A stretch of 64,000 nucleotides of DNA. It comes from Bacteroidota bacterium. GTDB lineage: Bacteria; Bacteroidota; Bacteroidia; Flavobacteriales; Schleiferiaceae. Position numbers and translations under genes: made by a program. Every line of letters starts with the position of its first letter. Position 1 is the stretch's first letter. Location of the stretch: positions 1 to 64,000 of the forward strand of contig JANSYJ010000010.1 in assembly GCA_024742495.1 (NCBI GenBank), written 5' to 3'. Positions 1 through 64,000 of this stretch are shown here, in pieces. Below the pieces are notes generated by a model. That model was not told the DNA's origin, searched no databases, and worked only from the letters and a program-made list of their open reading frames with translations.

Positions 1-105
1 GGAAAGCACAAACTGTCGGCTTTGAACGCCGTGGCAAATAAAATTGTATTACGAATTTTTGCTGTAGCCAATCGAGAAGAACCTTTTGTGAAATTAGCGG
101 CCTAA
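1..105 (+). CDS. IS110-family transposase, C-terminal end (partial)
   Basis: Reading frame 1 is open from the window edge to a TAA at 103-105 and encodes 34 residues beginning GKHKLSALNAVANKI and ending FVKLAA. The basic, helix-rich ending with the pattern KxxLNAVxxKIxxRxFAVxxRxxPF resembles the tail that follows the serine domain of IS110/IS116/IS902 (DEDD) transposases. The rest of the gene lies outside the window, so neither catalytic domain can be checked. It is followed directly by palindromic intergenic repeats, a usual neighbourhood for IS110-type elements. The family call rests on a short stretch and is moderate. Confidence 0.5.
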   Translation, partial: GKHKLSALNAVANKIVLRIFAVANREEPFVKLAA

Positions 106-137
106 AAGTTTGTTTTAATCTTAGAATGCTCACCATG

Positions 138-175
138 ACAGTCTAAACCTTGTCACCCTGAGCTTGTCGAGGGGC
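138..175 (+). repeat. REP-like palindromic repeat, copy A
   Basis: A 38-bp unit ending in the imperfect palindrome CCCTGAGCTTGTCGAGGGG. It matches 281-318 in direct orientation at 35 of 38 positions. The longer 48-bp span 128-175 matches the reverse complement of 62748-62795 at 45 of 48 positions. Motifs of the GAGCTTGTCGAGGG type are widely scattered intergenic repeats in many bacterial genomes. Confidence 0.8.
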
Positions 176-250
176 CGCTTCGCTGTTAGAACCTAGACCT
201 GAGATCAGTCGCTGTGCTCCTTGAGAGAGGGATGGCGTTTTAAAGTAGCG
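175..250 (+). repeat. Dispersed 76-bp element, left copy
   Basis: From CCGCTTCGCT to TAAAGTAGCG. The reverse complement of 63077-63152 aligns over the full 76 bp without gaps and with only about seven mismatches. A third, more diverged copy of the GCGAAGCGG end is at 63756-63802. It is noncoding in all frames and lies next to REP-like units at both window ends. Confidence 0.8.
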
Positions 251-280
251 AGCATTAGTCTGTAGCTAAAGCTTTTTATT

Positions 281-318
281 ACAGCCTAAACCTGGTCACC
301 CCGAGCTTGTCGAGGGGC
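281..318 (+). repeat. REP-like palindromic repeat, copy B
   Basis: Direct repeat of 138-175 with three mismatches. Its core is CCCCGAGCTTGTCGAGGGG, followed by a short extra GAGGGGC reiteration. Confidence 0.8.
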
Positions 319-449
319 GAGGGGCTATTATAGAGCAGAAAAAAAACAAGAACTTTATGAAAACCAAAAGGTCGCTAAGCTGGCACCCTAAACCGAATAC
401 GCGAATGATTTTGCTAAGGGGGAATGCCCAAAAAAATTAAAGCAAGCTC

Positions 450-1070
450 CTAAATATCCCTTAGGTTTTCGGGAGGCCATATCAGCCTTAGCATAAAGAG
501 GAAAACACTAAAAACGCCAATCATAGCCCATTGATGTTGATGCTGAAAGGGGTGAACAAAGAGCTGCAAGCATTCTACTACTAAGGATCGAGGATTGGCT
601 AAAACATCCCAGCTGTTAAATCGCAGGTACCTACCCAAGTAAACGCCATAGGCTGAAAGACCTAAGAAGAAAGCATTCCATATCCAAGAAGCAATAAATG
701 GGAATTTGGCTTTAAGCTCCTTTAATATTATATCCAGACTATCGAAAGCGAATTTTATCCCCGCGATTCCAGCGCTCAAGATTAATACTGTATCATACCA
801 TTCGAAACCATTGGAATGATCTAGATGGACCAAATCGGTAATGATATAAGGCGCATTAGGTAGAAAAAGTAGCCAAAATGCCATTCGTATCCAAGGCCAG
901 AAACCATTTTCAAAAGATTGTGGTCGCCATTTCACAAAGAAATAAGGCAAGGCTGCAAGGAAGAGATTCCACAGTAAAAATAAATAGGGACTTTTTCCTG
1001 CAACAAAAAAGGGACGAGCAAAACAGAGCAAAGCGATGAAAACTAGAAAGGCGATAAACTTTTTCGACAT
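450..1070 (-). CDS. DUF1361 domain membrane protein
   Basis: A 206-residue integral membrane protein with about six hydrophobic segments. It carries the DUF1361 signature PNAPYIITDLVHL at about residues 71-83 and GVYLGRYLRFNSWDVL at about 143-158. The function of the family is unknown, and members sit in the cytoplasmic membrane. The frame extends to a TTG at 1088, but that TTG lies inside a near-consensus -7 element (AATCTTTG on the minus strand, 1093-1086), so the ATG at 1070 is the better start. The gene is monocistronic: nothing on its strand is close upstream, and the next gene, at 1341, is divergent. Confidence 0.8.
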   Translation of the reverse strand: MSKKFIAFLVFIALLCFARPFFVAGKSPYLFLLWNLFLAALPYFFVKWRPQSFENGFWPWIRMAFWLLFLPNAPYIITDLVHLDHSNGFEWYDTVLILSAGIAGIKFAFDSLDIILKELKAKFPFIASWIWNAFFLGLSAYGVYLGRYLRFNSWDVLANPRSLVVECLQLFVHPFQHQHQWAMIGVFSVFLFMLRLIWPPENLRDI

Positions 1071-1340
1071 CGATAAATAGTAAAGCAAAGATTCTTAGCG
1101 CAATAGTCTGACTATTTTCAATATGCTCCGGTTAAAGAAAGATTAAAGAATAGTAATATGGTGCTAAAAACGAAATATAATCTACTATCAAAAAAAGCCA
1201 CCCGATTCTAACTTTTTAGTTTGATGCTTATTCGCCCATCATTAATAATTTTTAAAGTACTGAATAGTAAATACTTAAAATGCGTTAATCGACATTAATG
1301 GTGTATAACTTTTTACTACCTTGCTCCTAATTAGTAAATT

Positions 1341-1673
1341 TTGTCAAAACATATCACCTTACATTCCTATCATTTAAAGCCAGAGGCGGAGGAGGAGTTT
1401 CTTAGTACCTGGAAGGTATTAAGCGATCTTAATTTTCGCTATGCCGGTTGTTTGGCAGCCCGCATTCATCGTCGCGCTAGCCAGCTCGATTATTATGAAT
1501 ATTCCATTTGGCCCGACCGGGAAACTTATAACCGCTCTTCTAATTCTTTACCGCCGGCTGCCCTTGCACTAAGAGCTCGCTTAAGGGCATGTTGTAAAAG
1601 AGTGGAAGAGGCTTTAGAATTGGAGCTATTAGCCGAGCATAGAGCCAAGAAAATCCGCTCCGATTTTACTTAG
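1341..1673 (+). CDS. Small conserved hypothetical protein, possible dimeric alpha/beta-barrel fold
   Basis: A 110-residue soluble protein. The N-terminus (KHITLHSYHLKPEAEEEF) and the central WPDRETYNR segment resemble antibiotic-biosynthesis-monooxygenase-like ferredoxin-fold dimers, in which one strand is followed by a long helix and a WxdreaY motif. This is only a resemblance, and no catalytic claim can be made. The frame contains no ATG at all, so the TTG at 1341 is the likely start. The C-terminal third is rich in Arg, Leu and Glu and should be helical. It converges on smpB, with 2 bp between the two stop codons. Confidence 0.55.
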   Translation: MSKHITLHSYHLKPEAEEEFLSTWKVLSDLNFRYAGCLAARIHRRASQLDYYEYSIWPDRETYNRSSNSLPPAALALRARLRACCKRVEEALELELLAEHRAKKIRSDFT

Positions 1674-1675
1674 AA

Positions 1676-2131
1676 TTAGCGGCGCATGGCGCGATCCATC
1701 TCACGCTTTACATCGCGCTCCTTTAAGGTGTCGCGCTTATCATGGGTTTTCTTACCCTGGGCCAAGGCAATTTTTAACTTGGCCAAGCCCTTGTCGTTGA
1801 TATACATGTTTAAAGGAACAATAGTGCGATTGCCTTTTTCGGCTTCAGCCTTAAGCTTCTCTAATTCACGTTTATGCAAAAGCAGTAAACGCTCGCGCAG
1901 CGGCTCATGGTTATTAATATTACCATGATCATATTCCGCAATATGCATGTTTTTTATAAGCAGGCGATTCTCCCTTTCGAAAAAGCAATAGGCTTCCTGC
2001 AAGCTGGCTTTACCTTGACGAATCGATTTAATTTCGGTTCCCAAAAGTTTTATACCCGCTTCAAAAGTGTCTAGAATCTCGTAATTGAAACGAGCCTTCC
2101 GATTTTTGATATTTATGCTTTTCTCTGCCAT
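1676..2131 (-). CDS. smpB: SsrA-binding protein SmpB
   Basis: SmpB, 151 residues, binds tmRNA and brings it to stalled ribosomes for trans-translation. The typical beginning (INIKNRKARFNYEILDTFEAG), the EAYCFFE region and the basic C-terminal tail (KKTHDKRDTLKERDVKREM) that occupies the mRNA channel are all present, and the length is normal for the family. The start is an ATG, with a TATCTTCG -7 candidate eight bases upstream on the same strand. It is divergent from pyrD; the two promoters lie within about 45 bp of each other. Confidence 0.96.
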   Translation of the reverse strand: MAEKSINIKNRKARFNYEILDTFEAGIKLLGTEIKSIRQGKASLQEAYCFFERENRLLIKNMHIAEYDHGNINNHEPLRERLLLLHKRELEKLKAEAEKGNRTIVPLNMYINDKGLAKLKIALAQGKKTHDKRDTLKERDVKREMDRAMRR

Positions 2132-2139
2132 TGAATCGG

Positions 2140-2147
2140 CGAAGATA
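2140..2147 (-). promoter_or_regulatory. Candidate -7 promoter element of smpB
   Basis: TATCTTCG, fitting the Bacteroidota TAnnTTTG motif with the TTCG variant seen at several other genes here. It lies eight bases before the smpB ATG, giving a near-leaderless transcript. Confidence 0.45.
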
Positions 2148-2174
2148 CTATCTCTTAAGCAGCTAACATAGTGT

Positions 2175-2182
2175 TATCTTTG
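2175..2182 (+). promoter_or_regulatory. Candidate -7 promoter element of pyrD
   Basis: TATCTTTG, an exact TAnnTTTG match, 14 bases before the pyrD ATG at 2197. Transcription should begin a few bases downstream, leaving a leader of about ten nucleotides. Confidence 0.6.
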
Positions 2183-2196
2183 CGCAAAATTTCCAC

Positions 2197-3216
2197 ATGT
2201 ATCGGAGCCTTATTCGCCCATTACTTTTTAAACTCGACCCTGAGAATGCACATCACTTCACCTTTAATTTAATAAAGAACATCCACCGGATACCAGGAGT
2301 GGCTGCGATAAACCGGGCTTTGTTTCGTCCAAAATCGAATGATCCGATAGAATTATGGGGCCTGAAATTCCCCAACAGGGTGGGTTTAGCAGCTGGTTTT
2401 GATAAAGATGCCTTGCTGTATAAGGAGCTATATAACTACGGCTTTGGCTTTATAGAAGTGGGTACCGTAACCCCTAAAGGGCAAGAAGGAAATCCTAAGC
2501 CTCGTATGTTCCGACTGCCTCAAGATCAAGGTCTAATAAATCGAATGGGATTTAATAACCAAGGTTTGGAGCATTTGCAAAAGCAATTGATGGCCAAGCG
2601 ACCGAAGGATTTGATTATTGGTGGAAACATCGGAAAGAATAAACTTACCCCTAATGAGCAGGCTCTGGATGATTACCGCGCTTGTAGAAAAGCCTTACAT
2701 CCATATGTAGATTATTTTGTTGTGAATGTAAGCTCTCCCAATACGCCTAATCTCCGCGATTTGCAGGAAAAAGAACCCCTGAAACGGATTCTCAAAAATC
2801 TAAAAGAAGATGATGCCCAAGAAGATAAGTCAAAACCAATTCTATTAAAAATCGCTCCCGATTTGAGCAATGCTCAGCTAGATGATATTATTGAAATAGT
2901 AGAGGAAACTGGAATTGAAGGCCTCATTGCAACCAATACCACCATTAGCAGAGATGGTTTAAAAACGGAAAAGGCCCGCATTGAAGAAATTGGTGCCGGT
3001 GGACTAAGCGGTCAGCCCGTGAAAAATAGATCTACGGAAGTGATCCGATATCTAAAGCAAAATGCCAAAATTGACTTTCCCATTATTGCAGTAGGAGGGG
3101 TGCAAAGCAGGGCCGATTATCTTGAAAAGCTAGAAGCCGGTGCCAGTCTGGTGCAAGTGTATACGGGATTCATCTACCAAGGGCCAGGCCTGGTTAAACA
3201 ATTGCTTAGCGATTAA
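2197..3216 (+). CDS. pyrD: Dihydroorotate dehydrogenase (quinone), class 2
   Basis: Class 2 PyrD, 339 residues, oxidises dihydroorotate to orotate with FMN and passes electrons to the quinone pool at the membrane (pyrimidine synthesis). Visible motifs: an amphipathic N-terminal helix pair ([19 protein letters not shown]), [13 protein letters not shown], the [14 protein letters not shown] loop carrying the catalytic serine typical of class 2, TNTT, and the phosphate-binding [20 protein letters not shown] near the end. The length is normal. A TATCTTTG promoter lies just upstream. The 3' end overlaps the convergent hybrid kinase gene by 11 bp. Confidence 0.96.
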
Positions 3217-4795
3217 GATATTGTTCTAAGGTCTTGTAAAACAAGGTTTTGTTTAATGGTTTGGAGAGGTAATCATTACAACCTTCCGAAAGTGCTTTCT
3301 CTTTATCCTGATGCATGGCATAAGCGGTTTGAGCAATAATGGGAACCTGCTCGTTGATTTCTCGGATTTGCTTAGTTGCCTCAAACCCATTCATCATTGG
3401 CATTTTAAGGTCCATTAGTATAAGATCGAAATCGGCATTTTGGCGATAATATTGAACCGCCTCTACACCATTTTTAGCTTTTACGATGGTGAGATCAGCA
3501 ACCCGATCGAAGAGAAATTTTTCTAAAAGCTGGAGATTAATTGGGTCATCATCAACTAATAAGACTTTGGCCTCCTTAAATTTGTTTTGAGTCAAAATGT
3601 CTTGCTGATCTTTAGGCGATACCTTCTTTCCGCTGATAAAAGGTATTCGTAAACTTACGGTGGTACCAATATCAACTTGAGAGGCAATTTCAAGCTCACC
3701 ACTTAAGCAACGACTGTAGGCTTCACAAATGCTAAGTCCTAATCCCAAACCATCGTACTTTCGGGTTAGGTGTTCCTCAATTTGCACAAAATGCTCGTAT
3801 ATATGGGCTATATCGGATTCATTCATGCCAATGCCGGTATCTTGAACTTGGAAGAAAACTTGATCATTAAGTGCTTTGATGCTTAAGCTGATGCTTCCCG
3901 AATTTGTAAACTTTAGGGCATTATTTAAAAGGTGAATTAGAATGCCTTTAATCTTATTTTCATCGCTCCAAATAATCTGTTGATCTTCTTCTAAAGCGAG
4001 ATTGGCTTTAAATTCCAAGCCCTTAGCCTGGGCCCGTGGCACAAAAAGCTTTTCTATAAAAGCCAGTAGCTTACGCAGATTAACCGTTTGAAATTTAACC
4101 TTTAAGTCACCAGCTTCAATTTCAGAAATCTCAATAAGGTCTTGAAGGGTATTAAGTAAACGATCGCTGCTATCGCGGATGTTTTTTATGAAACGACTTT
4201 TAATTTCGCCCTCCAATTGCGGATCCTCCAAATATTCTAAGAAACCCAGAATGCCATTCATGGGGGTTCGTAATTCGTGAGATATATTATTGAGAAAAGC
4301 TGTTTTTAGTCGCTCACTTTCTTGCGCCTTTAGACTCACCTCTTCCAATAAATCAGTTTTTTGGTGGGCTTCAAGTTTGAGGCGATTTAGCTCCGCATCC
4401 CTTTCTAAGTTGCGGTTGCGATCATCTAGGAGTCGCTTTACGCTGAAGCGGATGGATTTCTTATTAAGATCTAAACTGCGATATTCTTGCAAGTCCATTT
4501 GATCTAATTCCTCATAATCTTCCAACTGCTGCTTGGAATCTAGCAAGATTAAGGGCAAATTATAATCTGGATAGAAGCGCTTTACTTCCTGCAAATATTG
4601 AAGTTCCTCCTCGAGCTTTGGTCCGGGACAAAAAATCAATAAATGAAAATAACTGAGGGCCTTAAGATCGGGGAGATCCTGTAAATTGGCACTGCTCATT
4701 AATTGATAGCCTTGATCTGCTAGAGCCGATTCCACCATTTTCTTGCAGGTGAAGTTACCGGAGTAAAATAATATTGGACTGGCGTTTTGCGTCAA
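3206..4795 (-). CDS. Hybrid sensor histidine kinase/response regulator
   Basis: A 529-residue cytoplasmic kinase without membrane segments. Residues about 7-123 have the pattern of a receiver fold (ILFYSGN strand, [17 protein letters not shown]) but lack the acidic pocket and phospho-Asp, so this looks like a pseudo-receiver. A coiled coil (125-165) leads to HisKA with [15 protein letters not shown] (H173), then HATPase_c with an NNALKF N-box (about 291), DTGIGM and GLGLGLS. A C-terminal receiver follows with DDD 415-417, phospho-acceptor D462 in LMDLKMP, T490 and K512. The start is a TTG; the next ATG would cut into the pseudo-receiver. It may be cotranscribed with the upstream receptor and CBS genes (51-bp gap). 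The ligand is unknown. Confidence 0.88.
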
Positions 4796-4846
4796 AAGCT
4801 AGAAGTATTTGCTGTAAGGTAGGAAAAATGCCCCGCTCTACATTAG

Positions 4847-5623
4847 CTAAAAATTAAAAGGATTATTGTTTAAATATTTTAAACAAGCTTTAATCCGACT
4901 CCCATACCAGGTAAAGAGTTCACCACTCACCAATAAACTCCGCATTCCTAATTCGTGAAAAGTCTTTAGTTCAACGGCTTTGAAGGAATAAGGTTCAGAG
5001 CTCAGAATAATGCGATCTGGCTTAAGCTCTTGAATGCTTTGTAAGGATAACTGGGGATAGCGTTCCTCATTTTCTGGGGCCAGGTTTTGCATTCCAATTT
5101 CATCAAATAGGCTTGAAATATAAGTGTCTTTACCGGCCACCATATAAGGGTCTTTCCAGATAAAATAGAGGTAGCTAAGGCCATCTGAAGCCCGGCAGCC
5201 TTTTCGAAGTTCCGCAAGTTCGCCGAGGAGATTTGCTCCTCTGTTTTCCAGTTCCAAAAGTTTGGCCAGCATTGCTATCATATCAAAAGCCTGATCCAAA
5301 CTGCGAACATCACTTACCCAAACTGGGAATTCTTTGGCCAAGGCCTCTATTTGATCCTGAGGATTCTCCTCCTTGTTGGCAATAATAAGGTCGGGCTTTA
5401 AGGACCGGATTTTAGAAATATCCAAATTCTTAGTGCCACCAATAACTTTTTTATCCAGCAGTAAGTTTGTCGGATGAACGCACCAGGAGGTGATTCCGAC
5501 CAATCGTTGTTCAGCGCCTAAATCAACAATAAGCTCGCTGAGGGATGGAACAGCAGAAACTATTCTTTGGGGCGCTTTTTTTAGCTCCACCGATCGACCT
5601 AATTGATCGATATAAATCGGCAT
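4847..5623 (-). CDS. Helical-backbone metal receptor (BtuF/TroA-like), no signal peptide
   Basis: A 258-residue protein of the class III periplasmic-binding fold used for cobalamin or iron-chelate capture. It shows QRIVSAVPSLSELIVDLGAEQRLVGIT at the N-terminus, GGTKNLDISKIRSLKPDLIIANKEEN, and a C-terminal half with TYISSLFDEIG and LKPDRIILSSEP. It has no signal peptide or lipobox, unlike transport-linked BtuF, and no permease or ATPase gene is nearby. It therefore probably works in the cytoplasm, with an unknown ligand. Its ATG shares an A with the TAA of the preceding cystathionine beta-synthase gene (TAATG), which implies translational coupling. Confidence 0.8.
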   Translation of the reverse strand: MPIYIDQLGRSVELKKAPQRIVSAVPSLSELIVDLGAEQRLVGITSWCVHPTNLLLDKKVIGGTKNLDISKIRSLKPDLIIANKEENPQDQIEALAKEFPVWVSDVRSLDQAFDMIAMLAKLLELENRGANLLGELAELRKGCRASDGLSYLYFIWKDPYMVAGKDTYISSLFDEIGMQNLAPENEERYPQLSLQSIQELKPDRIILSSEPYSFKAVELKTFHELGMRSLLVSGELFTWYGSRIKACLKYLNNNPFNF

Positions 5624-6996
5624 TAGCTTAAAGCACTAATCAAATCCTGCTTGGTAATAATGTGTTTAGATCCACTCGGTAGGTTTACAATAACCGCGTG
5701 ATTATCCTTGTTGATGAGCTTGGCCACTTCACGAACATCGAGGTGATGATCTACCTCCGGAAACGGTGTTCCCATAATATGTTCCACAAATTTTTCCGCT
5801 AATCCAGGGTCGCCAATCATGGCTTGGAAAAGTTGACTTTCATCAAGTGAACCTACTTGCTGGCCATCTTTCATCACTGGAATTTGGGAGATGCTATGCT
5901 TTTGCATTTTTTGAATGGCTTGAGCGATAACTTCATCCGGGCTAACCGAAACTAAAGGCAAGTGCTCATGGGCCTTAACCAAATCTCCGGCATTGCTATT
6001 TTCCGTGGTAAGGAAGCCACGATCGCGCATCCAATCATCATTATAAACCTTACCAACATACCTGCTTCCATGATCGTGGAAGAGCACTACAACAACATCC
6101 TCTGGCTTTAATTGGTCTTTTAGCTGACGCAATCCTTGAAAGGCGGAGCCACAAGAATATCCTAAGAATAAACCTTCTTTCTTGGCAAGCTCTCTAGTGG
6201 CTAAAGCGCCATCTTTATCGCTAACCTTTTCGAAGTAATCGATTACTCCAAAGTCAACATTTTTAGGAAGGATATCTTCACCGATACCCTCAGTGATATA
6301 GCTGTAAATTTCTTTTTCGTCGAATTCACCAGTCTCATGGTATTTCTTGAAAACAGAACCATAGCTGTCTATTCCCCAAATTTTAATGTTGGGATTCTTC
6401 TCTTTTAGGTATTTTCCAACCCCAGAGATGGTTCCACCTGTGCCTACACCAACCACAAAGTGGGTGATTTTACCTTCAGTTTGCTCCCAAATTTCGGGAC
6501 CCGTGCTTTCATAATGAGCCTGAGCATTTCCAGGGTTATCGTACTGATAGGGGTAATAGGAGTTAGGGATTTCTTTATGCAAGCGATCGGCCACCGAATA
6601 ATAAGATTCAGGGTGTTCGGGTGGAACGCTAGTAGGGCAAACATAAATTTCGGCTCCTAGCGCTCTTAGTACATCCATTTTTTCTTTACTCTGCTTATCG
6701 CTGAGGGTACAAATTAATTTGTAACCTTTTACAATTGCCGCCAGGGCTAAGCCCATTCCTGTGTTTCCAGAAGTACATTCGATTATGGTTCCACCGGGTT
6801 TTAGCAAACCTTCACGCTCGGCATTTTCAATCATGGTAAGGGCCATACGGTCCTTTACTGAGTTACCAGGGTTAAAGTATTCCACCTTGGCAAGTACTTC
6901 ACATGGGAAATCTTCCACGCTTTTATGAAGGCGAATCATTGGGGTGTGGCCAATGGTTTCGAGAATGTTATCGTAAATGTTTTTTATTGGACGCAT
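5623..6996 (-). CDS. Cystathionine beta-synthase
   Basis: A 457-residue PLP enzyme of fold type II that condenses serine (or O-acetylserine) with homocysteine, or with sulfide if it acts as a cysteine synthase. Visible: NPGNSVKDRMAL with the PLP lysine K48, ECTSGNTGMGLA, the GVGTGGTISGVG phosphate loop, YSCGSAF, and a C-terminal pair of CBS domains (about residues 335-455) that usually binds adenosyl ligands. The CBS pair and the length favour cystathionine beta-synthase over CysK/CysM. It has an ATG start, 33 bp after the LolE-like gene on the same strand, and is coupled (TAATG) to the metal receptor gene downstream. Confidence 0.9.
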   Translation of the reverse strand: MRPIKNIYDNILETIGHTPMIRLHKSVEDFPCEVLAKVEYFNPGNSVKDRMALTMIENAEREGLLKPGGTIIECTSGNTGMGLALAAIVKGYKLICTLSDKQSKEKMDVLRALGAEIYVCPTSVPPEHPESYYSVADRLHKEIPNSYYPYQYDNPGNAQAHYESTGPEIWEQTEGKITHFVVGVGTGGTISGVGKYLKEKNPNIKIWGIDSYGSVFKKYHETGEFDEKEIYSYITEGIGEDILPKNVDFGVIDYFEKVSDKDGALATRELAKKEGLFLGYSCGSAFQGLRQLKDQLKPEDVVVVLFHDHGSRYVGKVYNDDWMRDRGFLTTENSNAGDLVKAHEHLPLVSVSPDEVIAQAIQKMQKHSISQIPVMKDGQQVGSLDESQLFQAMIGDPGLAEKFVEHIMGTPFPEVDHHLDVREVAKLINKDNHAVIVNLPSGSKHIITKQDLISALS

Positions 6997-7029
6997 AGCT
7001 AAATTTCGTGCTTTTTTGGGCTGGCAAAA

Positions 7030-8259
7030 CTAATCAAAACGGATGGCTTTTGTGGGGCGAACCCGACTAACCAAGAAGGAAGGAATTAACAAACAAAGGA
7101 GGCAAATGATTAGGGTAACCGCATTTATTGAGAGAATATGCCAAAAATTAAGGTCAATGCTCACCGCGCTTACATAGTAGGTACTTGGGTCTAGCTTGAT
7201 TAATCCAAAGTGATCTTGCACCAAGGCCAAGCCAATTCCAATGGCATTTCCCCATAATAAGCCCTTGCCAATTAAGTAAGTAGCATTGAGTAAAAATATT
7301 TTTTGAATACTGGGATTGGAGGCGCCAAGTGCCTTTAGGAGACCAATCATTGTGGTGCGTTCCATAATAAGGATGAGCAGGGCAATGGACATGTTAATGG
7401 TAGCTACAATGATGATGATCCCAATGATGAGTAGGATATTTAAATCGAAAAGATCCAACCATTGAAAGAGCTGAAGATTTAAGCTTCGCACGTTCATGGC
7501 ATCATACTCAAAAGGTAATTTTAATCGTAAATCTTCTAGAAACCCTTCCGGGGCTTCATTGGAACCAAAGTGAATCTCCCAGGCACCAACTTCAGAGCTG
7601 TCCCATTTCGACAATCTTTGAACATGATCTAGATCACCAATAATAAAAGAGCGATCGAGCTTATCGAAATCAGTTTGAAAAATGCCTGCGAGGATAAATC
7701 GACGGCGAAGTGGTGCTTTATTTGGCCTTAGGAAGTACATCTCGCATTGATCATGAAGCGCCAGTTTTAACTTTCTTGCCAAAGGAGCACTGATAATTAT
7801 GCTATCATCGAAAAGTCCATCCTTATACTGCGGCAGGGAACCTTCCAAGAGGTATTCTTGCATAAAGCCCAAATCATATTGGGCGCCAATACCTTTAAGG
7901 ACCGCCCCTTCAAACAAGTCTTCATTTTTTAAGATCCCCGCCTTTTGACCATAGGCTTGAACTTTGGCAATATTCGGTACTGCTTGTAATTCACTAATAA
8001 GCTCTGCTTCCAGGCTTATTGGAACCTGCTCATAAGTTGGGGTTGGACTGTAATTTAGGATTTGAATATCTCCTCCAAATCCGGTTACTTTGTTTTTAAT
8101 CGCTTTCCTAAGGCCATTGCCCGTAGAAATAGCTAGGATCATGATTATTAAACCCATAGCAATGGCCCAAACCGAAATGCTTAAAACAGGTTTAGCAACT
8201 TTACGGGTAGCCGAACGGTTTTTTAAAATCCGGCGGGCGATGAAAAACTCAAACAGCAA
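7030..8259 (-). CDS. LolC/E-type FtsX-like ABC transporter permease
   Basis: A 409-residue membrane protein beginning LFEFFIARRILKNR, the usual opening of LolC/LolE-type permeases. It has one N-terminal transmembrane helix (about 25-48), a periplasmic MacB-PCD-like domain (about 50-260), and three C-terminal helices carrying FtsX-like sequence (ATINMSIALLILIMERTTMIGLLKALGAS). In Bacteroidota such proteins are inferred to help lipoprotein release or envelope export; the partner ATPase is not in this window. The start is a TTG at 8259, required to keep the conserved N-terminus. Only 3 bp separate it from the ATG of the divergent NamZ gene, and its likely promoter lies inside that gene. Confidence 0.85.
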   Translation of the reverse strand: MLFEFFIARRILKNRSATRKVAKPVLSISVWAIAMGLIIMILAISTGNGLRKAIKNKVTGFGGDIQILNYSPTPTYEQVPISLEAELISELQAVPNIAKVQAYGQKAGILKNEDLFEGAVLKGIGAQYDLGFMQEYLLEGSLPQYKDGLFDDSIIISAPLARKLKLALHDQCEMYFLRPNKAPLRRRFILAGIFQTDFDKLDRSFIIGDLDHVQRLSKWDSSEVGAWEIHFGSNEAPEGFLEDLRLKLPFEYDAMNVRSLNLQLFQWLDLFDLNILLIIGIIIIVATINMSIALLILIMERTTMIGLLKALGASNPSIQKIFLLNATYLIGKGLLWGNAIGIGLALVQDHFGLIKLDPSTYYVSAVSIDLNFWHILSINAVTLIICLLCLLIPSFLVSRVRPTKAIRFD

Positions 8260-8262
8260 TAG

Positions 8263-9471
8263 ATGACAATTCTGAAAATTCGCTTCAAATATACCATATT
8301 GCTAGCGCTGCTGGGTCCAATTTTATTCGCTCAAAATTTGCGATTAAAGTCTCCCGATAGTCTAGTTATTGCCGCCGATCGGCCAGGAGCCTATTTAGCC
8401 TCTTTATATGGCAAAAATGTGGGCTTGGTGGTTAATCATAGCTCTAGGCTTCGCGATGGTCAGCATCTAGTAGATTATCTTTTAGCCAGTGATATTAAGC
8501 TTAAAAAGATTTTTAGTCCCGAACATGGTTTTAGAGGCGAAGCTTCAGCAGGGGCGAAGGTTGCGGATGGTAAAGACCCTAAAAGTGGTTTGCCCGTAAT
8601 ATCCTTGTATGGCAATCACAAGAAACCCACAGTGGAGGATTTCGCCGGTTTAGATATTGTGATTTTTGATATTCAAGATGTTGGAACACGATTTTTCACT
8701 TATATCAGTACCCTTACTTATGTGATGGAGGCGGCGGCTGAGCAGGGCCTTAAAGTGATGGTTTTAGATCGCCCGAATCCGCATGGCTATTATATAGATG
8801 GTCCCATCTTAGAGCCCAAACATAGCTCCTTTGTGGGTATGCATCCTATTCCCATTGTACATGGCATGACCGTAGCCGAATACGCCCAAATGCTGAACGG
8901 TGAAAAATGGTTAAAAGGCGGCATACAATGTGACTTAGAGGTAGTCCCTTGCTTAAACTACGATCATGTTACCGCCTATGAATTACCTATAAAGCCCTCG
9001 CCAAATTTGCCCAATGCTTGGTCAATTAATTTATATCCTTCCATTTGCCTTTTCGAAGGAACTTCGGTAAGCGTAGGTCGAGGTACCGAGCATCCTTTTC
9101 AGCTTATTGGTGCACCCTGGTTTACGGAATCCAATTATAATTTTACTCCCATTGATCGACCAGGCGCTAAGAACCCACCTTATGAAGGCGAAGCGTGCAA
9201 GGGTTTTTTATTAACCGATTTTGCCGATTCCTATATTGATGGACTGGGAGAGCTTTATCTATTTTGGTTGGTAGAATCTTATAAAATGGCACCGGAAAAG
9301 GACAAGTTTTTTAAATCTTATTTCACCTTATTGGCAGGAAGCAAAAAGCTACAAGCCCAAATAGAGGCTGGAAAAAGCCCTGATGAAATTAGAGCCACTT
9401 GGCAGCAAGGTTTGCAAAGCTTTCAGCAGATTCGCCGCAAGTATCTGTTGTATGATGATTTTAGTAGTTAA
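8263..9471 (+). CDS. DUF1343 protein, exo-beta-N-acetylmuramidase (NamZ family)
   Basis: A 402-residue secreted protein with a signal peptide (about residues 1-24, ending LFAQ). The DUF1343 domain covers nearly all of it: GLVVNHSS, the hallmark FSPEHGFRG, IFDIQDVGTRFFTY, LDRPNPHG, and SINLYPSICLFEGTSVSVGRGT. Characterised NamZ enzymes of this family (GH171) release N-acetylmuramic acid from the non-reducing ends of peptidoglycan fragments. With the MurQ end at the far side of the window this fits MurNAc recycling. ATG start; the 5' end appears to contain the promoter of the divergent LolE-like gene. Its own promoter was not identified and must lie within that neighbour. Confidence 0.88.
   Translation: MTILKIRFKYTILLALLGPILFAQNLRLKSPDSLVIAADRPGAYLASLYGKNVGLVVNHSSRLRDGQHLVDYLLASDIKLKKIFSPEHGFRGEASAGAKVADGKDPKSGLPVISLYGNHKKPTVEDFAGLDIVIFDIQDVGTRFFTYISTLTYVMEAAAEQGLKVMVLDRPNPHGYYIDGPILEPKHSSFVGMHPIPIVHGMTVAEYAQMLNGEKWLKGGIQCDLEVVPCLNYDHVTAYELPIKPSPNLPNAWSINLYPSICLFEGTSVSVGRGTEHPFQLIGAPWFTESNYNFTPIDRPGAKNPPYEGEACKGFLLTDFADSYIDGLGELYLFWLVESYKMAPEKDKFFKSYFTLLAGSKKLQAQIEAGKSPDEIRATWQQGLQSFQQIRRKYLLYDDFSS
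8286..8293 (-). promoter_or_regulatory. Candidate -7 promoter element of the LolE-like gene
   Basis: TATATTTG on the minus strand, an exact TAnnTTTG match, inside the signal-peptide codons of the NamZ gene and 26 bases before the TTG start of the permease. A TTG that could serve as the -33 box lies at 8320-8318, a somewhat long spacing. Confidence 0.45.
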
Positions 9472-9664
9472 TCAATTGGTTTCGAGCCTTTATAAACGAA
9501 CTTCGATATAAAAGCCTATTGGCTGTTGCCCGAATAGTAAATACGAGAAGGACACTTTTTTCAGCAGGCTGCCAGGCTTTATGGCATGGACCTATTGAGG
9601 ATAGGGAGTAATTGCTTTTTACTCAGTGAGCAGGGCCTCATACAATTTTGCCAAGTAATTGCAA

Positions 9665-10006
9665 ATGGGATTATCTAAACGAAAATCAAGGAAGATCACG
9701 GTAGACGGACATGTTTATCGATGGAGTCCATCCCAGGACTCAGGCTATATGGTTCTTGTGGTACAAGGTTATTCAGGAAAAGGAAAAAAACTTGAAGTGG
9801 TAATTTCCAATGATGAAAATATTACGATCGAATTTGGAAATTACTCCATTGAAATTGGAGATTCGAACAAATTAATTATGAGCCCTAAGCTGGTTGAAAC
9901 TATAATAAGGGATTCTATGAATATTGGGTGGAATCCAGCCTTAAATGGACCACCATTGGAGCTTTCCTTAATTGATGGGAATTTGGATATCAGAAGAGGA
10001 CTATAA
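9665..10006 (+). CDS. Small hypothetical protein, beta-rich
   Basis: 113 residues from the ATG at 9665 (a TTG two codons upstream is less likely). It begins GLSKRKSRKITVDGHVYRW, and similar openings (basic residues, then ITVDGxxYxW) occur in small unnamed Bacteroidota proteins. The body is predicted to be mainly beta strands (YMVLVVQGYSGKGKKLEVVI) with a short helix (KLVETIIRDSMNIGW). No signal peptide or membrane segment. It sits 72 bp before the S51 peptidase on the same strand. No function can be assigned. Confidence 0.6.
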   Translation: MGLSKRKSRKITVDGHVYRWSPSQDSGYMVLVVQGYSGKGKKLEVVISNDENITIEFGNYSIEIGDSNKLIMSPKLVETIIRDSMNIGWNPALNGPPLELSLIDGNLDIRRGL

Positions 10007-10078
10007 CAGTAGGCAAAGCTGTATAATACCTATAACAGGGAATTTAAGTCCCATCTAAAAGCAAATAGAAGCTACAAT

Positions 10079-11233
10079 ATGAGAATAGCAAACTCCCTTA
10101 TTTTGATTGTCATTATGCAAGTACCATTGCTGTTACTTTCACAGAATAGTTCAATGACTACCAAAGGGACTTTGCTAATTATGGGTGGGAATTGCACTAA
10201 TGACTACTTTATTACAGAATTTGCGGGTTTAATAGGCGGCTATGATAGCCAGATAGTTATCATTCCCACGGCCATGGATGATAAATATTTAGATTCTGAG
10301 GCCGACATTAAAATGTTGAAAAAGCCCTTTGCTGATTTTGGATTTAAAAATATAAGCATTGTTCATACCAGGAAAAAGAAGCTTGCGAATAGTGATTCCT
10401 TAAATAACATATTGTTATCAGCTGATGGCGTTTGGATAACGGGAGGCAGACAATGGCGTTTAGCAAAGGCTTATAAGGACACAAAAATTCAAAGCTCACT
10501 TAAAAGGCTATTAAATCAAGGAAAGCTAATTGCAGGCACTTCGGCTGGCGCTTCCATAATGGGAGATGTTCTTGTTCGTGGCGATTCTAATTCTCATACT
10601 GTTATGCTCGGGGATTATCAAAATGGATTTGGTTTCCTCAATAATTTTGCAATCGATCAACATCATATTGCTAGAAATAGACAATTTGATATGTTTGAAA
10701 TAAAGGAAAAAATGCCTAGTGTATTAGGAATCGGAATTGATGAAAACACGGGAATTATTGTAAACGATAATAAGTTCCGAGTAATTGGAAAGAGCTATGT
10801 TACAATTTATGACAACACTAGGTGGTCTGAAGAGAGAGATACGATTTATCCATTAGAAATAAATGAAAAACAGTTTTATACGCTATCTAACGGCTATGAA
10901 TATGACCTAGTTAACAGGAAAATACTTAGCAAGCATGATAGAGTGGCCTTCTTGCTCGATGAGGATTTGGCTAAAGAAATAGTTGGTACCTATCAGCAAG
11001 TAGAAAGTTTAGCCTTTGATCTTGAACTGAAAATAGATGTAACATATGAGAACAATATCCTTTATTTTAGGCAGTCTTGGAATAATGCCACATATAGAGT
11101 TGAATATCATTACTTAAGTACCTTTTTTAGACCCAATAGCATATCAGTTTTTCATTTTAATAGAGATAAAGCGGGGGCCATAAATTCATTTGATTTTTTC
11201 CAAAATGGAACAACGAAGTGGATTAAGCAGTAA
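10079..11233 (+). CDS. Secreted cyanophycinase-like peptidase S51 family protein
   Basis: A 384-residue protein with a signal peptide (about 1-22, ending LLSQN). The S51/cyanophycinase core runs from about 29 to 235: GTLLIMGG, IIPTAMDD, ADGVWITGGRQWRL, the nucleophile elbow AGTSAGASIMG with S155, AIDQHHIARNRQFDMF, and GIGIDENTGI. Known cyanophycinases hydrolyse beta-aspartyl-arginine polymer, but other family members are general serine exopeptidases, so the substrate is open. A C-terminal extension of about 100 residues (305-384) is predicted beta-rich and unassigned. No cyanophycin synthetase is seen here. The sequence is more AT-rich than its neighbours. Confidence 0.85.
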   Translation: MRIANSLILIVIMQVPLLLLSQNSSMTTKGTLLIMGGNCTNDYFITEFAGLIGGYDSQIVIIPTAMDDKYLDSEADIKMLKKPFADFGFKNISIVHTRKKKLANSDSLNNILLSADGVWITGGRQWRLAKAYKDTKIQSSLKRLLNQGKLIAGTSAGASIMGDVLVRGDSNSHTVMLGDYQNGFGFLNNFAIDQHHIARNRQFDMFEIKEKMPSVLGIGIDENTGIIVNDNKFRVIGKSYVTIYDNTRWSEERDTIYPLEINEKQFYTLSNGYEYDLVNRKILSKHDRVAFLLDEDLAKEIVGTYQQVESLAFDLELKIDVTYENNILYFRQSWNNATYRVEYHYLSTFFRPNSISVFHFNRDKAGAINSFDFFQNGTTKWIKQ

Positions 11234-11302
11234 AAAATATTTTCAACTTCCTTTAAACTCGATCCCAATAAAACTTGAGGTTTTCAGAATGAATGACGAA
11301 CA

Positions 11303-12400
11303 CTAGTTCTTACCTGCTAAATCTAAGTAAAAGGCCTCATAGCCTTTAATGGTTTGCACGGAGTTGAAACGATTGTCGATGCGTTCCTTGGCAGCCAAAC
11401 CCATTTGCACTGATGCCTCTTTATTTTGATACATTTTCAATAAAGCTTCGGCCATGGCCTTCGGGCTTTTCTTTGGAACGAAATATCCGGATACCCCGTC
11501 CTCAATAAGCTCGCGGTTGCCAGGAATTTGAGTGATGATGGCAGGCGTAGCTAAAGCCATTCCTTCCATAACAGATTTTGTGATGGATTCACCATAGAGA
11601 CTACCCAGTAAAAAGGTTTGGGCCATTTTAACAATTCTTAAACCATCGGAGCGCCAACCTAAAACATGAATCCTATCGGGGCGAGGAAGCCCATTTACAA
11701 TGGCCATATTTTCGGGGATATCCATATCATTCCCCAATACCAATAGGTGAATATTAGCATCTTCAGGTATGTATTGAAAGCTTTTGAGCAAATAAGGCAT
11801 GCCTTTCATTTTGCGATTGTTGGCCACACAAATCGCATAAAAAGCATTTGGATCTAAACCCATTTCCTCATGGGTCATGGTCTCTACATCTTGGTACCAC
11901 TCTAAGCGATGACCTTTGTTTACCGTTACCAAGCGCGGCTTAACAAAGACGCAGGCCTTTTTTATATGCTCTGCCACTCCCTCCGAATTGCACATTATCG
12001 CATCAACTCGTGGGTGCAAGAATTTCCAGTAAATAGCGGGATCATACCAATGAATATGTCCTTGAAAGCCGCGGTAAAGAACTACTTTCACTTTAGTTCC
12101 TTTTGCCGCTTGGATGCCATTAATCATCGACTTTCCATTAAAGAGATGCATCACGTCGTAGTCTCCAGAAACAATTTCTTCATGGATAAAGGCAATCTCC
12201 TTTTTATCGAATTTTTTCTGGCAATGAAAATCAATCAGTTTTATGCCGGCTGCTTTAAAGTTTGCCCAATAAGGGCTATCGCCGTAGGTCATCACCGTTA
12301 CCGAGTGTCCTGCTTTTTGAAGACCGATAAAGATCTCTGCCTCAGGTCTTACGGTAATTGTACTGCGGTAGTTACTAAGTACTAATATCTTAAGCGGCAT
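11303..12400 (-). CDS. Glycosyltransferase family 4 (GT-B fold)
   Basis: A 365-residue cytosolic or membrane-associated glycosyltransferase. The N-terminal Rossmann domain (KILVLSNYRSTITVRPEAEIFIGLQKAGHSV) and a C-terminal domain with ICVANNRKMKGMPYLLKSF, VLGWRSDGLRIVKMAQTFLLGSLYGESITKSVMEGMALATPAIIT and IPGNRELIEDG, which is the sugar-nucleotide site with an E-x7-E-like motif. Donor and acceptor are unknown. The frame extends to an ATG at 12424, but the ATG at 12400 gives the standard start MPLKILVLSN and lies 13 bases after a TACCTTCG promoter candidate. It is divergent from the PLP decarboxylase across a palindromic intergenic region. Confidence 0.85.
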   Translation of the reverse strand: MPLKILVLSNYRSTITVRPEAEIFIGLQKAGHSVTVMTYGDSPYWANFKAAGIKLIDFHCQKKFDKKEIAFIHEEIVSGDYDVMHLFNGKSMINGIQAAKGTKVKVVLYRGFQGHIHWYDPAIYWKFLHPRVDAIMCNSEGVAEHIKKACVFVKPRLVTVNKGHRLEWYQDVETMTHEEMGLDPNAFYAICVANNRKMKGMPYLLKSFQYIPEDANIHLLVLGNDMDIPENMAIVNGLPRPDRIHVLGWRSDGLRIVKMAQTFLLGSLYGESITKSVMEGMALATPAIITQIPGNRELIEDGVSGYFVPKKSPKAMAEALLKMYQNKEASVQMGLAAKERIDNRFNSVQTIKGYEAFYLDLAGKN

Positions 12401-12413
12401 GCTAATTTTTACG

Positions 12414-12421
12414 CGAAGGTA
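12414..12421 (-). promoter_or_regulatory. Candidate -7 promoter element of the glycosyltransferase
   Basis: TACCTTCG on the minus strand, 13 bases before the ATG at 12400. It overlaps the ATG at 12424, which supports the inner start. Confidence 0.4.
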
Positions 12422-12451
12422 CATAAAGGAATCGTCCTTAAACTATGGGGT

Positions 12452-12474
12452 TTTATCAGCTTTAAGCTGATAAA
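12452..12474. promoter_or_regulatory. 23-bp perfect palindrome, possible operator
   Basis: TTTATCAGCTT and AAGCTGATAAA form 11-bp arms around a single central T. The palindrome sits in the divergent region between the glycosyltransferase and the decarboxylase, covering the place where the -33 box of the TAAATTTG promoter at 12481 should be. An RNA hairpin is possible, but no T-run follows, so a DNA-binding site is more likely than a terminator. Confidence 0.6.
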
Positions 12475-12480
12475 GGAGCG

Positions 12481-12488
12481 TAAATTTG
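12481..12488 (+). promoter_or_regulatory. Candidate -7 promoter element of the PLP decarboxylase
   Basis: TAAATTTG, an exact TAnnTTTG match. Only four bases (CAGC) separate it from the ATG at 12493, so either the transcript is leaderless or translation starts at the second ATG, 12508. Confidence 0.55.
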
Positions 12489-12492
12489 CAGC

Positions 12493-13731
12493 ATGATTTG
12501 GAAACACATGACCAAACCCGAAATTAAAGATCGGGTATATGCAGCTCTAGCTGAAAATAGAAATTACGATAGCGATTATATCCTCGGAATCCCAGGTACT
12601 TATTTGGATACCGAGCAGTTTCACCGAGATGCCCATTTTTTAGATGATGCTCCCTTTTTAAGAACCTTTATTAATAATCCAAATCATATTGGTTGTCATA
12701 CGCTAACCGGTGATGAAGGGGAAGACATGTTTCGAGGGACTCAGAAAATTGAGGTGGAACTGATTCGAATGATTTCGGAGGAAATTCTTAATGCGGAGGC
12801 CAAAAGTGTGGATGGTTATGTAGCGCCGGGGGGCACCGAAGCAAATATCCAAGCCTTATGGATTTATCGGAATTATTACCAAAAAGAGTTTAATGCCAAA
12901 GCGAATGAGATAGCGGTGGTCTTTAGTTCCGATAGTCATTATAGTTTTTACAAAGGCGCCAATATTTTGGGCATTAAGGCTTTGGATGTTGCGGTAGACC
13001 CCGAAAGTAGAAGCATTGATATGAAGTTGATGCAAGAGCGATTGCAAGCGGCTAAGCAGGAGGGGATTAAATACTTCATTGCAATTGCCAATATGAGCAC
13101 CACCTTATTTGGTTCGGTGGACGATCCCGATGAAATTGGGGCTTTATTCGAAAGCATGGAATTACCCTATAAACTTCATGTTGATGGGGCTTTTGGTGGT
13201 TTTATCTACCCATTTACTGATTCGAATTCTAAATTGCATTTTGGCAACCCAAGGGTGCATTCAGTTACTATGGATGCCCATAAAATGCTGATGGCGCCTT
13301 ATGGCACGGGCGTTTTTATGATCCGCAAGGATTGGATGCACTATGCAGCGACCTCTGAAGCCAGCTACGTGCAAGGATTAGACTACACCATGGTAGGCAG
13401 TAGATCTGGGGCACAAGCCATTTCCATTTGGATGATCCTAATGACCCACGGTCCCAGAGGCTGGAAGAATATGATGGAGCGGCTAATTATTGAAACCGAT
13501 AAGCTTTGTTCGGCTTTAGATGATATGGGGATTCGTTACTTCCGCCATCCAAGTTTGAATATTGTAAGCATGTATGCCGATCAAGTTCCCAGTCGGATAC
13601 CCCAAAAATACCGCCTTGTGAGCGATAATTTCGGGGCAAAGCCAAAGTGGTGGAAAATTGTGGTGATGCAGCATACCATCGGCAAGGTAGTTGACCAGTT
13701 TATTGCCGATATGCGATCCGATTTAGCTTAA
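12493..13731 (+). CDS. PLP-dependent group II amino-acid decarboxylase
   Basis: A 412-residue fold-type I PLP enzyme. It shows YVAPGGTEANIQALW, FSSDSHYSFYKGANILG, LHVDGAFGGFIYPF with the cofactor-binding Asp, and the Schiff-base lysine in VTMDAHKMLMAPYGTG. It belongs to the histidine/tyrosine/glutamate/aspartate decarboxylase group; sequence alone does not settle the substrate (aspartate, tyrosine and glutamate are all possible). The start may be 12493, or 12508 (MTKPEIKDRVYAAL), because the promoter motif ends only four bases before the first ATG. A perfect 23-bp palindrome lies upstream. The last 4 bp overlap the convergent kinase gene. Confidence 0.82.
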   Translation: MIWKHMTKPEIKDRVYAALAENRNYDSDYILGIPGTYLDTEQFHRDAHFLDDAPFLRTFINNPNHIGCHTLTGDEGEDMFRGTQKIEVELIRMISEEILNAEAKSVDGYVAPGGTEANIQALWIYRNYYQKEFNAKANEIAVVFSSDSHYSFYKGANILGIKALDVAVDPESRSIDMKLMQERLQAAKQEGIKYFIAIANMSTTLFGSVDDPDEIGALFESMELPYKLHVDGAFGGFIYPFTDSNSKLHFGNPRVHSVTMDAHKMLMAPYGTGVFMIRKDWMHYAATSEASYVQGLDYTMVGSRSGAQAISIWMILMTHGPRGWKNMMERLIIETDKLCSALDDMGIRYFRHPSLNIVSMYADQVPSRIPQKYRLVSDNFGAKPKWWKIVVMQHTIGKVVDQFIADMRSDLA

Positions 13732-15299
13732 TCATTCCAAAGCGGCAGGCGAATTTCAAATATTGCACCACCATCATTGTAGGCGTGAATATTACCGCCA
13801 TGCGCATCAACATACTGTTTAACTATGGTTAAGCCCAAGCCAGTACCTTCCGATTTCCCTTCGGTGGTAAAAGGTTGAAAGAGATTGTCTAATATTCTCT
13901 TTGGAATACCAGGACCATTGTCTTTGATGCGAATCAAATGGAAGTTTCCATCATGGTCACAACGTATGGAAATGGTGGGATTGGCTACTTTATGATCCAG
14001 AAGGGCATCGCCTGCATTGCTTAGGATATTCATAATAAGACGTTTAATCTTACTGGGATCTCCTTTTAAGTAGGTGCCGTTTTTACTGTTAATGTCAAAG
14101 TTAATAGTGGAGAGGTCTCGTCTATCATTAGTGAGTTTAATAGCCATTTCAAATAGCTCATCTAAAAGTACCTTTTCCTTTTTAATAGGAGTCTCCCTAA
14201 CAAAATCGAGGAAATCCTCTAAAATTTCAGATGCCTGCTTGGAGCTTTGATCCAATAGCTTGAGTAGTTCTTCATTGGCGCCATCGGCCCTCAGCAGATC
14301 GGTAATCTGCGGAATATTATTGATGGGGGTTCTTAAATCGTGCATGAGCATGCCTAATGCATTTCCCGCCGCACTTAGTTTTTCTTTCTGGAGTAACTCT
14401 TCTTGCAAATGTGCATTCTGTATGGCTTGAGTAGCATTTTGAATAAAGAGCTGGAGCAGATATATTTTCTCGGTTTTTAAAGTTTCATTGGGCCTTAATA
14501 AGGCAAAGACCGGATATTCCTGTAATAAGGCGAGCACCACATTATCATCTTGAATAATGGCTTCACTATTATGCCTCGCGGTTCTGATCATCTTTAGGAG
14601 GGAGTCTTGATTTAAGGATTCTTCAAAACTCCCCACCTCATATAAAATCTCAAGTGAATCCTCCTCCTTCAACATGCCCATTACCGCATTCTCGGTGCCA
14701 ATATAGCGGGCTAATTGATCGAAGATATTCTGCAGCAAGCTGTTCATTTGATTTTCGCCAATGGTAATCTTACCCGTAGTGGCGATTAAATCCTCCAGAT
14801 TGCGGAGCTTATTGTAGTCGTTTACCGCCTTAGTGGCGAGCTGCAGAATTTCTTCAGCATTATAGGGCTTTACGTGATAGCCTACATTTTTACCAGCTTC
14901 CTTTACAATTTGATCTATGGAATGATCAGAATAGGCGGTTACAATAATGATTTCAACCTTACCGTCGATCTTGCGAATACGCTTGGCTGTTTCTAAGCCA
15001 TCCCAACCGGGCATGCGCATATCTAGAAAAATCACGGAATAAGGATCGGCATTTTCCACTGCGGTTTGCACCTTATCAACGCCTACTTTTCCGTTCTGGG
15101 CTTTGTCTACCCTAAAGTCGGGAAACTGACTATTCTCCACAACCGGTGCTTCGGCAGTACTTTCATCAAATAATAAATCCAGGGCATCATCTACCTTGCT
15201 ATTACGATGTTTAGAAGCCGGTTGTAATATCTCTTCAATATTGTCGCGCACCATTTCCTCATCATCTATAATGAGCACGCGACTATTTATTTTTTCCAT
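13728..15299 (-). CDS. Receiver-GAF-like-histidine kinase with insertion in the receiver
   Basis: A 523-residue soluble protein. It begins as a receiver (VLIIDDEEMVRDNIEEIL, D12/D13; phospho-acceptor D93 in FLDMRMPGWDGL; T121; K144), but about 37 extra residues (roughly 26-62, acidic and low in complexity) are inserted between helix 1 and strand 2. A GAF-like middle (about 170-300) and a coiled coil follow, then HisKA with LMHDLRTPINNI (H320), and HATPase_c with LSNAGDALLD (N428), DNGPGIP and GTGLGL. The gene abuts the upstream kinase gene exactly (TAA then ATG), so the two are presumably made together. Signal unknown. Confidence 0.87.
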   Translation of the reverse strand: MEKINSRVLIIDDEEMVRDNIEEILQPASKHRNSKVDDALDLLFDESTAEAPVVENSQFPDFRVDKAQNGKVGVDKVQTAVENADPYSVIFLDMRMPGWDGLETAKRIRKIDGKVEIIIVTAYSDHSIDQIVKEAGKNVGYHVKPYNAEEILQLATKAVNDYNKLRNLEDLIATTGKITIGENQMNSLLQNIFDQLARYIGTENAVMGMLKEEDSLEILYEVGSFEESLNQDSLLKMIRTARHNSEAIIQDDNVVLALLQEYPVFALLRPNETLKTEKIYLLQLFIQNATQAIQNAHLQEELLQKEKLSAAGNALGMLMHDLRTPINNIPQITDLLRADGANEELLKLLDQSSKQASEILEDFLDFVRETPIKKEKVLLDELFEMAIKLTNDRRDLSTINFDINSKNGTYLKGDPSKIKRLIMNILSNAGDALLDHKVANPTISIRCDHDGNFHLIRIKDNGPGIPKRILDNLFQPFTTEGKSEGTGLGLTIVKQYVDAHGGNIHAYNDGGAIFEIRLPLWND

Positions 15300-16541
15300 T
15301 TAGTCTTGGTTTTTTAGGGGAATAGAAACGCTTACTTTGGCGCCTTTTCCTGGCCCCTCACTTGAAATTTGTAGTACACCGGAATGGCTTTCAATTACCG
15401 AGCGACTGGTAGCCAGTCCTATACCACTTCCTTGATCTTTAGTACTAAATCCGCGATCAAAAAACTGCTCCGCTTTTTCGGGTTCAAATCCAACACCGCT
15501 ATCTGCAATCATAACCTCAATGGTATCCTCATTGTAGCTAAGGGCAATTTGCAAGCGATTGCCATCCGACTCGCTTTCATCGATAGCGTCTAAAGCGTTT
15601 TTAATGAGATTAATAAATACCTGAATTAATTTGGTGCGATCGCCAACGAATTTGGGACAGTCGTCGGGAATACTCGCATCTAATTCAATCTCGCGTTTTT
15701 CAATACTCGCCATTAATATAGATAGGGCATCGTAGAGCACCGCTTTTAAGTCTACCGGATCGCGTTTTACCGATTCGGAACTGGAGACATATTGCCTTTG
15801 AATATTGAGGATATCACTAATGTGACTGGTAATACCCATCTGCTCCTTAACATTGGTAGATAGGGTATCGTGAAAATGTTGCTGATTCTCTTGTAGTCCT
15901 TGTACGAGTTTAACAAGGGCCGCACTTTTATCGGCACCCAGAGCATCGGCTAATTCTTGTTTTCGAGCTTCAAAAAACTGTAGCAGTTTATTTAAGGTTT
16001 GAAGGTCATTGTCTTCCAGGCTGCGTCGCGCTTTGGTAAGGTGTGAGCCAATTCCCACTACTGCATTTCCTATATCGTGTAAAACACCAGCGGCCATTTC
16101 AAATTTACTGCGGTCGATAGCTATTTCTTGATTCAGGCGAGCCAGCTCCTCTTGGGCAACATGGTAATTGGTTATATCATCAAAACTATAAACAAAGGAA
16201 TGTTCCGAAACTTTGTTGATAGAATAGAAAAAATGACGAACAATCATTTCTCCTTCATGCTCCAACTGAACGGTTTGCTTTTGCTGGGTTAGGATGAAGC
16301 CCGAATTTTCGGGGAAATCGTTGATGATGTTGGCAATACCTGGGGCGATCATCTCTAATAAACTAAGGATGTTTTCGGGGGGCATGCCAGTTTGCATGAA
16401 AAGGGGCAGGACCATCATTTCTGCCATTTGATTCATATGCCGAATATCACCGGCTTTATTGGCCACAATTAGGCCGATGGCGGCTTGATCCAGGATGCTG
16501 AGTAAATCCTGATCACTGGGTTTTGATTGGGGAGTTTTCAT
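15300..16541 (-). CDS. PAS-domain sensor histidine kinase
   Basis: 413 residues, soluble. A PAS-like domain (about 13-125, LDQAAIGLIVANKAGDIRHMN to YSFDDITNYH) and a coiled coil precede an unusual H-box, AAGVLHDIGNAVVGIG (H155), of the HDIxN type rather than HELRTP. The HATPase_c carries NLIKNALDAIDES, ADSGVGF and GSGIGLA. The frame reaches a TTG at 16568, but that codon lies inside the thioredoxin terminator, so the ATG at 16541 is used. It is followed without a gap by the receiver-kinase gene, suggesting a phosphorelay or heterodimeric pair. Confidence 0.86.
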   Translation of the reverse strand: MKTPQSKPSDQDLLSILDQAAIGLIVANKAGDIRHMNQMAEMMVLPLFMQTGMPPENILSLLEMIAPGIANIINDFPENSGFILTQQKQTVQLEHEGEMIVRHFFYSINKVSEHSFVYSFDDITNYHVAQEELARLNQEIAIDRSKFEMAAGVLHDIGNAVVGIGSHLTKARRSLEDNDLQTLNKLLQFFEARKQELADALGADKSAALVKLVQGLQENQQHFHDTLSTNVKEQMGITSHISDILNIQRQYVSSSESVKRDPVDLKAVLYDALSILMASIEKREIELDASIPDDCPKFVGDRTKLIQVFINLIKNALDAIDESESDGNRLQIALSYNEDTIEVMIADSGVGFEPEKAEQFFDRGFSTKDQGSGIGLATSRSVIESHSGVLQISSEGPGKGAKVSVSIPLKNQD

Positions 16542-16554
16542 GTCCCTAAGTTGC

Positions 16555-16586
16555 AAAAAAAACCGCAACCTTAGGAGGCTGCGGTC
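16555..16586 (-). terminator. Intrinsic terminator of the thioredoxin gene
   Basis: On the minus strand, CCGCA/TGCGG and CCT/AGG arms (16563-16584, one A.C mismatch) are followed by eight T residues (16562-16555). It ends about 14 bp before the ATG of the PAS kinase gene and so separates the two transcripts. Confidence 0.8.
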
Positions 16587-16613
16587 TTTGTAAATCGCTC
16601 TTTTTAGGGCAGT

Positions 16614-16973
16614 TTAAGCCTTTAGAAGCTCTTCTTCAATTACTTTCTTAAGCTCATTTTTTGGTAAAGCCCCTCTAGACATCATTGGGCTTCCTTCTTG
16701 GGGAATAAAAAGAATGGAAGGAATACTCTGAATTCCAAAGGCTCCAGCTAATTCTTGCTCCATTTCTGTATCTACCTTGTAAATGACCAAATTATCGGGA
16801 TACTCATCGCTTAATTCTTCCAAGACTGGAGCGATGGCCTTACAGGGTCCACACCAATCGGCGTAGAAGTCGATTATAGCAGGCTTATCACCTTGGAATT
16901 TCCAATCTTTATTTTTAGTGTAGTCGAAAACTTCTTGTTTGAACTTTTCAGTACTTAATTTTACCGTTGGCAT
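16614..16973 (-). CDS. Thioredoxin
   Basis: A 119-residue thioredoxin-fold protein with DFYADWCGPCKAIAPVLEEL (active site CGPC), the cis-proline region SIPSILFIP and KVDTEMEQELAGAFGIQ. Its N-terminus (about 25 residues, with NKDWKFQGDKPAIIDF) is slightly longer than in classical TrxA. It has no signal peptide, so it should be a cytoplasmic disulfide reductant. A TTG at 16997 extends the frame but overlaps the TACCTTTG promoter; the ATG at 16973 gives MPTVKLSTEKF. A strong terminator follows, so it is monocistronic. Confidence 0.93.
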   Translation of the reverse strand: MPTVKLSTEKFKQEVFDYTKNKDWKFQGDKPAIIDFYADWCGPCKAIAPVLEELSDEYPDNLVIYKVDTEMEQELAGAFGIQSIPSILFIPQEGSPMMSRGALPKNELKKVIEEELLKA

Positions 16974-16994
16974 TTTTTCTGAATTTTGATAAGA

Positions 16995-17002
16995 CAAAGG
17001 TA
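16995..17002 (-). promoter_or_regulatory. Candidate -7 promoter element of thioredoxin
   Basis: TACCTTTG on the minus strand, an exact TAnnTTTG match, 21 bases before the ATG at 16973. It excludes the upstream TTG at 16997 as a start. Confidence 0.6.
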
Positions 17003-17156
17003 GGTCTAGAAAAATAGCTTAAGAGTGTCATAGGTTACGCGTCTATAAATATCATGTTTAACAATTCCCTTGTCAGGTTTATTAGCAGTGAACGAGGCTT
17101 TCCTTTTTGGTCGGGCTTGTTTGCGGAAGCTCAGAGAATATTAAAAGAAATATATC

Positions 17157-17816
17157 ATGAAAACTAAAATCGTAATCGTATTTCTCTTTTGCTTCAGTGC
17201 TACATGGGCGCAAAGCCTAAACGGATTATGGCAAGTGGAAAAGGTTGAGCTAGCCGGCCAGATGATGACTCCTCAAGCGAAATGGATCCACCTTAAGGAC
17301 GGCTTATTTGAGGGAGGGAATGGACTTTTACAAAATGGAGCGGGCAGCTACAATTGGAATGCTGAGCAGTCTCAACTCAGCCTCAATGATACTTTGGGAT
17401 TTGAAGATCCCTTTGAGCCATTTTTGGTTAGCTTTCTAGAAGACAAGATGATTTGGGAGCGCAGTGAAGAAGGTCAACAGCTAAAAGTTACCCTTATGAA
17501 AACGGCTACAAAACCCTTGCGTCCGAGAGATGGAGCCGTTGGTATTTGGGTGCCGGAGCCTGAAGATAGTTTGGCCTTTTTGTTTTTAAGTTGGACGGGA
17601 AATTATACGGAACAATATAAAGAAGGGCGCCGTTTTACGGGACTATGGCAAGCTCATCCGCATCGAGAAGAGCTAACATTAGTGCCTTGGGACCGAAATC
17701 AAAAACCCCGTCGCTATAAAATAGAAACGGGGCCTTGGAATGTATTAAGCCTGCAGCTTATTGATAAACCCGAGCAAGTTTTGATTTTCTCGCGTCGCCG
17801 AAAATTCCCAGACTAG
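17157..17816 (+). CDS. Secreted lipocalin-like hypothetical protein
   Basis: 219 residues with a signal peptide (about 1-19, ending TWAQ). The rest is predicted all-beta and begins LNGLWQVEKVELAGQ, the style of lipocalin-like domains in Bacteroidota secreted proteins. A second GxW block (GIWVPEPEDSLAFLFLSW ... FTGLWQAH) suggests two half-domains. It has no cysteines and no T9SS tail, so it is probably periplasmic. No function can be named. Its last 4 bp overlap the convergent HiPIP gene. Confidence 0.65.
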   Translation: MKTKIVIVFLFCFSATWAQSLNGLWQVEKVELAGQMMTPQAKWIHLKDGLFEGGNGLLQNGAGSYNWNAEQSQLSLNDTLGFEDPFEPFLVSFLEDKMIWERSEEGQQLKVTLMKTATKPLRPRDGAVGIWVPEPEDSLAFLFLSWTGNYTEQYKEGRRFTGLWQAHPHREELTLVPWDRNQKPRRYKIETGPWNVLSLQLIDKPEQVLIFSRRRKFPD

Positions 17817-18208
17817 GCTTCTGCTGCAGCCCAAGACTTGCACCAGCCATCTGGATTTACGGCGCCATTAACAAAGAGTTGGCAACCACCGCAATCTCCC
17901 TCGAATTTATCGGGCTGATAAAAGCGACAGTTTAAACAATTCTTGCCCTCAACCGGACTTTTTGCGGCATATCCAACGCTTTGACGCACTTCCTTATCAG
18001 AATCTGTTAACTGTGCATTTAAATTACTGCAATCTATGGCTTCGCTTTCTGTCGCTGCTGCTGGAGCAGGGGCAGGACCTGGACTACCGGCATCAGTGCT
18101 AGCTTCTTCTGGTCCTCCACCACATGCCTGTAATAATGCTGTGCCTGAAAGTGCCGTTAATGATAATAGTCCCGCTTTTGCTAAAAATGTTCTTCGATCC
18201 GTCTTCAT
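17813..18208 (-). CDS. High-potential iron-sulfur protein (HiPIP), Tat-exported
   Basis: A 131-residue periplasmic electron carrier with one [4Fe-4S] cluster. The N-terminus is a twin-arginine signal (DRRTFLAKAGLLSLTALSG) running into LLQACGGG, which also reads as a lipobox and so may anchor it. An Ala/Pro linker follows, then the HiPIP domain with KNCLNCRFYQ, GDCGGCQLF and GWCKSW, whose cysteines supply the four ligands. HiPIPs are best known from phototrophic and some respiratory Proteobacteria and are less often discussed in Flavobacteriales. No partner oxidase gene is adjacent. Confidence 0.88.
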   Translation of the reverse strand: MKTDRRTFLAKAGLLSLTALSGTALLQACGGGPEEASTDAGSPGPAPAPAAATESEAIDCSNLNAQLTDSDKEVRQSVGYAAKSPVEGKNCLNCRFYQPDKFEGDCGGCQLFVNGAVNPDGWCKSWAAAEA

Positions 18209-18236
18209 CTAATCTGTATTTACTTTAAACTTTCTT

Positions 18237-18244
18237 CGAAATTA
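18237..18244 (-). promoter_or_regulatory. Candidate -7 promoter element of the HiPIP gene
   Basis: TAATTTCG on the minus strand, TAnnTTCG type, 28 bases before the ATG at 18208. Confidence 0.4.
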
Positions 18245-18330
18245 TTATCAATAACAATAGGAACTGGGCTAGAGGTTCGGTGTCTGCTTAATTTGGAATT
18301 AATCCAATTTGAAGCCTAAGGTTGAAAATA

Positions 18331-18363
18331 AAAAAGCCGCTTCAAATTTTTGAAGCGGCCTTT
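18331..18363 (-). terminator. Intrinsic terminator of the PspC operon
   Basis: Perfect 11-bp arms GCCGCTTCAAA (18336-18346) and TTTGAAGCGGC (18349-18359) with a two-base loop. Read on the minus strand they are followed by a run of T residues, three bases after the stop of the PspC-domain gene. Confidence 0.85.
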
Positions 18364-18366
18364 GAA

Positions 18367-20115
18367 TTAGATAAGAAAAGATTCTTGGGGAGGCGCCAAC
18401 ATAATCGCCATTTTAGGGCGGTTTTGCCTTTCGAGATGAACTTGCTTTTCTTCAATTTCGATGAAGCCATCGCGAATTTCAACTTCTTCCTCTAGCTCGC
18501 TATCTTGAATTTCGCTTTCCTCAATTTCATTATCCCAGCGATCTTTTATCATTTCACTTTCCGCACAATCGGTACAGAACAAGCCTCTATCCGTCATGGT
18601 CCAAAAATGTCCTACCATATCGGGATCCCAGTAATTTTGAACATTGTCGATATCGTAAATTATCGATTCCATGCCATCACTAAGGTAAACCGTATCGCCA
18701 ACCATAAGGTAAAGGGTCATTCGGATATTTTGAGCCCGATAAGGTGCTTTTTCGGCTAAGGTAAAGTAAGGGCTACTCATTACCAGTCCAGTGTCTATCA
18801 CTAGGTAGTGGTTCAGACTTCGCGAATTAAAGCGAGCTTGATTGCGGGTTCTTCCTTGTGCAGATGTTTTGGTAATAAGATAGCTGCGATTCGAAGAAGA
18901 GCGTTTAATATCCAATTCAACATTTGTGAAGTAGCTTTTGCCATTGAAAATCCGCCATGGGTTCTCATTATTGTAATAGCCGTATTCATTTAAAATGCTG
19001 TCTTTTTTAAGGTCGAGAATAATCATTCCATTCTTGGCAGGAACGATTTGCTCCGTGGTTTGATAACCGGAATCATCAAATTCCTGCGCTATCTGAATGC
19101 CACTAACAATAAGCATTACTATACCTGCTAATGTTACGAGTACCAAGCCTTTCCGTGCACTTGAATTTAAAGGCTCAATGCCGAAAATGATTCTCAAGCC
19201 ATAATAGATCAATAGTAGAAGGGGTCCAACCGCAATAAGGCTTAAACCAATCATTATGCTATTGTAAATGCTGCTATCTAATGAAAGCACGGCCATGGCT
19301 TGTTCAAATTCAATTTGACCAAAGTGTACGCCATCAATTTCAACTCCAACGAAGAAGCTTAACATTAGGCTACCAATTACAATTAGGGCAATCCCTAGGA
19401 AAAAGAAGCCAATGATCTTAAATATGAATTTGAAAATCATCCGAATAAGCTGAAAGATAGCGGCAAAAAAGCTTCCTAAGGCATTGGAACCTCGGCCGCC
19501 ATAGTGGCGAGCTCGTCCACCTATTTCCGACATGGTTCTACCCACAGCACTGCCTTCTTCTTTTACAAAATCTTCAATATTGCTGAGGGTAACAGGCTTT
19601 CCCCGCATTTGCAGTTTTTCGGCAGTGGTGCGAGCTGCAGGCATTACTGCCCATAGAATGAGGTAGAGGATAAAACCGAATCCACCGGTTACGAGCATTA
19701 CTAAGAAGAGTACCCTTAAGTAGATGGGATTAATATTAAAATAGGCACTTAAGCCAGAAGCTACACCACCAATTATGCGGTTATCCACATCACGGTGCAT
19801 CTTTTTGGAGCTCGAGTAAGACTCGTAAGAATTGTAGTTTGCTTCCATTTCTTCCTGAAGGTAATCCTCAGGTTTTCCCATGATAGCAATTACTTCATCT
19901 ACATCTAAGCGGTTAATAACCTCCTTGCTGGGGCTGGTTCTTTCTTTAAAAAGCTCCGCCATGCGATGTTCAACATCATTAATAATTTCATCACCGCCAT
20001 TGGTTTTATGAAACTGATTACGCAGCGTGCCTAAATAGGCTTCAAGTTTTTTGAAGGCATCTTCATCGATATGGAATATCAGGCCTCCAAGATTAATGTT
20101 AAGTGTCTTATTCAT
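18367..20115 (-). CDS. PspC domain-containing membrane protein
   Basis: 582 residues. A soluble N-terminus (1-105, MNKTLNINLGGLIFHIDEDAF; helical, with DVEHRMAELF) precedes a PspC domain (about 106-165, HRDVDNRIIGGVASGLSAYFNINPIYLRVLF). A linker, four to five further membrane helices (about 215-345) and a C-terminal, probably periplasmic, beta-rich domain with an acidic tail follow. PspC proteins act in envelope-stress responses and anti-toxin-like membrane control. It lies 6 bp behind the PadR regulator gene in the DUF4252-like/padR/pspC operon. The exact function is unknown. Confidence 0.85.
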   Translation of the reverse strand: MNKTLNINLGGLIFHIDEDAFKKLEAYLGTLRNQFHKTNGGDEIINDVEHRMAELFKERTSPSKEVINRLDVDEVIAIMGKPEDYLQEEMEANYNSYESYSSSKKMHRDVDNRIIGGVASGLSAYFNINPIYLRVLFLVMLVTGGFGFILYLILWAVMPAARTTAEKLQMRGKPVTLSNIEDFVKEEGSAVGRTMSEIGGRARHYGGRGSNALGSFFAAIFQLIRMIFKFIFKIIGFFFLGIALIVIGSLMLSFFVGVEIDGVHFGQIEFEQAMAVLSLDSSIYNSIMIGLSLIAVGPLLLLIYYGLRIIFGIEPLNSSARKGLVLVTLAGIVMLIVSGIQIAQEFDDSGYQTTEQIVPAKNGMIILDLKKDSILNEYGYYNNENPWRIFNGKSYFTNVELDIKRSSSNRSYLITKTSAQGRTRNQARFNSRSLNHYLVIDTGLVMSSPYFTLAEKAPYRAQNIRMTLYLMVGDTVYLSDGMESIIYDIDNVQNYWDPDMVGHFWTMTDRGLFCTDCAESEMIKDRWDNEIEESEIQDSELEEEVEIRDGFIEIEEKQVHLERQNRPKMAIMLAPPQESFLI

Positions 20116-20121
20116 GATGTT

Positions 20122-20460
20122 TTATTTTTCGTTGGTTTCTTCTATACTTTGATTAACAGCTTCTTGCAGCTTTTCCCAGCTGGCATGCAGCTCTTTAAGA
20201 GCAGATTTCCCTAACTCCGTAAGGGTGTAATACTTTCGGGGTGGTCCACTGGTAGATTCCTCCCAGCGATAAGCAAGTAGTCCGCCATTTTTTAAGCGAG
20301 TAAGCAAAGGATATAAAGTTCCTTCTACTACTATTAGCTCGGCCTTTTTTAGGTCTTCAATAATTTGGTTGGCATAAGCATCACGACTTTGAAGCATATT
20401 TAAAATACAGAGTTCCAATACCCCTTTGCGCATTTGTGCCTTGGTGTTTTCAAGATTCAT
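20122..20460 (-). CDS. PadR family transcriptional regulator
   Basis: A 112-residue winged-helix regulator: GVLELCILNMLQSRDAYANQIIEDL, VEGTLYPLLTRLKNGGLLAYRWEE and GPPRKYYTLTELGKSAL are the PadR hallmarks, followed by a dimerisation helix. The short form lacks the Vir C-terminal domain. Its ATG overlaps the stop of the upstream DUF4252-like gene (ATGA), and the PspC gene follows after 6 bp, so it most likely controls its own operon. Confidence 0.93.
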   Translation of the reverse strand: MNLENTKAQMRKGVLELCILNMLQSRDAYANQIIEDLKKAELIVVEGTLYPLLTRLKNGGLLAYRWEESTSGPPRKYYTLTELGKSALKELHASWEKLQEAVNQSIEETNEK

Positions 20461-20927
20461 AGGGTTTCGCTTTTAAAGGTGATTGAACCACTTAATATGA
20501 GCAGGGTAGCATCTTCTGAACTGCGATCATTGTGAATTACAATTAGATGCGGGCTCACCCTTTGATTCTTCTTTCGAAAGATCAATAATTGGCTGTCCTT
20601 TTCATGCCAATCGCGCGGCACATCTACCGACTCATAGCCGAGGCTAAAGAGTTCCTCCACAATTTCCTTTTCCGAATGGAGGGCGGCATAATATTCCTCA
20701 AAGTGCACCATACGCACCCGGCGAATGCTTCCTTCTATATGCTGTTCAACTTCATCGGTATCGATATCAATATCGAAGTTATCGAGGAATCCAGCATCGA
20801 GGTTTAAAGCGACACTAATTTTCTCTCCCGAATAATGATCGTAGATCCTTTGAATCGGATCCGAATCTTGGGCACTTAGCACCGTAGAGCACAGTGGTAA
20901 GAGCAGGGTTACTAATAGCTTTTTCAT
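20457..20927 (-). CDS. DUF4252-like secreted protein
   Basis: 156 residues with a signal peptide (about 1-19, ending LSAQ). The mature part (DPIQRIYDHYSGEKISVALNLDAGFLDNF ... RRVRMVHFEEYY) resembles DUF4252 proteins of Bacteroidota: a short helix and strand, an acidic patch, then paired alpha/beta units. Function unknown; it should be periplasmic, as no lipobox cysteine is present. It is the first gene of the operon with padR and pspC, with a TATCTTTG promoter 18 bases before its ATG. Confidence 0.6.
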   Translation of the reverse strand: MKKLLVTLLLPLCSTVLSAQDSDPIQRIYDHYSGEKISVALNLDAGFLDNFDIDIDTDEVEQHIEGSIRRVRMVHFEEYYAALHSEKEIVEELFSLGYESVDVPRDWHEKDSQLLIFRKKNQRVSPHLIVIHNDRSSEDATLLILSGSITFKSETL

Positions 20928-20945
20928 TTCTTATGTTTTGTTTTA

Positions 20946-20953
20946 CAAAGATA
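20946..20953 (-). promoter_or_regulatory. Candidate -7 promoter element of the DUF4252-like/padR/pspC operon
   Basis: TATCTTTG on the minus strand, an exact TAnnTTTG match, 18 bases upstream of the first ATG of the operon. Confidence 0.6.
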
Positions 20954-21155
20954 TGTCAGAATATTAGTACTATGCAAAACAAAGTACCATATCAATTTGT
21001 AAAACACTGATAATGAGGAGAATATTTTTCATAAAAATTCGACTTGCCTATTTTGCGAAAGAAATGGGGCGATAAAAGGGGGAGCTTGGTCGATGAATTG
21101 CACCGCTTTGAGTGGCCATGTCCATCAAAAAATAGATAAACTGATGGCCTTAAGG
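20954..21155. other. Gene-free intergenic stretch
   Basis: Between the DUF4252-like operon promoter and the terminator of the NDH-2 gene no coding frame or repeat was seen. The short plus-strand frame that begins at 21163 overlaps that terminator and is considered spurious. Confidence 0.6.
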
Positions 21156-21192
21156 AAAAAAAATGTCCCGAAAGATTATGGTACTCGGGACA
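21156..21192 (-). terminator. Intrinsic terminator downstream of NDH-2
   Basis: TGTCCCGA (21164-21171) and TCGGGACA (21185-21192) are perfect 8-bp arms with a 13-base loop. Read on the minus strand they run into eight T residues. It is about 155 bp past the NDH-2 stop, leaving an unusually long 3' untranslated region. Confidence 0.8.
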
Positions 21193-21346
21193 AGCCTATC
21201 TATAGGTGTAGACCGTGCGAAGGACTTACTCATGTTTTTTAAGAAAAGGAAGGATTTCCTAGAAGAGAGATCAGAAGGGTGGATTATTGAGTTTGGTACT
21301 AATAAGAGTACCGAAACTAAAAGACAAAAATTCCCTCCAGCTAGAA

Positions 21347-22636
21347 CTACATTTCACTAGGCTTCTTCCAAGGGCGAATGATCAACCTAATTTTACGATC
21401 GTAACTAAAGTAGTTTACCAACCAATTAAAGAAGACCACCATTCGATTGCGAAAGCCAACCAAGCTGATGAGGTGTACGGCCATCCAAACTGCCCATCCG
21501 GGGAAACCCTTTAACATGAATTTATTATAGAGCTCCGCAACCGCCTTATTGCGACCAACAGTAGCCATGGTGCCTTTATCCTTATATGAAAAGGCTTTCC
21601 AGGCGGAAGTGCTTTTGCGGCTATTGAAGTTTTTAGCCAGATTTAGACCTTGTTGAATGGCCACCTGTGCTAGCATGGGATGTCCTTTCGGGCTGTTTTC
21701 AGTTTCCATTCCAGCAACATCACCAATGGCAAAAACATTAGTTCGCTCACCCACCAAGTTGATGGCATTCACCTTATAGCGACCGCGTTCAAAATCCTTT
21801 CCTTCTTCCAGTCCAGGGATAATATTACCCTTTACACCCGCTGCCCAGATGAGAGTAGAGGCTGGAATTTCCTTTTTATTGGTACTTACGGTATTGCCGT
21901 CATAGTGTTTAACAGCGGTATCGAGCCAAACTTGAACTCCCAAAGACTCTAAATACTTCAAAGCATTTTCGGAGGAGAAGTCTTTCATTGGAGGTAAAAC
22001 CTTAGGCGCCATCTCTATAAGGTGGATAGACATCCGCCGGAAATCTAAATCGGGATAGTCATTGGGAAGCACATGGGTTTTAAGTTCCGCCAAGGCTCCG
22101 GCTAATTCCGTTCCTGTGGGACCCGCCCCAACGATGGCGAAATTCATTAAGCGTTCTCTTTCTTTTAGATCTTGGGTTAAGGAAGCCGCCTCGAAGTTTT
22201 GAAGAATAAGACTCCTTAAATTCAGCGCTTCGGGCACCGTTTTCATGGGCATGCTCTTTTCCTCAACTTCTTTCATTCCAAAGTAATTGGTGCCAGAACC
22301 AGTGGCAATAACGAGATGGTCGTATTTAAGACTGCCAATATTGCAATGAATAACTTGTTGCTCGGTATCAATTTCTTTCGCTTCCGCTAGACGGAAGTAG
22401 AAATTGGGTAATTTCCTGAAGATATTGCGAATAGGGTAGGCTATGGAATCGGGCTCCAGCCCAGCAGTTGCTACCTGATAGAGTAAAGGTTGAAAAGTGT
22501 GGTAATTATGTTTATCAATCATAACTACCTGATACCTTTTATGATTGAGTTTTTTAGCAAGATTTAGCCCTCCGAAACCGCAACCGATAATTACAATTCT
22601 TTCGAGGTTATGGTCAGGGATATTTAAGTCGGACAT
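21347..22636 (-). CDS. NAD(P)/FAD-dependent oxidoreductase, type II NADH dehydrogenase (NDH-2)
   Basis: A 429-residue flavoprotein that transfers electrons from NADH to quinone without proton pumping. The FAD-binding GxGxxG motif (IVIIGCGFGGLNLAKKL), HTFQPLLYQVATAGL (quinone-site motif), the NAD-binding FAIVGAGPTGTELAGALAEL, FAIGDVAG, and AQVAIQQG near the end are present. The last 60 residues are amphipathic or hydrophobic (GWAVWMAVHLISLVGFRNRMVVFFNWL) and give membrane attachment, as in other NDH-2 enzymes. ATG start; the serine hydrolase gene lies 57 bp upstream on the same strand. Confidence 0.92.
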   Translation of the reverse strand: MSDLNIPDHNLERIVIIGCGFGGLNLAKKLNHKRYQVVMIDKHNYHTFQPLLYQVATAGLEPDSIAYPIRNIFRKLPNFYFRLAEAKEIDTEQQVIHCNIGSLKYDHLVIATGSGTNYFGMKEVEEKSMPMKTVPEALNLRSLILQNFEAASLTQDLKERERLMNFAIVGAGPTGTELAGALAELKTHVLPNDYPDLDFRRMSIHLIEMAPKVLPPMKDFSSENALKYLESLGVQVWLDTAVKHYDGNTVSTNKKEIPASTLIWAAGVKGNIIPGLEEGKDFERGRYKVNAINLVGERTNVFAIGDVAGMETENSPKGHPMLAQVAIQQGLNLAKNFNSRKSTSAWKAFSYKDKGTMATVGRNKAVAELYNKFMLKGFPGWAVWMAVHLISLVGFRNRMVVFFNWLVNYFSYDRKIRLIIRPWKKPSEM

Positions 22637-22693
22637 AGCTTTTGATTGTGTAAAGAAGGAACGTTAAAAAGGGGATTTAGTTTTAATTTAAAG

Positions 22694-23995
22694 CTATCGT
22701 TTAAATTGAATTTTTGCGCCTCCTTGTTCAAAGTTCATAATATTATCCTCCGGCATAAATTCCATCCTTATTCCGGCAGCCTTAAATTCAAATACATTCT
22801 TGTCGGTAGCGCTTAGAGGAAATGAGGGCTGACCACTCGCTTGTCCGAATAATTCACCCTCTTTTACTTCAATGCTTATATCCAGCGGGAAATTATCTGA
22901 TTTATAAAGTCCTATAAAAGGTCTTAATTCGGCTTCGCTTAAGCTGATGTTTTTAAACTCGGGTAGTTTATAATCCGCTTTCCCGAAGTAAATGGAAAGA
23001 AGATCTAGGCTTAAATCATTTAGTGGGTATTGACTGCCATTGAGGCAAATAGCTATCGCTAAGTCTTCCTGTGGAAAGTAGCTGGCATGGCTTTGAAAAC
23101 CATCAATACCACCATTATGACCAAAGGCCTGTTTATCGAAAAAGGGAAAAGTCATTATGCCAAAGTCATAATTTTCAATCGCTTGTATTCGGGTTTTGTT
23201 TTCTTCACTAGTAGTATTTCCCACGTGAATGCTGCGCATAAACTTGCAAAGCTCCAAAGGGCTCGATACTATGCCCCCAGCTCCAAGGGGAATACTCGGA
23301 TGGGTTGCAGGCATTTCGACCCAGTCATTAGTGTAAAAATAGCTGGAGACCTCCGATTCCGATTTTTTGTTTTCTTCGAAGAAATAAGTCCCTTCTATTT
23401 CTGCCAGGGGGTTCAATTTTTCAAGTAGTAAATCGCCAATGGATTTTTGATACAGGTCCTCTAAAATATAGGAGGCCAAAACAAAATTGGTATTGGAATA
23501 GCCAAAATCTGTTCCCGGTTCAAAGTCCGATTCCATTGCGGCAAAACGCGCAATCATGGCGGAGCGACTTTGTTTTGTTTGCATGATTTGGCCAAAGCTG
23601 GCATCATTGGTGAAATTATGAATGCCGCTGCTGTGATTAAGCAGCATGCGCAAGCTAATTCGATCGGCATTTTTAATGCTTGGAAACCAAGATGAAAGCG
23701 TATCATCCAAATTTATTTTGCCCTCGTCTTCCGCTAAAAGCATTAACATGGCGGTAAAGGTTTTGGATATTGATCCCACTCGGTATTTCCAGGGGCCATG
23801 CGGTCCACCAAAGCTTCCTTCGGCAACAACTTTTCCTTTAGCATAAATGCAGTAAGAGCCTTTCACTTTATTATTGGCATCCAATACCTGCTTGAGGGAA
23901 TCTAATAAGGGATACTTGTTTTCAGCTTGCGCATTTAGGCTTAAAGGCAATACTAAAATCCAGCTTAGTATCCCTATGGCTATGGTTTTAAGCAT
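22694..23995 (-). CDS. Beta-lactamase-fold serine hydrolase (class C type), secreted
   Basis: 433 residues with a signal peptide (about 1-23, ending LNAQA). The beta-lactamase/transpeptidase-like domain (about 30-345) has the SxxK motif in VGSISKTFTAMLML, the YxN motif in FGYSNTNF, NHSSGIHNF, and a late GHNGG triad motif. A C-terminal domain of about 90 residues (beta-rich, GLYKSDNFPLDISIEVKEGELFGQ) resembles the DUF3471-like tails of such hydrolases. Substrate unknown: D-amino peptides or esters are typical. The ATG at 23995 is preferred over a TTG two codons upstream, with a TAAATTCG promoter 18 bases before it. Confidence 0.88.
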   Translation of the reverse strand: MLKTIAIGILSWILVLPLSLNAQAENKYPLLDSLKQVLDANNKVKGSYCIYAKGKVVAEGSFGGPHGPWKYRVGSISKTFTAMLMLLAEDEGKINLDDTLSSWFPSIKNADRISLRMLLNHSSGIHNFTNDASFGQIMQTKQSRSAMIARFAAMESDFEPGTDFGYSNTNFVLASYILEDLYQKSIGDLLLEKLNPLAEIEGTYFFEENKKSESEVSSYFYTNDWVEMPATHPSIPLGAGGIVSSPLELCKFMRSIHVGNTTSEENKTRIQAIENYDFGIMTFPFFDKQAFGHNGGIDGFQSHASYFPQEDLAIAICLNGSQYPLNDLSLDLLSIYFGKADYKLPEFKNISLSEAELRPFIGLYKSDNFPLDISIEVKEGELFGQASGQPSFPLSATDKNVFEFKAAGIRMEFMPEDNIMNFEQGGAKIQFKR

Positions 23996-24013
23996 ATTCA
24001 ATTTTTAGGTATA

Positions 24014-24021
24014 CGAATTTA
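24014..24021 (-). promoter_or_regulatory. Candidate -7 promoter element of the serine hydrolase
   Basis: TAAATTCG on the minus strand, TAnnTTCG type, 18 bases before the ATG at 23995. Confidence 0.45.
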
Positions 24022-24144
24022 CATTATTCAAAAATCCTAGTCCATCATAATGAGGACCTTCCTAGCTAAATAAAAATGGAGCTAAAAAGCAGAATTCTGT
24101 ATTTCAGTTGCTAATATTAAAATTGTTTATCCATTAATCCATCC

Positions 24145-24152
24145 TAAATTTG
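24145..24152 (+). promoter_or_regulatory. Candidate -7 promoter element of the SdpI-like gene
   Basis: TAAATTTG, an exact TAnnTTTG match, 29 bases before the ATG at 24182. Confidence 0.55.
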
Positions 24153-24181
24153 ATGGCCTTTTAAACCCCCAACAACCAAAC

Positions 24182-24547
24182 ATGCAAGTTGATATTATAT
24201 TTCTGCTGTACTTAGGTCTCGCTGCTTTGGTTTTGATCATTAGTTTACTTTTAAAACTATTTCCGGCACCTAAGCCATCAGGCTTCATGGGCTATAAAAG
24301 TGATCGATCGCGGCGTAACCGCAAATTGTGGAAGCAAGCCCAGAATTTATTTCCAATTTTATTCTTGCGCTTGGGTCTCTTATTGATCGCTACTGCGGCG
24401 GCATGGTCTATTTCTCCTATCAAGTCTTTTTTAATTGGTTTAGGCGCATTAGCCCTAATACTGGTTGGGGGAATTGCTTTTGGAATTTACTCAATTGAAA
24501 AGCGTTTAAAGCGATACGAGAAACGCATGATTTCCAGCAGTAAATAG
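24182..24547 (+). CDS. SdpI family membrane protein
   Basis: A 121-residue protein with three membrane helices (about 4-24, 57-77, 80-103). Between the first two is the SdpI-family signature GFMGYKSDRSRRNRKLWKQAQ, in which a GY(R/K)(T/S)xxSxxNxxxWxxA pattern is conserved. Bacillus SdpI is an immunity protein against the SdpC toxin, but short homologues like this one are widespread in Bacteroidota and have no assigned role; no toxin gene is adjacent. The C-terminal tail is basic and cytoplasmic. Confidence 0.8.
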   Translation: MQVDIIFLLYLGLAALVLIISLLLKLFPAPKPSGFMGYKSDRSRRNRKLWKQAQNLFPILFLRLGLLLIATAAAWSISPIKSFLIGLGALALILVGGIAFGIYSIEKRLKRYEKRMISSSK

Positions 24548-24746
24548 CCATGTCTTTAGTCCCAAACTGAATCCAGTTAAAGGTCTAGTATTTTTAGCTA
24601 GCTATAATTTTTAATGTTGATTTCCTTGCTGTTGACCCCTTGGCTTTAAAAGGGATGAGTGGGCAAAAATTGGTTATAAAGGGAAGTCATATTGTTTTGT
24701 TTGACCCTGAGAATTCCTACATTCGCCACTCTACCCACTATCTAGA

Positions 24747-25286
24747 ATGCGAAAGATAATTTGGCTTTATGGAGTGCTTGCGGGCCTCCTAATTGGTGCG
24801 GGTTTCTTTGTGAATATAGGAAGCTCTGCCTTTAATTCCTCCTCATCGGAAACCCTGCGTTACGCGCTAATGGTAATTGTTTTAGGATTAGCAGTTGTAC
24901 TGGCGGTCCGATACATTCAACTGCGCATGTTGGCCGGTGAAATGAATTTTTCACGCGCCTTTATTATAGGTTTTTACATTATCATAATAGCTTCGGTGAT
25001 TTATGCCCTGATGTGGGAAATCTACTTCATCAATCACGGTCATGATTATGTTACCAGTTATTTAAATGAGATTCACGATCGATTGAAGGCAAGCAGTTTA
25101 GGTCAACTCGAAATTGAAACTCGTTTTTCAAATCAACGTGAGATTATGGAATCCTATGAAAATAATTTCATAGTGCGTTTTGGGCTTACCTTGGCGGAGA
25201 TTTTCCCTATTGGATTAATCATTGCCTTGCTTAATGGGATTTATTATTCCATCCAAGCCATTAAAAACGAAAAAAGCCATAGCTAA
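24747..25286 (+). CDS. DUF4199 family membrane protein
   Basis: A 179-residue protein with four predicted membrane helices. The layout matches DUF4199 proteins of Bacteroidota: YGVLAGLLIGAGFF, then VRYIQLRMLAGEMNFSRAFIIGFYIIIIASVIYALMWEIYF, a helical loop with NQREIMESYENN, and a final helix with IIALLNGIYY. Function unknown. The rhomboid gene follows after 3 bp on the same strand, so the two are probably cotranscribed. Confidence 0.8.
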   Translation: MRKIIWLYGVLAGLLIGAGFFVNIGSSAFNSSSSETLRYALMVIVLGLAVVLAVRYIQLRMLAGEMNFSRAFIIGFYIIIIASVIYALMWEIYFINHGHDYVTSYLNEIHDRLKASSLGQLEIETRFSNQREIMESYENNFIVRFGLTLAEIFPIGLIIALLNGIYYSIQAIKNEKSHS

Positions 25287-25289
25287 TTT

Positions 25290-26111
25290 ATGTACTCCTT
25301 AGATACAGCCGCTATTATTGTAATGGCCTTAAACTTAATTGTTTCATGGTCGGCCTTTCAAAATCGCGCGCGTTTCGAAGATACCTTACTGCGGGTAGGT
25401 AGTCTTAATGACGGTCAGTGGTATCGCCTCTTCAGCTCCGCTTTTGTACACGTAGATTGGACGCATTTCTTTTTCAATATGTTCAGTCTATTCGTTTTTG
25501 CGGGCAAGGTTGAGGGAAACCTTGGCAGCGCCTTCTTCATTTTAATCTACTTAGGCAGTTTATTAGGAGGTAACCTTTTAGCTTGGTTTTATCATCGTAC
25601 TAATCCCGAGTATCGCGCAGTTGGTGCCTCTGGAGCGGTAAGTGGAATAATCTTTAGTGCTATTATTCTAGAGCCCGGCATGAACCTCTATATCTTTCTA
25701 ATACCTTTTCCCATCCCAGCGTGGATTTATGGTTTGATATTTATCTTTTACTCTATCTATGGCATTGGAAGGCAGCATGATAATATTGGTCATGAGGCCC
25801 ATTTGGGCGGAGCCCTTAGCGGTTTAGCCTTAACCTTAATTTTAGCGCCTTTTGTAATTCAAGAAAACGCACTTACAATACTTTATTTGGCGGTGCCTAG
25901 TTTGGCCTTTTTAATCATCATGTTCTTCAAGCCGCAATTGCTATTGTGGAATTATGGCAATGGAAAACAAAACTTTACTGTCGACGATCACTATCACGAG
26001 AATAAATCCGAGCAAGAGAAGGAGCTAAATCGAATTTTAGAAAAGGTAAAACGTTCAGGAGCAGAATCCTTAAGCCCAGAGGAAAGGCATTTTATAGAAC
26101 GGCATTTTTAA
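25290..26111 (+). CDS. Rhomboid family intramembrane serine protease
   Basis: 273 residues with six membrane helices plus a charged cytoplasmic tail. The catalytic dyad is S114 in VGASGAVSGI and H171 in GHEAHLGGALSG. The supporting FVHVDWTHFFFNMFSL segment and the HxxxN motif of helix 2 are present. Rhomboids cleave transmembrane helices of other proteins; the substrate is unknown. The tail (about 215-273) has a charged helical stretch of the SHOCT type (ELNRILEKVKRSGAESLSPEERHFIERHF). Together with the DUF4199 gene it forms a two-gene unit. Confidence 0.93.
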   Translation: MYSLDTAAIIVMALNLIVSWSAFQNRARFEDTLLRVGSLNDGQWYRLFSSAFVHVDWTHFFFNMFSLFVFAGKVEGNLGSAFFILIYLGSLLGGNLLAWFYHRTNPEYRAVGASGAVSGIIFSAIILEPGMNLYIFLIPFPIPAWIYGLIFIFYSIYGIGRQHDNIGHEAHLGGALSGLALTLILAPFVIQENALTILYLAVPSLAFLIIMFFKPQLLLWNYGNGKQNFTVDDHYHENKSEQEKELNRILEKVKRSGAESLSPEERHFIERHF

Positions 26112-26150
26112 GTGCAGAGAATGGTTATTTTAGCCGCTTAAATACTGAAC

Positions 26151-26966
26151 ATGGCCAATAATTTATTAGCAGGAAAGAAGGGAATTATTTTTGGAGCGCT
26201 TAACGAAGACTCTATTGCCTGGAAAATTGCCGAGAAAGCACATGAGCAAGGTGCACAATTTGTACTCACCAATGCTCCCGTTGCAATGCGCATGGGCGAA
26301 ATCAACAAACTCGCTGAAAAAACCGGATCAGAAATTATTCCCGCTGATGCCACTAATATGGATGACCTCAATAACCTTATTGAGAAGTCCATGGAGATTT
26401 TAGGCGGTAAACTAGATTTTATACTTCACAGCATAGGCATGAGTATTAATGTGCGCAAAGGCAAGCATTATACAGAAATGAACTATGGCTGGTTAGAGAA
26501 AGGTTGGGATGTAAGTGCCGTTTCCTTTCACCGTGTAATGCAAGTAGCATGGAAACGTGAAGCAATGAGCGAGTGGGGTAGTATTTTGGCCCTTACTTAT
26601 ATCGCTGCTCAGCGTACCTTCCCCGATTATAATGACATGGCCGATAATAAGGCCTATTTAGAAAGTATCGCCCGTAGCTTCGGCTATCATTGGGGCGTGC
26701 GCGATAAAGTGCGTGTGAACACCATTTCTCAATCGCCAACTCCCACTACGGCAGGTAGCGGTGTTAAAGGTTTTGGTGGCTTTATTAACTACGCCGAAAA
26801 AATGAGTCCTTTAGGTAATGCTACTGCCGATGATTGTGCAGATTATGCCATTAGCTTATTTAGTGACCTTACGCGTAAAGTAACCATGCAAAATCTCTTT
26901 CACGATGGAGGCTTTAGCAATACTGGCGTGAGCGATGCCATTATTGAGCGCTTCGACGAAGATTAA
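26151..26966 (+). CDS. fabI: Enoyl-[acyl-carrier-protein] reductase (NADH)
   Basis: A 271-residue short-chain dehydrogenase of the FabI type, performing the last reduction of each fatty-acid elongation cycle. GIIFGALNEDSIAWKIAEKA is the divergent nucleotide-binding motif of FabI, HSIGM follows, and the catalytic Y-x6-K pair is Y160/K167 in PDYNDMADNKAYLES. The C-terminal DDCADYAISLFSDL ... HDGGFSNTG is standard. The length is slightly longer than E. coli FabI. A rho-independent terminator starts about 20 bp after the stop. Confidence 0.94.
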   Translation: MANNLLAGKKGIIFGALNEDSIAWKIAEKAHEQGAQFVLTNAPVAMRMGEINKLAEKTGSEIIPADATNMDDLNNLIEKSMEILGGKLDFILHSIGMSINVRKGKHYTEMNYGWLEKGWDVSAVSFHRVMQVAWKREAMSEWGSILALTYIAAQRTFPDYNDMADNKAYLESIARSFGYHWGVRDKVRVNTISQSPTPTTAGSGVKGFGGFINYAEKMSPLGNATADDCADYAISLFSDLTRKVTMQNLFHDGGFSNTGVSDAIIERFDED

Positions 26967-26987
26967 GCCCAAAAGGCAATAGAATTT

Positions 26988-27023
26988 AAAAAACCTCTTC
27001 CTACTCTAGGAGGCGGTTTTTTT
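26988..27023 (+). terminator. Intrinsic terminator of fabI
   Basis: AAAACC.CTTCCTA pairs with TAGGAGG.GGTTTT (one T.C mismatch) around a CTC loop, followed by a T7 run. Confidence 0.85.
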
Positions 27024-27163
27024 GTTTGTGTAAGATCGGATTTAGACGCTTTACACTTTCCATCAGAGCTTATTTAAGCGGAATATGTCCACAATGTTAA
27101 AAACATGTGGAAAAAGCCTCTAATTAGGCATGGACAAAGGCTTTCAAGCTATATTGAATTGGG

Positions 27164-27171
27164 TATCTTTG
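27164..27171 (+). promoter_or_regulatory. Candidate -7 promoter element of gyrB
   Basis: TATCTTTG, an exact TAnnTTTG match, 32 bases before the gyrB ATG at 27204. Confidence 0.55.
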
Positions 27172-27203
27172 AGAATTATCACATTTAGCGTAACTGCAAG
27201 AAT

Positions 27204-29147
27204 ATGAGTGAAGTACAAAAAGATTATGGCGCCAGTAGCATTCAGGTCCTCGAAGGCTTAGAAGCGGTACGAAAGCGTCCTTCGATGTATATCGGAGATG
27301 TTGGAGTAAAAGGTTTACACCATTTGGTATATGAGGTGGTGGATAACTCCATTGATGAGGCCCTCGCTGGGCATTGTGATACCATCTTGGTAACCATAAA
27401 TAAGGACAATTCCATCACCGTAAAGGATAATGGTAGGGGTATTCCAACTGATATACACGAAAAAGAAGGTCGTTCTGCGGTAGAAGTAGTAATGACCGTG
27501 CTCCACGCTGGTGGTAAGTTTGATAAAGATTCCTATAAAGTTTCGGGTGGCTTACACGGAGTTGGGGTTAGTTGTGTAAATGCCCTGTCCGATTACCTAC
27601 GTGTTGACGTTCACCGTCAAGGCAAAAAGTACAAGCAAGAATACAAGCGCGGGGTGCCCGATTATCCGCTTAAGGAAGAAGGTAGTACCGATTACCGAGG
27701 AACTATTGTAACCTTTAAGCCGGATCTGAGTATTTTCCAAGTCTCAGAATACCAGTATGAGATATTGGCCTCACGCCTCAGAGAATTATCTTTTCTAAAT
27801 AAGGGAATCACCATTGAGCTTACCGACCTTAGGGAAGAGGATGAAGATGGAAATCCGATTTCAGAACGCTTCTTTAGTGAAGGTGGATTAGGAGAATTTG
27901 TGGAGTTTATTGATAGTAACCGTGAAAAGCTAATGCCTACGGTAATTAGCATGGAAGGGGAACGCAATAACATTCCGGTGGAAGTGGCAATGCATTACAA
28001 TACTTCCTACAGTGAGAATATCCATTCTTATGTAAACAATATTAATACCCACGAAGGAGGAACTCACCTTGCCGGCTTCAGAAGGTCACTTACCCGTACC
28101 TTAAAGCGCTACGCTGATGAAAGTGGCATTCTTACCAAGGAAAAGGTGGAAGTTAGCGGCGACGACTTCCGAGAAGGATTAACCGCAGTAATCTCCGTGA
28201 AGGTAATGGAGCCTCAGTTTGAAGGCCAAACCAAAACCAAGCTGGGTAATTCCGAGGTTTCGGGTGCGGTAGACCAATTAGTTGGAGAAATGCTTTCCAA
28301 TTACCTGGAAGAAAATCCCAATGAAGCTAAAACCATCGTGCAAAAAGTAATTCTTGCCGCCAAAGCTCGAGTTGCTGCGAAGAAGGCACGTGAGATGGTG
28401 CAAAGAAAAACCGTGATGGGCGGCACTAGTCTGCCAGGTAAGCTTTCGGATTGCTCGGAAACAGACCCTGAAATCTGTGAAATATTCCTAGTGGAGGGCG
28501 ACTCGGCTGGAGGTACAGCCAAACAAGGTAGAGATCGAAATTTCCAGGCGATTTTACCCTTAAGAGGAAAAATCCTCAATGTTGAAAAGGCCATGCAGCA
28601 TAAGGTCTTTGAGAATGAGGAGATCAAAAATATATTCACCGCTCTTGGTGTAAGCATTGGAACCGAAGAGGATTCCAAAGCTTTAAATGTTGCCAAGCTC
28701 CGCTATCATAAGATTATTATCATGTGTGATGCGGATGTGGATGGTAGTCACATCTCGACCCTAATTTTAACTTTCTTCTTCCGCTATATGAAGGAGCTAA
28801 TTGAAAGCGGTCATATTTACATTGCAGCCCCACCACTTTACTTAGTGAAGAAAGGAAAGAAGGAAGAGTACGCTTGGAATAATGATCAGCGTGATCTCTT
28901 AATTTCCAAGATGGGAGGGGAGAATAAATCTTCTGTAGGGGTTCAACGCTACAAAGGTTTAGGTGAGATGAACGCCGAGCAACTTTGGGTTACAACCATG
29001 GATCCAGAAAAACGAACCATGCGCCGAGTAACTATCGACAGTGCAGCAGAAGCCGATCGTATTTTCTCTATGTTAATGGGCGATGATGTACCACCGCGCA
29101 GAGAGTTTATTGAGAAAAATGCACGATATGCGAATATTGACGCTTAA
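27204..29147 (+). CDS. gyrB: DNA gyrase subunit B
   Basis: 647 residues. The ATPase subunit of gyrase, acting with GyrA (not in the window) to introduce negative supercoils. GHKL ATPase motifs: EVVDNSIDEALAG, VKDNGRGIP, SGGLHGVGVSCVNALS. The transducer contains QTKTKLGNSEV. The Toprim domain has LVEGDSAGG and IIMCDADVDGSH, and the C-terminus has QRYKGLGEMNAEQLW. It is the short form without the E. coli-type insert, as usual in Bacteroidota. A strong terminator follows directly. Confidence 0.97.
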   Translation: MSEVQKDYGASSIQVLEGLEAVRKRPSMYIGDVGVKGLHHLVYEVVDNSIDEALAGHCDTILVTINKDNSITVKDNGRGIPTDIHEKEGRSAVEVVMTVLHAGGKFDKDSYKVSGGLHGVGVSCVNALSDYLRVDVHRQGKKYKQEYKRGVPDYPLKEEGSTDYRGTIVTFKPDLSIFQVSEYQYEILASRLRELSFLNKGITIELTDLREEDEDGNPISERFFSEGGLGEFVEFIDSNREKLMPTVISMEGERNNIPVEVAMHYNTSYSENIHSYVNNINTHEGGTHLAGFRRSLTRTLKRYADESGILTKEKVEVSGDDFREGLTAVISVKVMEPQFEGQTKTKLGNSEVSGAVDQLVGEMLSNYLEENPNEAKTIVQKVILAAKARVAAKKAREMVQRKTVMGGTSLPGKLSDCSETDPEICEIFLVEGDSAGGTAKQGRDRNFQAILPLRGKILNVEKAMQHKVFENEEIKNIFTALGVSIGTEEDSKALNVAKLRYHKIIIMCDADVDGSHISTLILTFFFRYMKELIESGHIYIAAPPLYLVKKGKKEEYAWNNDQRDLLISKMGGENKSSVGVQRYKGLGEMNAEQLWVTTMDPEKRTMRRVTIDSAAEADRIFSMLMGDDVPPRREFIEKNARYANIDA

Positions 29148-29166
29148 TAATTGAAGCAAAATATCC

Positions 29167-29198
29167 AACCCCGGTTCTAAAAGTTCCGGGGTTTTTTT
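29167..29198 (+). terminator. Intrinsic terminator of gyrB
   Basis: AACCCCGG (29167-29174) and CCGGGGTT (29186-29193) are perfect arms followed by a T run that reaches into the stop codon of the convergent pabA-like gene. Confidence 0.9.
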
Positions 29199-29784
29199 AG
29201 CTCTCTATTTGTCTTTGAGCACGAATTATCCAGTTTGACAGCATTAATTTACCGCCCTCGGTCATGATGCTTTCTGGATGAAATTGTAAACCTGCTAGGG
29301 CGTAATTACTGGATTCAAAAGCCATTAGAACGCCGTTTTCACGGAAGGCAATCGCCTTAAAATGATTAGTAAACTCATCCGAAGTTTCAATGGCCCAACT
29401 GTGGTATAGTCCTACCGAAAATGACGAATCCATTCCATTGAGCAACCAAGAAGGGCCAGTCCGACTTACCTTTCGGCTAATGCCATGAGCCACTTCATCT
29501 TGATTATAGAGGGCGCCACCAAAACTTTCAGCTAAAGCTTGGGCACCCAAACAAATACCCAGTATAGGTTTTAGGGCATGAAACTTTTCAATGATAGCCA
29601 TGCAAATTCCCGCATCTTTAGGCAGTCCAGGCCCCGGTGAAAGCACAATGGCATCAAATGGAGCAATTTCCTCAATGCTTATTTCTTGGTTACGCATCAC
29701 CAAAACCTCACAATTTAAAGCGGTAAAGTAATGCTCCAAATTATAAGTAAAGGAATCGTAATTATCGATCAGTAAAAGCTTCAT
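29197..29784 (-). CDS. Anthranilate/aminodeoxychorismate synthase glutamine amidotransferase subunit
   Basis: A 195-residue class I glutamine amidotransferase that delivers ammonia to the TrpE or PabB subunit for tryptophan or folate synthesis. LLLIDNYDSFTYNLEHYF, LSPGPGLPKDAG, the nucleophile in ILGICLGAQALAESFGG and the His-Glu pair in LQFHPESIMTEGG are present. Sequence alone does not separate TrpG from PabA; the isolated position favours PabA. The frame extends 15 codons upstream, but the ATG at 29784 gives the standard MKLLLIDNYDSF start. A TCAATTTG near-consensus -7 element lies at 29802-29795. Divergent from ridA. Confidence 0.9.
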   Translation of the reverse strand: MKLLLIDNYDSFTYNLEHYFTALNCEVLVMRNQEISIEEIAPFDAIVLSPGPGLPKDAGICMAIIEKFHALKPILGICLGAQALAESFGGALYNQDEVAHGISRKVSRTGPSWLLNGMDSSFSVGLYHSWAIETSDEFTNHFKAIAFRENGVLMAFESSNYALAGLQFHPESIMTEGGKLMLSNWIIRAQRQIES

Positions 29785-29809
29785 AAATTCACGGCAAATT
29801 GAAGAAAAA

Positions 29810-30196
29810 ATGAAAGAAATCGTATACACGGATCAAGCTCCGGCACCAATTGGACCTTACTCTCAAGCGGTAGCCTATGGTAATCAAGTCTTTACTTCCG
29901 GACAAATTGCAATAAATCCTCATACCGGCGACCTGGTTTTAGATTCAATTGAAGCAGAAACCCGTCAGGTTTTGGATAATTTAAAGGCGGTTTTGGCCGC
30001 TGCAGGTTGTGAGCTATCCGATGTTTTAAAGTGTAGCATCTTTATTAGTGATATGGGACAGTTTCAGGAAATTAACAGGGTGTATGCCGATTACTTTGAA
30101 GAAGCTCATGCCCCTGCACGAGAAACAGTTCAGGTGGCCGTATTACCAAAGCATGTAAATATTGAAGTATCGGCAATTGCGATACGTAAAGGATAA
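29810..30196 (+). CDS. ridA: RidA family reactive imine/enamine deaminase
   Basis: A 128-residue YjgF/YER057c/UK114 protein that hydrolyses reactive 2-aminoacrylate and other enamine/imine intermediates left by PLP enzymes. APIGPYSQAV, FTSGQIAINPHTG, the substrate-binding arginine in HAPARETVQVAVLPK and VNIEVSAIAI are diagnostic. ATG start, with 25 bp to the divergent amidotransferase start. Lpd follows after 82 bp with its own promoter. Confidence 0.95.
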   Translation: MKEIVYTDQAPAPIGPYSQAVAYGNQVFTSGQIAINPHTGDLVLDSIEAETRQVLDNLKAVLAAAGCELSDVLKCSIFISDMGQFQEINRVYADYFEEAHAPARETVQVAVLPKHVNIEVSAIAIRKG

Positions 30197-30233
30197 AAGC
30201 AGAATTTTAGCCCAAGCCTAGCGTCTTTTCTGC

Positions 30234-30241
30234 TAAATTTG
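30234..30241 (+). promoter_or_regulatory. Candidate -7 promoter element of lpd
   Basis: TAAATTTG, an exact TAnnTTTG match, 37 bases before the ATG at 30279. Confidence 0.55.
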
Positions 30242-30278
30242 CGGCTTCCAAATTCTACAATCATTAAAGTATATTTCA

Positions 30279-31667
30279 ATGGAATTTGATTTGATCGTAT
30301 TAGGTAGCGGCCCGGGAGGATATGTTACCGCCATTCGTGCATCACAATTAGGACTAAAAACCGCCATCGTTGAGCGCGAAAGCCTAGGTGGTGTTTGTTT
30401 AAATTGGGGATGTATTCCAACCAAAGCTCTTTTAAAGAGCGCCAACGTTTTTGAATATATCAATCATGCTGCCGACTATGGTTTAAAAGTTGACAGCGCA
30501 GATAAAGATTTTGGTGCCGTTGTAAAACGCAGTCGTAGCGTGGCAGAAGGCATGAGTAATGGGGTACAATTCCTCATGAAGAAAAACAAGATTGAAGTGA
30601 TAATGGGCGAAGGGAAGGTAATTCCCGGGAAAAAGATTGAGGTAAAGTCAGAGGATGGCAGTACCAAAACCATATCGGCCAAAAATATCATTATCGCCAC
30701 TGGTGCTCGCAGTCGTGAGTTACCAAATTTACCCCAAGACGGGAAAAAGATTATCGGATATCGTCAGGCCATGGTTTTACCCGAGCAACCCAAGAAAATG
30801 GTAGTTGTGGGATCCGGCGCCATTGGAGTAGAATTTGCTTATTTCTATAAGGCCATGGGAACCGAGGTGACGGTGGTAGAGTATATGCCAAACATTGTTC
30901 CGGTTGAGGATGAAGATATATCCAAGCAATTGGAACGCACCTTTAAAAAATCCGGCATTAAGGTGATGACAAACTCTGAAGTTACTGGCGTTGATACCAG
31001 TGGTGATGGCTGTGTTGTTACCGTTAAAAATAAGAAAGGCGAGAGCACCATTGACTGTGATGTAGTCTTATCCGCAGTAGGTGTGCAAGCCAATATCGAA
31101 AACATCGGTCTAGAAGGTGTTGGCATTAAAACAGAAAAGGGCAAAATTGTCGTTGATGATTTTTATGGCACTTCTGTGGATGGTTATTATGCCATTGGCG
31201 ATTGTGTTCCTGGTCAAGCCTTAGCCCATGTTGCTTCCGCAGAAGGAATTATTTGTGTTGAGAAAATTGCTGGACATAATCCACAAGCACTAGACTACGG
31301 AAATATCCCCGGATGTACTTACTGTTCGCCGGAGATTGCCTCGGTAGGTATGACTGAAAAAGCCGCTAAAGAGGCCGGCTATGACTTAAAGGTTGGTAAA
31401 TTTCCTTTTAGTGCCAGCGGTAAAGCAAAGGCCGCCGGACATAGCGACGGTTTCGTGAAGGTAATTTTTGATGCAAAATATGGTGAGTTCTTAGGCTGCC
31501 ATATGATTGGTGCCAACGTTACTGAAATGATCGCCGAAGCAGTGGTTGCTCGTAAATTGGAAACTACCGGGATGGAAATCGTTAAATCAGTGCATCCTCA
31601 TCCAACCATGAGTGAGGCGGTAATGGAAGCTGCCGCAGCTGCCTATGATGAGGTGATTCACCTTTAA
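30279..31667 (+). CDS. lpdA: Dihydrolipoyl dehydrogenase
   Basis: A 462-residue E3 component of 2-oxoacid dehydrogenase complexes or the glycine cleavage system, reoxidising dihydrolipoamide with NAD. FAD motif LIVLGSGPGGYVTAIRASQLG, redox-active pair in GGVCLNWGCIPTKALL, NAD motif MVVVGSGAIGVEFAYFYKAMG, YAIGDCV, and the active-site base in SVHPHPTMSEAVMEAA. The normal length shows that no lipoyl domain is fused. No E1 or E2 genes are adjacent. A strong terminator follows. Confidence 0.96.
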   Translation: MEFDLIVLGSGPGGYVTAIRASQLGLKTAIVERESLGGVCLNWGCIPTKALLKSANVFEYINHAADYGLKVDSADKDFGAVVKRSRSVAEGMSNGVQFLMKKNKIEVIMGEGKVIPGKKIEVKSEDGSTKTISAKNIIIATGARSRELPNLPQDGKKIIGYRQAMVLPEQPKKMVVVGSGAIGVEFAYFYKAMGTEVTVVEYMPNIVPVEDEDISKQLERTFKKSGIKVMTNSEVTGVDTSGDGCVVTVKNKKGESTIDCDVVLSAVGVQANIENIGLEGVGIKTEKGKIVVDDFYGTSVDGYYAIGDCVPGQALAHVASAEGIICVEKIAGHNPQALDYGNIPGCTYCSPEIASVGMTEKAAKEAGYDLKVGKFPFSASGKAKAAGHSDGFVKVIFDAKYGEFLGCHMIGANVTEMIAEAVVARKLETTGMEIVKSVHPHPTMSEAVMEAAAAAYDEVIHL

Positions 31668-31689
31668 ACCTTAGGAATAAATTTCTAAT

Positions 31690-31722
31690 AACCCGGTCCT
31701 TTTTGGGGATCGGGTTTTTTTA
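31690..31722 (+). terminator. Intrinsic terminator of lpd
   Basis: AACCCGGTCC pairs with GGATCGGGTT (one G.T wobble) and is followed by a T7 tract. Confidence 0.88.
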
Positions 31723-31810
31723 TGCGCAAGTATTGACAAAAAGAGAGGTTCCAAATCTTAAAATTGCGCTAAGGGCATGTTAAAAACCAAGCTTTAACAT
31801 TTTCCGTGAA

Positions 31811-31828
31811 CTAATTTTTGAAAATTAG
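31811..31828. promoter_or_regulatory. Inverted repeat upstream of the AraC-type regulator
   Basis: CTAATTTT and AAAATTAG, 8-bp arms around TG, 55 bp before the regulator ATG. AT-rich, so chance is possible. It could be an autoregulatory site. Confidence 0.3.
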
Positions 31829-31883
31829 CCTCGCTAACCGTTAAGATCATCCCACTGCTACTCGAGCTCTAATAATTTGTGTT

Positions 31884-32786
31884 ATGGCGAGTTTGAGCTT
31901 GAGAGAGGGGGTACAAGAGCATTTAGTGCTATCCAAGTCCATATTAAATGGAATAAGTGCTGCTCCAACCTCCGATCCCTGTATTAAGTATTCCTCTGGA
32001 TACTCTATTAAGTATGCCTACAATAGTCATGAAACCTATTGGCTAAATGGCAAGAGAATTAATCTGGCTCCTGGTGAGTCACTTTTCTTAAATCTAAATT
32101 ACAATCATTCCTTACGGTCCGAATCGACTTCGCTTTCGCGAGGCCTTTGCCTGCATTACCAAGATCGTGAACTCGAGGATCTATTTGGTGCTTTGAAAAA
32201 AGAGCACGTACTGGATTATTCCATCAATGCATTGCGAAAAATCCCTGAACTCCGCTTTGAAAGAGGCAGTCATCTCAATCAAAAATTAAAGATGATTTGC
32301 CAAGATTTAGAATCAGACCTTCAGAAGATTGATGCCAATGGATTTGATACCATTTTGGAAGAAATGCTGATGGAAATTGATTGGGAACTGATAGGATTCA
32401 ATCAGCGCCTGCAAGAATTTAGTCCCGCTACACGTCAAGCCCTTGTTCGCAAGGTGATTACAGCTAGACGTTATATGAAGGAAAATCTTCATCTGGCTTT
32501 GCGCTTGGAGGATGTGGCAAAGGTGGCTGGCATTTCTCCTTTTCATTTTCAAAGACAGTATAAAAAGGCCACCGGATATAGCCCCGCACGGAGTTTAACC
32601 TATTGGAGAATTGAACGCGCAAAGAAGCTTTTGTTGCAGGATGAACATTCGGTTTTGGCCATAAGCACAATGCTGGCCTACAATGATTTACCAACTTTTT
32701 CCAAGGCCTTTAAAAGAGAAACTGGAAACAGCCCTTTGAATTGGAAATCTGAAAATCAAAAAAATTATAATAAGCTCATTTTATAG
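31884..32786 (+). CDS. AraC family transcriptional regulator
   Basis: 300 residues. The N-terminal region (about 1-165) is a probable ligand or cupin-like domain (YWLNGKRINLAPGESLFLNLNYNHSLRSES). The C-terminal AraC-type DNA-binding domain (about 190-295) has two helix-turn-helix motifs: LRLEDVAKVAGISPFHFQRQYKKATGYSP and AISTMLAYNDLPTFSKAFKRETGNSPLNW. The signal and targets are unknown, and no adjacent metabolic gene suggests one. ATG start. Confidence 0.9.
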   Translation: MASLSLREGVQEHLVLSKSILNGISAAPTSDPCIKYSSGYSIKYAYNSHETYWLNGKRINLAPGESLFLNLNYNHSLRSESTSLSRGLCLHYQDRELEDLFGALKKEHVLDYSINALRKIPELRFERGSHLNQKLKMICQDLESDLQKIDANGFDTILEEMLMEIDWELIGFNQRLQEFSPATRQALVRKVITARRYMKENLHLALRLEDVAKVAGISPFHFQRQYKKATGYSPARSLTYWRIERAKKLLLQDEHSVLAISTMLAYNDLPTFSKAFKRETGNSPLNWKSENQKNYNKLIL

Positions 32787-32907
32787 CCAACTTACTTAGG
32801 ATTAAAAGCGTTACAACTACGGATTCTTCAAAACTTTTGTTCGCACTTAACCAATTTGAAATCCTTTTAAACCAGATCTAGCTAGGCTTAGATTTATTGG
32901 TTATCCG

Positions 32908-32935
32908 GAAAGCCTGCTCGAAAGAGCGGGCTTTC
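32908..32935 (+). terminator. Hairpin after the AraC-type gene
   Basis: GAAAGCCTGCTC and GAGCGGGCTTTC, 12-bp arms with one T.G wobble and a GAAA tetraloop. The downstream T-tract is weak, so it may be a terminator or a transcript-stabilising hairpin. Confidence 0.6.
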
Positions 32936-33011
32936 AAATTTCTAGTCATTATTTTCTTTGATAACCAATTACAGAATGTAACTTCATAGCCAAATTATCT
33001 TTTTAGGGAAT

Positions 33012-34073
33012 ATGCCAGGGAGCTCTTTTGGTAAATTATTGGTATTGAGTACATTCGGGGAATCTCACGGTCCTGCTATAGGAGGAGTGCTTGATGGTTT
33101 CCCGGCAGGAATTAAGATTGATGAGGACTTTATTCAATCTCAGATGGATCGGCGCAAGCCAGGTCAATCGAAAATTAGTAGCCAGCGTAAAGAAAGCGAT
33201 CAGGTTCAAATTCTTTCGGGAGTATTTAATGGCATAAGCACCGGTACCTCAATAGGACTCTTAATTCCCAATAATGATGCGAAATCTAAAGACTACGATC
33301 ATTTAAAAGATAGTTATCGCCCCTCTCACGCGGATCGTGTATTTCAGCAGAAATATGGTCATCGCGATTACCGCGGTGGGGGACGTGCATCGGCCCGTGA
33401 AACCGCAGTTAGAGTGGCGGCCGGCGCATTAGCCGCTCAAATTATCCCCAAGGTGAAAATTCAGGCCTATGTGAGTGCTGTTGGTCCCAATAGCTTAGAC
33501 CCGGCCCTTGACCTGGACCTATCCCAAATTGATGCTCATATTAGTCGCTGCCCAGATGCCGCTACCGCTGCAATTTTCGAGGAAGCGATTCTCAAAGCTC
33601 GTAAAAGTGGCGACTCCCTAGGCGGTATAATCAGCTGCCGGATTAGTGGCGTAGAGCCTGGCCTTGGAGAGCCCGTTTTTGATAAACTACATGCTAATCT
33701 GGCGAAAGCCATGATGAGTATAAATGCTGTGAAGGGTTTTGAAATAGGTAGTGGTTTTGCGGCCGCCAAAATGAAAGGCTCCGAACACAATGATACTTAC
33801 AATGACCGCGGCGAACGGACTTCCAATAATGCCGGTGGAGTGGAAGGAGGAATCTCAACAGGAGCGGATCTATTTTTTCGTGTGGCCTTTAAACCGGTAG
33901 CAACCATTATGCAGGATCAACAGGGTTTAAATAGCGAAGGTGAGCCGGAAATTATTAAGGGAAAAGGTCGACACGACCCTTGCGTGGTTCCCCGTGCAGT
34001 GCCAATTGTTGAGGCGATGGCCGCCTTGGTTTTGGCCGATCATTATTTACTAAATCGTAGCTCAAAAATATAA
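33012..34073 (+). CDS. aroC: Chorismate synthase
   Basis: 353 residues, FMN-dependent, converting 5-enolpyruvylshikimate-3-phosphate to chorismate. [25 protein letters not shown], the [34 protein letters not shown] signature, [15 protein letters not shown] and the C-terminal [25 protein letters not shown] are present. Normal length. The seven bases before the ATG follow a near-match TATCTTTT. The gltP-like gene begins 3 bp after the stop, starting a run of four genes. Confidence 0.96.
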
Positions 34074-34075
34074 TT

Positions 34076-35524
34076 ATGAAGTTAGCCCTACATTGGAAAA
34101 TCCTTATTGGCCTATTGCTAGGCGTGGTATGGGCCATTTTAAGCAGCCTATGGGGTTTTAGCGAATTTACCTTAAAATGGATTGAGCCCTTCGGCACCAT
34201 TTTTATAAATCTCCTAAAACTCATCGCTGTTCCTTTGGTGCTCTTTAGCATTATATCTGGAGTAACGGGCTTAGGTGATCCATCGAGCCTGGGAAGAATG
34301 GGCTTGCGAACCCTAATCTTTTATTTTGTCACCACTTTACTAGCGGTAAGCTTAGGATTAGCCTTGGTTAATGTTTTTGGTCCGGGTAAATTGGTGGAAG
34401 AAGATACCCGAACCGAAAATCGCATACGATATGAACTTTGGGCCAGGGATAATAAGATTCCAGTAAAGGATGAAATTCGATTATTACAAGATCCTGCCTT
34501 TGAAAGTCGCATTGCAGCCCTTGATCAAGAGGCCGCAAGTGCCGAAATAGATCCAGAGGTTTTAGAGAAAATGGCCATTGCCGAAAAGACCAAAGATGCT
34601 GGTCCCTTGCAGCAGTTGGTAGATATTATTCCATCTAATATTTTTGGCGCCCTGGGGAATAATGGCAAAATGCTACAAGTAATATTTTTCGCGCTCTTCT
34701 TTGGAATTAGCTTGCTTTTTATTCCGCAAGAGCGTGGCGAACCGGTAGTAAAATTTGTAAACGGAGTGATGGAGGTTTTTCTAAAAATGGTGGACCTTAT
34801 CATGCAGGCCGCTCCCTTTTTCGTTTTTGCCCTACTTGCCGGTACCATTAGTAAAATGGCGGGGGACGATGTCTCTAAAGTTTTGGAGATTTTTAAAGGT
34901 CTCAGTTGGTACTCTCTAACCGTGTTTTTAGGCTTAGCGCTGATGGTTACGGTCTTGTACCCATTACTTTTAAAACTAATCGTGAAGGTTATTCCCTATA
35001 AAGGATTTTTTAAGGCGATGAGCCCCGCTCAAACATTAGCCTTCTCCACATCTTCTAGTGCGGCAACGCTGCCAGTAACTATGGAATGCGTTGAAGACAA
35101 TCTAGGTGTAGATAAAAAAATTACCAGTTTTGTTTTGCCCATTGGAGCCACGGTAAATATGGATGGTACAAGCTTGTATCAGGCAGTTGCAGTGGTATTC
35201 TTGGCTCAATTTCACATGATTGATTTGAGCATCGCCCAACAGCTAACTATCGTACTTACGGCAACTCTTGCATCTATTGGCTCGGCCGCCGTGCCTAGTG
35301 CAGGATTGGTAATGTTAATTATTGTGCTGCAATCGGTTGGCCTCAACCCGGCATGGATTGCGATAATTTTGCCCGTAGATCGCATTTTGGATATGTGCCG
35401 AACGGTAGTTAATGTTACCGGCGATGCCACCGTAAGCAGCATCATCGCATCTCGTGAGAATTTGCTCAACTATCCTGAAAAGTACAATACAGACGATACC
35501 TTCGAACCCGACGTTAACGATTAA
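34076..35524 (+). CDS. Dicarboxylate/amino acid:cation symporter (DAACS family)
   Basis: A 482-residue inner-membrane transporter of the GltP/DctA/EAAT fold that imports glutamate, aspartate or C4-dicarboxylates with Na+ or H+. The serine-rich hairpin 1 (FSTSSSAATLPVTMECVE), the GATVNMDGTSLYQAVAVVFLAQ motif of helix 7, hairpin 2 (ASIGSAAVPSAGLVMLIIVL) and DRILDMCRTVVNVTGDATVS in helix 8 are present. A loop of about 80 residues between early helices (around 105-190) is longer than in E. coli GltP. Placed 2 bp after aroC and 12 bp before the AsmA gene. Confidence 0.93.
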   Translation: MKLALHWKILIGLLLGVVWAILSSLWGFSEFTLKWIEPFGTIFINLLKLIAVPLVLFSIISGVTGLGDPSSLGRMGLRTLIFYFVTTLLAVSLGLALVNVFGPGKLVEEDTRTENRIRYELWARDNKIPVKDEIRLLQDPAFESRIAALDQEAASAEIDPEVLEKMAIAEKTKDAGPLQQLVDIIPSNIFGALGNNGKMLQVIFFALFFGISLLFIPQERGEPVVKFVNGVMEVFLKMVDLIMQAAPFFVFALLAGTISKMAGDDVSKVLEIFKGLSWYSLTVFLGLALMVTVLYPLLLKLIVKVIPYKGFFKAMSPAQTLAFSTSSSAATLPVTMECVEDNLGVDKKITSFVLPIGATVNMDGTSLYQAVAVVFLAQFHMIDLSIAQQLTIVLTATLASIGSAAVPSAGLVMLIIVLQSVGLNPAWIAIILPVDRILDMCRTVVNVTGDATVSSIIASRENLLNYPEKYNTDDTFEPDVND

Positions 35525-35536
35525 TAGCCCCCGGCC

Positions 35537-38344
35537 ATGAAAAGAATTTTTCGCTTTTTACTTTATCTCGTAATCCTCCTTGTGGCAAGTGCCTTCATTC
35601 TGCCCATCATTTTTAAGGATTCCATTGTAGATCGTATTAAACAGGAAGCAAATGCTAATCTCAATGCCAAGCTGGATTTTGAAGATGTTAATGTTTCCCT
35701 GATTTCAAGTTTTCCCTATTTCGGACTCGACCTCGTGGGATTGGAAATAAGCGGAGTGGATCGCTTTGAAAATCAGAAGCTTGTTTCGGTAGATAATTTT
35801 GGTCTATACATCGATTTAATGTCGGTAATAAGTGGCGATCGCTATAGCATTGAAGAGATTTCCGTGGAAGGGATGGATCTGCATGTTTTAATCTTAGCCG
35901 ATGGTACTGCAAATTATGACATCGCCAAGGTGGATACTACTGCTAGTAGCGAAGAAGTAAATTCCGAATCTAGTTCGGCCTTTAACTTAGCTCTTCGTGA
36001 ATACCGCTTTCAGGATATTGACTTCCGCTATCAAGATTTAGAAGCGGATATGGATTTTATTATCAAGGATTTAGATCATCAAGGGCTGGGTAATTTCACC
36101 GAGAATATTGTCGATCTAAAAACAAGTACCGAAGCCCAGTCGATGACCTTTATTATGGAAGGGGTCAATTATCTGAATCGAGTTCATTTGGCCTCGGACT
36201 TTGATATGAATCTTAATCAAGAGAAATTCGAATTTAATTTTGGGCAAAACTCCGTGGCCCTAAATGGTTTAGAGTTAAACTTTGAAGGAATGGTGGCTAT
36301 GCCTGAGGAGGCTATTGACCTGGACCTGAAATTTTCCAGTCCTAGTAATAGCTTTAAAAGCTTAATATCCTTAATACCAAGTATTTATTATCAAGATTTT
36401 GATGCTTTAAAAACCAGTGGTGAGTTTCGTTTAAGTGGCGCTGTAAAAGGCACTTATGTAGATGAGTCCTATCCAAGCTTCAACCTGGCATTACTAGTGC
36501 GGGAAGGCTTTTTCCAGTATCCCGATCTACCAGCTTCGGTGCAAAAAGTGAATATCGATTTAAAGGTCGAAAATACCCGTGCCGACTTAAAGAACCTTTT
36601 AGTGAATCTTAGTAGAATGGACGCTATGGTTGCAGGAAGTAGCATCAGCTCCAGCTTGCGATTGCTAGATCCAATGAATGATATGCAGTTCGATTTCTTA
36701 GCAAAAGCGGATGCTGATTTGGAGGACATTATGGATGTGATGCCGCTTGAGGGCTATGAAATGGCGGGCACGCTGGACATGGATATGCACAGTTCTGGTC
36801 GCATGTCTATGATTGACAATGAGCAGTATGAAGATCTTAAGGCCGGTGGCTATTTAAAAGCAGCTAATCTGCATTTTGGTGGCGATAGCTTGGGTATGGA
36901 AGTTGATATTCCTCAAAGCGATTTAAGCTTGAGTCCGGAAAGGGCTGAACTCGGCAAAACTATTATAGTTTATGAGGGACAGCAGATGGAAATGGAAGGC
37001 GAGCTCAATAATATTATCGCCTATGCCCTAAGGGATGATCTATTAAAAGGAAGCCTGGATTTTTACAGTCCTCATTTGAATTTGATGGCCTTAGCCGGAG
37101 AATCGGAGCCGGCAGCTGAAAATCCGGTTGATAGCAGCTTAGTGGACAGCTCCGCCATGGAAGTAATTCGATTACCACAAAATCTGGACTTTAGTTTAAA
37201 CGCTTCCATAGATACCCTACTGTATGATGATCTAGAAATTCGCAAATCTCGCGGTACGGTGAAGCTTAAGGAAGGTATCGCCGATTTAGATTTAAATATG
37301 TCTTTGCTCAATGGACAAATGTCGATGCTGGGCTCCTATAATTCGGTAATTCCCCAACCCTTGGCTGACTTCCAATTCGGCATAAAGGACTTTTCCTTCC
37401 GGGAAAGTTATAAGGCCTTGGATATGGTAAAACAAATTGCCCCTGTAATGGAGAATGTTGAAGGACAGTATAACTTAGGTTTGGCCATGAATGTACACAT
37501 GGGTGATGATATGAGTCCTTTGCTAAATACGGTGAATGCTACTGGTTTACTTTCAACCCGAACCTTACAAATTGGAGGAAAGGTTTTTAGTCAGTTAGCA
37601 ACTTTCTTGAATAATCCGGACTACGAGCAATTGAAAATGAATGACTTGAATCTGGAATTTAGTATTGAAGATGGCACTTTGAAGGTAGAGCCTATGGACT
37701 TTAAACTCGCAGGACAAAAGGCCACTTTTGGCGGAACGATGAATCTTGATCAAAGTCTGGATTTTGATTTGCAAACCGACCTTCCTTTAGAGAAGCTCAA
37801 GGCCCAGAAGTATCTAGGTCAATTCCAATCCTTAAGTAGCGGCTCCATTCCCCTTAGCGTTAAAATAGGCGGAACCGCTAGCGATCCGGAGGTGAAACCT
37901 AGTTTGGGAGACCTTAAAAACCAGTTGGGTGCGGAAATTAAGAACCAAGTGAAAAAGGTGGTGGATAGTGCCAAAACCATTGTAAAGCAGGAGGTTAATG
38001 ATAAACTCGACCAACTTGTATCGGCTGCTGAGGCCCAAGGGGATAAGCTTATCGCGGAAGCCAAAGCCAAAGGCGACTTATTAAAAGCCGAGGCTAAGAA
38101 ACAGGCGGATAAGTTAAGATCGGAAGGGGAGAAGGCCGCGCAGAAAATCCTTGAGGAGGCGGGTTCCAATCCACTGAAGCAGGCGGCGGCAAAACCATTA
38201 GCGGAAAGAACTCGCAAGGAAGCCAATGAGAAGGCACAAAAGATTGAAGACGAAGCCGCTAAAAAGGCCGATGAGCTCGTTAAAGCGGCGGAGAATCAAA
38301 AACAAAAATTAGTTGAAGATGCACGAGCAAAAGCTCAAATCTAA
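35537..38344 (+). CDS. AsmA family outer-membrane biogenesis protein with coiled-coil tail
   Basis: 935 residues. One N-terminal membrane helix (FLLYLVILLVASAFILPIIF) and the AsmA opening (IKQEANANLNAKLDFEDVNVSLISSFPYFGLDLVGLEI) lead into a long periplasmic beta-rich domain, the bridge-like fold thought to carry lipids between membranes. The AsmA-2 region lies around 690-780. The last 140 residues are an Ala/Lys/Glu coiled coil (KAEAKKQADKLRSEGEKAAQKI style) uncommon for AsmA. Its 3' end overlaps the OmpA-family gene by 26 bp, so the two are translationally linked. Confidence 0.85.
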   Translation: MKRIFRFLLYLVILLVASAFILPIIFKDSIVDRIKQEANANLNAKLDFEDVNVSLISSFPYFGLDLVGLEISGVDRFENQKLVSVDNFGLYIDLMSVISGDRYSIEEISVEGMDLHVLILADGTANYDIAKVDTTASSEEVNSESSSAFNLALREYRFQDIDFRYQDLEADMDFIIKDLDHQGLGNFTENIVDLKTSTEAQSMTFIMEGVNYLNRVHLASDFDMNLNQEKFEFNFGQNSVALNGLELNFEGMVAMPEEAIDLDLKFSSPSNSFKSLISLIPSIYYQDFDALKTSGEFRLSGAVKGTYVDESYPSFNLALLVREGFFQYPDLPASVQKVNIDLKVENTRADLKNLLVNLSRMDAMVAGSSISSSLRLLDPMNDMQFDFLAKADADLEDIMDVMPLEGYEMAGTLDMDMHSSGRMSMIDNEQYEDLKAGGYLKAANLHFGGDSLGMEVDIPQSDLSLSPERAELGKTIIVYEGQQMEMEGELNNIIAYALRDDLLKGSLDFYSPHLNLMALAGESEPAAENPVDSSLVDSSAMEVIRLPQNLDFSLNASIDTLLYDDLEIRKSRGTVKLKEGIADLDLNMSLLNGQMSMLGSYNSVIPQPLADFQFGIKDFSFRESYKALDMVKQIAPVMENVEGQYNLGLAMNVHMGDDMSPLLNTVNATGLLSTRTLQIGGKVFSQLATFLNNPDYEQLKMNDLNLEFSIEDGTLKVEPMDFKLAGQKATFGGTMNLDQSLDFDLQTDLPLEKLKAQKYLGQFQSLSSGSIPLSVKIGGTASDPEVKPSLGDLKNQLGAEIKNQVKKVVDSAKTIVKQEVNDKLDQLVSAAEAQGDKLIAEAKAKGDLLKAEAKKQADKLRSEGEKAAQKILEEAGSNPLKQAAAKPLAERTRKEANEKAQKIEDEAAKKADELVKAAENQKQKLVEDARAKAQI

Positions 38345-40289
38345 AATTTACCTATTTATCTTCTGTTTAGGACTAAGTTCCCTAATGGCACAAGCGCCAG
38401 AACTTGGAATTTGTGAACAGAACATTGACGAATTAGCCAGTACACAACTGCCAAAGGCGCAAAAAGCCTGGGGGCAAAAAAACTATCGTGAGGCGGAACG
38501 CTATCTCGAAAAGGCCCTGCGCTATGATGCAGAATATGCCGATGCCCTTTATCTGCTTGGTGAGCTGAAACTACGTCAAAGACAATTGGCCAAAGCTCAA
38601 TTTATTTGGGCCAAACTAATGGAGGTATGCCCCGATTACAAGCCAGAGATAGCTTATTTCTTAGGGGTGATGTACTTAGAGGAAAACAAACTCGATAAAG
38701 CCATTCCTTTAATAGAGCGTTTTTTAGCTAATGATGAAAGGGATTTTGGTTATGATAAAGAGGCGAAGGAAGCCCTAGCGGAAGCTAAAAAGAAGCAATC
38801 GCTTTTTGGTAATGCGGTAGCTTTTGATCCTAAACCGGTAAATCGAATTTGTACGGAGTTTGATGAATATTTGGCTAGTATATCGCCAGATCAGCAAAGC
38901 ATGTATTTCACCCGTAGATCGCGAAAACGGGATCTTAAGTCCGGACCGGCAGCACAATCGCGAATGGTAGAGGAGTTTTGTCTTGCCCTACGCAATTCCG
39001 ATGGGAGTTTTGAGAAGGGCGCGCCATTACCGAGTCCCTTCAACAGCAGTTATAATGAAGGAGGGCCCAGTGTTACAGCCGATAATACCGAATTGTACTT
39101 TACGGTTTGTGAGGATATTGACGGTTATAAAAATTGCGACATTTACTATTCCGAGAAAGATGCTTATGGCTATTGGACCACCCCGGTTTCAGTTGGTGAT
39201 CACATCAATAGATCCGACAGTTGGGAGTCACAAGTTTCAGTAACGGCTAATGGCGAAGGCCTTTATTTCACTTCCGATCGCAAAGGCGGCATTGGTGGTC
39301 TTGACATCTATCGTTGTACAAGGCTGGAGGATGATACCTGGTCGGCTCCTGAAATTTTAGATGGCAGAATTAACACCCGTTACGACGAAAAATCGCCCTT
39401 TATCCATAGCGATTCGCAAACCTTATATTTTACTAGTAAAGGCCATCCAGGTTTGGGAGGTTTCGATATTTTTTATGCGCGGATGCAGGATAGCAGCTGG
39501 CAGGCTCCCAGTAATATTGGTTTCCCAATAAATAGCGAAAAAGACGACCTGGGTTTATTTGTGAGTTTAGATGGGAAAACTGGCTATTTCAGTAGTAACT
39601 CCTTACGAAGTAATAATGGTTGGGATTTATACCAATTTGTAATGCCACCCGAAGCTCGACCTGAGGAAGTGTTCTTAATCCAAGGAACATTAGCGGTTGC
39701 GGAAGGAGAGGATTTAAAAGAAGCTAAGGTTAAAATCAAAAACCTGAAGACCAAGGAACTAACCGAAATAAGGGTTGATAAACAGACGGGATCCTTTGCT
39801 CGAATAGTGGCTAAGGAAGAAGCGACCGATTATATCGTAAAGGTTGAAAAGAAAGGCGCTGCTTTTAGTTCCAGATACCTCTCGGCTGAAGATATGAATC
39901 AGGAACTTAAGGTAGAGGCCGACTTGGAACTAGCATCCATGGAGGTTGGCAAGGAGTACACCCTCAACGATATTCAATTTGCAACAAATTCGGCTGAACT
40001 GAATAGAGCTGCTAAAAGCATTATTGAGGAGTTTGTACTTTTTATGGAGGATAATGAGCAGTTAAAAGCGGATATCCAAGGACATACCGATGATATTGGT
40101 GATGCTGAGAGCAATTTAAATCTATCTAAAAGTCGGGCTAAGGCGGTGTATGAATACGCAAAAAGCCTAGGCCTTTCAAATCGTTTAAGCTGGCATGGTT
40201 ACGGTGAAACCAATCCTATTGCCGACAATAGCACGGAAAGCGGGCGGGCCAAGAACCGGAGAACCGTATTTGTGATTACGGCTCGTTAA
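38319..40289 (+). CDS. OmpA family protein with TPR, PD40 propeller and CRD (PorE-like architecture)
   Basis: 656 residues from the ATG at 38319 (a TTG lies two codons earlier). Signal peptide to about residue 24 (LSSLMAQAP). TPR repeats (about 30-165), a WD40-like PD40 beta-propeller (about 175-440; repeated LYFTS and YFTSDRKGGxGGxDIY blades), a carboxypeptidase-regulatory-like domain (about 450-540), and a C-terminal OmpA peptidoglycan-binding domain with IQGHTDDIGDAESNLNLSKSRAKAVYEY and GYGETNPIADN. The same order is seen in PorE of the T9SS, but it also occurs in other envelope proteins. It overlaps the AsmA gene; a bidirectional terminator follows. Confidence 0.85.
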   Translation: MHEQKLKSKIYLFIFCLGLSSLMAQAPELGICEQNIDELASTQLPKAQKAWGQKNYREAERYLEKALRYDAEYADALYLLGELKLRQRQLAKAQFIWAKLMEVCPDYKPEIAYFLGVMYLEENKLDKAIPLIERFLANDERDFGYDKEAKEALAEAKKKQSLFGNAVAFDPKPVNRICTEFDEYLASISPDQQSMYFTRRSRKRDLKSGPAAQSRMVEEFCLALRNSDGSFEKGAPLPSPFNSSYNEGGPSVTADNTELYFTVCEDIDGYKNCDIYYSEKDAYGYWTTPVSVGDHINRSDSWESQVSVTANGEGLYFTSDRKGGIGGLDIYRCTRLEDDTWSAPEILDGRINTRYDEKSPFIHSDSQTLYFTSKGHPGLGGFDIFYARMQDSSWQAPSNIGFPINSEKDDLGLFVSLDGKTGYFSSNSLRSNNGWDLYQFVMPPEARPEEVFLIQGTLAVAEGEDLKEAKVKIKNLKTKELTEIRVDKQTGSFARIVAKEEATDYIVKVEKKGAAFSSRYLSAEDMNQELKVEADLELASMEVGKEYTLNDIQFATNSAELNRAAKSIIEEFVLFMEDNEQLKADIQGHTDDIGDAESNLNLSKSRAKAVYEYAKSLGLSNRLSWHGYGETNPIADNSTESGRAKNRRTVFVITAR

Positions 40290-40331
40290 GTTTAGCGGGC
40301 TCTAAGCTTTATTGGTCCTATAAATTGAAAC

Positions 40332-40359
40332 AAAAAAAAGCCGCTTGATAGCGGCTTTT
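40332..40359. terminator. Bidirectional intrinsic terminator between ompA-like gene and rplS
   Basis: AAAAGCCGC (40336-40344) and GCGGCTTTT (40351-40359) with a TTGATA loop. A run of eight A residues before it (40332-40339) and T4 after it serve both converging transcripts. Confidence 0.85.
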
Positions 40360-40383
40360 CTAATATATGGATGCAGTTTAAAA

Positions 40384-40734
40384 CTACATTCTTCTTTCTT
40401 TAATACGAGCAGCTTTACCTGTACGCTCACGCTGATAGAAGATACGTGAACGACGAACTTTACCGCGCTTGTTCACTTCAACTTTATCTAAAGCAGGCAT
40501 ATTCACTGGGAAGATACGCTCTACTCCAACACTACCGCTCATCTTGCGAATAGTAAAGGTTTCAGTGGTACCACTACCACGACGTTGTAATACTACGCCA
40601 CGGAAAAACTGGATACGCTCTTTATTACCTTCCTTAATTTTGTAGTAAACGGTGATGGTGTCACCCGCTGCAAAATCTGGAAAGTCTTTTGTTTCAGCAT
40701 ACTCGTCTTGGACGTACTTGATTATAGAATCCAT
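40384..40734 (-). CDS. rplS: 50S ribosomal protein L19
   Basis: 116 residues of bL19, at the 30S-50S interface. FAAGDTITVYYKIKEGNKERIQFFRGVVLQRRGSG, TFTIRKMSGSVGVERIFPVNMP and KRGKVRRSRIFYQRERTGKAARIKERR cover the whole family. The frame extends 11 codons upstream through a poly-A-like stretch, but MDSIIKYVQDEY at 40734 is the standard start. A 106-bp gap from trmD contains foldable RNA and may be an autoregulatory leader. The trmD-rplS order is conserved in many bacteria. Confidence 0.96.
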   Translation of the reverse strand: MDSIIKYVQDEYAETKDFPDFAAGDTITVYYKIKEGNKERIQFFRGVVLQRRGSGTTETFTIRKMSGSVGVERIFPVNMPALDKVEVNKRGKVRRSRIFYQRERTGKAARIKERRM

Positions 40735-40840
40735 TTCTAAAAAAAAAATTGTGTTAAGGATAGCCAACGTTCACAACCCTTGCCAGAGGTTAACTACCAC
40801 GTTCCCTAAGGGGCTGCAATATTACAACAAATCAATAGTA
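40735..40840 (-). promoter_or_regulatory. Candidate structured leader of rplS
   Basis: On the minus strand the 106-nt gap can form GGTAG/CTATC (five pairs, one G.U) enclosing AACCT/GGGTT around a CTGGCAA loop, and it contains two copies of GAACGT followed within a base by GG. It ends in a T-rich stretch directly before the rplS start. L19 leader motifs have been reported computationally in Flavobacteria; membership here is inferred, not shown. Confidence 0.35.
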
Positions 40841-41527
40841 CTACAATGATTCCCCTTCCAAAAGGTCGGGTCTTTTTTCTTTTGTGATTTCCAATGCTTT
40901 AGCTTCGCGCCAAGCTTCAATTTTAGGGAAATTACCACTCTGTAAAACCTCCGGAACGGCCCAGCCATTAATTTCGGCGGGACGAGTATAAACTGGTGGT
41001 GCCAGTAAATCATCTTGAAAGGAATCGGAAAGAGCGGAAGATTCATCGTTTAAAACTCCTGGTAATAAGCGAATAATTGCATCACTAACCACCGCAGCAG
41101 CCAATTCCCCGCCGCTTAAAACATAGCTTCCAATTGATATTTCCTTGGTGATAATATGATCTCTAATGCGCTGATCAACACCTTTATAGTGCCCACATAA
41201 AATGATAAGGTTCTCCTTTAAGCTTAATTGATTGGCCATCTTTTGTTCAAAGAGTTCGCCATCGGGAGTCATATAGATAAGCTCATCATATTCTCGTTGC
41301 GACTGTAAATCCTGGATAAGCTTAAGAATGGGCTCAACCATCATCACCATGCCGGCACCACCACCAAATTGATAATCATCAATCTGACGGTGTTTGCCAA
41401 GACCATAGTCTTTGAGGTTATGGAGCTGAACCTCTACCAAACCTTTATTTTGAGCCCGTTTAAGTATAGAATGTGCAAAGGCACTTTCCATTAAAGCGGG
41501 TTGGGCACTTATAATATCAATTCGCAT
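40841..41527 (-). CDS. trmD: tRNA (guanine(37)-N1)-methyltransferase
   Basis: A 228-residue SPOUT methyltransferase that makes m1G37 in tRNAs and prevents frameshifting. [26 protein letters not shown], the knotted AdoMet site with [14 protein letters not shown] and [27 protein letters not shown], and EWRxxxAL-like [15 protein letters not shown] are present. The ATG begins only four bases after a TATCTTTG -7 element, so the mRNA may be leaderless. msrB is 18 bp upstream on the same strand; rplS follows. Confidence 0.95.
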
Positions 41528-41531
41528 AGGG

Positions 41532-41539
41532 CAAAGATA
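41532..41539 (-). promoter_or_regulatory. Candidate -7 promoter element of trmD
   Basis: TATCTTTG on the minus strand, an exact TAnnTTTG match, separated from the trmD ATG by only four bases (CCCT). The same spacing is seen at 12481-12493. Confidence 0.55.
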
Positions 41540-41545
41540 CAGTGC

Positions 41546-42067
41546 CTATTTAGGCTCTTCTTGCTTATCGGTTTTTTCTTCCTCCTTCTTCGATTGGAAG
41601 TCAATTGCTACCGAATTTATGCAATAGCGCATCCCACTTTCGGTAGGTCCATCATCGAACAGATGTCCTAAATGCCCACCGCAATTGGCACAAACAACTT
41701 CGGTCCGCACCATGCCGAAGCTGCGATCTTCACGCTCGATAATGGCATCATTTTCCGCCACATTATCAAAACTAGGCCATCCACAGTGAGACTCAAATTT
41801 GCTGTCGCTGGCAAATAATACGGCATCGCAGGCGGCACATCTATAGTCGCCTTCTTCGAAATGAAGATTATACTTTCCGGTGAATGGTCTTTCTGTGCCC
41901 GCTTCTCGCAAGACATAATATTCTTCTGGACTGAGTTTGGCTTTCCACTCAGCATCGGTTTTTTGAACTTTTGCTTTCATTTCGGGATTTTCTTTGGTAC
42001 TGGTTTCTTGACCTACACAAGAGGCTGCTAGAAACATAAAACTTAGGGATAGAAATAGAGTTCTCAT
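41546..42067 (-). CDS. msrB: Peptide-methionine (R)-S-oxide reductase, lipoprotein
   Basis: A 173-residue MsrB that reduces methionine-R-sulfoxide in proteins. The N-terminus is a lipoprotein signal ([14 protein letters not shown], lipidated C17), so it acts in the periplasm or on a membrane face. Zn-binding pairs [11 protein letters not shown] and [12 protein letters not shown], the substrate motif [11 protein letters not shown] and the catalytic cysteine in [13 protein letters not shown] are all there. A charged Lys/Glu tail ends it. Eighteen base pairs before trmD and 35 bp after the hydrolase gene. Confidence 0.95.
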
Positions 42068-42102
42068 ATTATATTTTCTCTATATACGAGCAAAGGGGCC
42101 CA

Positions 42103-42954
42103 TTAGTTCTTAAAGAAATCATAAATCGCTTCAAGTACCTGCTGGTCTCGTAAAACTCGGCGATGCCCCAATCCATCAGTTTCCAAAAGTTTGGATCCCT
42201 TCCATTTGGCATGCATGGTATGTGCATTGTGAACTGGAACGTCTTGATCCAATTTGTCGTGAACTATTAATCCCTCTGGTCGATACAATTGGCAGAGGTA
42301 ATCCGAAGAAACTTCTTCCGCCTTTAGTTGGTAGCGTTTTTCGATATAGCTAATAATACGATTGGCTACTTTTTCATCAAGGCCAACTTTTTCGCAAAAA
42401 TCGCCCACCACATTGGGGATATTGGCGGGAGAACCGATGATCACCAACTTATCAAACCAAATATTTCGGCTAAGACTGGAAAACAGGGCCATGCCTCCTA
42501 AGCTATGCCCAATGGCCAATGGAAACTCACCAAAGCGTTTGCAGGTTTCCTCAATGGCATCTACAAAATTGAGCATGTGTGTAGACCGGCCCTGCAGTTC
42601 CCCATGTTCGGGGGCTTCAATTGAAAAAACATGAAAGCCGGCGCTATGAAGGTGCTTTGCAATTTCATGAAATTGACTGCCTCTGCCGCTCCAACCGTGA
42701 ATCATTATAACTTTTGGGCCATCAGCCTTGAGCTCAAAAACGATAAAGTCCTTAGCGTTTTTCGTTAGTAATTCATGGCGAATAGACTGATTGCGCATTC
42801 CCAATTCACGTTTAGGAATGGGAAATGGGAGGGGTTTAAAAAATAGCTTTAAAGCAAATTTGGTGGCCCAATCTGTACTGATGCTATTGAGCAAACGCGC
42901 GCTAAAACGAATGTACTTGGGTATTTCGAAACTGGGAATCGACTCGGGATTCAA
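42103..42954 (-). CDS. Alpha/beta hydrolase
   Basis: A 283-residue serine hydrolase. After about 60 N-terminal residues the core begins (VIMIHGWSGRGSQFHEIAKHLHSAGFHVFSIEAPEHG), the nucleophile elbow is AIGHSLGGMALF, the acid is in LIVHDKLDQDVPVHNA, and the histidine in TDGLGHRRVLRD. Substrate unknown; no signal peptide. No ATG is available upstream of the conserved region, so the TTG at 42954 is used. A TCAATTTG near-consensus promoter element lies at 43005-42998, with a leader of about 43 bases. Confidence 0.85.
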   Translation of the reverse strand: MNPESIPSFEIPKYIRFSARLLNSISTDWATKFALKLFFKPLPFPIPKRELGMRNQSIRHELLTKNAKDFIVFELKADGPKVIMIHGWSGRGSQFHEIAKHLHSAGFHVFSIEAPEHGELQGRSTHMLNFVDAIEETCKRFGEFPLAIGHSLGGMALFSSLSRNIWFDKLVIIGSPANIPNVVGDFCEKVGLDEKVANRIISYIEKRYQLKAEEVSSDYLCQLYRPEGLIVHDKLDQDVPVHNAHTMHAKWKGSKLLETDGLGHRRVLRDQQVLEAIYDFFKN

Positions 42955-43138
42955 GAGGAAATCGTTTTTTAGAAATGTTTTGTAAAAGTAACTTTAGCAA
43001 ATTGAAAATCCCACATTAAGGCATCTTTATGCTTTTAACATAGGACTAATTTCTTCTGGTATCGGATGAATTTGGACCATTAGCGCTTTTTTTCAGGAAA
43101 GCATAAGCGAAAAATTTCCTGCTTTATAGAATAGGCGT

Positions 43139-43146
43139 ATTTTCGA
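43139..43146 (+). promoter_or_regulatory. Candidate -7 promoter element of the TPR kinase
   Basis: TATTTTCG, TAnnTTCG type, 18 bases before the TTG start at 43165. Confidence 0.35.
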
Positions 43147-43164
43147 AAATTAATTAGAACCTCA

Positions 43165-44892
43165 TTGACCGCCCTTAACTCATCTCTCAAATTTGTAGGC
43201 ACGATCCTGCTGCTTTTCTTTGCGGCCACCGCTTTTGGGCAAGATGAGAGTCATTTTGTAGACTCCATCAAAACCCAAATGGCTGATGATTTAGAGTCGG
43301 GGCGCGTAGATCATGCTTTACAACTCAATAGTTTGCTCATCCGGCATTATGCTGATGTGGGCGATGACTATGAATATGTGCGCCAAAATGTAAACCGAGC
43401 AGAAGTTTTGCGCGGGATTGGTGGTCAGGAAGAAGCATTAAAAACCTTGTTGGCGGTTGAAGAACTAAATAATTCTCTGAAACTTTCCACGGTTCGTTCT
43501 ACTTTCTACAATCGTAAAGCGGCGATATTGTATGAGTTAAAAGATACCGAAGGGGCTTTGGTGGCTTTAGATGAAACTCAAAGAATTGATTCTATAAAAG
43601 GATACCGCTGGCGCTTTTATTCCAATTTAAACCTGAAAGGCGCGATTTACCGGGATAAGAAGAATTATAAAAAAGCGCAGTTGATTCTCGAGAAAGCCTA
43701 TCGCATGGCCGCTTCTGAAAAGGATAGTGCCGAATGGGCTTCAGCTGCCTATAATTTAACTCACTTGTGTAGAAGACAATTAGACTTTAAAGGTGCCATC
43801 CGTTATGGTCGGGTTTTCACCGATGTGCAAAGAGTAAAACACAACAATATTACCTACGGAGATATTCTTCATATTCTTGGACATTCTTATGCCGAAGTTG
43901 GAAATTTTGATTCGGCCTATTTCTTTAGCGACTCCGCCTTTGGCGTGCGAATGATTCACATGCAAACCATAATTGATGATAATGTAAATAAGTATGAGGT
44001 AGTTGATGAGCTAGAGAAAGAACGCCTGCAAACCTCAATCCTAAAAGCGGAGAAGGAGCGTACCAATTTGCAATTCCTAATTTTAATTTTAGCCATTTCG
44101 GTGGCGGTCTTGTTGGTATTCTTCGCCAACAAGCAGCGTATTCAATACAAGAAACTATCTGGAAAAGAAAAGGCCTATAATATTGAGCTTGAGAGCAGTT
44201 TGGCTTTTAAGAACAAATTAATCAGCATTGTGGCACATGATATTAGAAACCCGATGTCTTCCTTAAAAGGACTTATTCACGTTTACAATGAAGGTTTGGT
44301 GGAAGAGAAGGATTTGAGGACCATGATGGGTGGTTTGGAAGCATCGGTATCCAATGTAGATTTATTGCTAGAGAATCTCCTAAACTGGGTTCGCACTCAA
44401 AACAATTCTTTAAATCCCCATTTTGAAGAAGTGCAAATCACCAATTTGGTTGAGAATGCATTAATCGAAGCAGAACCGCAGATCAAGGCGAAGTCTATAG
44501 AGGTGCTTCGTAAGAATATCAGCAGTGAAGATGCCTTAAAGGTTGATGCCAATTTTATGGCTTTTATCCTAAGGAATATCCTCAGTAATGCTATTAAATA
44601 CTCCAACGAAGGCGGGAAGATTGAGATCTCTTTCGAGAAAGATGAGCGGGGAGAATGCATTGCGGTTCAAGACTTTGGCAAGGGAATGAACCCCGATACG
44701 CTACAAAAGCTTCATGACAATCAATCCATCAACAGCAGTTTAGGAACCGGTAAAGAGAAAGGCACCGGTTTGGGAATTGCTTTAAGTCGTGAGTTTTTAA
44801 GCAAACTCGGCGGTTACCTAGCCGTAGAGAGCGCCTTGGGCGAAGGAACTAAGGTTAGAATCTGTTTGTATAAGGACCGAAAAGAAGCCTAA
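43165..44892 (+). CDS. TPR-containing sensor histidine kinase
   Basis: 575 residues. Signal peptide (about 1-25, ending AFGQD), a periplasmic TPR array (about 30-280; EEALKTLLAVEELN and KAQLILEKAYRMAASEKDSAEW units), a membrane helix (about 302-323), HisKA with IVAHDIRNPMSSLKG (H358) and HATPase_c with LSNAIKYSNEGG, VQDFGKGM and KGTGLGIALS. TPR sensors of this layout are common in Bacteroidota; the signal is unknown and there is no adjacent response regulator. The start is a TTG, as no ATG precedes the signal peptide. Confidence 0.9.
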   Translation: MTALNSSLKFVGTILLLFFAATAFGQDESHFVDSIKTQMADDLESGRVDHALQLNSLLIRHYADVGDDYEYVRQNVNRAEVLRGIGGQEEALKTLLAVEELNNSLKLSTVRSTFYNRKAAILYELKDTEGALVALDETQRIDSIKGYRWRFYSNLNLKGAIYRDKKNYKKAQLILEKAYRMAASEKDSAEWASAAYNLTHLCRRQLDFKGAIRYGRVFTDVQRVKHNNITYGDILHILGHSYAEVGNFDSAYFFSDSAFGVRMIHMQTIIDDNVNKYEVVDELEKERLQTSILKAEKERTNLQFLILILAISVAVLLVFFANKQRIQYKKLSGKEKAYNIELESSLAFKNKLISIVAHDIRNPMSSLKGLIHVYNEGLVEEKDLRTMMGGLEASVSNVDLLLENLLNWVRTQNNSLNPHFEEVQITNLVENALIEAEPQIKAKSIEVLRKNISSEDALKVDANFMAFILRNILSNAIKYSNEGGKIEISFEKDERGECIAVQDFGKGMNPDTLQKLHDNQSINSSLGTGKEKGTGLGIALSREFLSKLGGYLAVESALGEGTKVRICLYKDRKEA

Positions 44893-45087
44893 AGCGGCTT
44901 TGGAGATTAAATCAAATTATTCTTTCAAGTCTTTGTTTTTCAAGGGCATCAATTCATCAGGCAGATTTTATGTGCTTTTGATGCAACATAGTTTAATCAA
45001 TTAATTTTCACTTTAAACTAATAGCAACATAGCTTCAAGCGTAGGGCTGCGCATAGACCTAGTTTAGCATCATCAAATAATTATGCT

Positions 45088-46401
45088 ATGCGAAATTTAT
45101 ATGCCTTACTGTTCATCATCAGCGCTTTAGTAGGTTTTGGCCAAGTGAATGATTTAGCTTCTTTCCAACAGCCTTACGCCGGTATAAAACCAATATTACC
45201 TCAAGTTCCTGAAGGAGTTCATTTCGATACAACTTTATCCTTCTGCTTAAATAAGAGCTTTGCAGATTCCATGTATTACCAATATGATAGTTGGGGCAGG
45301 GTAGTGGCCTATTCCGGTGTTTACTCCTCAACAAGTGGTTTAATTTATGCCGAACATCAAATCACTTATGGTCTTAGTGGGCTCCAAACTTGGGAACGCC
45401 TGCCAAACCAGACGAATAATGGAAGACGTTATTTATTTGCCTATGATTCTTTGGATAGGATAAGTTCCGTTGAAGCGTATCATACCAGTATGTATGGTGA
45501 AGTATTCGATTATTCGGCCGAAAGGACCGCTTCAGAAAATGACTATGATGAATACCAATGGAATGATAAAGATGGAGTTTATAAGCTGCAGGTAGATTGG
45601 CGTATTAATTCCAAGGTAGATTCTACTTGGATAATGCTAAATGGCGAAGTAGAGCCTAGTGAGGTAATCCGCTACCGCCACCAATTGATAAATAATGAAT
45701 GGAAGGTATTTAAGAAAACCTACCATGTTTTTAATGCTTATTACGGTTATTTCACGACAAAAACCGGTAGTGAGCCAGGGGGTTCGGGATATTTTAAAAA
45801 CAGCAATAACTACTATACCTATCTTCCGAGCTCCAATTCCTCTTGGATATTTGTACTTGATAGCATTCGCCGATTGGAGCGTGCTTTTGCTAGTGAGGCT
45901 TATCATTATAAAAAGTGGGCGAGCTATCGTTTGCTGAGTTATAGTAAATCGAGTCCTAGCTATAATCCTCAAAGAATTTGCAGCTATAGCAGTATGGGTT
46001 TATTAGCGAGCGATGATAATAGAGCCAGTGAAAAATGGTTTTGGGATTGGCGTCATCTTGGCCTTGCAGCATCAGACACAGGAACATTCGTTTCTTATTA
46101 CTTCTGGACTCAAAGGCCGCCTATGAAGGTGTATCCTTGCCAGCAAGCTTTAGCGATAGCTGATACTGAAACTTTAAACTTTAGCCTTTATCCCAATCCT
46201 TCGCAAGGGGCCCTAAACCTGCGCTTTCCCGAGCCTTCAGGACAGATAGAAATTAGAAATGGAGCGGGGCAGGTCCGTCAACAATGGCCAGTTAATAGTA
46301 TGGAAATGGCAATTGACTTACAAAGCTTAGCCTCAGGAATTTACTATCTCTGCTATCGCCATCAGGGGCAGTACCAATCTATAAAATGGCTAAAGCTATA
46401 A
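45088..46401 (+). CDS. Secreted protein with T9SS C-terminal sorting domain
   Basis: 437 residues with a signal peptide (about 1-19, ending VGFGQ). The body is rich in Tyr, Trp and Ser and reads as repeated strand-turn units (YDSWGRVVAYSGVYS, FAYDSLDRISSVEAYH, VLDSIRRLER) similar in style to Rhs/YD-type or beta-propeller strands. The last 75 residues are a type A sorting domain: FSLYPNPSQGALNLRF, IEIRNGAGQVRQQW and LASGIYYLCYRHQGQYQSIKWLKL. It should be exported through T9SS and anchored or released at the surface. Function unknown. Confidence 0.78.
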   Translation: MRNLYALLFIISALVGFGQVNDLASFQQPYAGIKPILPQVPEGVHFDTTLSFCLNKSFADSMYYQYDSWGRVVAYSGVYSSTSGLIYAEHQITYGLSGLQTWERLPNQTNNGRRYLFAYDSLDRISSVEAYHTSMYGEVFDYSAERTASENDYDEYQWNDKDGVYKLQVDWRINSKVDSTWIMLNGEVEPSEVIRYRHQLINNEWKVFKKTYHVFNAYYGYFTTKTGSEPGGSGYFKNSNNYYTYLPSSNSSWIFVLDSIRRLERAFASEAYHYKKWASYRLLSYSKSSPSYNPQRICSYSSMGLLASDDNRASEKWFWDWRHLGLAASDTGTFVSYYFWTQRPPMKVYPCQQALAIADTETLNFSLYPNPSQGALNLRFPEPSGQIEIRNGAGQVRQQWPVNSMEMAIDLQSLASGIYYLCYRHQGQYQSIKWLKL

Positions 46402-46430
46402 GGGGCCTAGAAGTTTTAATCGTATTCAAA

Positions 46431-47120
46431 CTAATTTAAATAGTATTGCTCTACTTCACCATCTTCTTTAAATCTGAAAAACAGTCTATCAATGTAATGG
46501 GCTTGATTTGAAAAATCAATTAAATACCATACGTGAGGTAAAAACGTGAATGTTAAATTATCGCTAATAGTTTGACATTCAATAAATTGAACTTGATTCC
46601 AGACATCGCTTTCCTTGGTAAGTCCATACTTATAGTTCTTATTACTTTTCTTAAAGTAAATTCTTTTTTCCGGCTCGAATGGAAAATTGATCTGCGATAT
46701 ACTGTCCATTGTATTGCTGCATTGGATGTACTCATGGATTCTTTTACTATGATGAGGGCCGCCTATAGTGTTGCCATTTAGTTTCATTATTGTGTCTTGT
46801 ATCTCCTTGCACTGCCTTAATATTTTCCTTTCTTGGTCATTGTATACCGAATCACCAAAACACTGACTGAGGTTTGAGTATGGGGTGCAACGATATCGAA
46901 ATTTCTCCTGGTAATCTTTTGGGATTCCTTCGCTATTGTATTTGTACACATCAATCTCCATGATATCAAAACTTTCCTCAATTGAGTAATTGCATTTTAG
47001 ACATTCTTCTTGAATCTCACATTTATCACTAAAAAGTCCAGCAATACTCCAAATTGCTAGGTATATGAAAACCCCAACAGATTCAATTGTTTCACCTATT
47101 AAAGAAATGAGTTTGTTCAT
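46431..47120 (-). CDS. Hypothetical membrane-anchored protein
   Basis: 229 residues with one hydrophobic N-terminal segment (about 14-32, GVFIYLAIWSIAGLF), followed by a cysteine-bearing domain (CEIQEECLKCNY; further Cys at about 77, 87, 103, 133, 181) likely outside the cytoplasm. No known domain was recognised. Its ATG overlaps the stop of the AstE-like gene (ATGA), so it is the last gene of the RimK operon. Its base composition is clearly more AT-rich than its neighbours, which may indicate recent acquisition or relaxed constraint. Confidence 0.6.
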   Translation of the reverse strand: MNKLISLIGETIESVGVFIYLAIWSIAGLFSDKCEIQEECLKCNYSIEESFDIMEIDVYKYNSEGIPKDYQEKFRYRCTPYSNLSQCFGDSVYNDQERKILRQCKEIQDTIMKLNGNTIGGPHHSKRIHEYIQCSNTMDSISQINFPFEPEKRIYFKKSNKNYKYGLTKESDVWNQVQFIECQTISDNLTFTFLPHVWYLIDFSNQAHYIDRLFFRFKEDGEVEQYYLN

Positions 47121-48112
47121 TTTCCAATTGCTGCCAACGTATGTATATACAATTTATCCTCCCTAAGCTCAATACTCACATGAAACAAAGCATCACCTTT
47201 ATAAACTACCGGCGCGGTATTCATGCCGAAAACATAGCAATCGAAAGGCGCTAATACCTTTCTTTCAAATTCACCATAGGGATCGGAAATTCGACCGATT
47301 TCCTGCTTGTAATTCACAAAAGTGCCATTCTTAATATTAGACTGGAATAAGCCAGAGTAGGGGGCCCTTAGCCACTTGCTCTTTTTTACTATAATAGGAT
47401 CGGCAGCAATTTCTAAGGCTCCTTCCTGCATCTTCAAATGCTTCATGACGTTTAAGGCGCCATTTACTCCATAATCAATAATAGACTGGTCTAGCTCTAA
47501 TGATTTCCCACCTTCAAAAAGTACTATGGCTTTCCCGAGTTTATAAAAGGTTTCGCGAATGGATTTATGAATGTATGGGGATTGTACAATAAAGGGTGCA
47601 CCGAAAATTTTGGCTAGTTCATAGTTTTCATCTTCCTGCAAGGCACATCTTACATTGGCGAAGTTCTCTCTGCTGGCACCACCGGTATGAAAGTCGAGCA
47701 CATAATCGACCAAGGGGGCGATTTCCGTTTTAAATTTATAAGCGAACTGAGCTGCTAAGGAACCACTGGCCGAGCCGGGGAATACCCGGTTTAAATCACG
47801 ACCATCGGGAAACTCTCTACTCTGATTTAAATAGCCAAAAACATTAAAAACGGGAATGCAAATAATGGTGCCCCTTTTCGGCTTATGATATTTTCTGCGG
47901 ATAATTTCCCGCACTATCGCCACGCCATTTGTTTCATCGCCATGAACGCCGGCTAAGAGGAGTAATACCGGACCTTCTTCCTTCGCTCTTTCAACGATTA
48001 CAGGAATTCTTAGGCTGTTACGCGTGTGCAACTTGGCTACATCCATTTCTAGAATAGCCCTTTTTCCTCGCTTTATTTCTTGCCCTAGAATAACAAAATT
48101 GGCATCAGACAT
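47117..48112 (-). CDS. Succinylglutamate desuccinylase/aspartoacylase family protein
   Basis: A 331-residue M14-related zinc hydrolase. [18 protein letters not shown] supplies the H and E ligands, [20 protein letters not shown] the third, and [10 protein letters not shown] the substrate-binding arginines. The C-terminal barrel-like domain ([27 protein letters not shown]) is the usual AstE tail. Relatives cleave amide bonds of N-acyl-aspartate or glutamate. Here the gene sits behind rimK, so a glutamyl product of that ligase is a plausible substrate. The ATG at 48112 is preferred to a TTG three codons upstream, giving an 8-bp overlap with rimK. Confidence 0.85.
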
Positions 48113-48977
48113 TGCGTTCAATGTACTTTATGATTTCCTTGGCAATATCTTTTTTTGTGGCTGCTTCAATGCCTTCTAAACCGGGAGAGGAATTAACCTC
48201 CAACACCATCGGACCGCTAGAAGATTGAAGCATATCCACACCAGCCACACCCAAGCCCATGGCCCGGGTAGCTTTTAAAGCAGTCAGCTCTTCTTGATCC
48301 GAAAGCTCAATAATGGAGGCACTTCCACCTCTATGTAAATTAGAGCGAAACTCGCCTTCTTTACCCTGACGCTTCATCGCCCCCACTACATTGCCATCCA
48401 CTACAAAAGCACGGATATCGGCTCCGCCAGATTCCTTAATAAACTCTTGAGCAATAACGCGGGCTTTTAAGCCATTAAAGGCTTCAAGTACCGATGTAGC
48501 GGCATTCTGGGTTTCTGCTAAAACAACGCCTAAACCTTGAGTTCCTTCTAATAACTTGAGTATTATGGGAGCCCCGCCAACAGAATCCACCACATGATCT
48601 ACTTCTTTAGCGAAATTGGTGAAAACGGTTTTGGGCAAACCAACACCAGCTCTAGTTAAGATTTGTAAACTTCGCAGCTTGTCACGCGATCTTACCAAAG
48701 CCTGAGACTCTACTACTGAAAAGGCTTTCATCATTTCAAACTGACGAACAACCGCGGTTCCGTAATAAGTAACCGAAGCGCCAATACGGGGAATTACCGC
48801 ATCTACATCAGTGATATAAGAACCATTATAAAAAATGCGCGGATTCTTTTTCTCCAGCTCGATTACGCACTTTAAATGATCTAAAACAATGGGTTCATGG
48901 CCCTTGGCCTTCGTTGCTTCAACTAGTCTTTTTGTAGAGTAGAGTTTGGCATTGCGTGATAATATGGCAATCTTCAT
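48105..48977 (-). CDS. rimK: RimK family alpha-L-glutamate ligase
   Basis: A 290-residue ATP-grasp ligase. N-terminal [47 protein letters not shown]-grasp motifs [19 protein letters not shown] and [21 protein letters not shown], and the Mg-binding end [26 protein letters not shown]. Homologues add glutamates to the C-terminus of ribosomal protein S6, make poly-alpha-glutamate or modify small molecules. The gene lies between a retropepsin-like protease and an AstE-like hydrolase in one operon, 23 bp after the former. Confidence 0.92.
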
Positions 48978-49000
48978 TTCAATTTTTTCTTAAATAGTAA

Positions 49001-49447
49001 TTATTGGTTCTTCTTCTGTTCTCTTTTTAGGAGATAGGATAGGTTTCGCTGGGAAGTATCCACCACAAAGCGTTTATTTATAAACTTTCGCCCCAGAAGT
49101 ATCGGGTATTTCATATCGGTTCTCTTACTCAGTGAAAGTTCTATGGGCAGTTCCTCTGCGAAAATTCGAATAGTAGTGCTGATAATAAAGCGCTCTTCCA
49201 TATCGCCAAAAGAACTTTTAATCTTTTTTATACTGTAGTCCTTTACTCTAAAAATCAGATCTTTAAACTTCTTGTGTTCTGGATCTAATAATTTGAACTC
49301 GAGGTATTTCTCGCCCTCGACTTCTACTTCTTTGATGTCATGACTGTGGATGGTAGAGGTATAGGCTCCCGTATCTACCTTAACCTTAATATTAAACAAC
49401 TTTAAGGCGGGGAAGTCTACCTTGTCATTTCTTCCAATGGTTTTCAT
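49001..49447 (-). CDS. Retropepsin-like aspartic protease, RimB/DUF785 type
   Basis: 148 residues of the family often labelled ATP-dependent zinc protease. IGRNDKVDFPALKLFNIKVKVDTGAYTSTIH contains the DTGA aspartic motif, and PILLGRKFINKRFVVDTSQ is the hydrophobic-Gly partner region. RimB of Pseudomonas cleaves the glutamate tail put on S6 by RimK, and this protein sits directly upstream of rimK, which supports the same role. It has no signal peptide. It is the first gene of the operon; no TAnnTTTG promoter could be placed before it. Confidence 0.85.
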   Translation of the reverse strand: MKTIGRNDKVDFPALKLFNIKVKVDTGAYTSTIHSHDIKEVEVEGEKYLEFKLLDPEHKKFKDLIFRVKDYSIKKIKSSFGDMEERFIISTTIRIFAEELPIELSLSKRTDMKYPILLGRKFINKRFVVDTSQRNLSYLLKREQKKNQ

Positions 49448-49753
49448 AAATAAGCCACAATTATCAACCGCATAATAATTTCTTCATTTTGTTGGAACAG
49501 GAAGGTAATATAAGTCTTAAGGCCCTATCGTTCATCGTTTTATTCTAAAAATTGATTGGGCCTTTTGCGAGGCTTAAGCTAAGCAGATTTAAGAGAAATC
49601 TAAGCTTCATTTTTTTATTGCAGATTAACATCCATTAAGGCTAATGGGTTTAATTGTTATTGATGAGCATTCACGCTTTCATGAACTTATAGAGCATTCT
49701 TATGCTTGGAGTATCCAAGGCCATCGACTTTTGAGCTGCATTCTATCAGCGCT
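49448..49753. other. Intergenic stretch between the rim operon and the CotH gene
   Basis: No credible gene. A hairpin at 49576-49607 (AAGCT/AGCTT and AGATTT/AAATCT, with an internal loop) is followed by seven T residues on the plus strand, although no plus-strand gene ends nearby. A 44-codon frame at 49645 is not supported by anything else. Confidence 0.5.
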
Positions 49754-49761
49754 TATATTTG
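49754..49761 (+). promoter_or_regulatory. Candidate promoter of the CotH gene
   Basis: TATATTTG, an exact TAnnTTTG match, with a TTG -33 candidate at 49731-49733, 20 bases away as expected for Bacteroidota. The leader to the ATG at 49849 is about 85 bases. Confidence 0.6.
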
Positions 49762-49848
49762 CGATGAATAAAGAATCTTGACGTTATTTAAGGAGAAGCT
49801 GCTTTAAATAGTCGGCCTTTTGGCAATCGAATAAAAAATGGATTCTTA

Positions 49849-52050
49849 ATGATTGATCAAAAATTTGACTTGATGATGCCGAGGCTTCGAATTGCTTTTA
49901 AACCGTGGACATTTTTTATTCTGCTTTCTGCCTCTTGGCATTATGCGGCTGGTCAATCGACAATCGATCATTGGGAGACAATAGTTTTTAATGATGATGT
50001 TTGGTCTTACCGCCTCGGTAATTCTGCTCCACCATCGAACTGGATGCAGCCGCAGTTTAATGATAATACATGGCTAAGCGACACCGGAGGATTTGGTTAT
50101 GGTGACGGCGATGATAATACCATCATTCCAGCCACAAATTCGATATGCCTTCGCATTCGCTTTAATATTCAGGATAGCTCCAAAATTAAGATGGCATTGC
50201 TGAGTGCCGATTATGACGATGGATTTATAGCCTATTTAAATGGAACCGAAATCGCCCGAGCTAATTTTGGTTCGGCCGGAGCAGGCTTGGCATATAATGC
50301 TTCCACGCCAACTTATCGTGAAGCAAATCTATACCAAGGCAATCAACCGGAATCTTATCCCATTTATCCTCAGGCTTTTAAACAAGTTATTAAAGAGAAT
50401 GAAAATGTATTGGCCATACAAGTCAATAATTACGGCATAAACTCCTCCGATTTATCCAGCAATTTCTTTCTCTCCCTGGCCATTAAGGATAACTCCAGTG
50501 ATTATCATCCGACACCATCTTGGTTTAAAGCCCCTCTTATTGGTACGCATTTGCCGCTAATCAGCATCAATACCGCTTCCCAGGAAATTGTGGATGAACC
50601 CAAGATTACCGCCAACATGAAGCTGGTAAATAATGGACCAGGTAACACTAATTATGTGTATCAGCCCGGTACTGACTATGATGGCTTTATAGGTATAGAA
50701 ATCAGAGGTGCATCTTCCCAAACATTTGATAAAAAGAATTACGGTTTTGAAACCCGAGATGCAGCGGGAAACAATAATAATGTAGCCTTATTGGGTATGC
50801 CGCGTGAAAATGATTGGGTTTTGCATGGGCCTTATTCGGATAAAAGTTTGCTGCGAAATGCGATAACATTTGAAATAGCGCGCAGCGCAATGGATTATGC
50901 ATCACGCACTCGATTTTGCGAGTTGGTGATTAATGATGAATACAAAGGGGTGTATTTATTAATGGAGAAAATAAAGCGTGATGACAATCGCGTGGATATC
51001 GCAAACTTGAAATCTTCGGATGTCAGTGGTGATGAATTAACTGGTGGATACATCCTTCAAATTGATCGCGATGATCCAGATATTTCAGGAGATGGCTGGC
51101 GTTCTTCCTATGGCACTTTCCCTTTTTACGCCTATCATGATCCTAATGATGACCAATTAGTTACGGCCCAAAAAACCTATATCCGAAATTGGATTACCGA
51201 TTTTGAACAGGCCATGAATAGGTCCAACTATGCTACTACCTATGAAAACTATATCGACATTAATTCTTTTGTCGATTACTTCCTAATTAATGAAATGGCC
51301 AAGCATGTAGATGCCTTCAAGCTCAGCTTTTACATGTACAAACGAAAGGATAGTAATGGCGGGAAATTACATCTTGGTCCAATTTGGGATATCAATTTAA
51401 GCTATGGTAATTTTGATTTTGGTTGCAATCCAAATCCTTTTGGTTGGATTTATGGCTGTACTTCCGATGCGTTTTGGTTTGATCGTATTATGGGCATTCC
51501 AGCGGTGCAGGATCGGATATATTGTAGATGGCAGGAATTGAAACAACAGAGTTTTGATACCACCACGATATATGCCAAAATCGACTCGCTAGTAGCGGAA
51601 TTAGGTCCAGCGGTAGATCGAAATTTTAATGAGTATGACATCCTTGGTACATACGTATGGCCCAATAATTACGTGGGCAACACCTATGCTGATGAAATCG
51701 ATTATTTAAAAACCTGGTTGGCTTTGCGCCTTAGTTGGATGGATAATAATATGTTGGGTAATCCCAGCGTAAACTGTGCGACCTTGACCAATTCCTCCTT
51801 GGAAATTAGCGAAAGCACTTTGAAGATTTATCCAAACCCATTTGAGGATGAACTGTTTCTATCTTTGGCCAAAGAGGCCAATCAAGATGCTGATCTTTTT
51901 ATCTACAATCCGCAAGGGAAGCTTATCCGCACCATTAAGCCCAGTACCGAGAAGCGGATAGACCTAAGCTCATTGGCCTCTGGTATGTATCTGTATATAT
52001 ATCGAGATGGGCAGCGGGTATTACAAAGCGGGAAATTGTTGAAACGCTAG
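49849..52050 (+). CDS. CotH kinase family protein with T9SS sorting domain
   Basis: 733 residues. A signal peptide follows an N-terminal extension (cleavage near HYAAGQS; internal ATGs at 49873 and 49876 are alternative starts). Then a beta-sandwich (about 45-215, WETIVFNDDVWSYRLGNSAPPSNWMQPQFND) and a CotH domain (about 270-600; EIRGASSQTFDKKNYGFETRD, VLHGPYSDKSLLRNAITFEIAR, YKGVYLLMEKIKRDDNRVDIA, GPIWDINLSYGNFDF). CotH proteins are atypical kinases that phosphorylate secreted proteins in Bacillus spores. The last 75 residues (LKIYPNPFEDELFLSL ... SGMYLYIYRDGQ) are a type A T9SS tail, so it acts at the surface. Confidence 0.88.
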   Translation: MIDQKFDLMMPRLRIAFKPWTFFILLSASWHYAAGQSTIDHWETIVFNDDVWSYRLGNSAPPSNWMQPQFNDNTWLSDTGGFGYGDGDDNTIIPATNSICLRIRFNIQDSSKIKMALLSADYDDGFIAYLNGTEIARANFGSAGAGLAYNASTPTYREANLYQGNQPESYPIYPQAFKQVIKENENVLAIQVNNYGINSSDLSSNFFLSLAIKDNSSDYHPTPSWFKAPLIGTHLPLISINTASQEIVDEPKITANMKLVNNGPGNTNYVYQPGTDYDGFIGIEIRGASSQTFDKKNYGFETRDAAGNNNNVALLGMPRENDWVLHGPYSDKSLLRNAITFEIARSAMDYASRTRFCELVINDEYKGVYLLMEKIKRDDNRVDIANLKSSDVSGDELTGGYILQIDRDDPDISGDGWRSSYGTFPFYAYHDPNDDQLVTAQKTYIRNWITDFEQAMNRSNYATTYENYIDINSFVDYFLINEMAKHVDAFKLSFYMYKRKDSNGGKLHLGPIWDINLSYGNFDFGCNPNPFGWIYGCTSDAFWFDRIMGIPAVQDRIYCRWQELKQQSFDTTTIYAKIDSLVAELGPAVDRNFNEYDILGTYVWPNNYVGNTYADEIDYLKTWLALRLSWMDNNMLGNPSVNCATLTNSSLEISESTLKIYPNPFEDELFLSLAKEANQDADLFIYNPQGKLIRTIKPSTEKRIDLSSLASGMYLYIYRDGQRVLQSGKLLKR

Positions 52051-52664
52051 GCTAGTTTTAAATACCCTTCCCATTTTTCCATTTCATTTTGTTGCAGGTA
52101 GGGCATCCAAATTCTAAAAAGGAATTTAGAGTAATAGTCGATAGAGTGATCTTCCAAAGAATAGTCTTTTGCGCATAGCCAGGTGGCGATTGTAAAGATA
52201 AATTGATCCGCTAAAAACTCGATTTGAGTATCGGATATATCAGTTCTGAATTTGCCTTCCCTTTTGTAGGCATTAACAAGCAGAATGATTTCCTCTTTTT
52301 TTTGGTTTAATAAAGCTTGCAACTTAGTTTTTAGCGCAGGCAAGCGTCTCCAAATCACGGTATTCTGTTGGAAGAATACGCGGTAGTCATGCATAATTTT
52401 AAAGTTGGAACGCATGGAATAGAAGATGTTCTCTGGGCTTAAGGCACGACTCTTAAGGCTTTCAGCTTTTTTAAAAGCTTCAATCATATTTGAGAAAAGG
52501 AGTTCTAATATTTCATTTTTATTGGGATAATGGTAATGCAGGTTCCCCTGACTGATCCCTAGTTCCTTTGCTATATGTCGAGTGGTTATATTCTCCACTC
52601 CCTTTTGGTTAAACATTAAAAGGGACTGAGCGATAATTTTTTCCTTGGTAGATAATTGGTTCAT
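52047..52664 (-). CDS. TetR family transcriptional regulator
   Basis: 205 residues from the ATG at 52664 (the frame extends 12 codons further). The N-terminal helix-turn-helix has KEKIIAQSLLMFNQKGVENITTRHIAKELGISQGNLHYHYPNKNEILELLF, and a C-terminal helical ligand domain follows. It is divergent from a secreted amidohydrolase, the two promoters lie head to head within 17 bp, and matching palindromes flank them. One palindrome covers its own start codon, so it should repress both genes. Its last 4 bp overlap the convergent CotH gene. Confidence 0.93.
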   Translation of the reverse strand: MNQLSTKEKIIAQSLLMFNQKGVENITTRHIAKELGISQGNLHYHYPNKNEILELLFSNMIEAFKKAESLKSRALSPENIFYSMRSNFKIMHDYRVFFQQNTVIWRRLPALKTKLQALLNQKKEEIILLVNAYKREGKFRTDISDTQIEFLADQFIFTIATWLCAKDYSLEDHSIDYYSKFLFRIWMPYLQQNEMEKWEGYLKLA

Positions 52665-52670
52665 TTGAAC
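52659..52670. promoter_or_regulatory. Palindrome A, probable TetR operator
   Basis: GTTCATTTGAAC, perfect 5-bp arms with a TT spacer, overlapping the tetR ATG. A near-copy lies 36 bp away at 52695-52706. Together they bracket both divergent -7 elements. Confidence 0.6.
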
Positions 52671-52677
52671 TAATATG

Positions 52678-52685
52678 TATATTTG
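52678..52685 (+). promoter_or_regulatory. Candidate -7 promoter element of the amidohydrolase
   Basis: TATATTTG, an exact TAnnTTTG match, 15 bases before the ATG at 52701 and one base from the opposing tetR element. Confidence 0.6.
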
Positions 52686-52686
52686 A

Positions 52687-52694
52687 CAAAAATA
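52687..52694 (-). promoter_or_regulatory. Candidate -7 promoter element of tetR
   Basis: TATTTTTG on the minus strand, an exact TAnnTTTG match, 22 bases before the ATG at 52664. Confidence 0.55.
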
Positions 52695-52706
52695 GCTCAA
52701 ATGAAC
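52695..52706. promoter_or_regulatory. Palindrome B, probable TetR operator
   Basis: GCTCAAATGAAC, arms matching at four of five positions, overlapping the ATG at 52701. Its TCAAATGAAC half is the exact inverse of the first ten bases of palindrome A. Confidence 0.55.
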
Positions 52707-54101
52707 TATTATATGAAATTCCTTCTGCTGGCATCTGTAATTCTAACAAATAGCGCTTGCTCCATCAATGCTGATTCGCCTAATCTGCTTGTAAGTGATG
52801 CAGCTTCTCAAACCATTTTAATTCAAGGAGTTGACATATTTAGTGGGCGGGATAGTGTTATAATTCGGCATAAAGATGTTCTTATTGCCAATGGCTTTAT
52901 TAAATCGATTAAGGATAGGATAGAGGCTCGTTCAGACTATACTCTAATTAAAGGAAAAGGAAAAACATTAATGCCGGGCCTTATAGATTCTCATGTACAT
53001 TTATCGGGCAGCGGTGCTGTGCCTTGGGATAATCAGAAGGCCAACATTCATTATAATTTGCAAGCTTATTTATACGCTGGAATCACCACTATATATGACT
53101 TAGGCGGATTAGCAGGCGATTTAGAGAAAATTGCTAATAAGCTTGAAAATCAAGAATTGATTGGACCTTCGGTTTTTCATACTCACATTCCTATTACCGT
53201 TAAAAACAGTCACCCAATACCCTTAACCGAAGTGATGCTTTTTTGGCCTTTAAAAAATATGGTCAATAGTATTTCACCTACAATCGATAAACCCTCGGAA
53301 GCCGCAAAGTTGATTGAAAAATATGTAGGGAAAAACACCGATTATGTGAAGGTGATATGTGATCAAATCCCTCCTGGATCTCCCCAAATGACCTTTGAGC
53401 AATTAGAGGCCTTGGTGCAGGAGGCTCATAAAGTCCATCAAAAAGTTATCGTGCATATTGGTAGTCCAGAAAATGCTATTACCGCCATTAAAGCTGGCGC
53501 TGATGTATTAGCGCATGGCGTTTGGAGAGGTAAACTAAGTCTCGATCAGGCACAATTTATTGCTAATTCTAAGGTGCCGATCATTTATACTATTTCAGGT
53601 TTTAAGAATGTTGCAGAAATCCATCACGGTGAATTTGAGCCTAATGATTTAGACAAAAAATTAGTACCAAAAAAGGTTCTGGACCCCGTAACCGGTGCCA
53701 AAGGAATGGATGTTCATTGTCAAGAAGTAATGCATGAATTTTTTGAAGATGTTGCAGCACACAGCACCTATTGGGAGCACAATTTCAAGTTATTGTATCA
53801 AATGGGCGCGCCTATACTGGTTGGTACCGATAGCAATTTACCAGGTACCTATGCTGGCTCAACCTATTTCCAGGAATTGACAGAATTAAAAAATTACGGA
53901 ATGTCCAATTTTGATATCCTCTACGGAGCAACCTATGGCAATGCTGTATTGTTTTTGGACAAACCCAACTTTGGTTCCGTCGAAGAAAATCAAAAAGCCG
54001 ACTTACTCTTACTTAAAGGAAACCCTATAGAAAACCTTGAAATACTCAGAGACCCTCAATATATTTTTAAGTCGGGAAGGATAGTTAAACGACTAAAATA
54101 A
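52701..54101 (+). CDS. Amidohydrolase family lipoprotein
   Basis: 466 residues. Signal with lipobox (MKFLLLASVILTNSAC; the ATG at 52713 is an alternative start) followed by a metal-dependent amidohydrolase of the imidazolonepropionase/prolidase-like group: ILIQGVDIFSGRDSVIIRHKDVLIANGFI, metal site LMPGLIDSHVHLSGSG, KVIVHIGSPENAITAIKAGADVLAHGVW and ILVGTDSNLPGTYAGSTYFQEL. It probably hydrolyses a cyclic amide, ester or dipeptide in the periplasm. The substrate may be the ligand of the divergent TetR regulator, whose operators overlap this start. Confidence 0.87.
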   Translation: MNYYMKFLLLASVILTNSACSINADSPNLLVSDAASQTILIQGVDIFSGRDSVIIRHKDVLIANGFIKSIKDRIEARSDYTLIKGKGKTLMPGLIDSHVHLSGSGAVPWDNQKANIHYNLQAYLYAGITTIYDLGGLAGDLEKIANKLENQELIGPSVFHTHIPITVKNSHPIPLTEVMLFWPLKNMVNSISPTIDKPSEAAKLIEKYVGKNTDYVKVICDQIPPGSPQMTFEQLEALVQEAHKVHQKVIVHIGSPENAITAIKAGADVLAHGVWRGKLSLDQAQFIANSKVPIIYTISGFKNVAEIHHGEFEPNDLDKKLVPKKVLDPVTGAKGMDVHCQEVMHEFFEDVAAHSTYWEHNFKLLYQMGAPILVGTDSNLPGTYAGSTYFQELTELKNYGMSNFDILYGATYGNAVLFLDKPNFGSVEENQKADLLLLKGNPIENLEILRDPQYIFKSGRIVKRLK

Positions 54102-54364
54102 AGGGGGGCAGCAGTTCTGGCTTATCCTTAAAGCCTTCTTTACAATTAAAGTCTTTGGAGTTAATTACCTGTTTTACAGATTTGCATTTTCTTTTCAATT
54201 CAAACAAAATTGGCCTGATTGACCTAAACGTGGGAGCTTTTCCCGAATCAGTTTTGGCTGTTTCGTATAATCTGCGATCAAGGACTAAATTTTTCCAAAA
54301 GGAATCTGACACTTGCCCTTTAACGATCATCCTCTAAAAACCTTTGGTTTTGCGTCTCTTTATC
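54102..54364. other. Gene-free intergenic stretch
   Basis: Short opposing frames (54085-54330 minus, 54155-54337 plus) overlap each other, lack family features and do not sit next to promoters. No repeat or hairpin was seen. Confidence 0.5.
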
Positions 54365-54372
54365 TAAATTCG
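54365..54372 (+). promoter_or_regulatory. Candidate -7 promoter element of the lipocalin-like lipoprotein
   Basis: TAAATTCG, TAnnTTCG type, 31 bases before the ATG at 54404. Confidence 0.4.
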
Positions 54373-54403
54373 TGGCTCTGATTCACTCTAAATCAAAAAG
54401 AAG

Positions 54404-54904
54404 ATGAAAAAATTTACGTTCATTTTATGCTGTTTTGCCCTAATAAGTTTCGGATTATTCTCCTGCTCCAATAGTGCAGAAAAGGAGGCCGCTATCACCA
54501 ATGAAACTAGCGAAGAAAGTGGGGGAGAAGCAGCTGCTGGCGATTTAGCTGAAACGCCAATTGAAGAGCCAGCTGAAGAGATTGCTGAATCGGAAAATTT
54601 CGAAGAGGAATCGTCTTTAGGGGCCTTTAAAGGACTAGTAGGAGAATGGACGGTAGATGCCGAAACAGCTGGAATACGAATGGATATAAGCTTTGGCGCT
54701 GATGGAACCTACAAGCAAAGTATGGGTACTTCCAAGAGTAATGGGACTTGGGAAATAGTTGACGATCAACATCTCATTATTGTAACCCAAAACACCAAAG
54801 GTCAAAAATGGAGAGTTTCTGAGCTCAACGAAACCGGCGTAAACATCTGCTGGAACCCAGACTCGGAAAAGCCCAAAACCATTCCCTTTACGCGGGTGAA
54901 ATAG
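54404..54904 (+). CDS. Lipocalin-like lipoprotein
   Basis: 166 residues. Lipoprotein signal (FILCCFALISFGLFSC), then a strongly acidic linker (about 25-72, Glu- and Ala-rich), then a small beta-barrel-type domain: FKGLVGEWTVDAETAGIRMDISFGADGTYKQSMGTSKSNGTWEI. This resembles lipocalin-like DUF domains of Bacteroidota. Membrane-attached, ligand unknown. A terminator starts about 20 bp after the stop. Confidence 0.7.
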   Translation: MKKFTFILCCFALISFGLFSCSNSAEKEAAITNETSEESGGEAAAGDLAETPIEEPAEEIAESENFEEESSLGAFKGLVGEWTVDAETAGIRMDISFGADGTYKQSMGTSKSNGTWEIVDDQHLIIVTQNTKGQKWRVSELNETGVNICWNPDSEKPKTIPFTRVK

Positions 54905-54923
54905 GGTTTAAGGAAATTGAAGG

Positions 54924-54946
54924 AGGGAGATGACTCCCTTCTTTTT
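54924..54946 (+). terminator. Intrinsic terminator of the lipoprotein gene
   Basis: AGGGAG and CTCCCT arms around ATGA, followed by TTCTTTTT. Confidence 0.75.
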
Positions 54947-54974
54947 CTAAACTTCACATTTAGACTTAAAAACA

Positions 54975-55006
54975 TAAAAAAAGCCTCACGAAATTGTGAG
55001 GCTTTT
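54975..55006 (-). terminator. Intrinsic terminator of tRNA-Phe
   Basis: Perfect 11-bp arms AAAAGCCTCAC (54979-54989) and GTGAGGCTTTT (54996-55006). Read on the minus strand they end in a T7 run, directly after the tRNA CCA end. Confidence 0.88.
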
Positions 55007-55007
55007 G

Positions 55008-55083
55008 TGGTGGTGCCAGCTGGAATCGAACCAGCGACACAAGGATTTTCAGTCCTTTGCTCTACCAACTGAGCTATGGCACC
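55008..55083 (-). tRNA. tRNA-Phe (GAA anticodon)
   Basis: 76 nt with an encoded CCA. The acceptor arms are GGTGCCA and TGGCACC, the D-arm AGCTC..GAGC, the anticodon arm AAGGA-CTGAAAA-TCCTT with anticodon GAA, and the T-arm GCTGG-TTCGATT-CCAGC. Discriminator base A. It is transcribed leftwards from a TAAATTTG promoter at 55158-55151, with a leader of about 60 nt containing an AACCGC/GCGGTT hairpin. Confidence 0.97.
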
Positions 55084-55150
55084 TTTTTATAGAACCGCTT
55101 GCCGGCGGTTTTGCTAATTGTGGAACTTAATTCCTTTCCTTAGCGGGGCG

Positions 55151-55158
55151 CAAATTTA
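55151..55158 (-). promoter_or_regulatory. Candidate promoter of tRNA-Phe
   Basis: TAAATTTG on the minus strand with a TTG -33 box at 55179-55177, 18 bases apart. Confidence 0.6.
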
Positions 55159-55166
55159 AAACTTTT

Positions 55167-55174
55167 TACATTCG
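55167..55174 (+). promoter_or_regulatory. Candidate -7 promoter element of coaX and the envelope operon
   Basis: TACATTCG, TAnnTTCG type, 33 bases before the ATG at 55208. It lies inside the spacer of the divergent tRNA-Phe promoter. Confidence 0.4.
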
Positions 55175-55207
55175 TGCAAAACATTTTCAAGCCCATTGGA
55201 AAATAAA

Positions 55208-55948
55208 ATGTCAAAAGCAGAGCTACATATCATCATCGATGCAGGCAATACCCGCATCAAAGTGGCTCAATACCAGAAACAAAGCTGCCAAGAACTGCAG
55301 ACCTTTGAAGAGCAAAAAGAATTTGAAAAATATTTAATTAGCCTTCCTTCTACAGCGCCTTGCATTGCATCTAACACTGGTTCTTGGGATTTGGAGTTCC
55401 TTAAAAACCATTTTTTAAGCTTTCTTGCCCTTAATGCACACACCGCTTTACCCTTCCATATTAGCTATCATACCCCACTTACTTTGGGTAACGATCGCAG
55501 AGCATTGGCGGCAGCAGCCTTTCGGAGCTTTCCCAAAGAGAATGTTCTGATATTAGATTTAGGAACTTGCCTTACCGCAGATTTTATTGATAGCCAAGGA
55601 AATTATCATGGAGGAGCAATAAGTCCGGGCTTGAAAATGCGCTTTAAAGCCCTAAATCATTTTACCGCGGGCTTGCCGAAATTAGATTGGTCTGGCATTC
55701 ATTGGCCAGATTTAGTTGGCAATAGCACCGAGAATAGCATTTTAAGCGGCGTAATTCGTGGATATGAAGCAGAAATTTCCGCCTGGATAGCACAATATCA
55801 AAGCACTTTTAGCGATATCCGCACAGTTATTACAGGTGGCGACGCATCTTTGTTGCTGCGCTGGATGAAAAATGACATATTTGCACCTTCAAATTTTTTG
55901 CTGAACGGCCTTGATTACATACTTGAGTACCACCTCAATCAGAAATAA
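55208..55948 (+). CDS. coaX: Type III pantothenate kinase
   Basis: A 246-residue ASKHA-fold enzyme that phosphorylates pantothenate, the first step of CoA synthesis. IIIDAGNTRIKVAQY (phosphate loop 1), HTPLTLGNDRRALAAAAF, ILDLGTCLTADFID, YHGGAISPGLKMRFKAL and VITGGDASLLLRWM are present. The ATG at 55208 (MSKAELHIIIDAGN) is preferred to a TTG four codons upstream. It is the first gene of a six-gene run; the 3' end overlaps the outer-membrane protein gene. Confidence 0.95.
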   Translation: MSKAELHIIIDAGNTRIKVAQYQKQSCQELQTFEEQKEFEKYLISLPSTAPCIASNTGSWDLEFLKNHFLSFLALNAHTALPFHISYHTPLTLGNDRRALAAAAFRSFPKENVLILDLGTCLTADFIDSQGNYHGGAISPGLKMRFKALNHFTAGLPKLDWSGIHWPDLVGNSTENSILSGVIRGYEAEISAWIAQYQSTFSDIRTVITGGDASLLLRWMKNDIFAPSNFLLNGLDYILEYHLNQK

Positions 55949-57254
55949 CAGATTAGCATTATTGCTCCTTCTAATTGGAAGTAGTAGCATCTTTGCACAA
56001 ACGAATTCGGTTTCACCATATTCACGCTTCGGCTTTGGTGATTTATACCATGGTTTAAATCCACGCTATATGGGCATGGGCGGAGCTAGCTTAGCTACCC
56101 CCGATGGACTAAACATAAACTTTGGCAATCCAGCTTCTTATACCAATCTTAAACTCACCACCTTCGACGTTGGTTTTGAGTTCAGCCTCATCAATCAACA
56201 ACAAGAAAGTCCGGCCGTAAATATTGATAACAATAGTTCGGGCATGCGCAACCTCTCCATAGGGGTGCCGCTAACTTCATGGTGGGGTTCCGCTATTAGC
56301 CTACAACCTTATAGCTTTAAAGGATACCAAATCAATAGCACACGCTTTTTACCAAGCGATTCCACCGTTTCAATTACCGACCAGTTTTCGGGTGAAGGTG
56401 GACTCAACTCAGTAGTTTGGGGCCATTCTTTTAAAGTGGCCGAGGGTTTAAGCTTAGGCTTTAATCTGAATTACCTCTTCGGATCCTTAAGAGAAAGCAC
56501 CATTGTAAATTTTGACAATTTCAATTTCCTCGATACACGTTCGGATCGCGAAAGTCAAATTAATGGTTGGTTCCTTAATTATGGCCTGCAATACCGATAC
56601 GACCTACCCAAGAATAGATTTATAAGCACCGCCCTTCGTTTTCAAAATTCGTCGGGATTAAGCAGCGACGATCTTAGTTACGATTACACTATAGATGGTA
56701 ATTTAAGTCGCGATACCCTCATCGGCGGCAGCAGCTCGGAGGGCAGCTATACCTTACCTTCTGAATTAGCTTTTGGCTTAAGCTATGGTAAGTACGATCA
56801 AAAAAATTATCAAGCGGCTTGGGCGCTAAACTTTGACTATGAGGCTTATAATGGCTCAGAGTTTCGATCTTCAAATGGCGGAGCGCTTTTAAATGATGGT
56901 TATAAATTGGAGTTGGGTGGCTTTATTACTCCACGCTATTCCTTTGAAAGTTTAAGCAGAGGAACGGGCTTCTTTAACAATGTAGAATACCGCTTAGGTG
57001 GCTTTTACGAAAAGACTCCGCTAAGCCTCTCTGGACAGGACCTCTATAATTATGGCATCACTTTTGGATTAGGACTGCCGATCAAGCCGAGAAACCTAGC
57101 TCCAGGAGAAACTAAATTTAGTACCGTTAACATAGGTGTAATGGCTGGTCAAAGAGGAACCCTCGCAAACAATTTGATTCGTGAACAGTATATAAGTTTT
57201 TACCTTTCTGTTACGTTTAATGACAAGTGGTTCATTGATTATAAATACCGATAA
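55911..57254 (+). CDS. Outer-membrane beta-barrel protein (FadL/PorV-like)
   Basis: 447 residues. Signal peptide (LALLLLLIGSSSIFAQT) followed by NSVSPYSRFGFGDLYHGLNPRYMGMGGASLATPDGLNINFGNPASY, the common opening of FadL-like barrels of Bacteroidota. About 14 amphipathic strands follow, ending in FYLSVTFNDKWFIDYKYR with a C-terminal aromatic pattern. The transport substrate is unknown. No ATG exists before the signal peptide; the TTG at 55911 (or 55923) is the start, nested 26-38 bp inside coaX. Confidence 0.8.
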   Translation: MITYLSTTSIRNNRLALLLLLIGSSSIFAQTNSVSPYSRFGFGDLYHGLNPRYMGMGGASLATPDGLNINFGNPASYTNLKLTTFDVGFEFSLINQQQESPAVNIDNNSSGMRNLSIGVPLTSWWGSAISLQPYSFKGYQINSTRFLPSDSTVSITDQFSGEGGLNSVVWGHSFKVAEGLSLGFNLNYLFGSLRESTIVNFDNFNFLDTRSDRESQINGWFLNYGLQYRYDLPKNRFISTALRFQNSSGLSSDDLSYDYTIDGNLSRDTLIGGSSSEGSYTLPSELAFGLSYGKYDQKNYQAAWALNFDYEAYNGSEFRSSNGGALLNDGYKLELGGFITPRYSFESLSRGTGFFNNVEYRLGGFYEKTPLSLSGQDLYNYGITFGLGLPIKPRNLAPGETKFSTVNIGVMAGQRGTLANNLIREQYISFYLSVTFNDKWFIDYKYR

Positions 57255-57267
57255 AAAACAACCCAAA

Positions 57268-58686
57268 ATGAAAGCAACTCTCTACACCCTGGTATTCGTA
57301 TTTGGATTGGGTGGATTGCTCAAAGCCCAAGATTATGGTGAGGACAGTATCAGCTGTCGCGAGAATCTATACATCTATTACGAACTAGCCAAAAAGAAAC
57401 AATACGTAGAAGCCTACGAATCATGGCAAAAGGTTTACGATATGTGTCCTGCATCAAGCAAGAACAACTTTATCTACGGACCTTATATCGTAAAAGCAAA
57501 AATTAAGGAAGCCCAGAAAGCCAAGGATACTGCCGCCGAATCGAAGTTTAAAAACCTTTTGGTGGAAGTTTACGACAAGCGCAATGAGTATTACCCTGGT
57601 CGTGAGGCCGATGTAGCTGCCCGTAAAGCTTTAGATGTATTCCAATATTTTAAAGGTGAAAACAAAAAAGCCTATGACCTTTTTGTTAAGGCCCTTGAAA
57701 TTGGAGGACAAGAACAATCTGCAGCCTTCTATAACTATTACTTCGTAACTGCCGCACGTCTCTTTAATGAGAAAGAATTCAGCATAGAGGAAGTGTTCAA
57801 CGCTTACAATGTGGTGAATGAAGGTATCGAGGTTAACAACAATGCCTTAAACGTTACCATAGCCGAATTAGTAATCAAGCGTGACACTAACGGGATTGCT
57901 TTAGATGACAAGGAACTGAAAAGTTTAGCCAAAGCGGAACGCGAATTAGATCGTTACACCAAAGTAGAATCCAATATTGGAAAGATCTTAGGTCCGATTG
58001 CTACTTGTGAAAAGCTAACGCTCATCTATAATGAGGAGTCTTTCGCCGCAAATTCTTCCGATACCTTATGGTTAAAGCGCGCAGCTAAAATGCTGACCAA
58101 AGAGCGTCGTAATGAGGAAGGAGAATACGAGGACTGTACCGACAATCCAATCTTCTTTAATATCTCCGAAGCACTTTATCGCTTAGAGCCATCAGCCCCA
58201 GCTGCACGTGCTATGTTTATTATGGCCTACCGTGGAAATGATTACAGCAAAGCGACTCAGTATATAAAAGAGGCTATTAGCTATGAGTTAGATCCAATTA
58301 AGCGTTCTAATGATTATATCAAATTGTCTCAAGTTTATCTTAAACTTGGAAGCTTGGCCTCTGCAAAGAGAGCGGCTATAAATGCGGCTAATGCCAACAA
58401 AGGAAGTGGCGATGCTTATGTGCTTCTTGCGCAAATTTATGCTGCTGCCGATGGAACTTGTGGCGCCAATGTATTTGAGAAGAAAGCGGTTTACTGGGCT
58501 GCGATCGATAAGTTAAATTATGCCAAGTCGGTAGATCCAGGATTGGCGAGTAAAGCAAATCGTTTAATTGCGGCTTATAAAAAGCAATTACCAAACAAGA
58601 GTGTAATCTTCCAATTAGGTCATGTGGAAGGAGAGAAGTACACCATTGGATGTTGGATTAATGAAACAGTTACTGTTGCTTATTAA
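57268..58686 (+). CDS. Secreted tetratricopeptide repeat protein
   Basis: 472 residues from the ATG at 57268, the frame extending 16 codons earlier into the OMP gene. Signal peptide (about 1-20, LGGLLKAQD), then helical repeats: SWQKVYDMCPASSKNNFIYGPYIVKAKI, AFYNYYFVTAARLF, and a TPR pair near 350-400 (RSNDYIKLSQVYLKLGSLASAKRAAINAANANKGSGDAYVLLAQIYA). Periplasmic. Its position between an outer-membrane barrel and LptC suggests an envelope-assembly role. The TAA overlaps the next ATG (TAATG). Confidence 0.82.
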   Translation: MKATLYTLVFVFGLGGLLKAQDYGEDSISCRENLYIYYELAKKKQYVEAYESWQKVYDMCPASSKNNFIYGPYIVKAKIKEAQKAKDTAAESKFKNLLVEVYDKRNEYYPGREADVAARKALDVFQYFKGENKKAYDLFVKALEIGGQEQSAAFYNYYFVTAARLFNEKEFSIEEVFNAYNVVNEGIEVNNNALNVTIAELVIKRDTNGIALDDKELKSLAKAERELDRYTKVESNIGKILGPIATCEKLTLIYNEESFAANSSDTLWLKRAAKMLTKERRNEEGEYEDCTDNPIFFNISEALYRLEPSAPAARAMFIMAYRGNDYSKATQYIKEAISYELDPIKRSNDYIKLSQVYLKLGSLASAKRAAINAANANKGSGDAYVLLAQIYAAADGTCGANVFEKKAVYWAAIDKLNYAKSVDPGLASKANRLIAAYKKQLPNKSVIFQLGHVEGEKYTIGCWINETVTVAY

Positions 58687-59252
58687 TGCTTCAAGGAATT
58701 AAAAATAATAAAGGCATCGTCGCGCTAGTGGCGATGCTTTTTTTGTTTTCATCTTGCGAGAATGAGGTGAAGGAAGTGCGCAAGCTTGCCCGAGAGGAGC
58801 GCATTCCTATGGAAATACAGAAGGACTTTGTACTGGAATATTCCGATAGTACCTTTAAGCGGATGGAATTAACCGCGCCCTTGGCGGAGAGTTATCCTCA
58901 ACTAGATCAGCCACAAAGGGAGTTTAGAGAAGGAATATTTGTTCGCTTCCTCGATAATTTAGGGCAGGAAAACAGTCACCTTAAAGCAGAATATGCCTTG
59001 CAGTTGATCGATAAGGATTTATGGGAAGCTCGAGGCAATGTCATTGTGGTAAATCAGAAAGGGGAAACCCTCAATACGGAAAAGCTCTTTTGGAATTCCC
59101 GTAAAGAAATCATCTACAGTGATGAATTTGTGAAATTAACCACCCCTACGCAGATTATAGAAGGGGAGGGTTTTCAAGCAGATCAAGGCTTTACTGAATA
59201 CGAAATCAATCAAGTTTCTGGAATAATAAATATCGAAGAGGATGCTTCTTAA
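58686..59252 (+). CDS. lptC: LPS export ABC transporter periplasmic protein LptC
   Basis: 188 residues with a lipobox-like signal (LVAMLFLFSSCEN), so in this lineage it is probably a lipoprotein. The OstA/LptA-like fold is visible as a ladder of strands: FVLEYSDSTFKRMELTAPLAESY, GIFVRFLDNLGQENSHLKAEYALQL, DLWEARGNVIVVNQKGETLNTEKLFWNSRKEIIYSDEFVKLTTPTQIIEGEGF. It carries LPS from LptBFG to LptA. Coupled to the TPR gene (TAATG) and overlapping the next gene by 11 bp. Confidence 0.9.
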   Translation: MLQGIKNNKGIVALVAMLFLFSSCENEVKEVRKLAREERIPMEIQKDFVLEYSDSTFKRMELTAPLAESYPQLDQPQREFREGIFVRFLDNLGQENSHLKAEYALQLIDKDLWEARGNVIVVNQKGETLNTEKLFWNSRKEIIYSDEFVKLTTPTQIIEGEGFQADQGFTEYEINQVSGIINIEEDAS

Positions 59253-59478
59253 AATGCTAAAATTTGTGGAGTATGTATGGGTAGGAATGGGATTCCTATG
59301 TGCCTATCAACTCTTTATGCAGTGGAATACCGAAGGGAATATGCGGTATATCTTTGCTGCCGGGATCGCAGTTTCTATCTTTATGTTCTTCTTTCGGCGA
59401 TATACCCGAAAACGCTACGAGCAAATACAAGCCGAAAAAGAAGCGAAGGCCAAAGAGCCGGTAGAGACCTCAAAATAA
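59242..59478 (+). CDS. Small two-helix membrane protein
   Basis: 78 residues: a short basic start, two membrane helices (about 8-26 and 34-51), then a charged tail (RRYTRKRYEQIQAEKEAKAKEP). It overlaps lptC by 11 bp and precedes the CNNM gene by 6 bp. A second ATG at 59254 would also work. Family unknown to me; the position suggests an accessory of LPS export or of the downstream transporter. Confidence 0.7.
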   Translation: MLLKMLKFVEYVWVGMGFLCAYQLFMQWNTEGNMRYIFAAGIAVSIFMFFFRRYTRKRYEQIQAEKEAKAKEPVETSK

Positions 59479-59484
59479 AGCCCA

Positions 59485-60738
59485 TTGGAACTGGCCATCA
59501 TTATTATTAGTACCATTCTTGCTTCCGCCTATTTTTCTGGAATCGAGATCGCTTTTATTTCCTCTAACCGATTCCATATCGAGCTAGAGCAACAAAAAGG
59601 TACTTTCATTTACCGTATCGTTGGTTATTTGGTAAACTACCCTTCGCGCTTTATTGCCGCTATGCTGGTAGGGAATAATATCGCGCTGGTGGTTTATGGC
59701 TTTTATATGCCAGAAGTCTTAAATCCCTTTTTACCCCTAGATAACCCCTATCTACTGCTGCTACTGCAAACCATCCTCAGTACGATTCTGATTTTGATTT
59801 TTGCAGAGTTTTTACCCAAAGCGATTTTTAGCACCAATGCCAACAGACTATTGGAGTTTTTCGCTTTACCGAGTGGATTCTTTTACTTCCTATTTGCGCC
59901 TATCGTGTGGTTAATGATTGGCATCAGCAATTTCGTAATGAAATACGTGATGGGTATGGAGGAGGAGGAAGGTCAAAAGGCTTTTAATAAGGTGGACCTT
60001 GAAAACTACATTAGCGAAAGAACTGAAGCCAGCGATGATCGGGAAGAAGTAGATCACGAAATTCAAATTTTCAGGAATGCCCTGGACTTTAGTGAGCGTA
60101 AAGCCCGCGAGTTCATGGTACCTCGCACGGAAATAGTGGCCATGGATTTAGAGGATGGCATTGAAAAATTGAGCCAAGAGTTTATCGAGAGCAAACTCTC
60201 CAAAATAATGATATACAAGGGTTCGGTGGATAATATCATCGGCTATGTGCACTCTTTCGAGCTTTTTAAAAAGCCAGCCAATATTAGATCCATTTTACGT
60301 CCGGTTTCCTTTTTACCAGAAAGCATGCCTGCTCATGAAACCCTAAACCTCTTAATGCGCGAGCGCCGCAGCATTGCCGTGGTGCTAGATGAGTTTGGCG
60401 GAACTTCAGGATTAGTTACCGTTGAAGACGTGGTGGAGGAGATTTTTGGTGAGATATCGGATGAGCATGACACTGAGGATCTGCTGGAGCAGAAAGTGAA
60501 GAAAGGTGAATTTCTGTTTTCGGCTCGACAAGAAATTGACTACCTCAATGAAAAATATGGCTTGGATTTACCAGAAGAAGAAGGCTATAATTCCTTAGGA
60601 GGTCTCATTATCAATCACCTCGAATCTATTCCTGAAAAAGGAGAGGAGCTGCGCTTACCAGGTTACCACCTAATTATGGAGGCGGTGAGCAATAGCAAAA
60701 TTGAGATTGTTAGACTGCGCAGCACGGAGGAGGACTAA
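59485..60738 (+). CDS. Hemolysin family protein (CNNM/CorC-type transporter)
   Basis: 417 residues. A CNNM transmembrane domain (about 1-190; three helices, with ILIFAEFLPKAIF), a CBS-domain pair (about 205-320; MVPRTEIVAMDLEDG, AVVLDEFGGTSGLVTVEDVVEEIFGEISDEHD) and a C-terminal CorC_HlyC domain (about 335-412). Relatives export Mg2+ or Co2+; in gliding Bacteroidota, GldE belongs to this family. The start is a TTG at 59485, directly before the first membrane helix (ELAIIIISTILASAYFSGIE). Last gene of the coaX operon. Confidence 0.9.
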   Translation: MELAIIIISTILASAYFSGIEIAFISSNRFHIELEQQKGTFIYRIVGYLVNYPSRFIAAMLVGNNIALVVYGFYMPEVLNPFLPLDNPYLLLLLQTILSTILILIFAEFLPKAIFSTNANRLLEFFALPSGFFYFLFAPIVWLMIGISNFVMKYVMGMEEEEGQKAFNKVDLENYISERTEASDDREEVDHEIQIFRNALDFSERKAREFMVPRTEIVAMDLEDGIEKLSQEFIESKLSKIMIYKGSVDNIIGYVHSFELFKKPANIRSILRPVSFLPESMPAHETLNLLMRERRSIAVVLDEFGGTSGLVTVEDVVEEIFGEISDEHDTEDLLEQKVKKGEFLFSARQEIDYLNEKYGLDLPEEEGYNSLGGLIINHLESIPEKGEELRLPGYHLIMEAVSNSKIEIVRLRSTEED

Positions 60739-60876
60739 ATTCCATCTGCAGTTATTTTTGCTTTCCAATCGACATTCTTGCCCTAAGCTGCTTTAAACAT
60801 TCTCGCCTAAAGCGGAGTTTTTTTCATAATGTATCTTTAGCTTCTAAAGATCCCCCATCCGATCAAAATTACATTT

Positions 60877-62673
60877 ATGAGAAAGATTAGCATCCTCGTT
60901 TTTAGCCTCTTCCTAAGTAGCTTACAAGCTCAAAGTCTTTCCAGCCCAGAATTGCTCAAGGTTTTAAAGGGAGATTATAATCCAAGCAGCTATGCCGCTA
61001 GTCAGCCTATAAGCGCTACCGATCAAATAAGCTGCGAGCTGCTAAACTTAATATCACCGGATACGCTATTCCTTAACCTTCAAATTCTCACTTCCTATGG
61101 TACCCGTCACACCTGGTCGGATACGCTTAGTCAGAATGTGGGAATAGGGGCGGCACGCCGATGGATTCACAGCGAATTCGCCAAAATTGGAAATGCCAAT
61201 GAAGGTCGATTAAGACCAGGTTATTTCACCTTTGATATTACTAATAATACTTGTGGCGACCTCTATGGAACTAAAAATGTTTTAGGCGTTTTACCCGGCT
61301 CGGATACAACGGATTCCTCGGTAATTTTAATTATGGCCCATATGGATTCTCGATGCGAGGCGCGTTGCGATTCCAATTGCTATGCGCCCGGAGCGGATGA
61401 TAATGGATCAGGTACCGTTTTGGTGATGGAATTAGCGCGCCTGCTCAGTCGTTATACGTTTAATCACACTTTGGTATTTATGCTTACTAATGGGGAGGAG
61501 CAGGGCTTATTAGGAGCGCGGGCCTTTTCGGATTTTTGCGCCAATAATGGAATTAGCATTAAAGCGGTACTAAATAATGACATTGTGGGAGGAACAATTT
61601 GTGGAGAAACGGCTTCACCGCCCAGTTGCTCACCAGTTGGGGATATCGACTCCATTCGTGTGCGCATGTACAGCAATCCCTTGTCAGATCGCAATCCCTA
61701 TCAGGGTTACGCGCGTAGCGTAAAGATGAATTTCGATGAAAAGATCCGTCCCAACCTAAATGTGAAGCCCATTATTGAATTGGTGAACCAAGAGGATCGT
61801 TCAGGTCGTGGTGGCGATCATATTGCTTTTCGGGAAAACAGTTTTTTGAATTTACGCTTTACATCTGCCCACGAGCATGGCAATGGAAATCCCTTGGGAA
61901 CGCCAAATTATCAAGATCACCAGCATACTGGCAAGGATGAAATAGGGGTGGACCTCGATAGTAATGGGATCATTGATAGCTTTTATGTGGACTTTAATTA
62001 CCTCAGTCGAAATGCGATAATTAATGCCTCCGCGGCTGCGATGATAGATGGCGCCCCTCCAACCCCCGAGTTTATTCTCCATAATGAAAGTACCGGTTTA
62101 CGGGTAGAAGTCACCGACCCTAATTTGGCCTTCGAATATCGACTGGGTGTAAAAGGATCAGGTGGTGGAGAGTATGATTCTTTATACCGCTTTCAAGGAA
62201 ACTCCTTTCTTATTCCAGGTTTACAGGCCAATCAACTTTACTTAGTTGGTCTTGCTGCTTTGGATAGCAATGGGCTTATGAGTCCTTTTGGTCAAGATGA
62301 GCGCGGAACTTCGCCTATCAATAGCCCCAATGGAAACCCCGATAATTTGCCCTATTCCTATAATTGTATGCAAGTTTCCTTGCAGGAAAGCCCCCTTTAT
62401 AAGCGTGCTTCTTTAGAGCTAATGCCCCCACGTCCAAATCCGAGTGATGGCCGAACAGAATTAGTTTTTTGGCTGCGGGATGCCACTTGGCTTGGTCCAG
62501 CGAGCTTAGTGGTTTGGGATTATCAAGGGCGAGAGGTTTATCGTGAAGCTTTGAATTTAAAGCAAGGCGCCGGTAGTGTTCATTATTCCCATGCTTCTAA
62601 ATCAGGTCTGTATTTCTATGGTATTGAGCAAGAAGGACGAGTTTCTAGGTTGGAGCGAATGCTGATTAGGTAG
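60877..62673 (+). CDS. M28 family metallopeptidase with T9SS sorting domain
   Basis: 598 residues. Signal peptide (about 1-18, LSSLQAQS), an M28 zinc aminopeptidase domain (about 75-390) with metal ligands in ILIMAHMDSR, YAPGADDNGSGT, FMLTNGEEQGLLGA, NNDIVGG and FTSAHEHGNG, a fibronectin-like region (about 395-480) and a C-terminal type A sorting domain (PRPNPSDGRTELVFWL ... SGLYFYGIEQEGRVSRLERMLIR). An insertion with several cysteines (RCEARCDSNC) sits beside the metal site. It should digest peptides outside the cell. A TATCTTTA near-match promoter lies 37 bp upstream. Confidence 0.9.
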   Translation: MRKISILVFSLFLSSLQAQSLSSPELLKVLKGDYNPSSYAASQPISATDQISCELLNLISPDTLFLNLQILTSYGTRHTWSDTLSQNVGIGAARRWIHSEFAKIGNANEGRLRPGYFTFDITNNTCGDLYGTKNVLGVLPGSDTTDSSVILIMAHMDSRCEARCDSNCYAPGADDNGSGTVLVMELARLLSRYTFNHTLVFMLTNGEEQGLLGARAFSDFCANNGISIKAVLNNDIVGGTICGETASPPSCSPVGDIDSIRVRMYSNPLSDRNPYQGYARSVKMNFDEKIRPNLNVKPIIELVNQEDRSGRGGDHIAFRENSFLNLRFTSAHEHGNGNPLGTPNYQDHQHTGKDEIGVDLDSNGIIDSFYVDFNYLSRNAIINASAAAMIDGAPPTPEFILHNESTGLRVEVTDPNLAFEYRLGVKGSGGGEYDSLYRFQGNSFLIPGLQANQLYLVGLAALDSNGLMSPFGQDERGTSPINSPNGNPDNLPYSYNCMQVSLQESPLYKRASLELMPPRPNPSDGRTELVFWLRDATWLGPASLVVWDYQGREVYREALNLKQGAGSVHYSHASKSGLYFYGIEQEGRVSRLERMLIR

Positions 62674-62738
62674 TTCTTTTTGTTTTTTTAGTGAGCTCCT
62701 CGACATGCTCGGGATGACATTTTTAATGCTGTTATTGT

Positions 62739-62763
62739 GAGCTTGTCGCCCCTCGACAAGCTC
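62739..62763. repeat. REP-like hairpin
   Basis: GAGCTTGTCG (62739-62748) and CGACAAGCTC (62754-62763) form a perfect 10-bp stem around CCCCT. A diverged half-unit (CTCGACATGCTCGGGATGACA) precedes it at 62699-62719. Confidence 0.8.
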
Positions 62764-62795
62764 GGGGTGACAACGTTTAGGCTGTCATGGTGAGC
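62748..62795 (-). repeat. REP-like repeat, inverted copy
   Basis: The reverse complement matches 128-175 at 45 of 48 positions, placing the same unit at both window ends in opposite orientation. Confidence 0.8.
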
Positions 62796-63076
62796 TTGCC
62801 AAACCATAAAAGCGAAGCGGCTTTTTTCTTTTTTCTTTTCCCTTGGATGCCAAAGAAACAAAAGATCATGGCCTGGGTGCACTGCTCTTCAAATGTTTGT
62901 AGTCTCCTGCTTCGGTGGGTGATCTCCTGCGGAGCTACCCAACTCAGCTAGTCGTCTACTTTCATTTGGCAAGCTGCGCACCCTAGGGCCGACAACTAAG
63001 CAATATTATTCGCTTAAGGTGTTTCAAAAGCGGTGCCTTTTACTTTTCCCGTAAACTACAGATATAGAGTAATAAC

Positions 63077-63152
63077 CGCGACTTTAAAACGCCATCCCTC
63101 TCTCAAGGAGCGCAGCGACTGATCTAATGTCTAGGTTCTAATAGCGAAGCGG
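63077..63152 (-). repeat. Dispersed 76-bp element, right copy
   Basis: The reverse complement aligns without gaps to 175-250 over 76 bp with about seven mismatches. Confidence 0.8.
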
Positions 63153-63180
63153 TCTAAAAAAAGCCCTTCGAGCGAATATT

Positions 63181-63322
63181 GCTGCTCAGGGGCCCCCTCG
63201 CTCCGAAATGCCGTTTTTTGCTTGTTTTAGTTATTCGTCAATACGTTTTCAGGTAAAACTTAAACAGCGATTCAATATTGAAATTGGTTTTTACTAAATA
63301 GAATTGAGTCTGATTAGAGAAT
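63181..63322 (+). repeat. Diverged direct repeat, copy 1
   Basis: From GCTGCTCAGGGGCCC to TGATTAGAGAAT. Copy 2 at 63562-63705 keeps the landmarks GGTAAAACTTAA, AACAGCGAT, AATATTGAAATTGGT, TGAGTC.GATTAGAGAAT in the same order, offset by about 382 bp. Confidence 0.65.
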
Positions 63323-63372
63323 AGCTATTTGGATTTTGATAATAGCCCATTAAGAAAATCACTATTTCGGAG

Positions 63373-63552
63373 CTAGGGGGAAGCTTGCAGCGATAGGTGG
63401 GCGTAGGGTGGAATTGCGTCACGGCAAAGCCGGGACAAAGCATGAAACCCGGAGAATCACCGGTCGACCGAAGGGAGAATCGCCTTTAAGCTTCCTAGAT
63501 TTTCCGCCCGAGGCGGACAGGTTTGGATACTTTTTTATCATGAAAAAAGTAT
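63373..63552. repeat. Strongly structured noncoding element
   Basis: An outer stem is made of three collinear blocks: CTAGG/CCTAG (63373-63377 with 63494-63498), AAGCTT/AAGCTT (63381-63386 with 63488-63493) and GCGAT/ATCGC (63390-63394 with 63479-63483). Inside are CCGGG/CCCGG and CGGTCGACCG plus two GGAGAATC direct repeats. Two further hairpins follow: TCCGCC/GGCGGA (63503-63517) and ATACTTTTTT/AAAAAAGTAT (63527-63552). It sits in the spacer between the two diverged direct repeats. It could be a mobile-element end, a MITE-like repeat or a structured RNA. Confidence 0.55.
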
Positions 63553-63561
63553 TGGAAAGAT

Positions 63562-63705
63562 GCTGCTCAGGGGCCCTCCAGCTCCGTAGTGCTGTTAGTT
63601 GTTTTTGGTGGTAATTCGTAAGAACGATTCGGGTAAAACTTAATAAACAGCGATCTAATATTGAAATTGGTGATCACTAATCGATATTGAGTCCGATTAG
63701 AGAAT
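63562..63705 (+). repeat. Diverged direct repeat, copy 2
   Basis: Partner of 63181-63322. It begins GCTGCTCAGGGGCCC and ends CGATTAGAGAAT. Confidence 0.65.
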
Positions 63706-63755
63706 GATTATTTAGAACCATAACCAAACTCTTAGCAGCAAATAAGTCTAAAAGG

Positions 63756-63802
63756 GAGCAAAGCGACCGGTCTAAGGTCTAATATCTAACAGCGAAGCGG
63801 TC
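63756..63802 (-). repeat. Dispersed element, diverged partial copy
   Basis: Shares GCGAC.G.TCTAA.GTCTA..TTCTAA.AGCGAAGCGGTC-like landmarks with 63108-63154, directly before the murQ stop codon. Confidence 0.55.
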
Positions 63803-63822
63803 TGAGCTCAAAGCGGTCTATT

Positions 63823-64000
63823 CTAATCCTTCCTCACCGCATCCACCGCCATCCTCACATTACCTTTTTCCTCCAGCAGGGCAGTGGCCTGTTCTCGATT
63901 TAAGCCGGTTTCCTGCATTACCATACGGATGCCTCGGTCAACAAGTTTATCATTGTTAAGCTGCATGTCCACCATTTTATTACCGCGTACTCGGCCGAGT
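63823..64000 (-). CDS. murQ: N-acetylmuramic acid 6-phosphate etherase, C-terminal end (partial)
   Basis: The minus strand from the window edge to a TAG at 63825-63823 encodes LGRVRGNKMVDMQLNNDKL, then VDRGIRMVMQETGLNREQA and a final EEKGNVRMAVDAVRKD. This is the conserved C-terminal part of MurQ (the KVxGNxMVDMQxxNxKLxxR motif). MurQ cleaves the lactyl ether of MurNAc-6-phosphate to give GlcNAc-6-phosphate in peptidoglycan recycling. The SIS domain and start lie outside the window. It fits functionally with the NamZ-type muramidase at 8263. Confidence 0.85.
   Translation of the reverse strand, partial: LGRVRGNKMVDMQLNNDKLVDRGIRMVMQETGLNREQATALLEEKGNVRMAVDAVRKD

What the first reader, a model, noticed from the sequence alone, without database searches (positions are those of the whole stretch)
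63373..63552. Large folded noncoding element in a repeat-rich gap
Seen: a three-block outer stem (5+6+5 bp) closes a G-rich interior of about 85 nt that holds CCGGG/CCCGG, a CGGTCGACCG palindrome and duplicated GGAGAATC motifs, followed by two separate hairpins (6 and 10 bp). It lies exactly in the spacer of a diverged direct repeat pair, between REP-like units. Inference: a MITE-like or transposon-end element, or an expressed structured RNA. A link to IS110-type bridge RNA is conceivable given the transposase remnant at position 1, but nothing here proves it.
Basis: partly seen in the sequence, partly recalled or inferred. Interest (0 to 1): 0.6.

Follow-up and report, generated by a model that had tools for sequence, protein, structure and literature searches.

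The report
Repeated palindromic element, jumping-gene target
A roughly 190-base non-coding DNA element that folds back on itself is scattered through this bacterial genome and its relatives, it ends in a distinctive hairpin also seen in very distant bacteria, and in two sister species a jumping gene sits in, and appears programmed to enter, exactly that hairpin.

Summary
Window 63364-63554 is one of 8 long matches in its own genome, and the same architecture recurs in the genus and, more weakly, in other relatives. 11 of 28 pairs change on both sides. It has no Rfam match and lies in gaps that are short in sister species (two loci). It is not a bridge RNA. Rather, an IS110 element in two sister species enters this kind of hairpin at 3 of 3 visible junctions, and that IS110's 5' noncoding region contains the hairpin's sequence where target guides belong (read by eye). 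The hairpin, X-T5/6-GG-NTAC-T6-X'-A6-GTAN, occurs in distant phyla. X matches the loop X' more often than chance, and the T-run mirrors the stem (p=0.011), which suggests a triple-helix pseudoknot or DNA triplex. Best reading: a non-autonomous, REP/MITE-like palindromic repeat acting as DNA. How it spreads is unknown: its genome has no Y1 transposase. RNA function is not excluded; no expression data were available.

The parts
63364..63554 (+). full element as matched by covariance model R1 (positions 1-178)
   Evidence: 157.8 bits, E 1.3e-33 (this sequence is one of the 22 the model was built from); 8 own-genome copies
63379..63386 (+). outer stem, 5' arm GGAAGCTT (partner 63488-63495)
   Evidence: helix 1: 7 of 8 pairs have a change on both sides among 22 sequences
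63488..63495 (+). outer stem, 3' arm AAGCTTCC
63390..63394 (+). second stem GCGAT (partner ATCGC 63479-63483)
   Evidence: helix 2: 2 of 5 pairs with a change on both sides
63396..63461 (+). body with GGTG/CACC and GGGT/ACCC stems; a second sub-type has ACCG/CGGT and GAGC/GCTC instead
   Evidence: 5 of these pairs change on both sides, essentially as two sub-types
63503..63521 (+). 19-base insertion with a CCGCC..GGCGG palindrome in the T-run before the terminal hairpin (4 of 8 own copies)
63525..63552 (+). terminal hairpin GGATACTTTTTT-ATCATG-AAAAAAGTAT; the part shared with distant bacteria; its counterparts in sister species hold IS110 junctions
63180..63363 (+). flanking repeat module B; its first part looks like an inverted copy of the element's start (by eye)
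63561..63716 (+). second, diverged copy of module B
   Evidence: 77% identity
62815..63110 (-). another repeat that on the minus strand seems to have the same general design (type A, by eye, limits approximate)

Best explanation
A non-autonomous, palindromic, REP/MITE-like repeat that acts as DNA. SHOWN: multicopy, species-specific sub-families with one architecture, covarying arms, much shorter gaps in sister species at two loci, and IS110 junctions inside this kind of hairpin in two sister species. INFERRED: the arms stay complementary because single-stranded or cruciform DNA hairpins are what copies and keeps the element (a trans-acting enzyme, replication template switching, or recombination between copies), and the terminal X-T6-GG-hairpin is the recognised end. 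UNKNOWN: the enzyme; the own genome has no Y1 transposase match.
For: 8 long matches in the own genome; model R1 finds 24 places there and matches in 14 of 36 genomes at E<=0.01 (sequences used to build R1 match by construction). 11 of 28 pairs change on both sides; covariation score 0.325 against 0.144 in shuffles and at most 0.081 when slid. Frame-to-frame distance at one locus 957 with the element, against 160, 113, 138 and 62 in G002, G003, G001, G004; at the focal locus 1156 against 7 in G001 (differences of frame ends). No strand preference of folding: median z -2.45 on the + strand and -2.37 on the - strand, p=0.84, n=107; own genus -3.47 and -3.74, + better in 8 of 22. Orientation to neighbouring genes: 29 opp/opp, 23 same/same, 17 opp/same, 16 same/opp, 85 of 128 hits having both neighbours. 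No shared neighbouring gene: largest cluster 9 of 119 loci, an ABC-type ATPase by eye. IS110 in the hairpin at 3 of 3 visible junctions.
Against: No mobilising enzyme identified: PF01797 absent from the own genome, and 0 of 15 Y1 loci examined (of 33 listed) had an R1 match nearby. Against that, all 5 family members outside the genus with R1 matches do have a Y1 gene (6 of the 10 without R1 matches also do), so a Y1 origin in the past is not excluded. No clean target duplication at the one filled/empty site read; the inserted block is about 800 bp and composite, so the element may travel in larger blocks by recombination. 17 of 128 distant hairpin hits lie in a frame of 120 aa or more, so not all are clearly intergenic. 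Loop complementarity and mirror symmetry could equally be an RNA pseudoknot; in the genus G-T cells (40) outnumber A-C cells (3), though that structure was predicted for the + strand.
Confidence: 0.55

Rival explanations
1. An expressed structured RNA whose 3' end is a U.A-U triple-helix pseudoknot that protects or anchors it, as ENE/MALAT1-type triple helices do in eukaryotes.
For: Apical loop X' complementary to X before the T-run: 6 nt or more in 24 of 100 distinct contexts against 3.1 in permutations (maximum 8 in 500), many of them the same CTTGAT/ATCAAG or CTTGAC/GTCAAG pair. In the genus, pair 206-261 is AU 9, GC 7, CG 4, unpaired 2. T-run before GG mirrors the stem pyrimidine strand: C opposite C in 14 of 25 in mirror register, 0 of 19 in direct register; stricter test 11 of 16 against 41 of 122, p=0.011. 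Run lengths correlate, rho 0.69, n=138.
Against: Genus pair 207-260 is unpaired in 8 of 22. No strand preference in folding, no orientation bias, no terminator-like site and no promoter excess at the focal site, no expression data. A DNA triplex explains the same mirror symmetry. Many examples share organisms, and T-runs were partly imposed by the search pattern. The focal copy's T-run is split by an insertion.
Confidence: 0.25
2. A cis-acting transcription or mRNA 3'-end signal (terminator or mRNA stabiliser).
For: A T-run follows the closing stem in insertion-free copies; the focal copy lies between convergent genes.
Against: No preference for convergent (16) over divergent (17) gaps among 85; 0 terminator-like sites at the focal locus against 1.4 in shuffles.
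Confidence: 0.1
3. An IS110 bridge RNA or a fragment of an IS110 end.
For: IS110-like frame remnant at the window start, by eye; IS110 junctions in the hairpin in sister species.
Against: PF02371 has no match in the own genome; the two guide loops are found in the 5' region of the sister-species IS110 itself, of which the hairpin is the target.
Confidence: 0.03
4. An attC-like recombination site of a cassette array.
For: Some copies lie among unidirectional small-ORF arrays and toxin-antitoxin-like pairs.
Against: Some copies lie beside ordinary genes (by eye); many spacings between the small ORFs look too short for attC (by eye). Integrase and core-site motifs were not searched.
Confidence: 0.03

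Closest known systems
REP/BIME repeats (GTAG- and CGTC-tagged; PMC3733652, passages read)
   Same: Palindromic repeats in species-specific families, often in opposed pairs; CGTC REPs also lack a dedicated transposase; REPs are IS targets (PMC1525189, abstract read)
   Different: REPs are 20-40 bp; this is about 170-210 bp with a multi-stem body. The letters GTAG (63403-63406) and CGTC (63417-63420, just before the inner palindrome) do occur inside it, not tested as tags
MITEs in Bacteroidota (for example the IS982-derived MITE of Cardinium, PMC9769881, first of three parts read)
   Same: Non-autonomous, lineage-specific spread
   Different: No parental IS was looked for or found; no clean target duplication at the one site read
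IS110/IS621 bridge RNA system (PMC11208160, passages read)
   Same: The sister-species IS110 has a CT at the junction, and its 5' region fits left/right target and donor guides
   Different: The focal element's kind is the target DNA, not the guide
ENE/MALAT1/telomerase triple-helix pseudoknots (recalled; PMC12501189 and PMC11411715 seen only in the listing)
   Same: Order of strands: pairing strand, U-run, stem with U-run, partner strand, A-run
   Different: Bacterial, in a DNA repeat, transcription unknown, triple helix inferred from symmetry only

Membership tests
REP/RAYT (REPtron) | RAYT/Y1 transposase gene in the genome | tested here: not met
   PF01797: 0 matches in the own genome and in G002-G005; present in 16 of 36 relatives, including G001 and G006 of the genus
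REP/RAYT (REPtron) | repeats flank the transposase gene | tested here: not met
   0 of 15 Y1 loci examined (of 33 listed) carry an R1 match at E<=1; one bare ACTTTTT..AAAAAGT match, in L300
REP | multicopy palindrome | tested here: met
REP | length 20-40 bp | tested here: not met
   matched unit 63364-63554
REP | unpaired GTAG or CGTC tag at one end | tested here: inconclusive
   both strings occur inside the element; whether they act as tags was not tested
MITE | filled and empty sites between relatives | tested here: met
   two loci; at the focal one only G001 is empty, G003 and G004 hold other repeats there
MITE | terminal inverted repeats shared with an autonomous IS, and target-site duplication | tested here: inconclusive
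   one filled/empty comparison, composite block, no clean duplication; no search for a parental IS
IS110 bridge RNA | lies in an IS110 element and carries target and donor guides | tested here: not met
   no PF02371 match in the own genome; guides found in the IS110 of G002
Rfam RNA families | match to one of 4227 models | tested here: not met
   focal: (only a chance-level MIR837 match outside the element, E 2.9); 18 loci with related hairpins: only a tRNA and an rRNA end
integron attC | integron integrase and core sites | not tested
   no search run
U.A-U triple-helix pseudoknot | third strand matching the stem purine run by Hoogsteen rules | tested here: inconclusive
   the focal copy itself has its T-run split
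U.A-U triple-helix pseudoknot RNA | transcribed and folded in vivo | not testable with these tools
   no expression data

The most novel reading that the evidence does not exclude
A bacterial family of palindromic repeat elements spanning several phyla ends in a conserved triplex-forming pseudoknot, X - pyrimidine run - GG - stem - X' - purine run, and IS110 elements evolve bridge RNAs programmed to that end, so the repeats serve as renewable safe landing sites for RNA-guided jumping genes.
Probability: 0.35. Interest if true: 0.85.

Novelty: new variant of a known kind. Interest (0 to 1): 0.6.

Why it matters
Repeats of this size are easily dismissed as genome clutter. Here one has a testable fold kept through compensatory change, a terminal motif that recurs in distant bacteria, and a matched RNA-guided recombinase in sister species. 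If the triple helix is real, it would be a triplex structure carried by a bacterial repeat family; if the IS110 match holds, it is a natural case of a bridge RNA programmed to a genomic repeat, and gives a ready target and guide pair for recombinase work.

Tried and rejected
RAYT origin: tested by PF01797 in the own genome and relatives and beside 15 Y1 genes; not supported for the present, though all 5 family members outside the genus with R1 matches have a Y1 gene. A shared helper gene near distant copies: none. Plasmid carriage: no match for the focal element or for a gammaproteobacterial hairpin locus, L213. Viral carriage: the hairpin pattern hits 4 stretches of the viral collection, not examined further. 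Rfam identity: none. Coding origin: the 68-aa frame over the element (63408-63614) has no Pfam match and ends early in copies that lack the 19-base insertion (38 codons in L003 and L004).

A first, broader mirror test (p=1.5e-14) overstated the case: C before a T-run is common anyway (41 of 122 uncapped hairpins), and the stricter test gave p=0.011. In one search, 10 of 10 capped stems that extend two or more pairs beyond the T-run have the C, against 1 of 6 single-C caps; this split was made after seeing the data, and 5 of the 10 are from two loci of one organism (L108, L168). In the permutation form of the test, perfect third strands were 11 of 74 against 3.3 on average, maximum 8 of 1000. 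A mixed C/T pattern recalled from proteobacteria found nothing in viral contigs. Paper searches for motif letters and related wording listed no paper that I recognised as describing this element; besides the papers named above I read passages of PMC12306157 and PMC2267715 and found none there. Nothing else was searched.

Full report
What was checked. The window lies in G000, contig C19, of a 3.6 Mb genome in 32 contigs. A same-genus genome, G003, is within 100 bases of the length of CP051243.1, 'Flavobacteriales bacterium isolate ih4', which has the hairpin at about the same places, so I take the genus to be in Flavobacteriales. The focal gap (1149 bp between the stop codons) lies between an M28-type peptidase gene (60877-62673, +) and a murQ-like gene on the minus strand (names by eye).

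It is repeated. Eight places in the own genome match the element over most of its length at 76-100% identity. Aligned with three copies from sister species G002, they fall in two sub-types whose stems differ by compensating swaps, GGTG/CACC against ACCG/CGGT and GGGT/ACCC against GAGC/GCTC. A wider alignment of 22 sequences (A3: G000 8, G002 2, G005 5, G003 5, G001 1, and 1 from another genus, G021) keeps the same order of stems with quite different letters. Three of the 25 places the script found were left out: L035 (contig end), L044 (interrupted by the IS110) and one copy in L049 without the hairpin; L048, whose hairpin is broken by another insertion, was kept. On A3, 97.8% of cells pair, 11 of 28 pairs change on both sides, and the covariation score is 0.325 against 0.144 for shuffles and at most 0.081 when partners are slid. 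The structure was derived from these sequences, and the changes amount to a few sub-family events. Arms of DNA palindromes can also correct each other by template switching (recalled knowledge), so covariation alone does not prove RNA function.

A covariance model (R1) finds matches at E<=0.01 in 14 of 36 genomes, the own one included: own 24, G003 25, G005 27, G001 6, G002 5, G010 10, G009 9, G021 7, G039 (another family) 7, and one or two each in G004, G006, G015, G019 and G037; the counts include related element types, and the 22 model sequences match by construction. In single-contig G005 they cluster at 1.01-1.034 and 2.883-2.891 Mb, often as diverging pairs 66-68 bases apart. Those islands hold arrays of small genes mostly in one direction (my reading), and toxin-antitoxin-like genes lie among the repeats there and in the own genome (ParE_toxin, HTH_3 and Gp49); other copies lie beside ordinary genes (by eye).

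It looks inserted. The distance between the frames of an SRPBCC-like and a universal-stress-like gene (names by eye) is 957 in the own genome, where a copy lies, and 160, 113, 138 and 62 in G002, G003, G001 and G004. At the focal gap the same measure is 1156 here and 7 in G001; G003 and G004 carry other repeats there, and G002's contig ends before the gap. The inserted block at the first locus is composite, and I saw no clean target duplication.

Non-coding. The 68-aa frame over the focal copy has no Pfam match and is not kept between copies.

The IS110 connection. In G002 an element that encodes a 336-aa protein with PF01548 and PF02371 interrupts one copy inside the terminal hairpin: GGATACT, the IS, then CTTTTTTATCATGAAAAAAGTATC. 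The last 72 bases of the same IS occur twice more, at contig ends in G004, at 97%, and both run straight into CTTTTGGTCAAGCAAAAGTATC and CTTTTTGATCAAGCAAAAAGTATC, which I read as the right part of that species' own hairpins; their left parts are beyond the contig ends. So 3 of 3 visible right-hand junctions are at the same place of such a hairpin; the left-hand side is visible in G002 only. G000, G001, G003, G005 and G006 have no match to this IS. The IS's noncoding 5' region is predicted to fold into two long hairpins within an outer stem. The first carries TTTTTGGATA, identical over 10 letters to the target left of the CT, and AAAAAG, the reverse complement of CTTTTT on its right; the second carries GCAGTAC, identical to the IS right end, and TACGAG, the reverse complement of CTCGTA at the left junction. 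Each occurs once in the 229 bases; the assignment to guides is by eye. It fits the rule in PMC11208160 (passages): left guides pair with the bottom strand, right guides with the top strand. The two letters after the left target guide do not match the CT. I infer that this bridge RNA is programmed to the hairpin. IS insertion into REPs is known (PMC1525189, abstract).

The hairpin reaches far beyond the genus. Tests not built into the pattern: the 32 letters before it pair with sequence further upstream (median z -1.48, 39% below -2, n=108). A core TKTYYGAG...GAGTTY occurs upstream in 18 of 108 against 0.1 expected, 0 on the other strand, and 0 of 128 downstream (four of the 18 are in one locus, L203). 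The hairpin loop is complementary to the letters just before the T-run (6 nt or more in 24 of 100 against 3.1, maximum 8 in 500 permutations). The focal genus has its own core, TTGC...AGCATGAAGC, so common descent of the sub-families is suggested by the hairpin but not shown.

Mirror symmetry. Where the stem's pyrimidine strand holds a C, the run before GG tends to hold one at the mirrored position: C/C 14, C/T 11, T/C 16, T/T 623 in mirror register, against C/C 0 and C/T 19 in direct register, over 111 distinct hairpins. With the background rate of C allowed for, the effect is weaker: 11 of 16 against 41 of 122, p=0.011. Run lengths correlate (rho 0.69, n=138), partly imposed by the search pattern. 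Mirror symmetry with X/X' pairing is what a pyrimidine-motif triple helix needs, as RNA pseudoknot or DNA triplex. In the genus alignment two of the three X/X' pairs change on both sides; one of these two is unpaired in 8 of 22 sequences. The focal copy's run is split by a 19-base insertion, so it may be a damaged example.

RNA or DNA. Folding has no strand preference; orientation to genes shows no clear bias in 85 cases; there is no terminator-like site, and promoter-like sites are 3 against 1.8 in shuffles, at the focal locus. In the genus G-T cells (40) far outnumber A-C cells (3), but the structure was chosen for the + strand. 17 of 128 distant hits lie in a frame of 120 aa or more. I lean to DNA, not strongly.

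Verdict. A real, repeated, structured, mobile-like element; ordinary in kind (palindromic repeat), unusual in size, in its widely shared terminal motif and in being matched by an IS110 guide in sister species.

Noticed in passing
window 1-106: C-terminal part of an IS110-like transposase frame (by eye) at the contig start; 132-150 of the first 150 bases recur at the ends of contigs C26, C30 and C10, including the repeat sequence after the frame, so this IS also seems to sit in a repeat. PF02371 found no match in the own genome.
   Followed up: partly
L041, L001, L048: Short CCGCC-GGCGG or CCGGC-GCCGG palindromes are inserted at several places inside copies of the element, including the T-run and the hairpin.
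   Followed up: no
L261-L262 (G005 1.003-1.040 Mb): Long run of small genes mostly in one direction with repeats between some of them; looks like a variable immunity or toxin island.
   Followed up: partly
L022 2696-4508 and 12529-13177: Toxin-antitoxin-like genes lie between repeat blocks.
   Followed up: partly
window 150-180 and 62700-62780: A second repeat, CTCGACAAGCTCGGGGTGACA and variants, occurs at both ends of the window and near several element copies.
   Followed up: no
L273 and L274: In the gap orthologous to the focal one, G003 and G004 carry their own repeats, different from each other.
   Followed up: no
L021 4674-11970: Several similar secreted-type proteins in tandem next to murQ (by eye).
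   Followed up: no
window 40765-40792: Rfam match to the L19-Flavobacteria ribosomal leader (35.2 bits).
   Followed up: no
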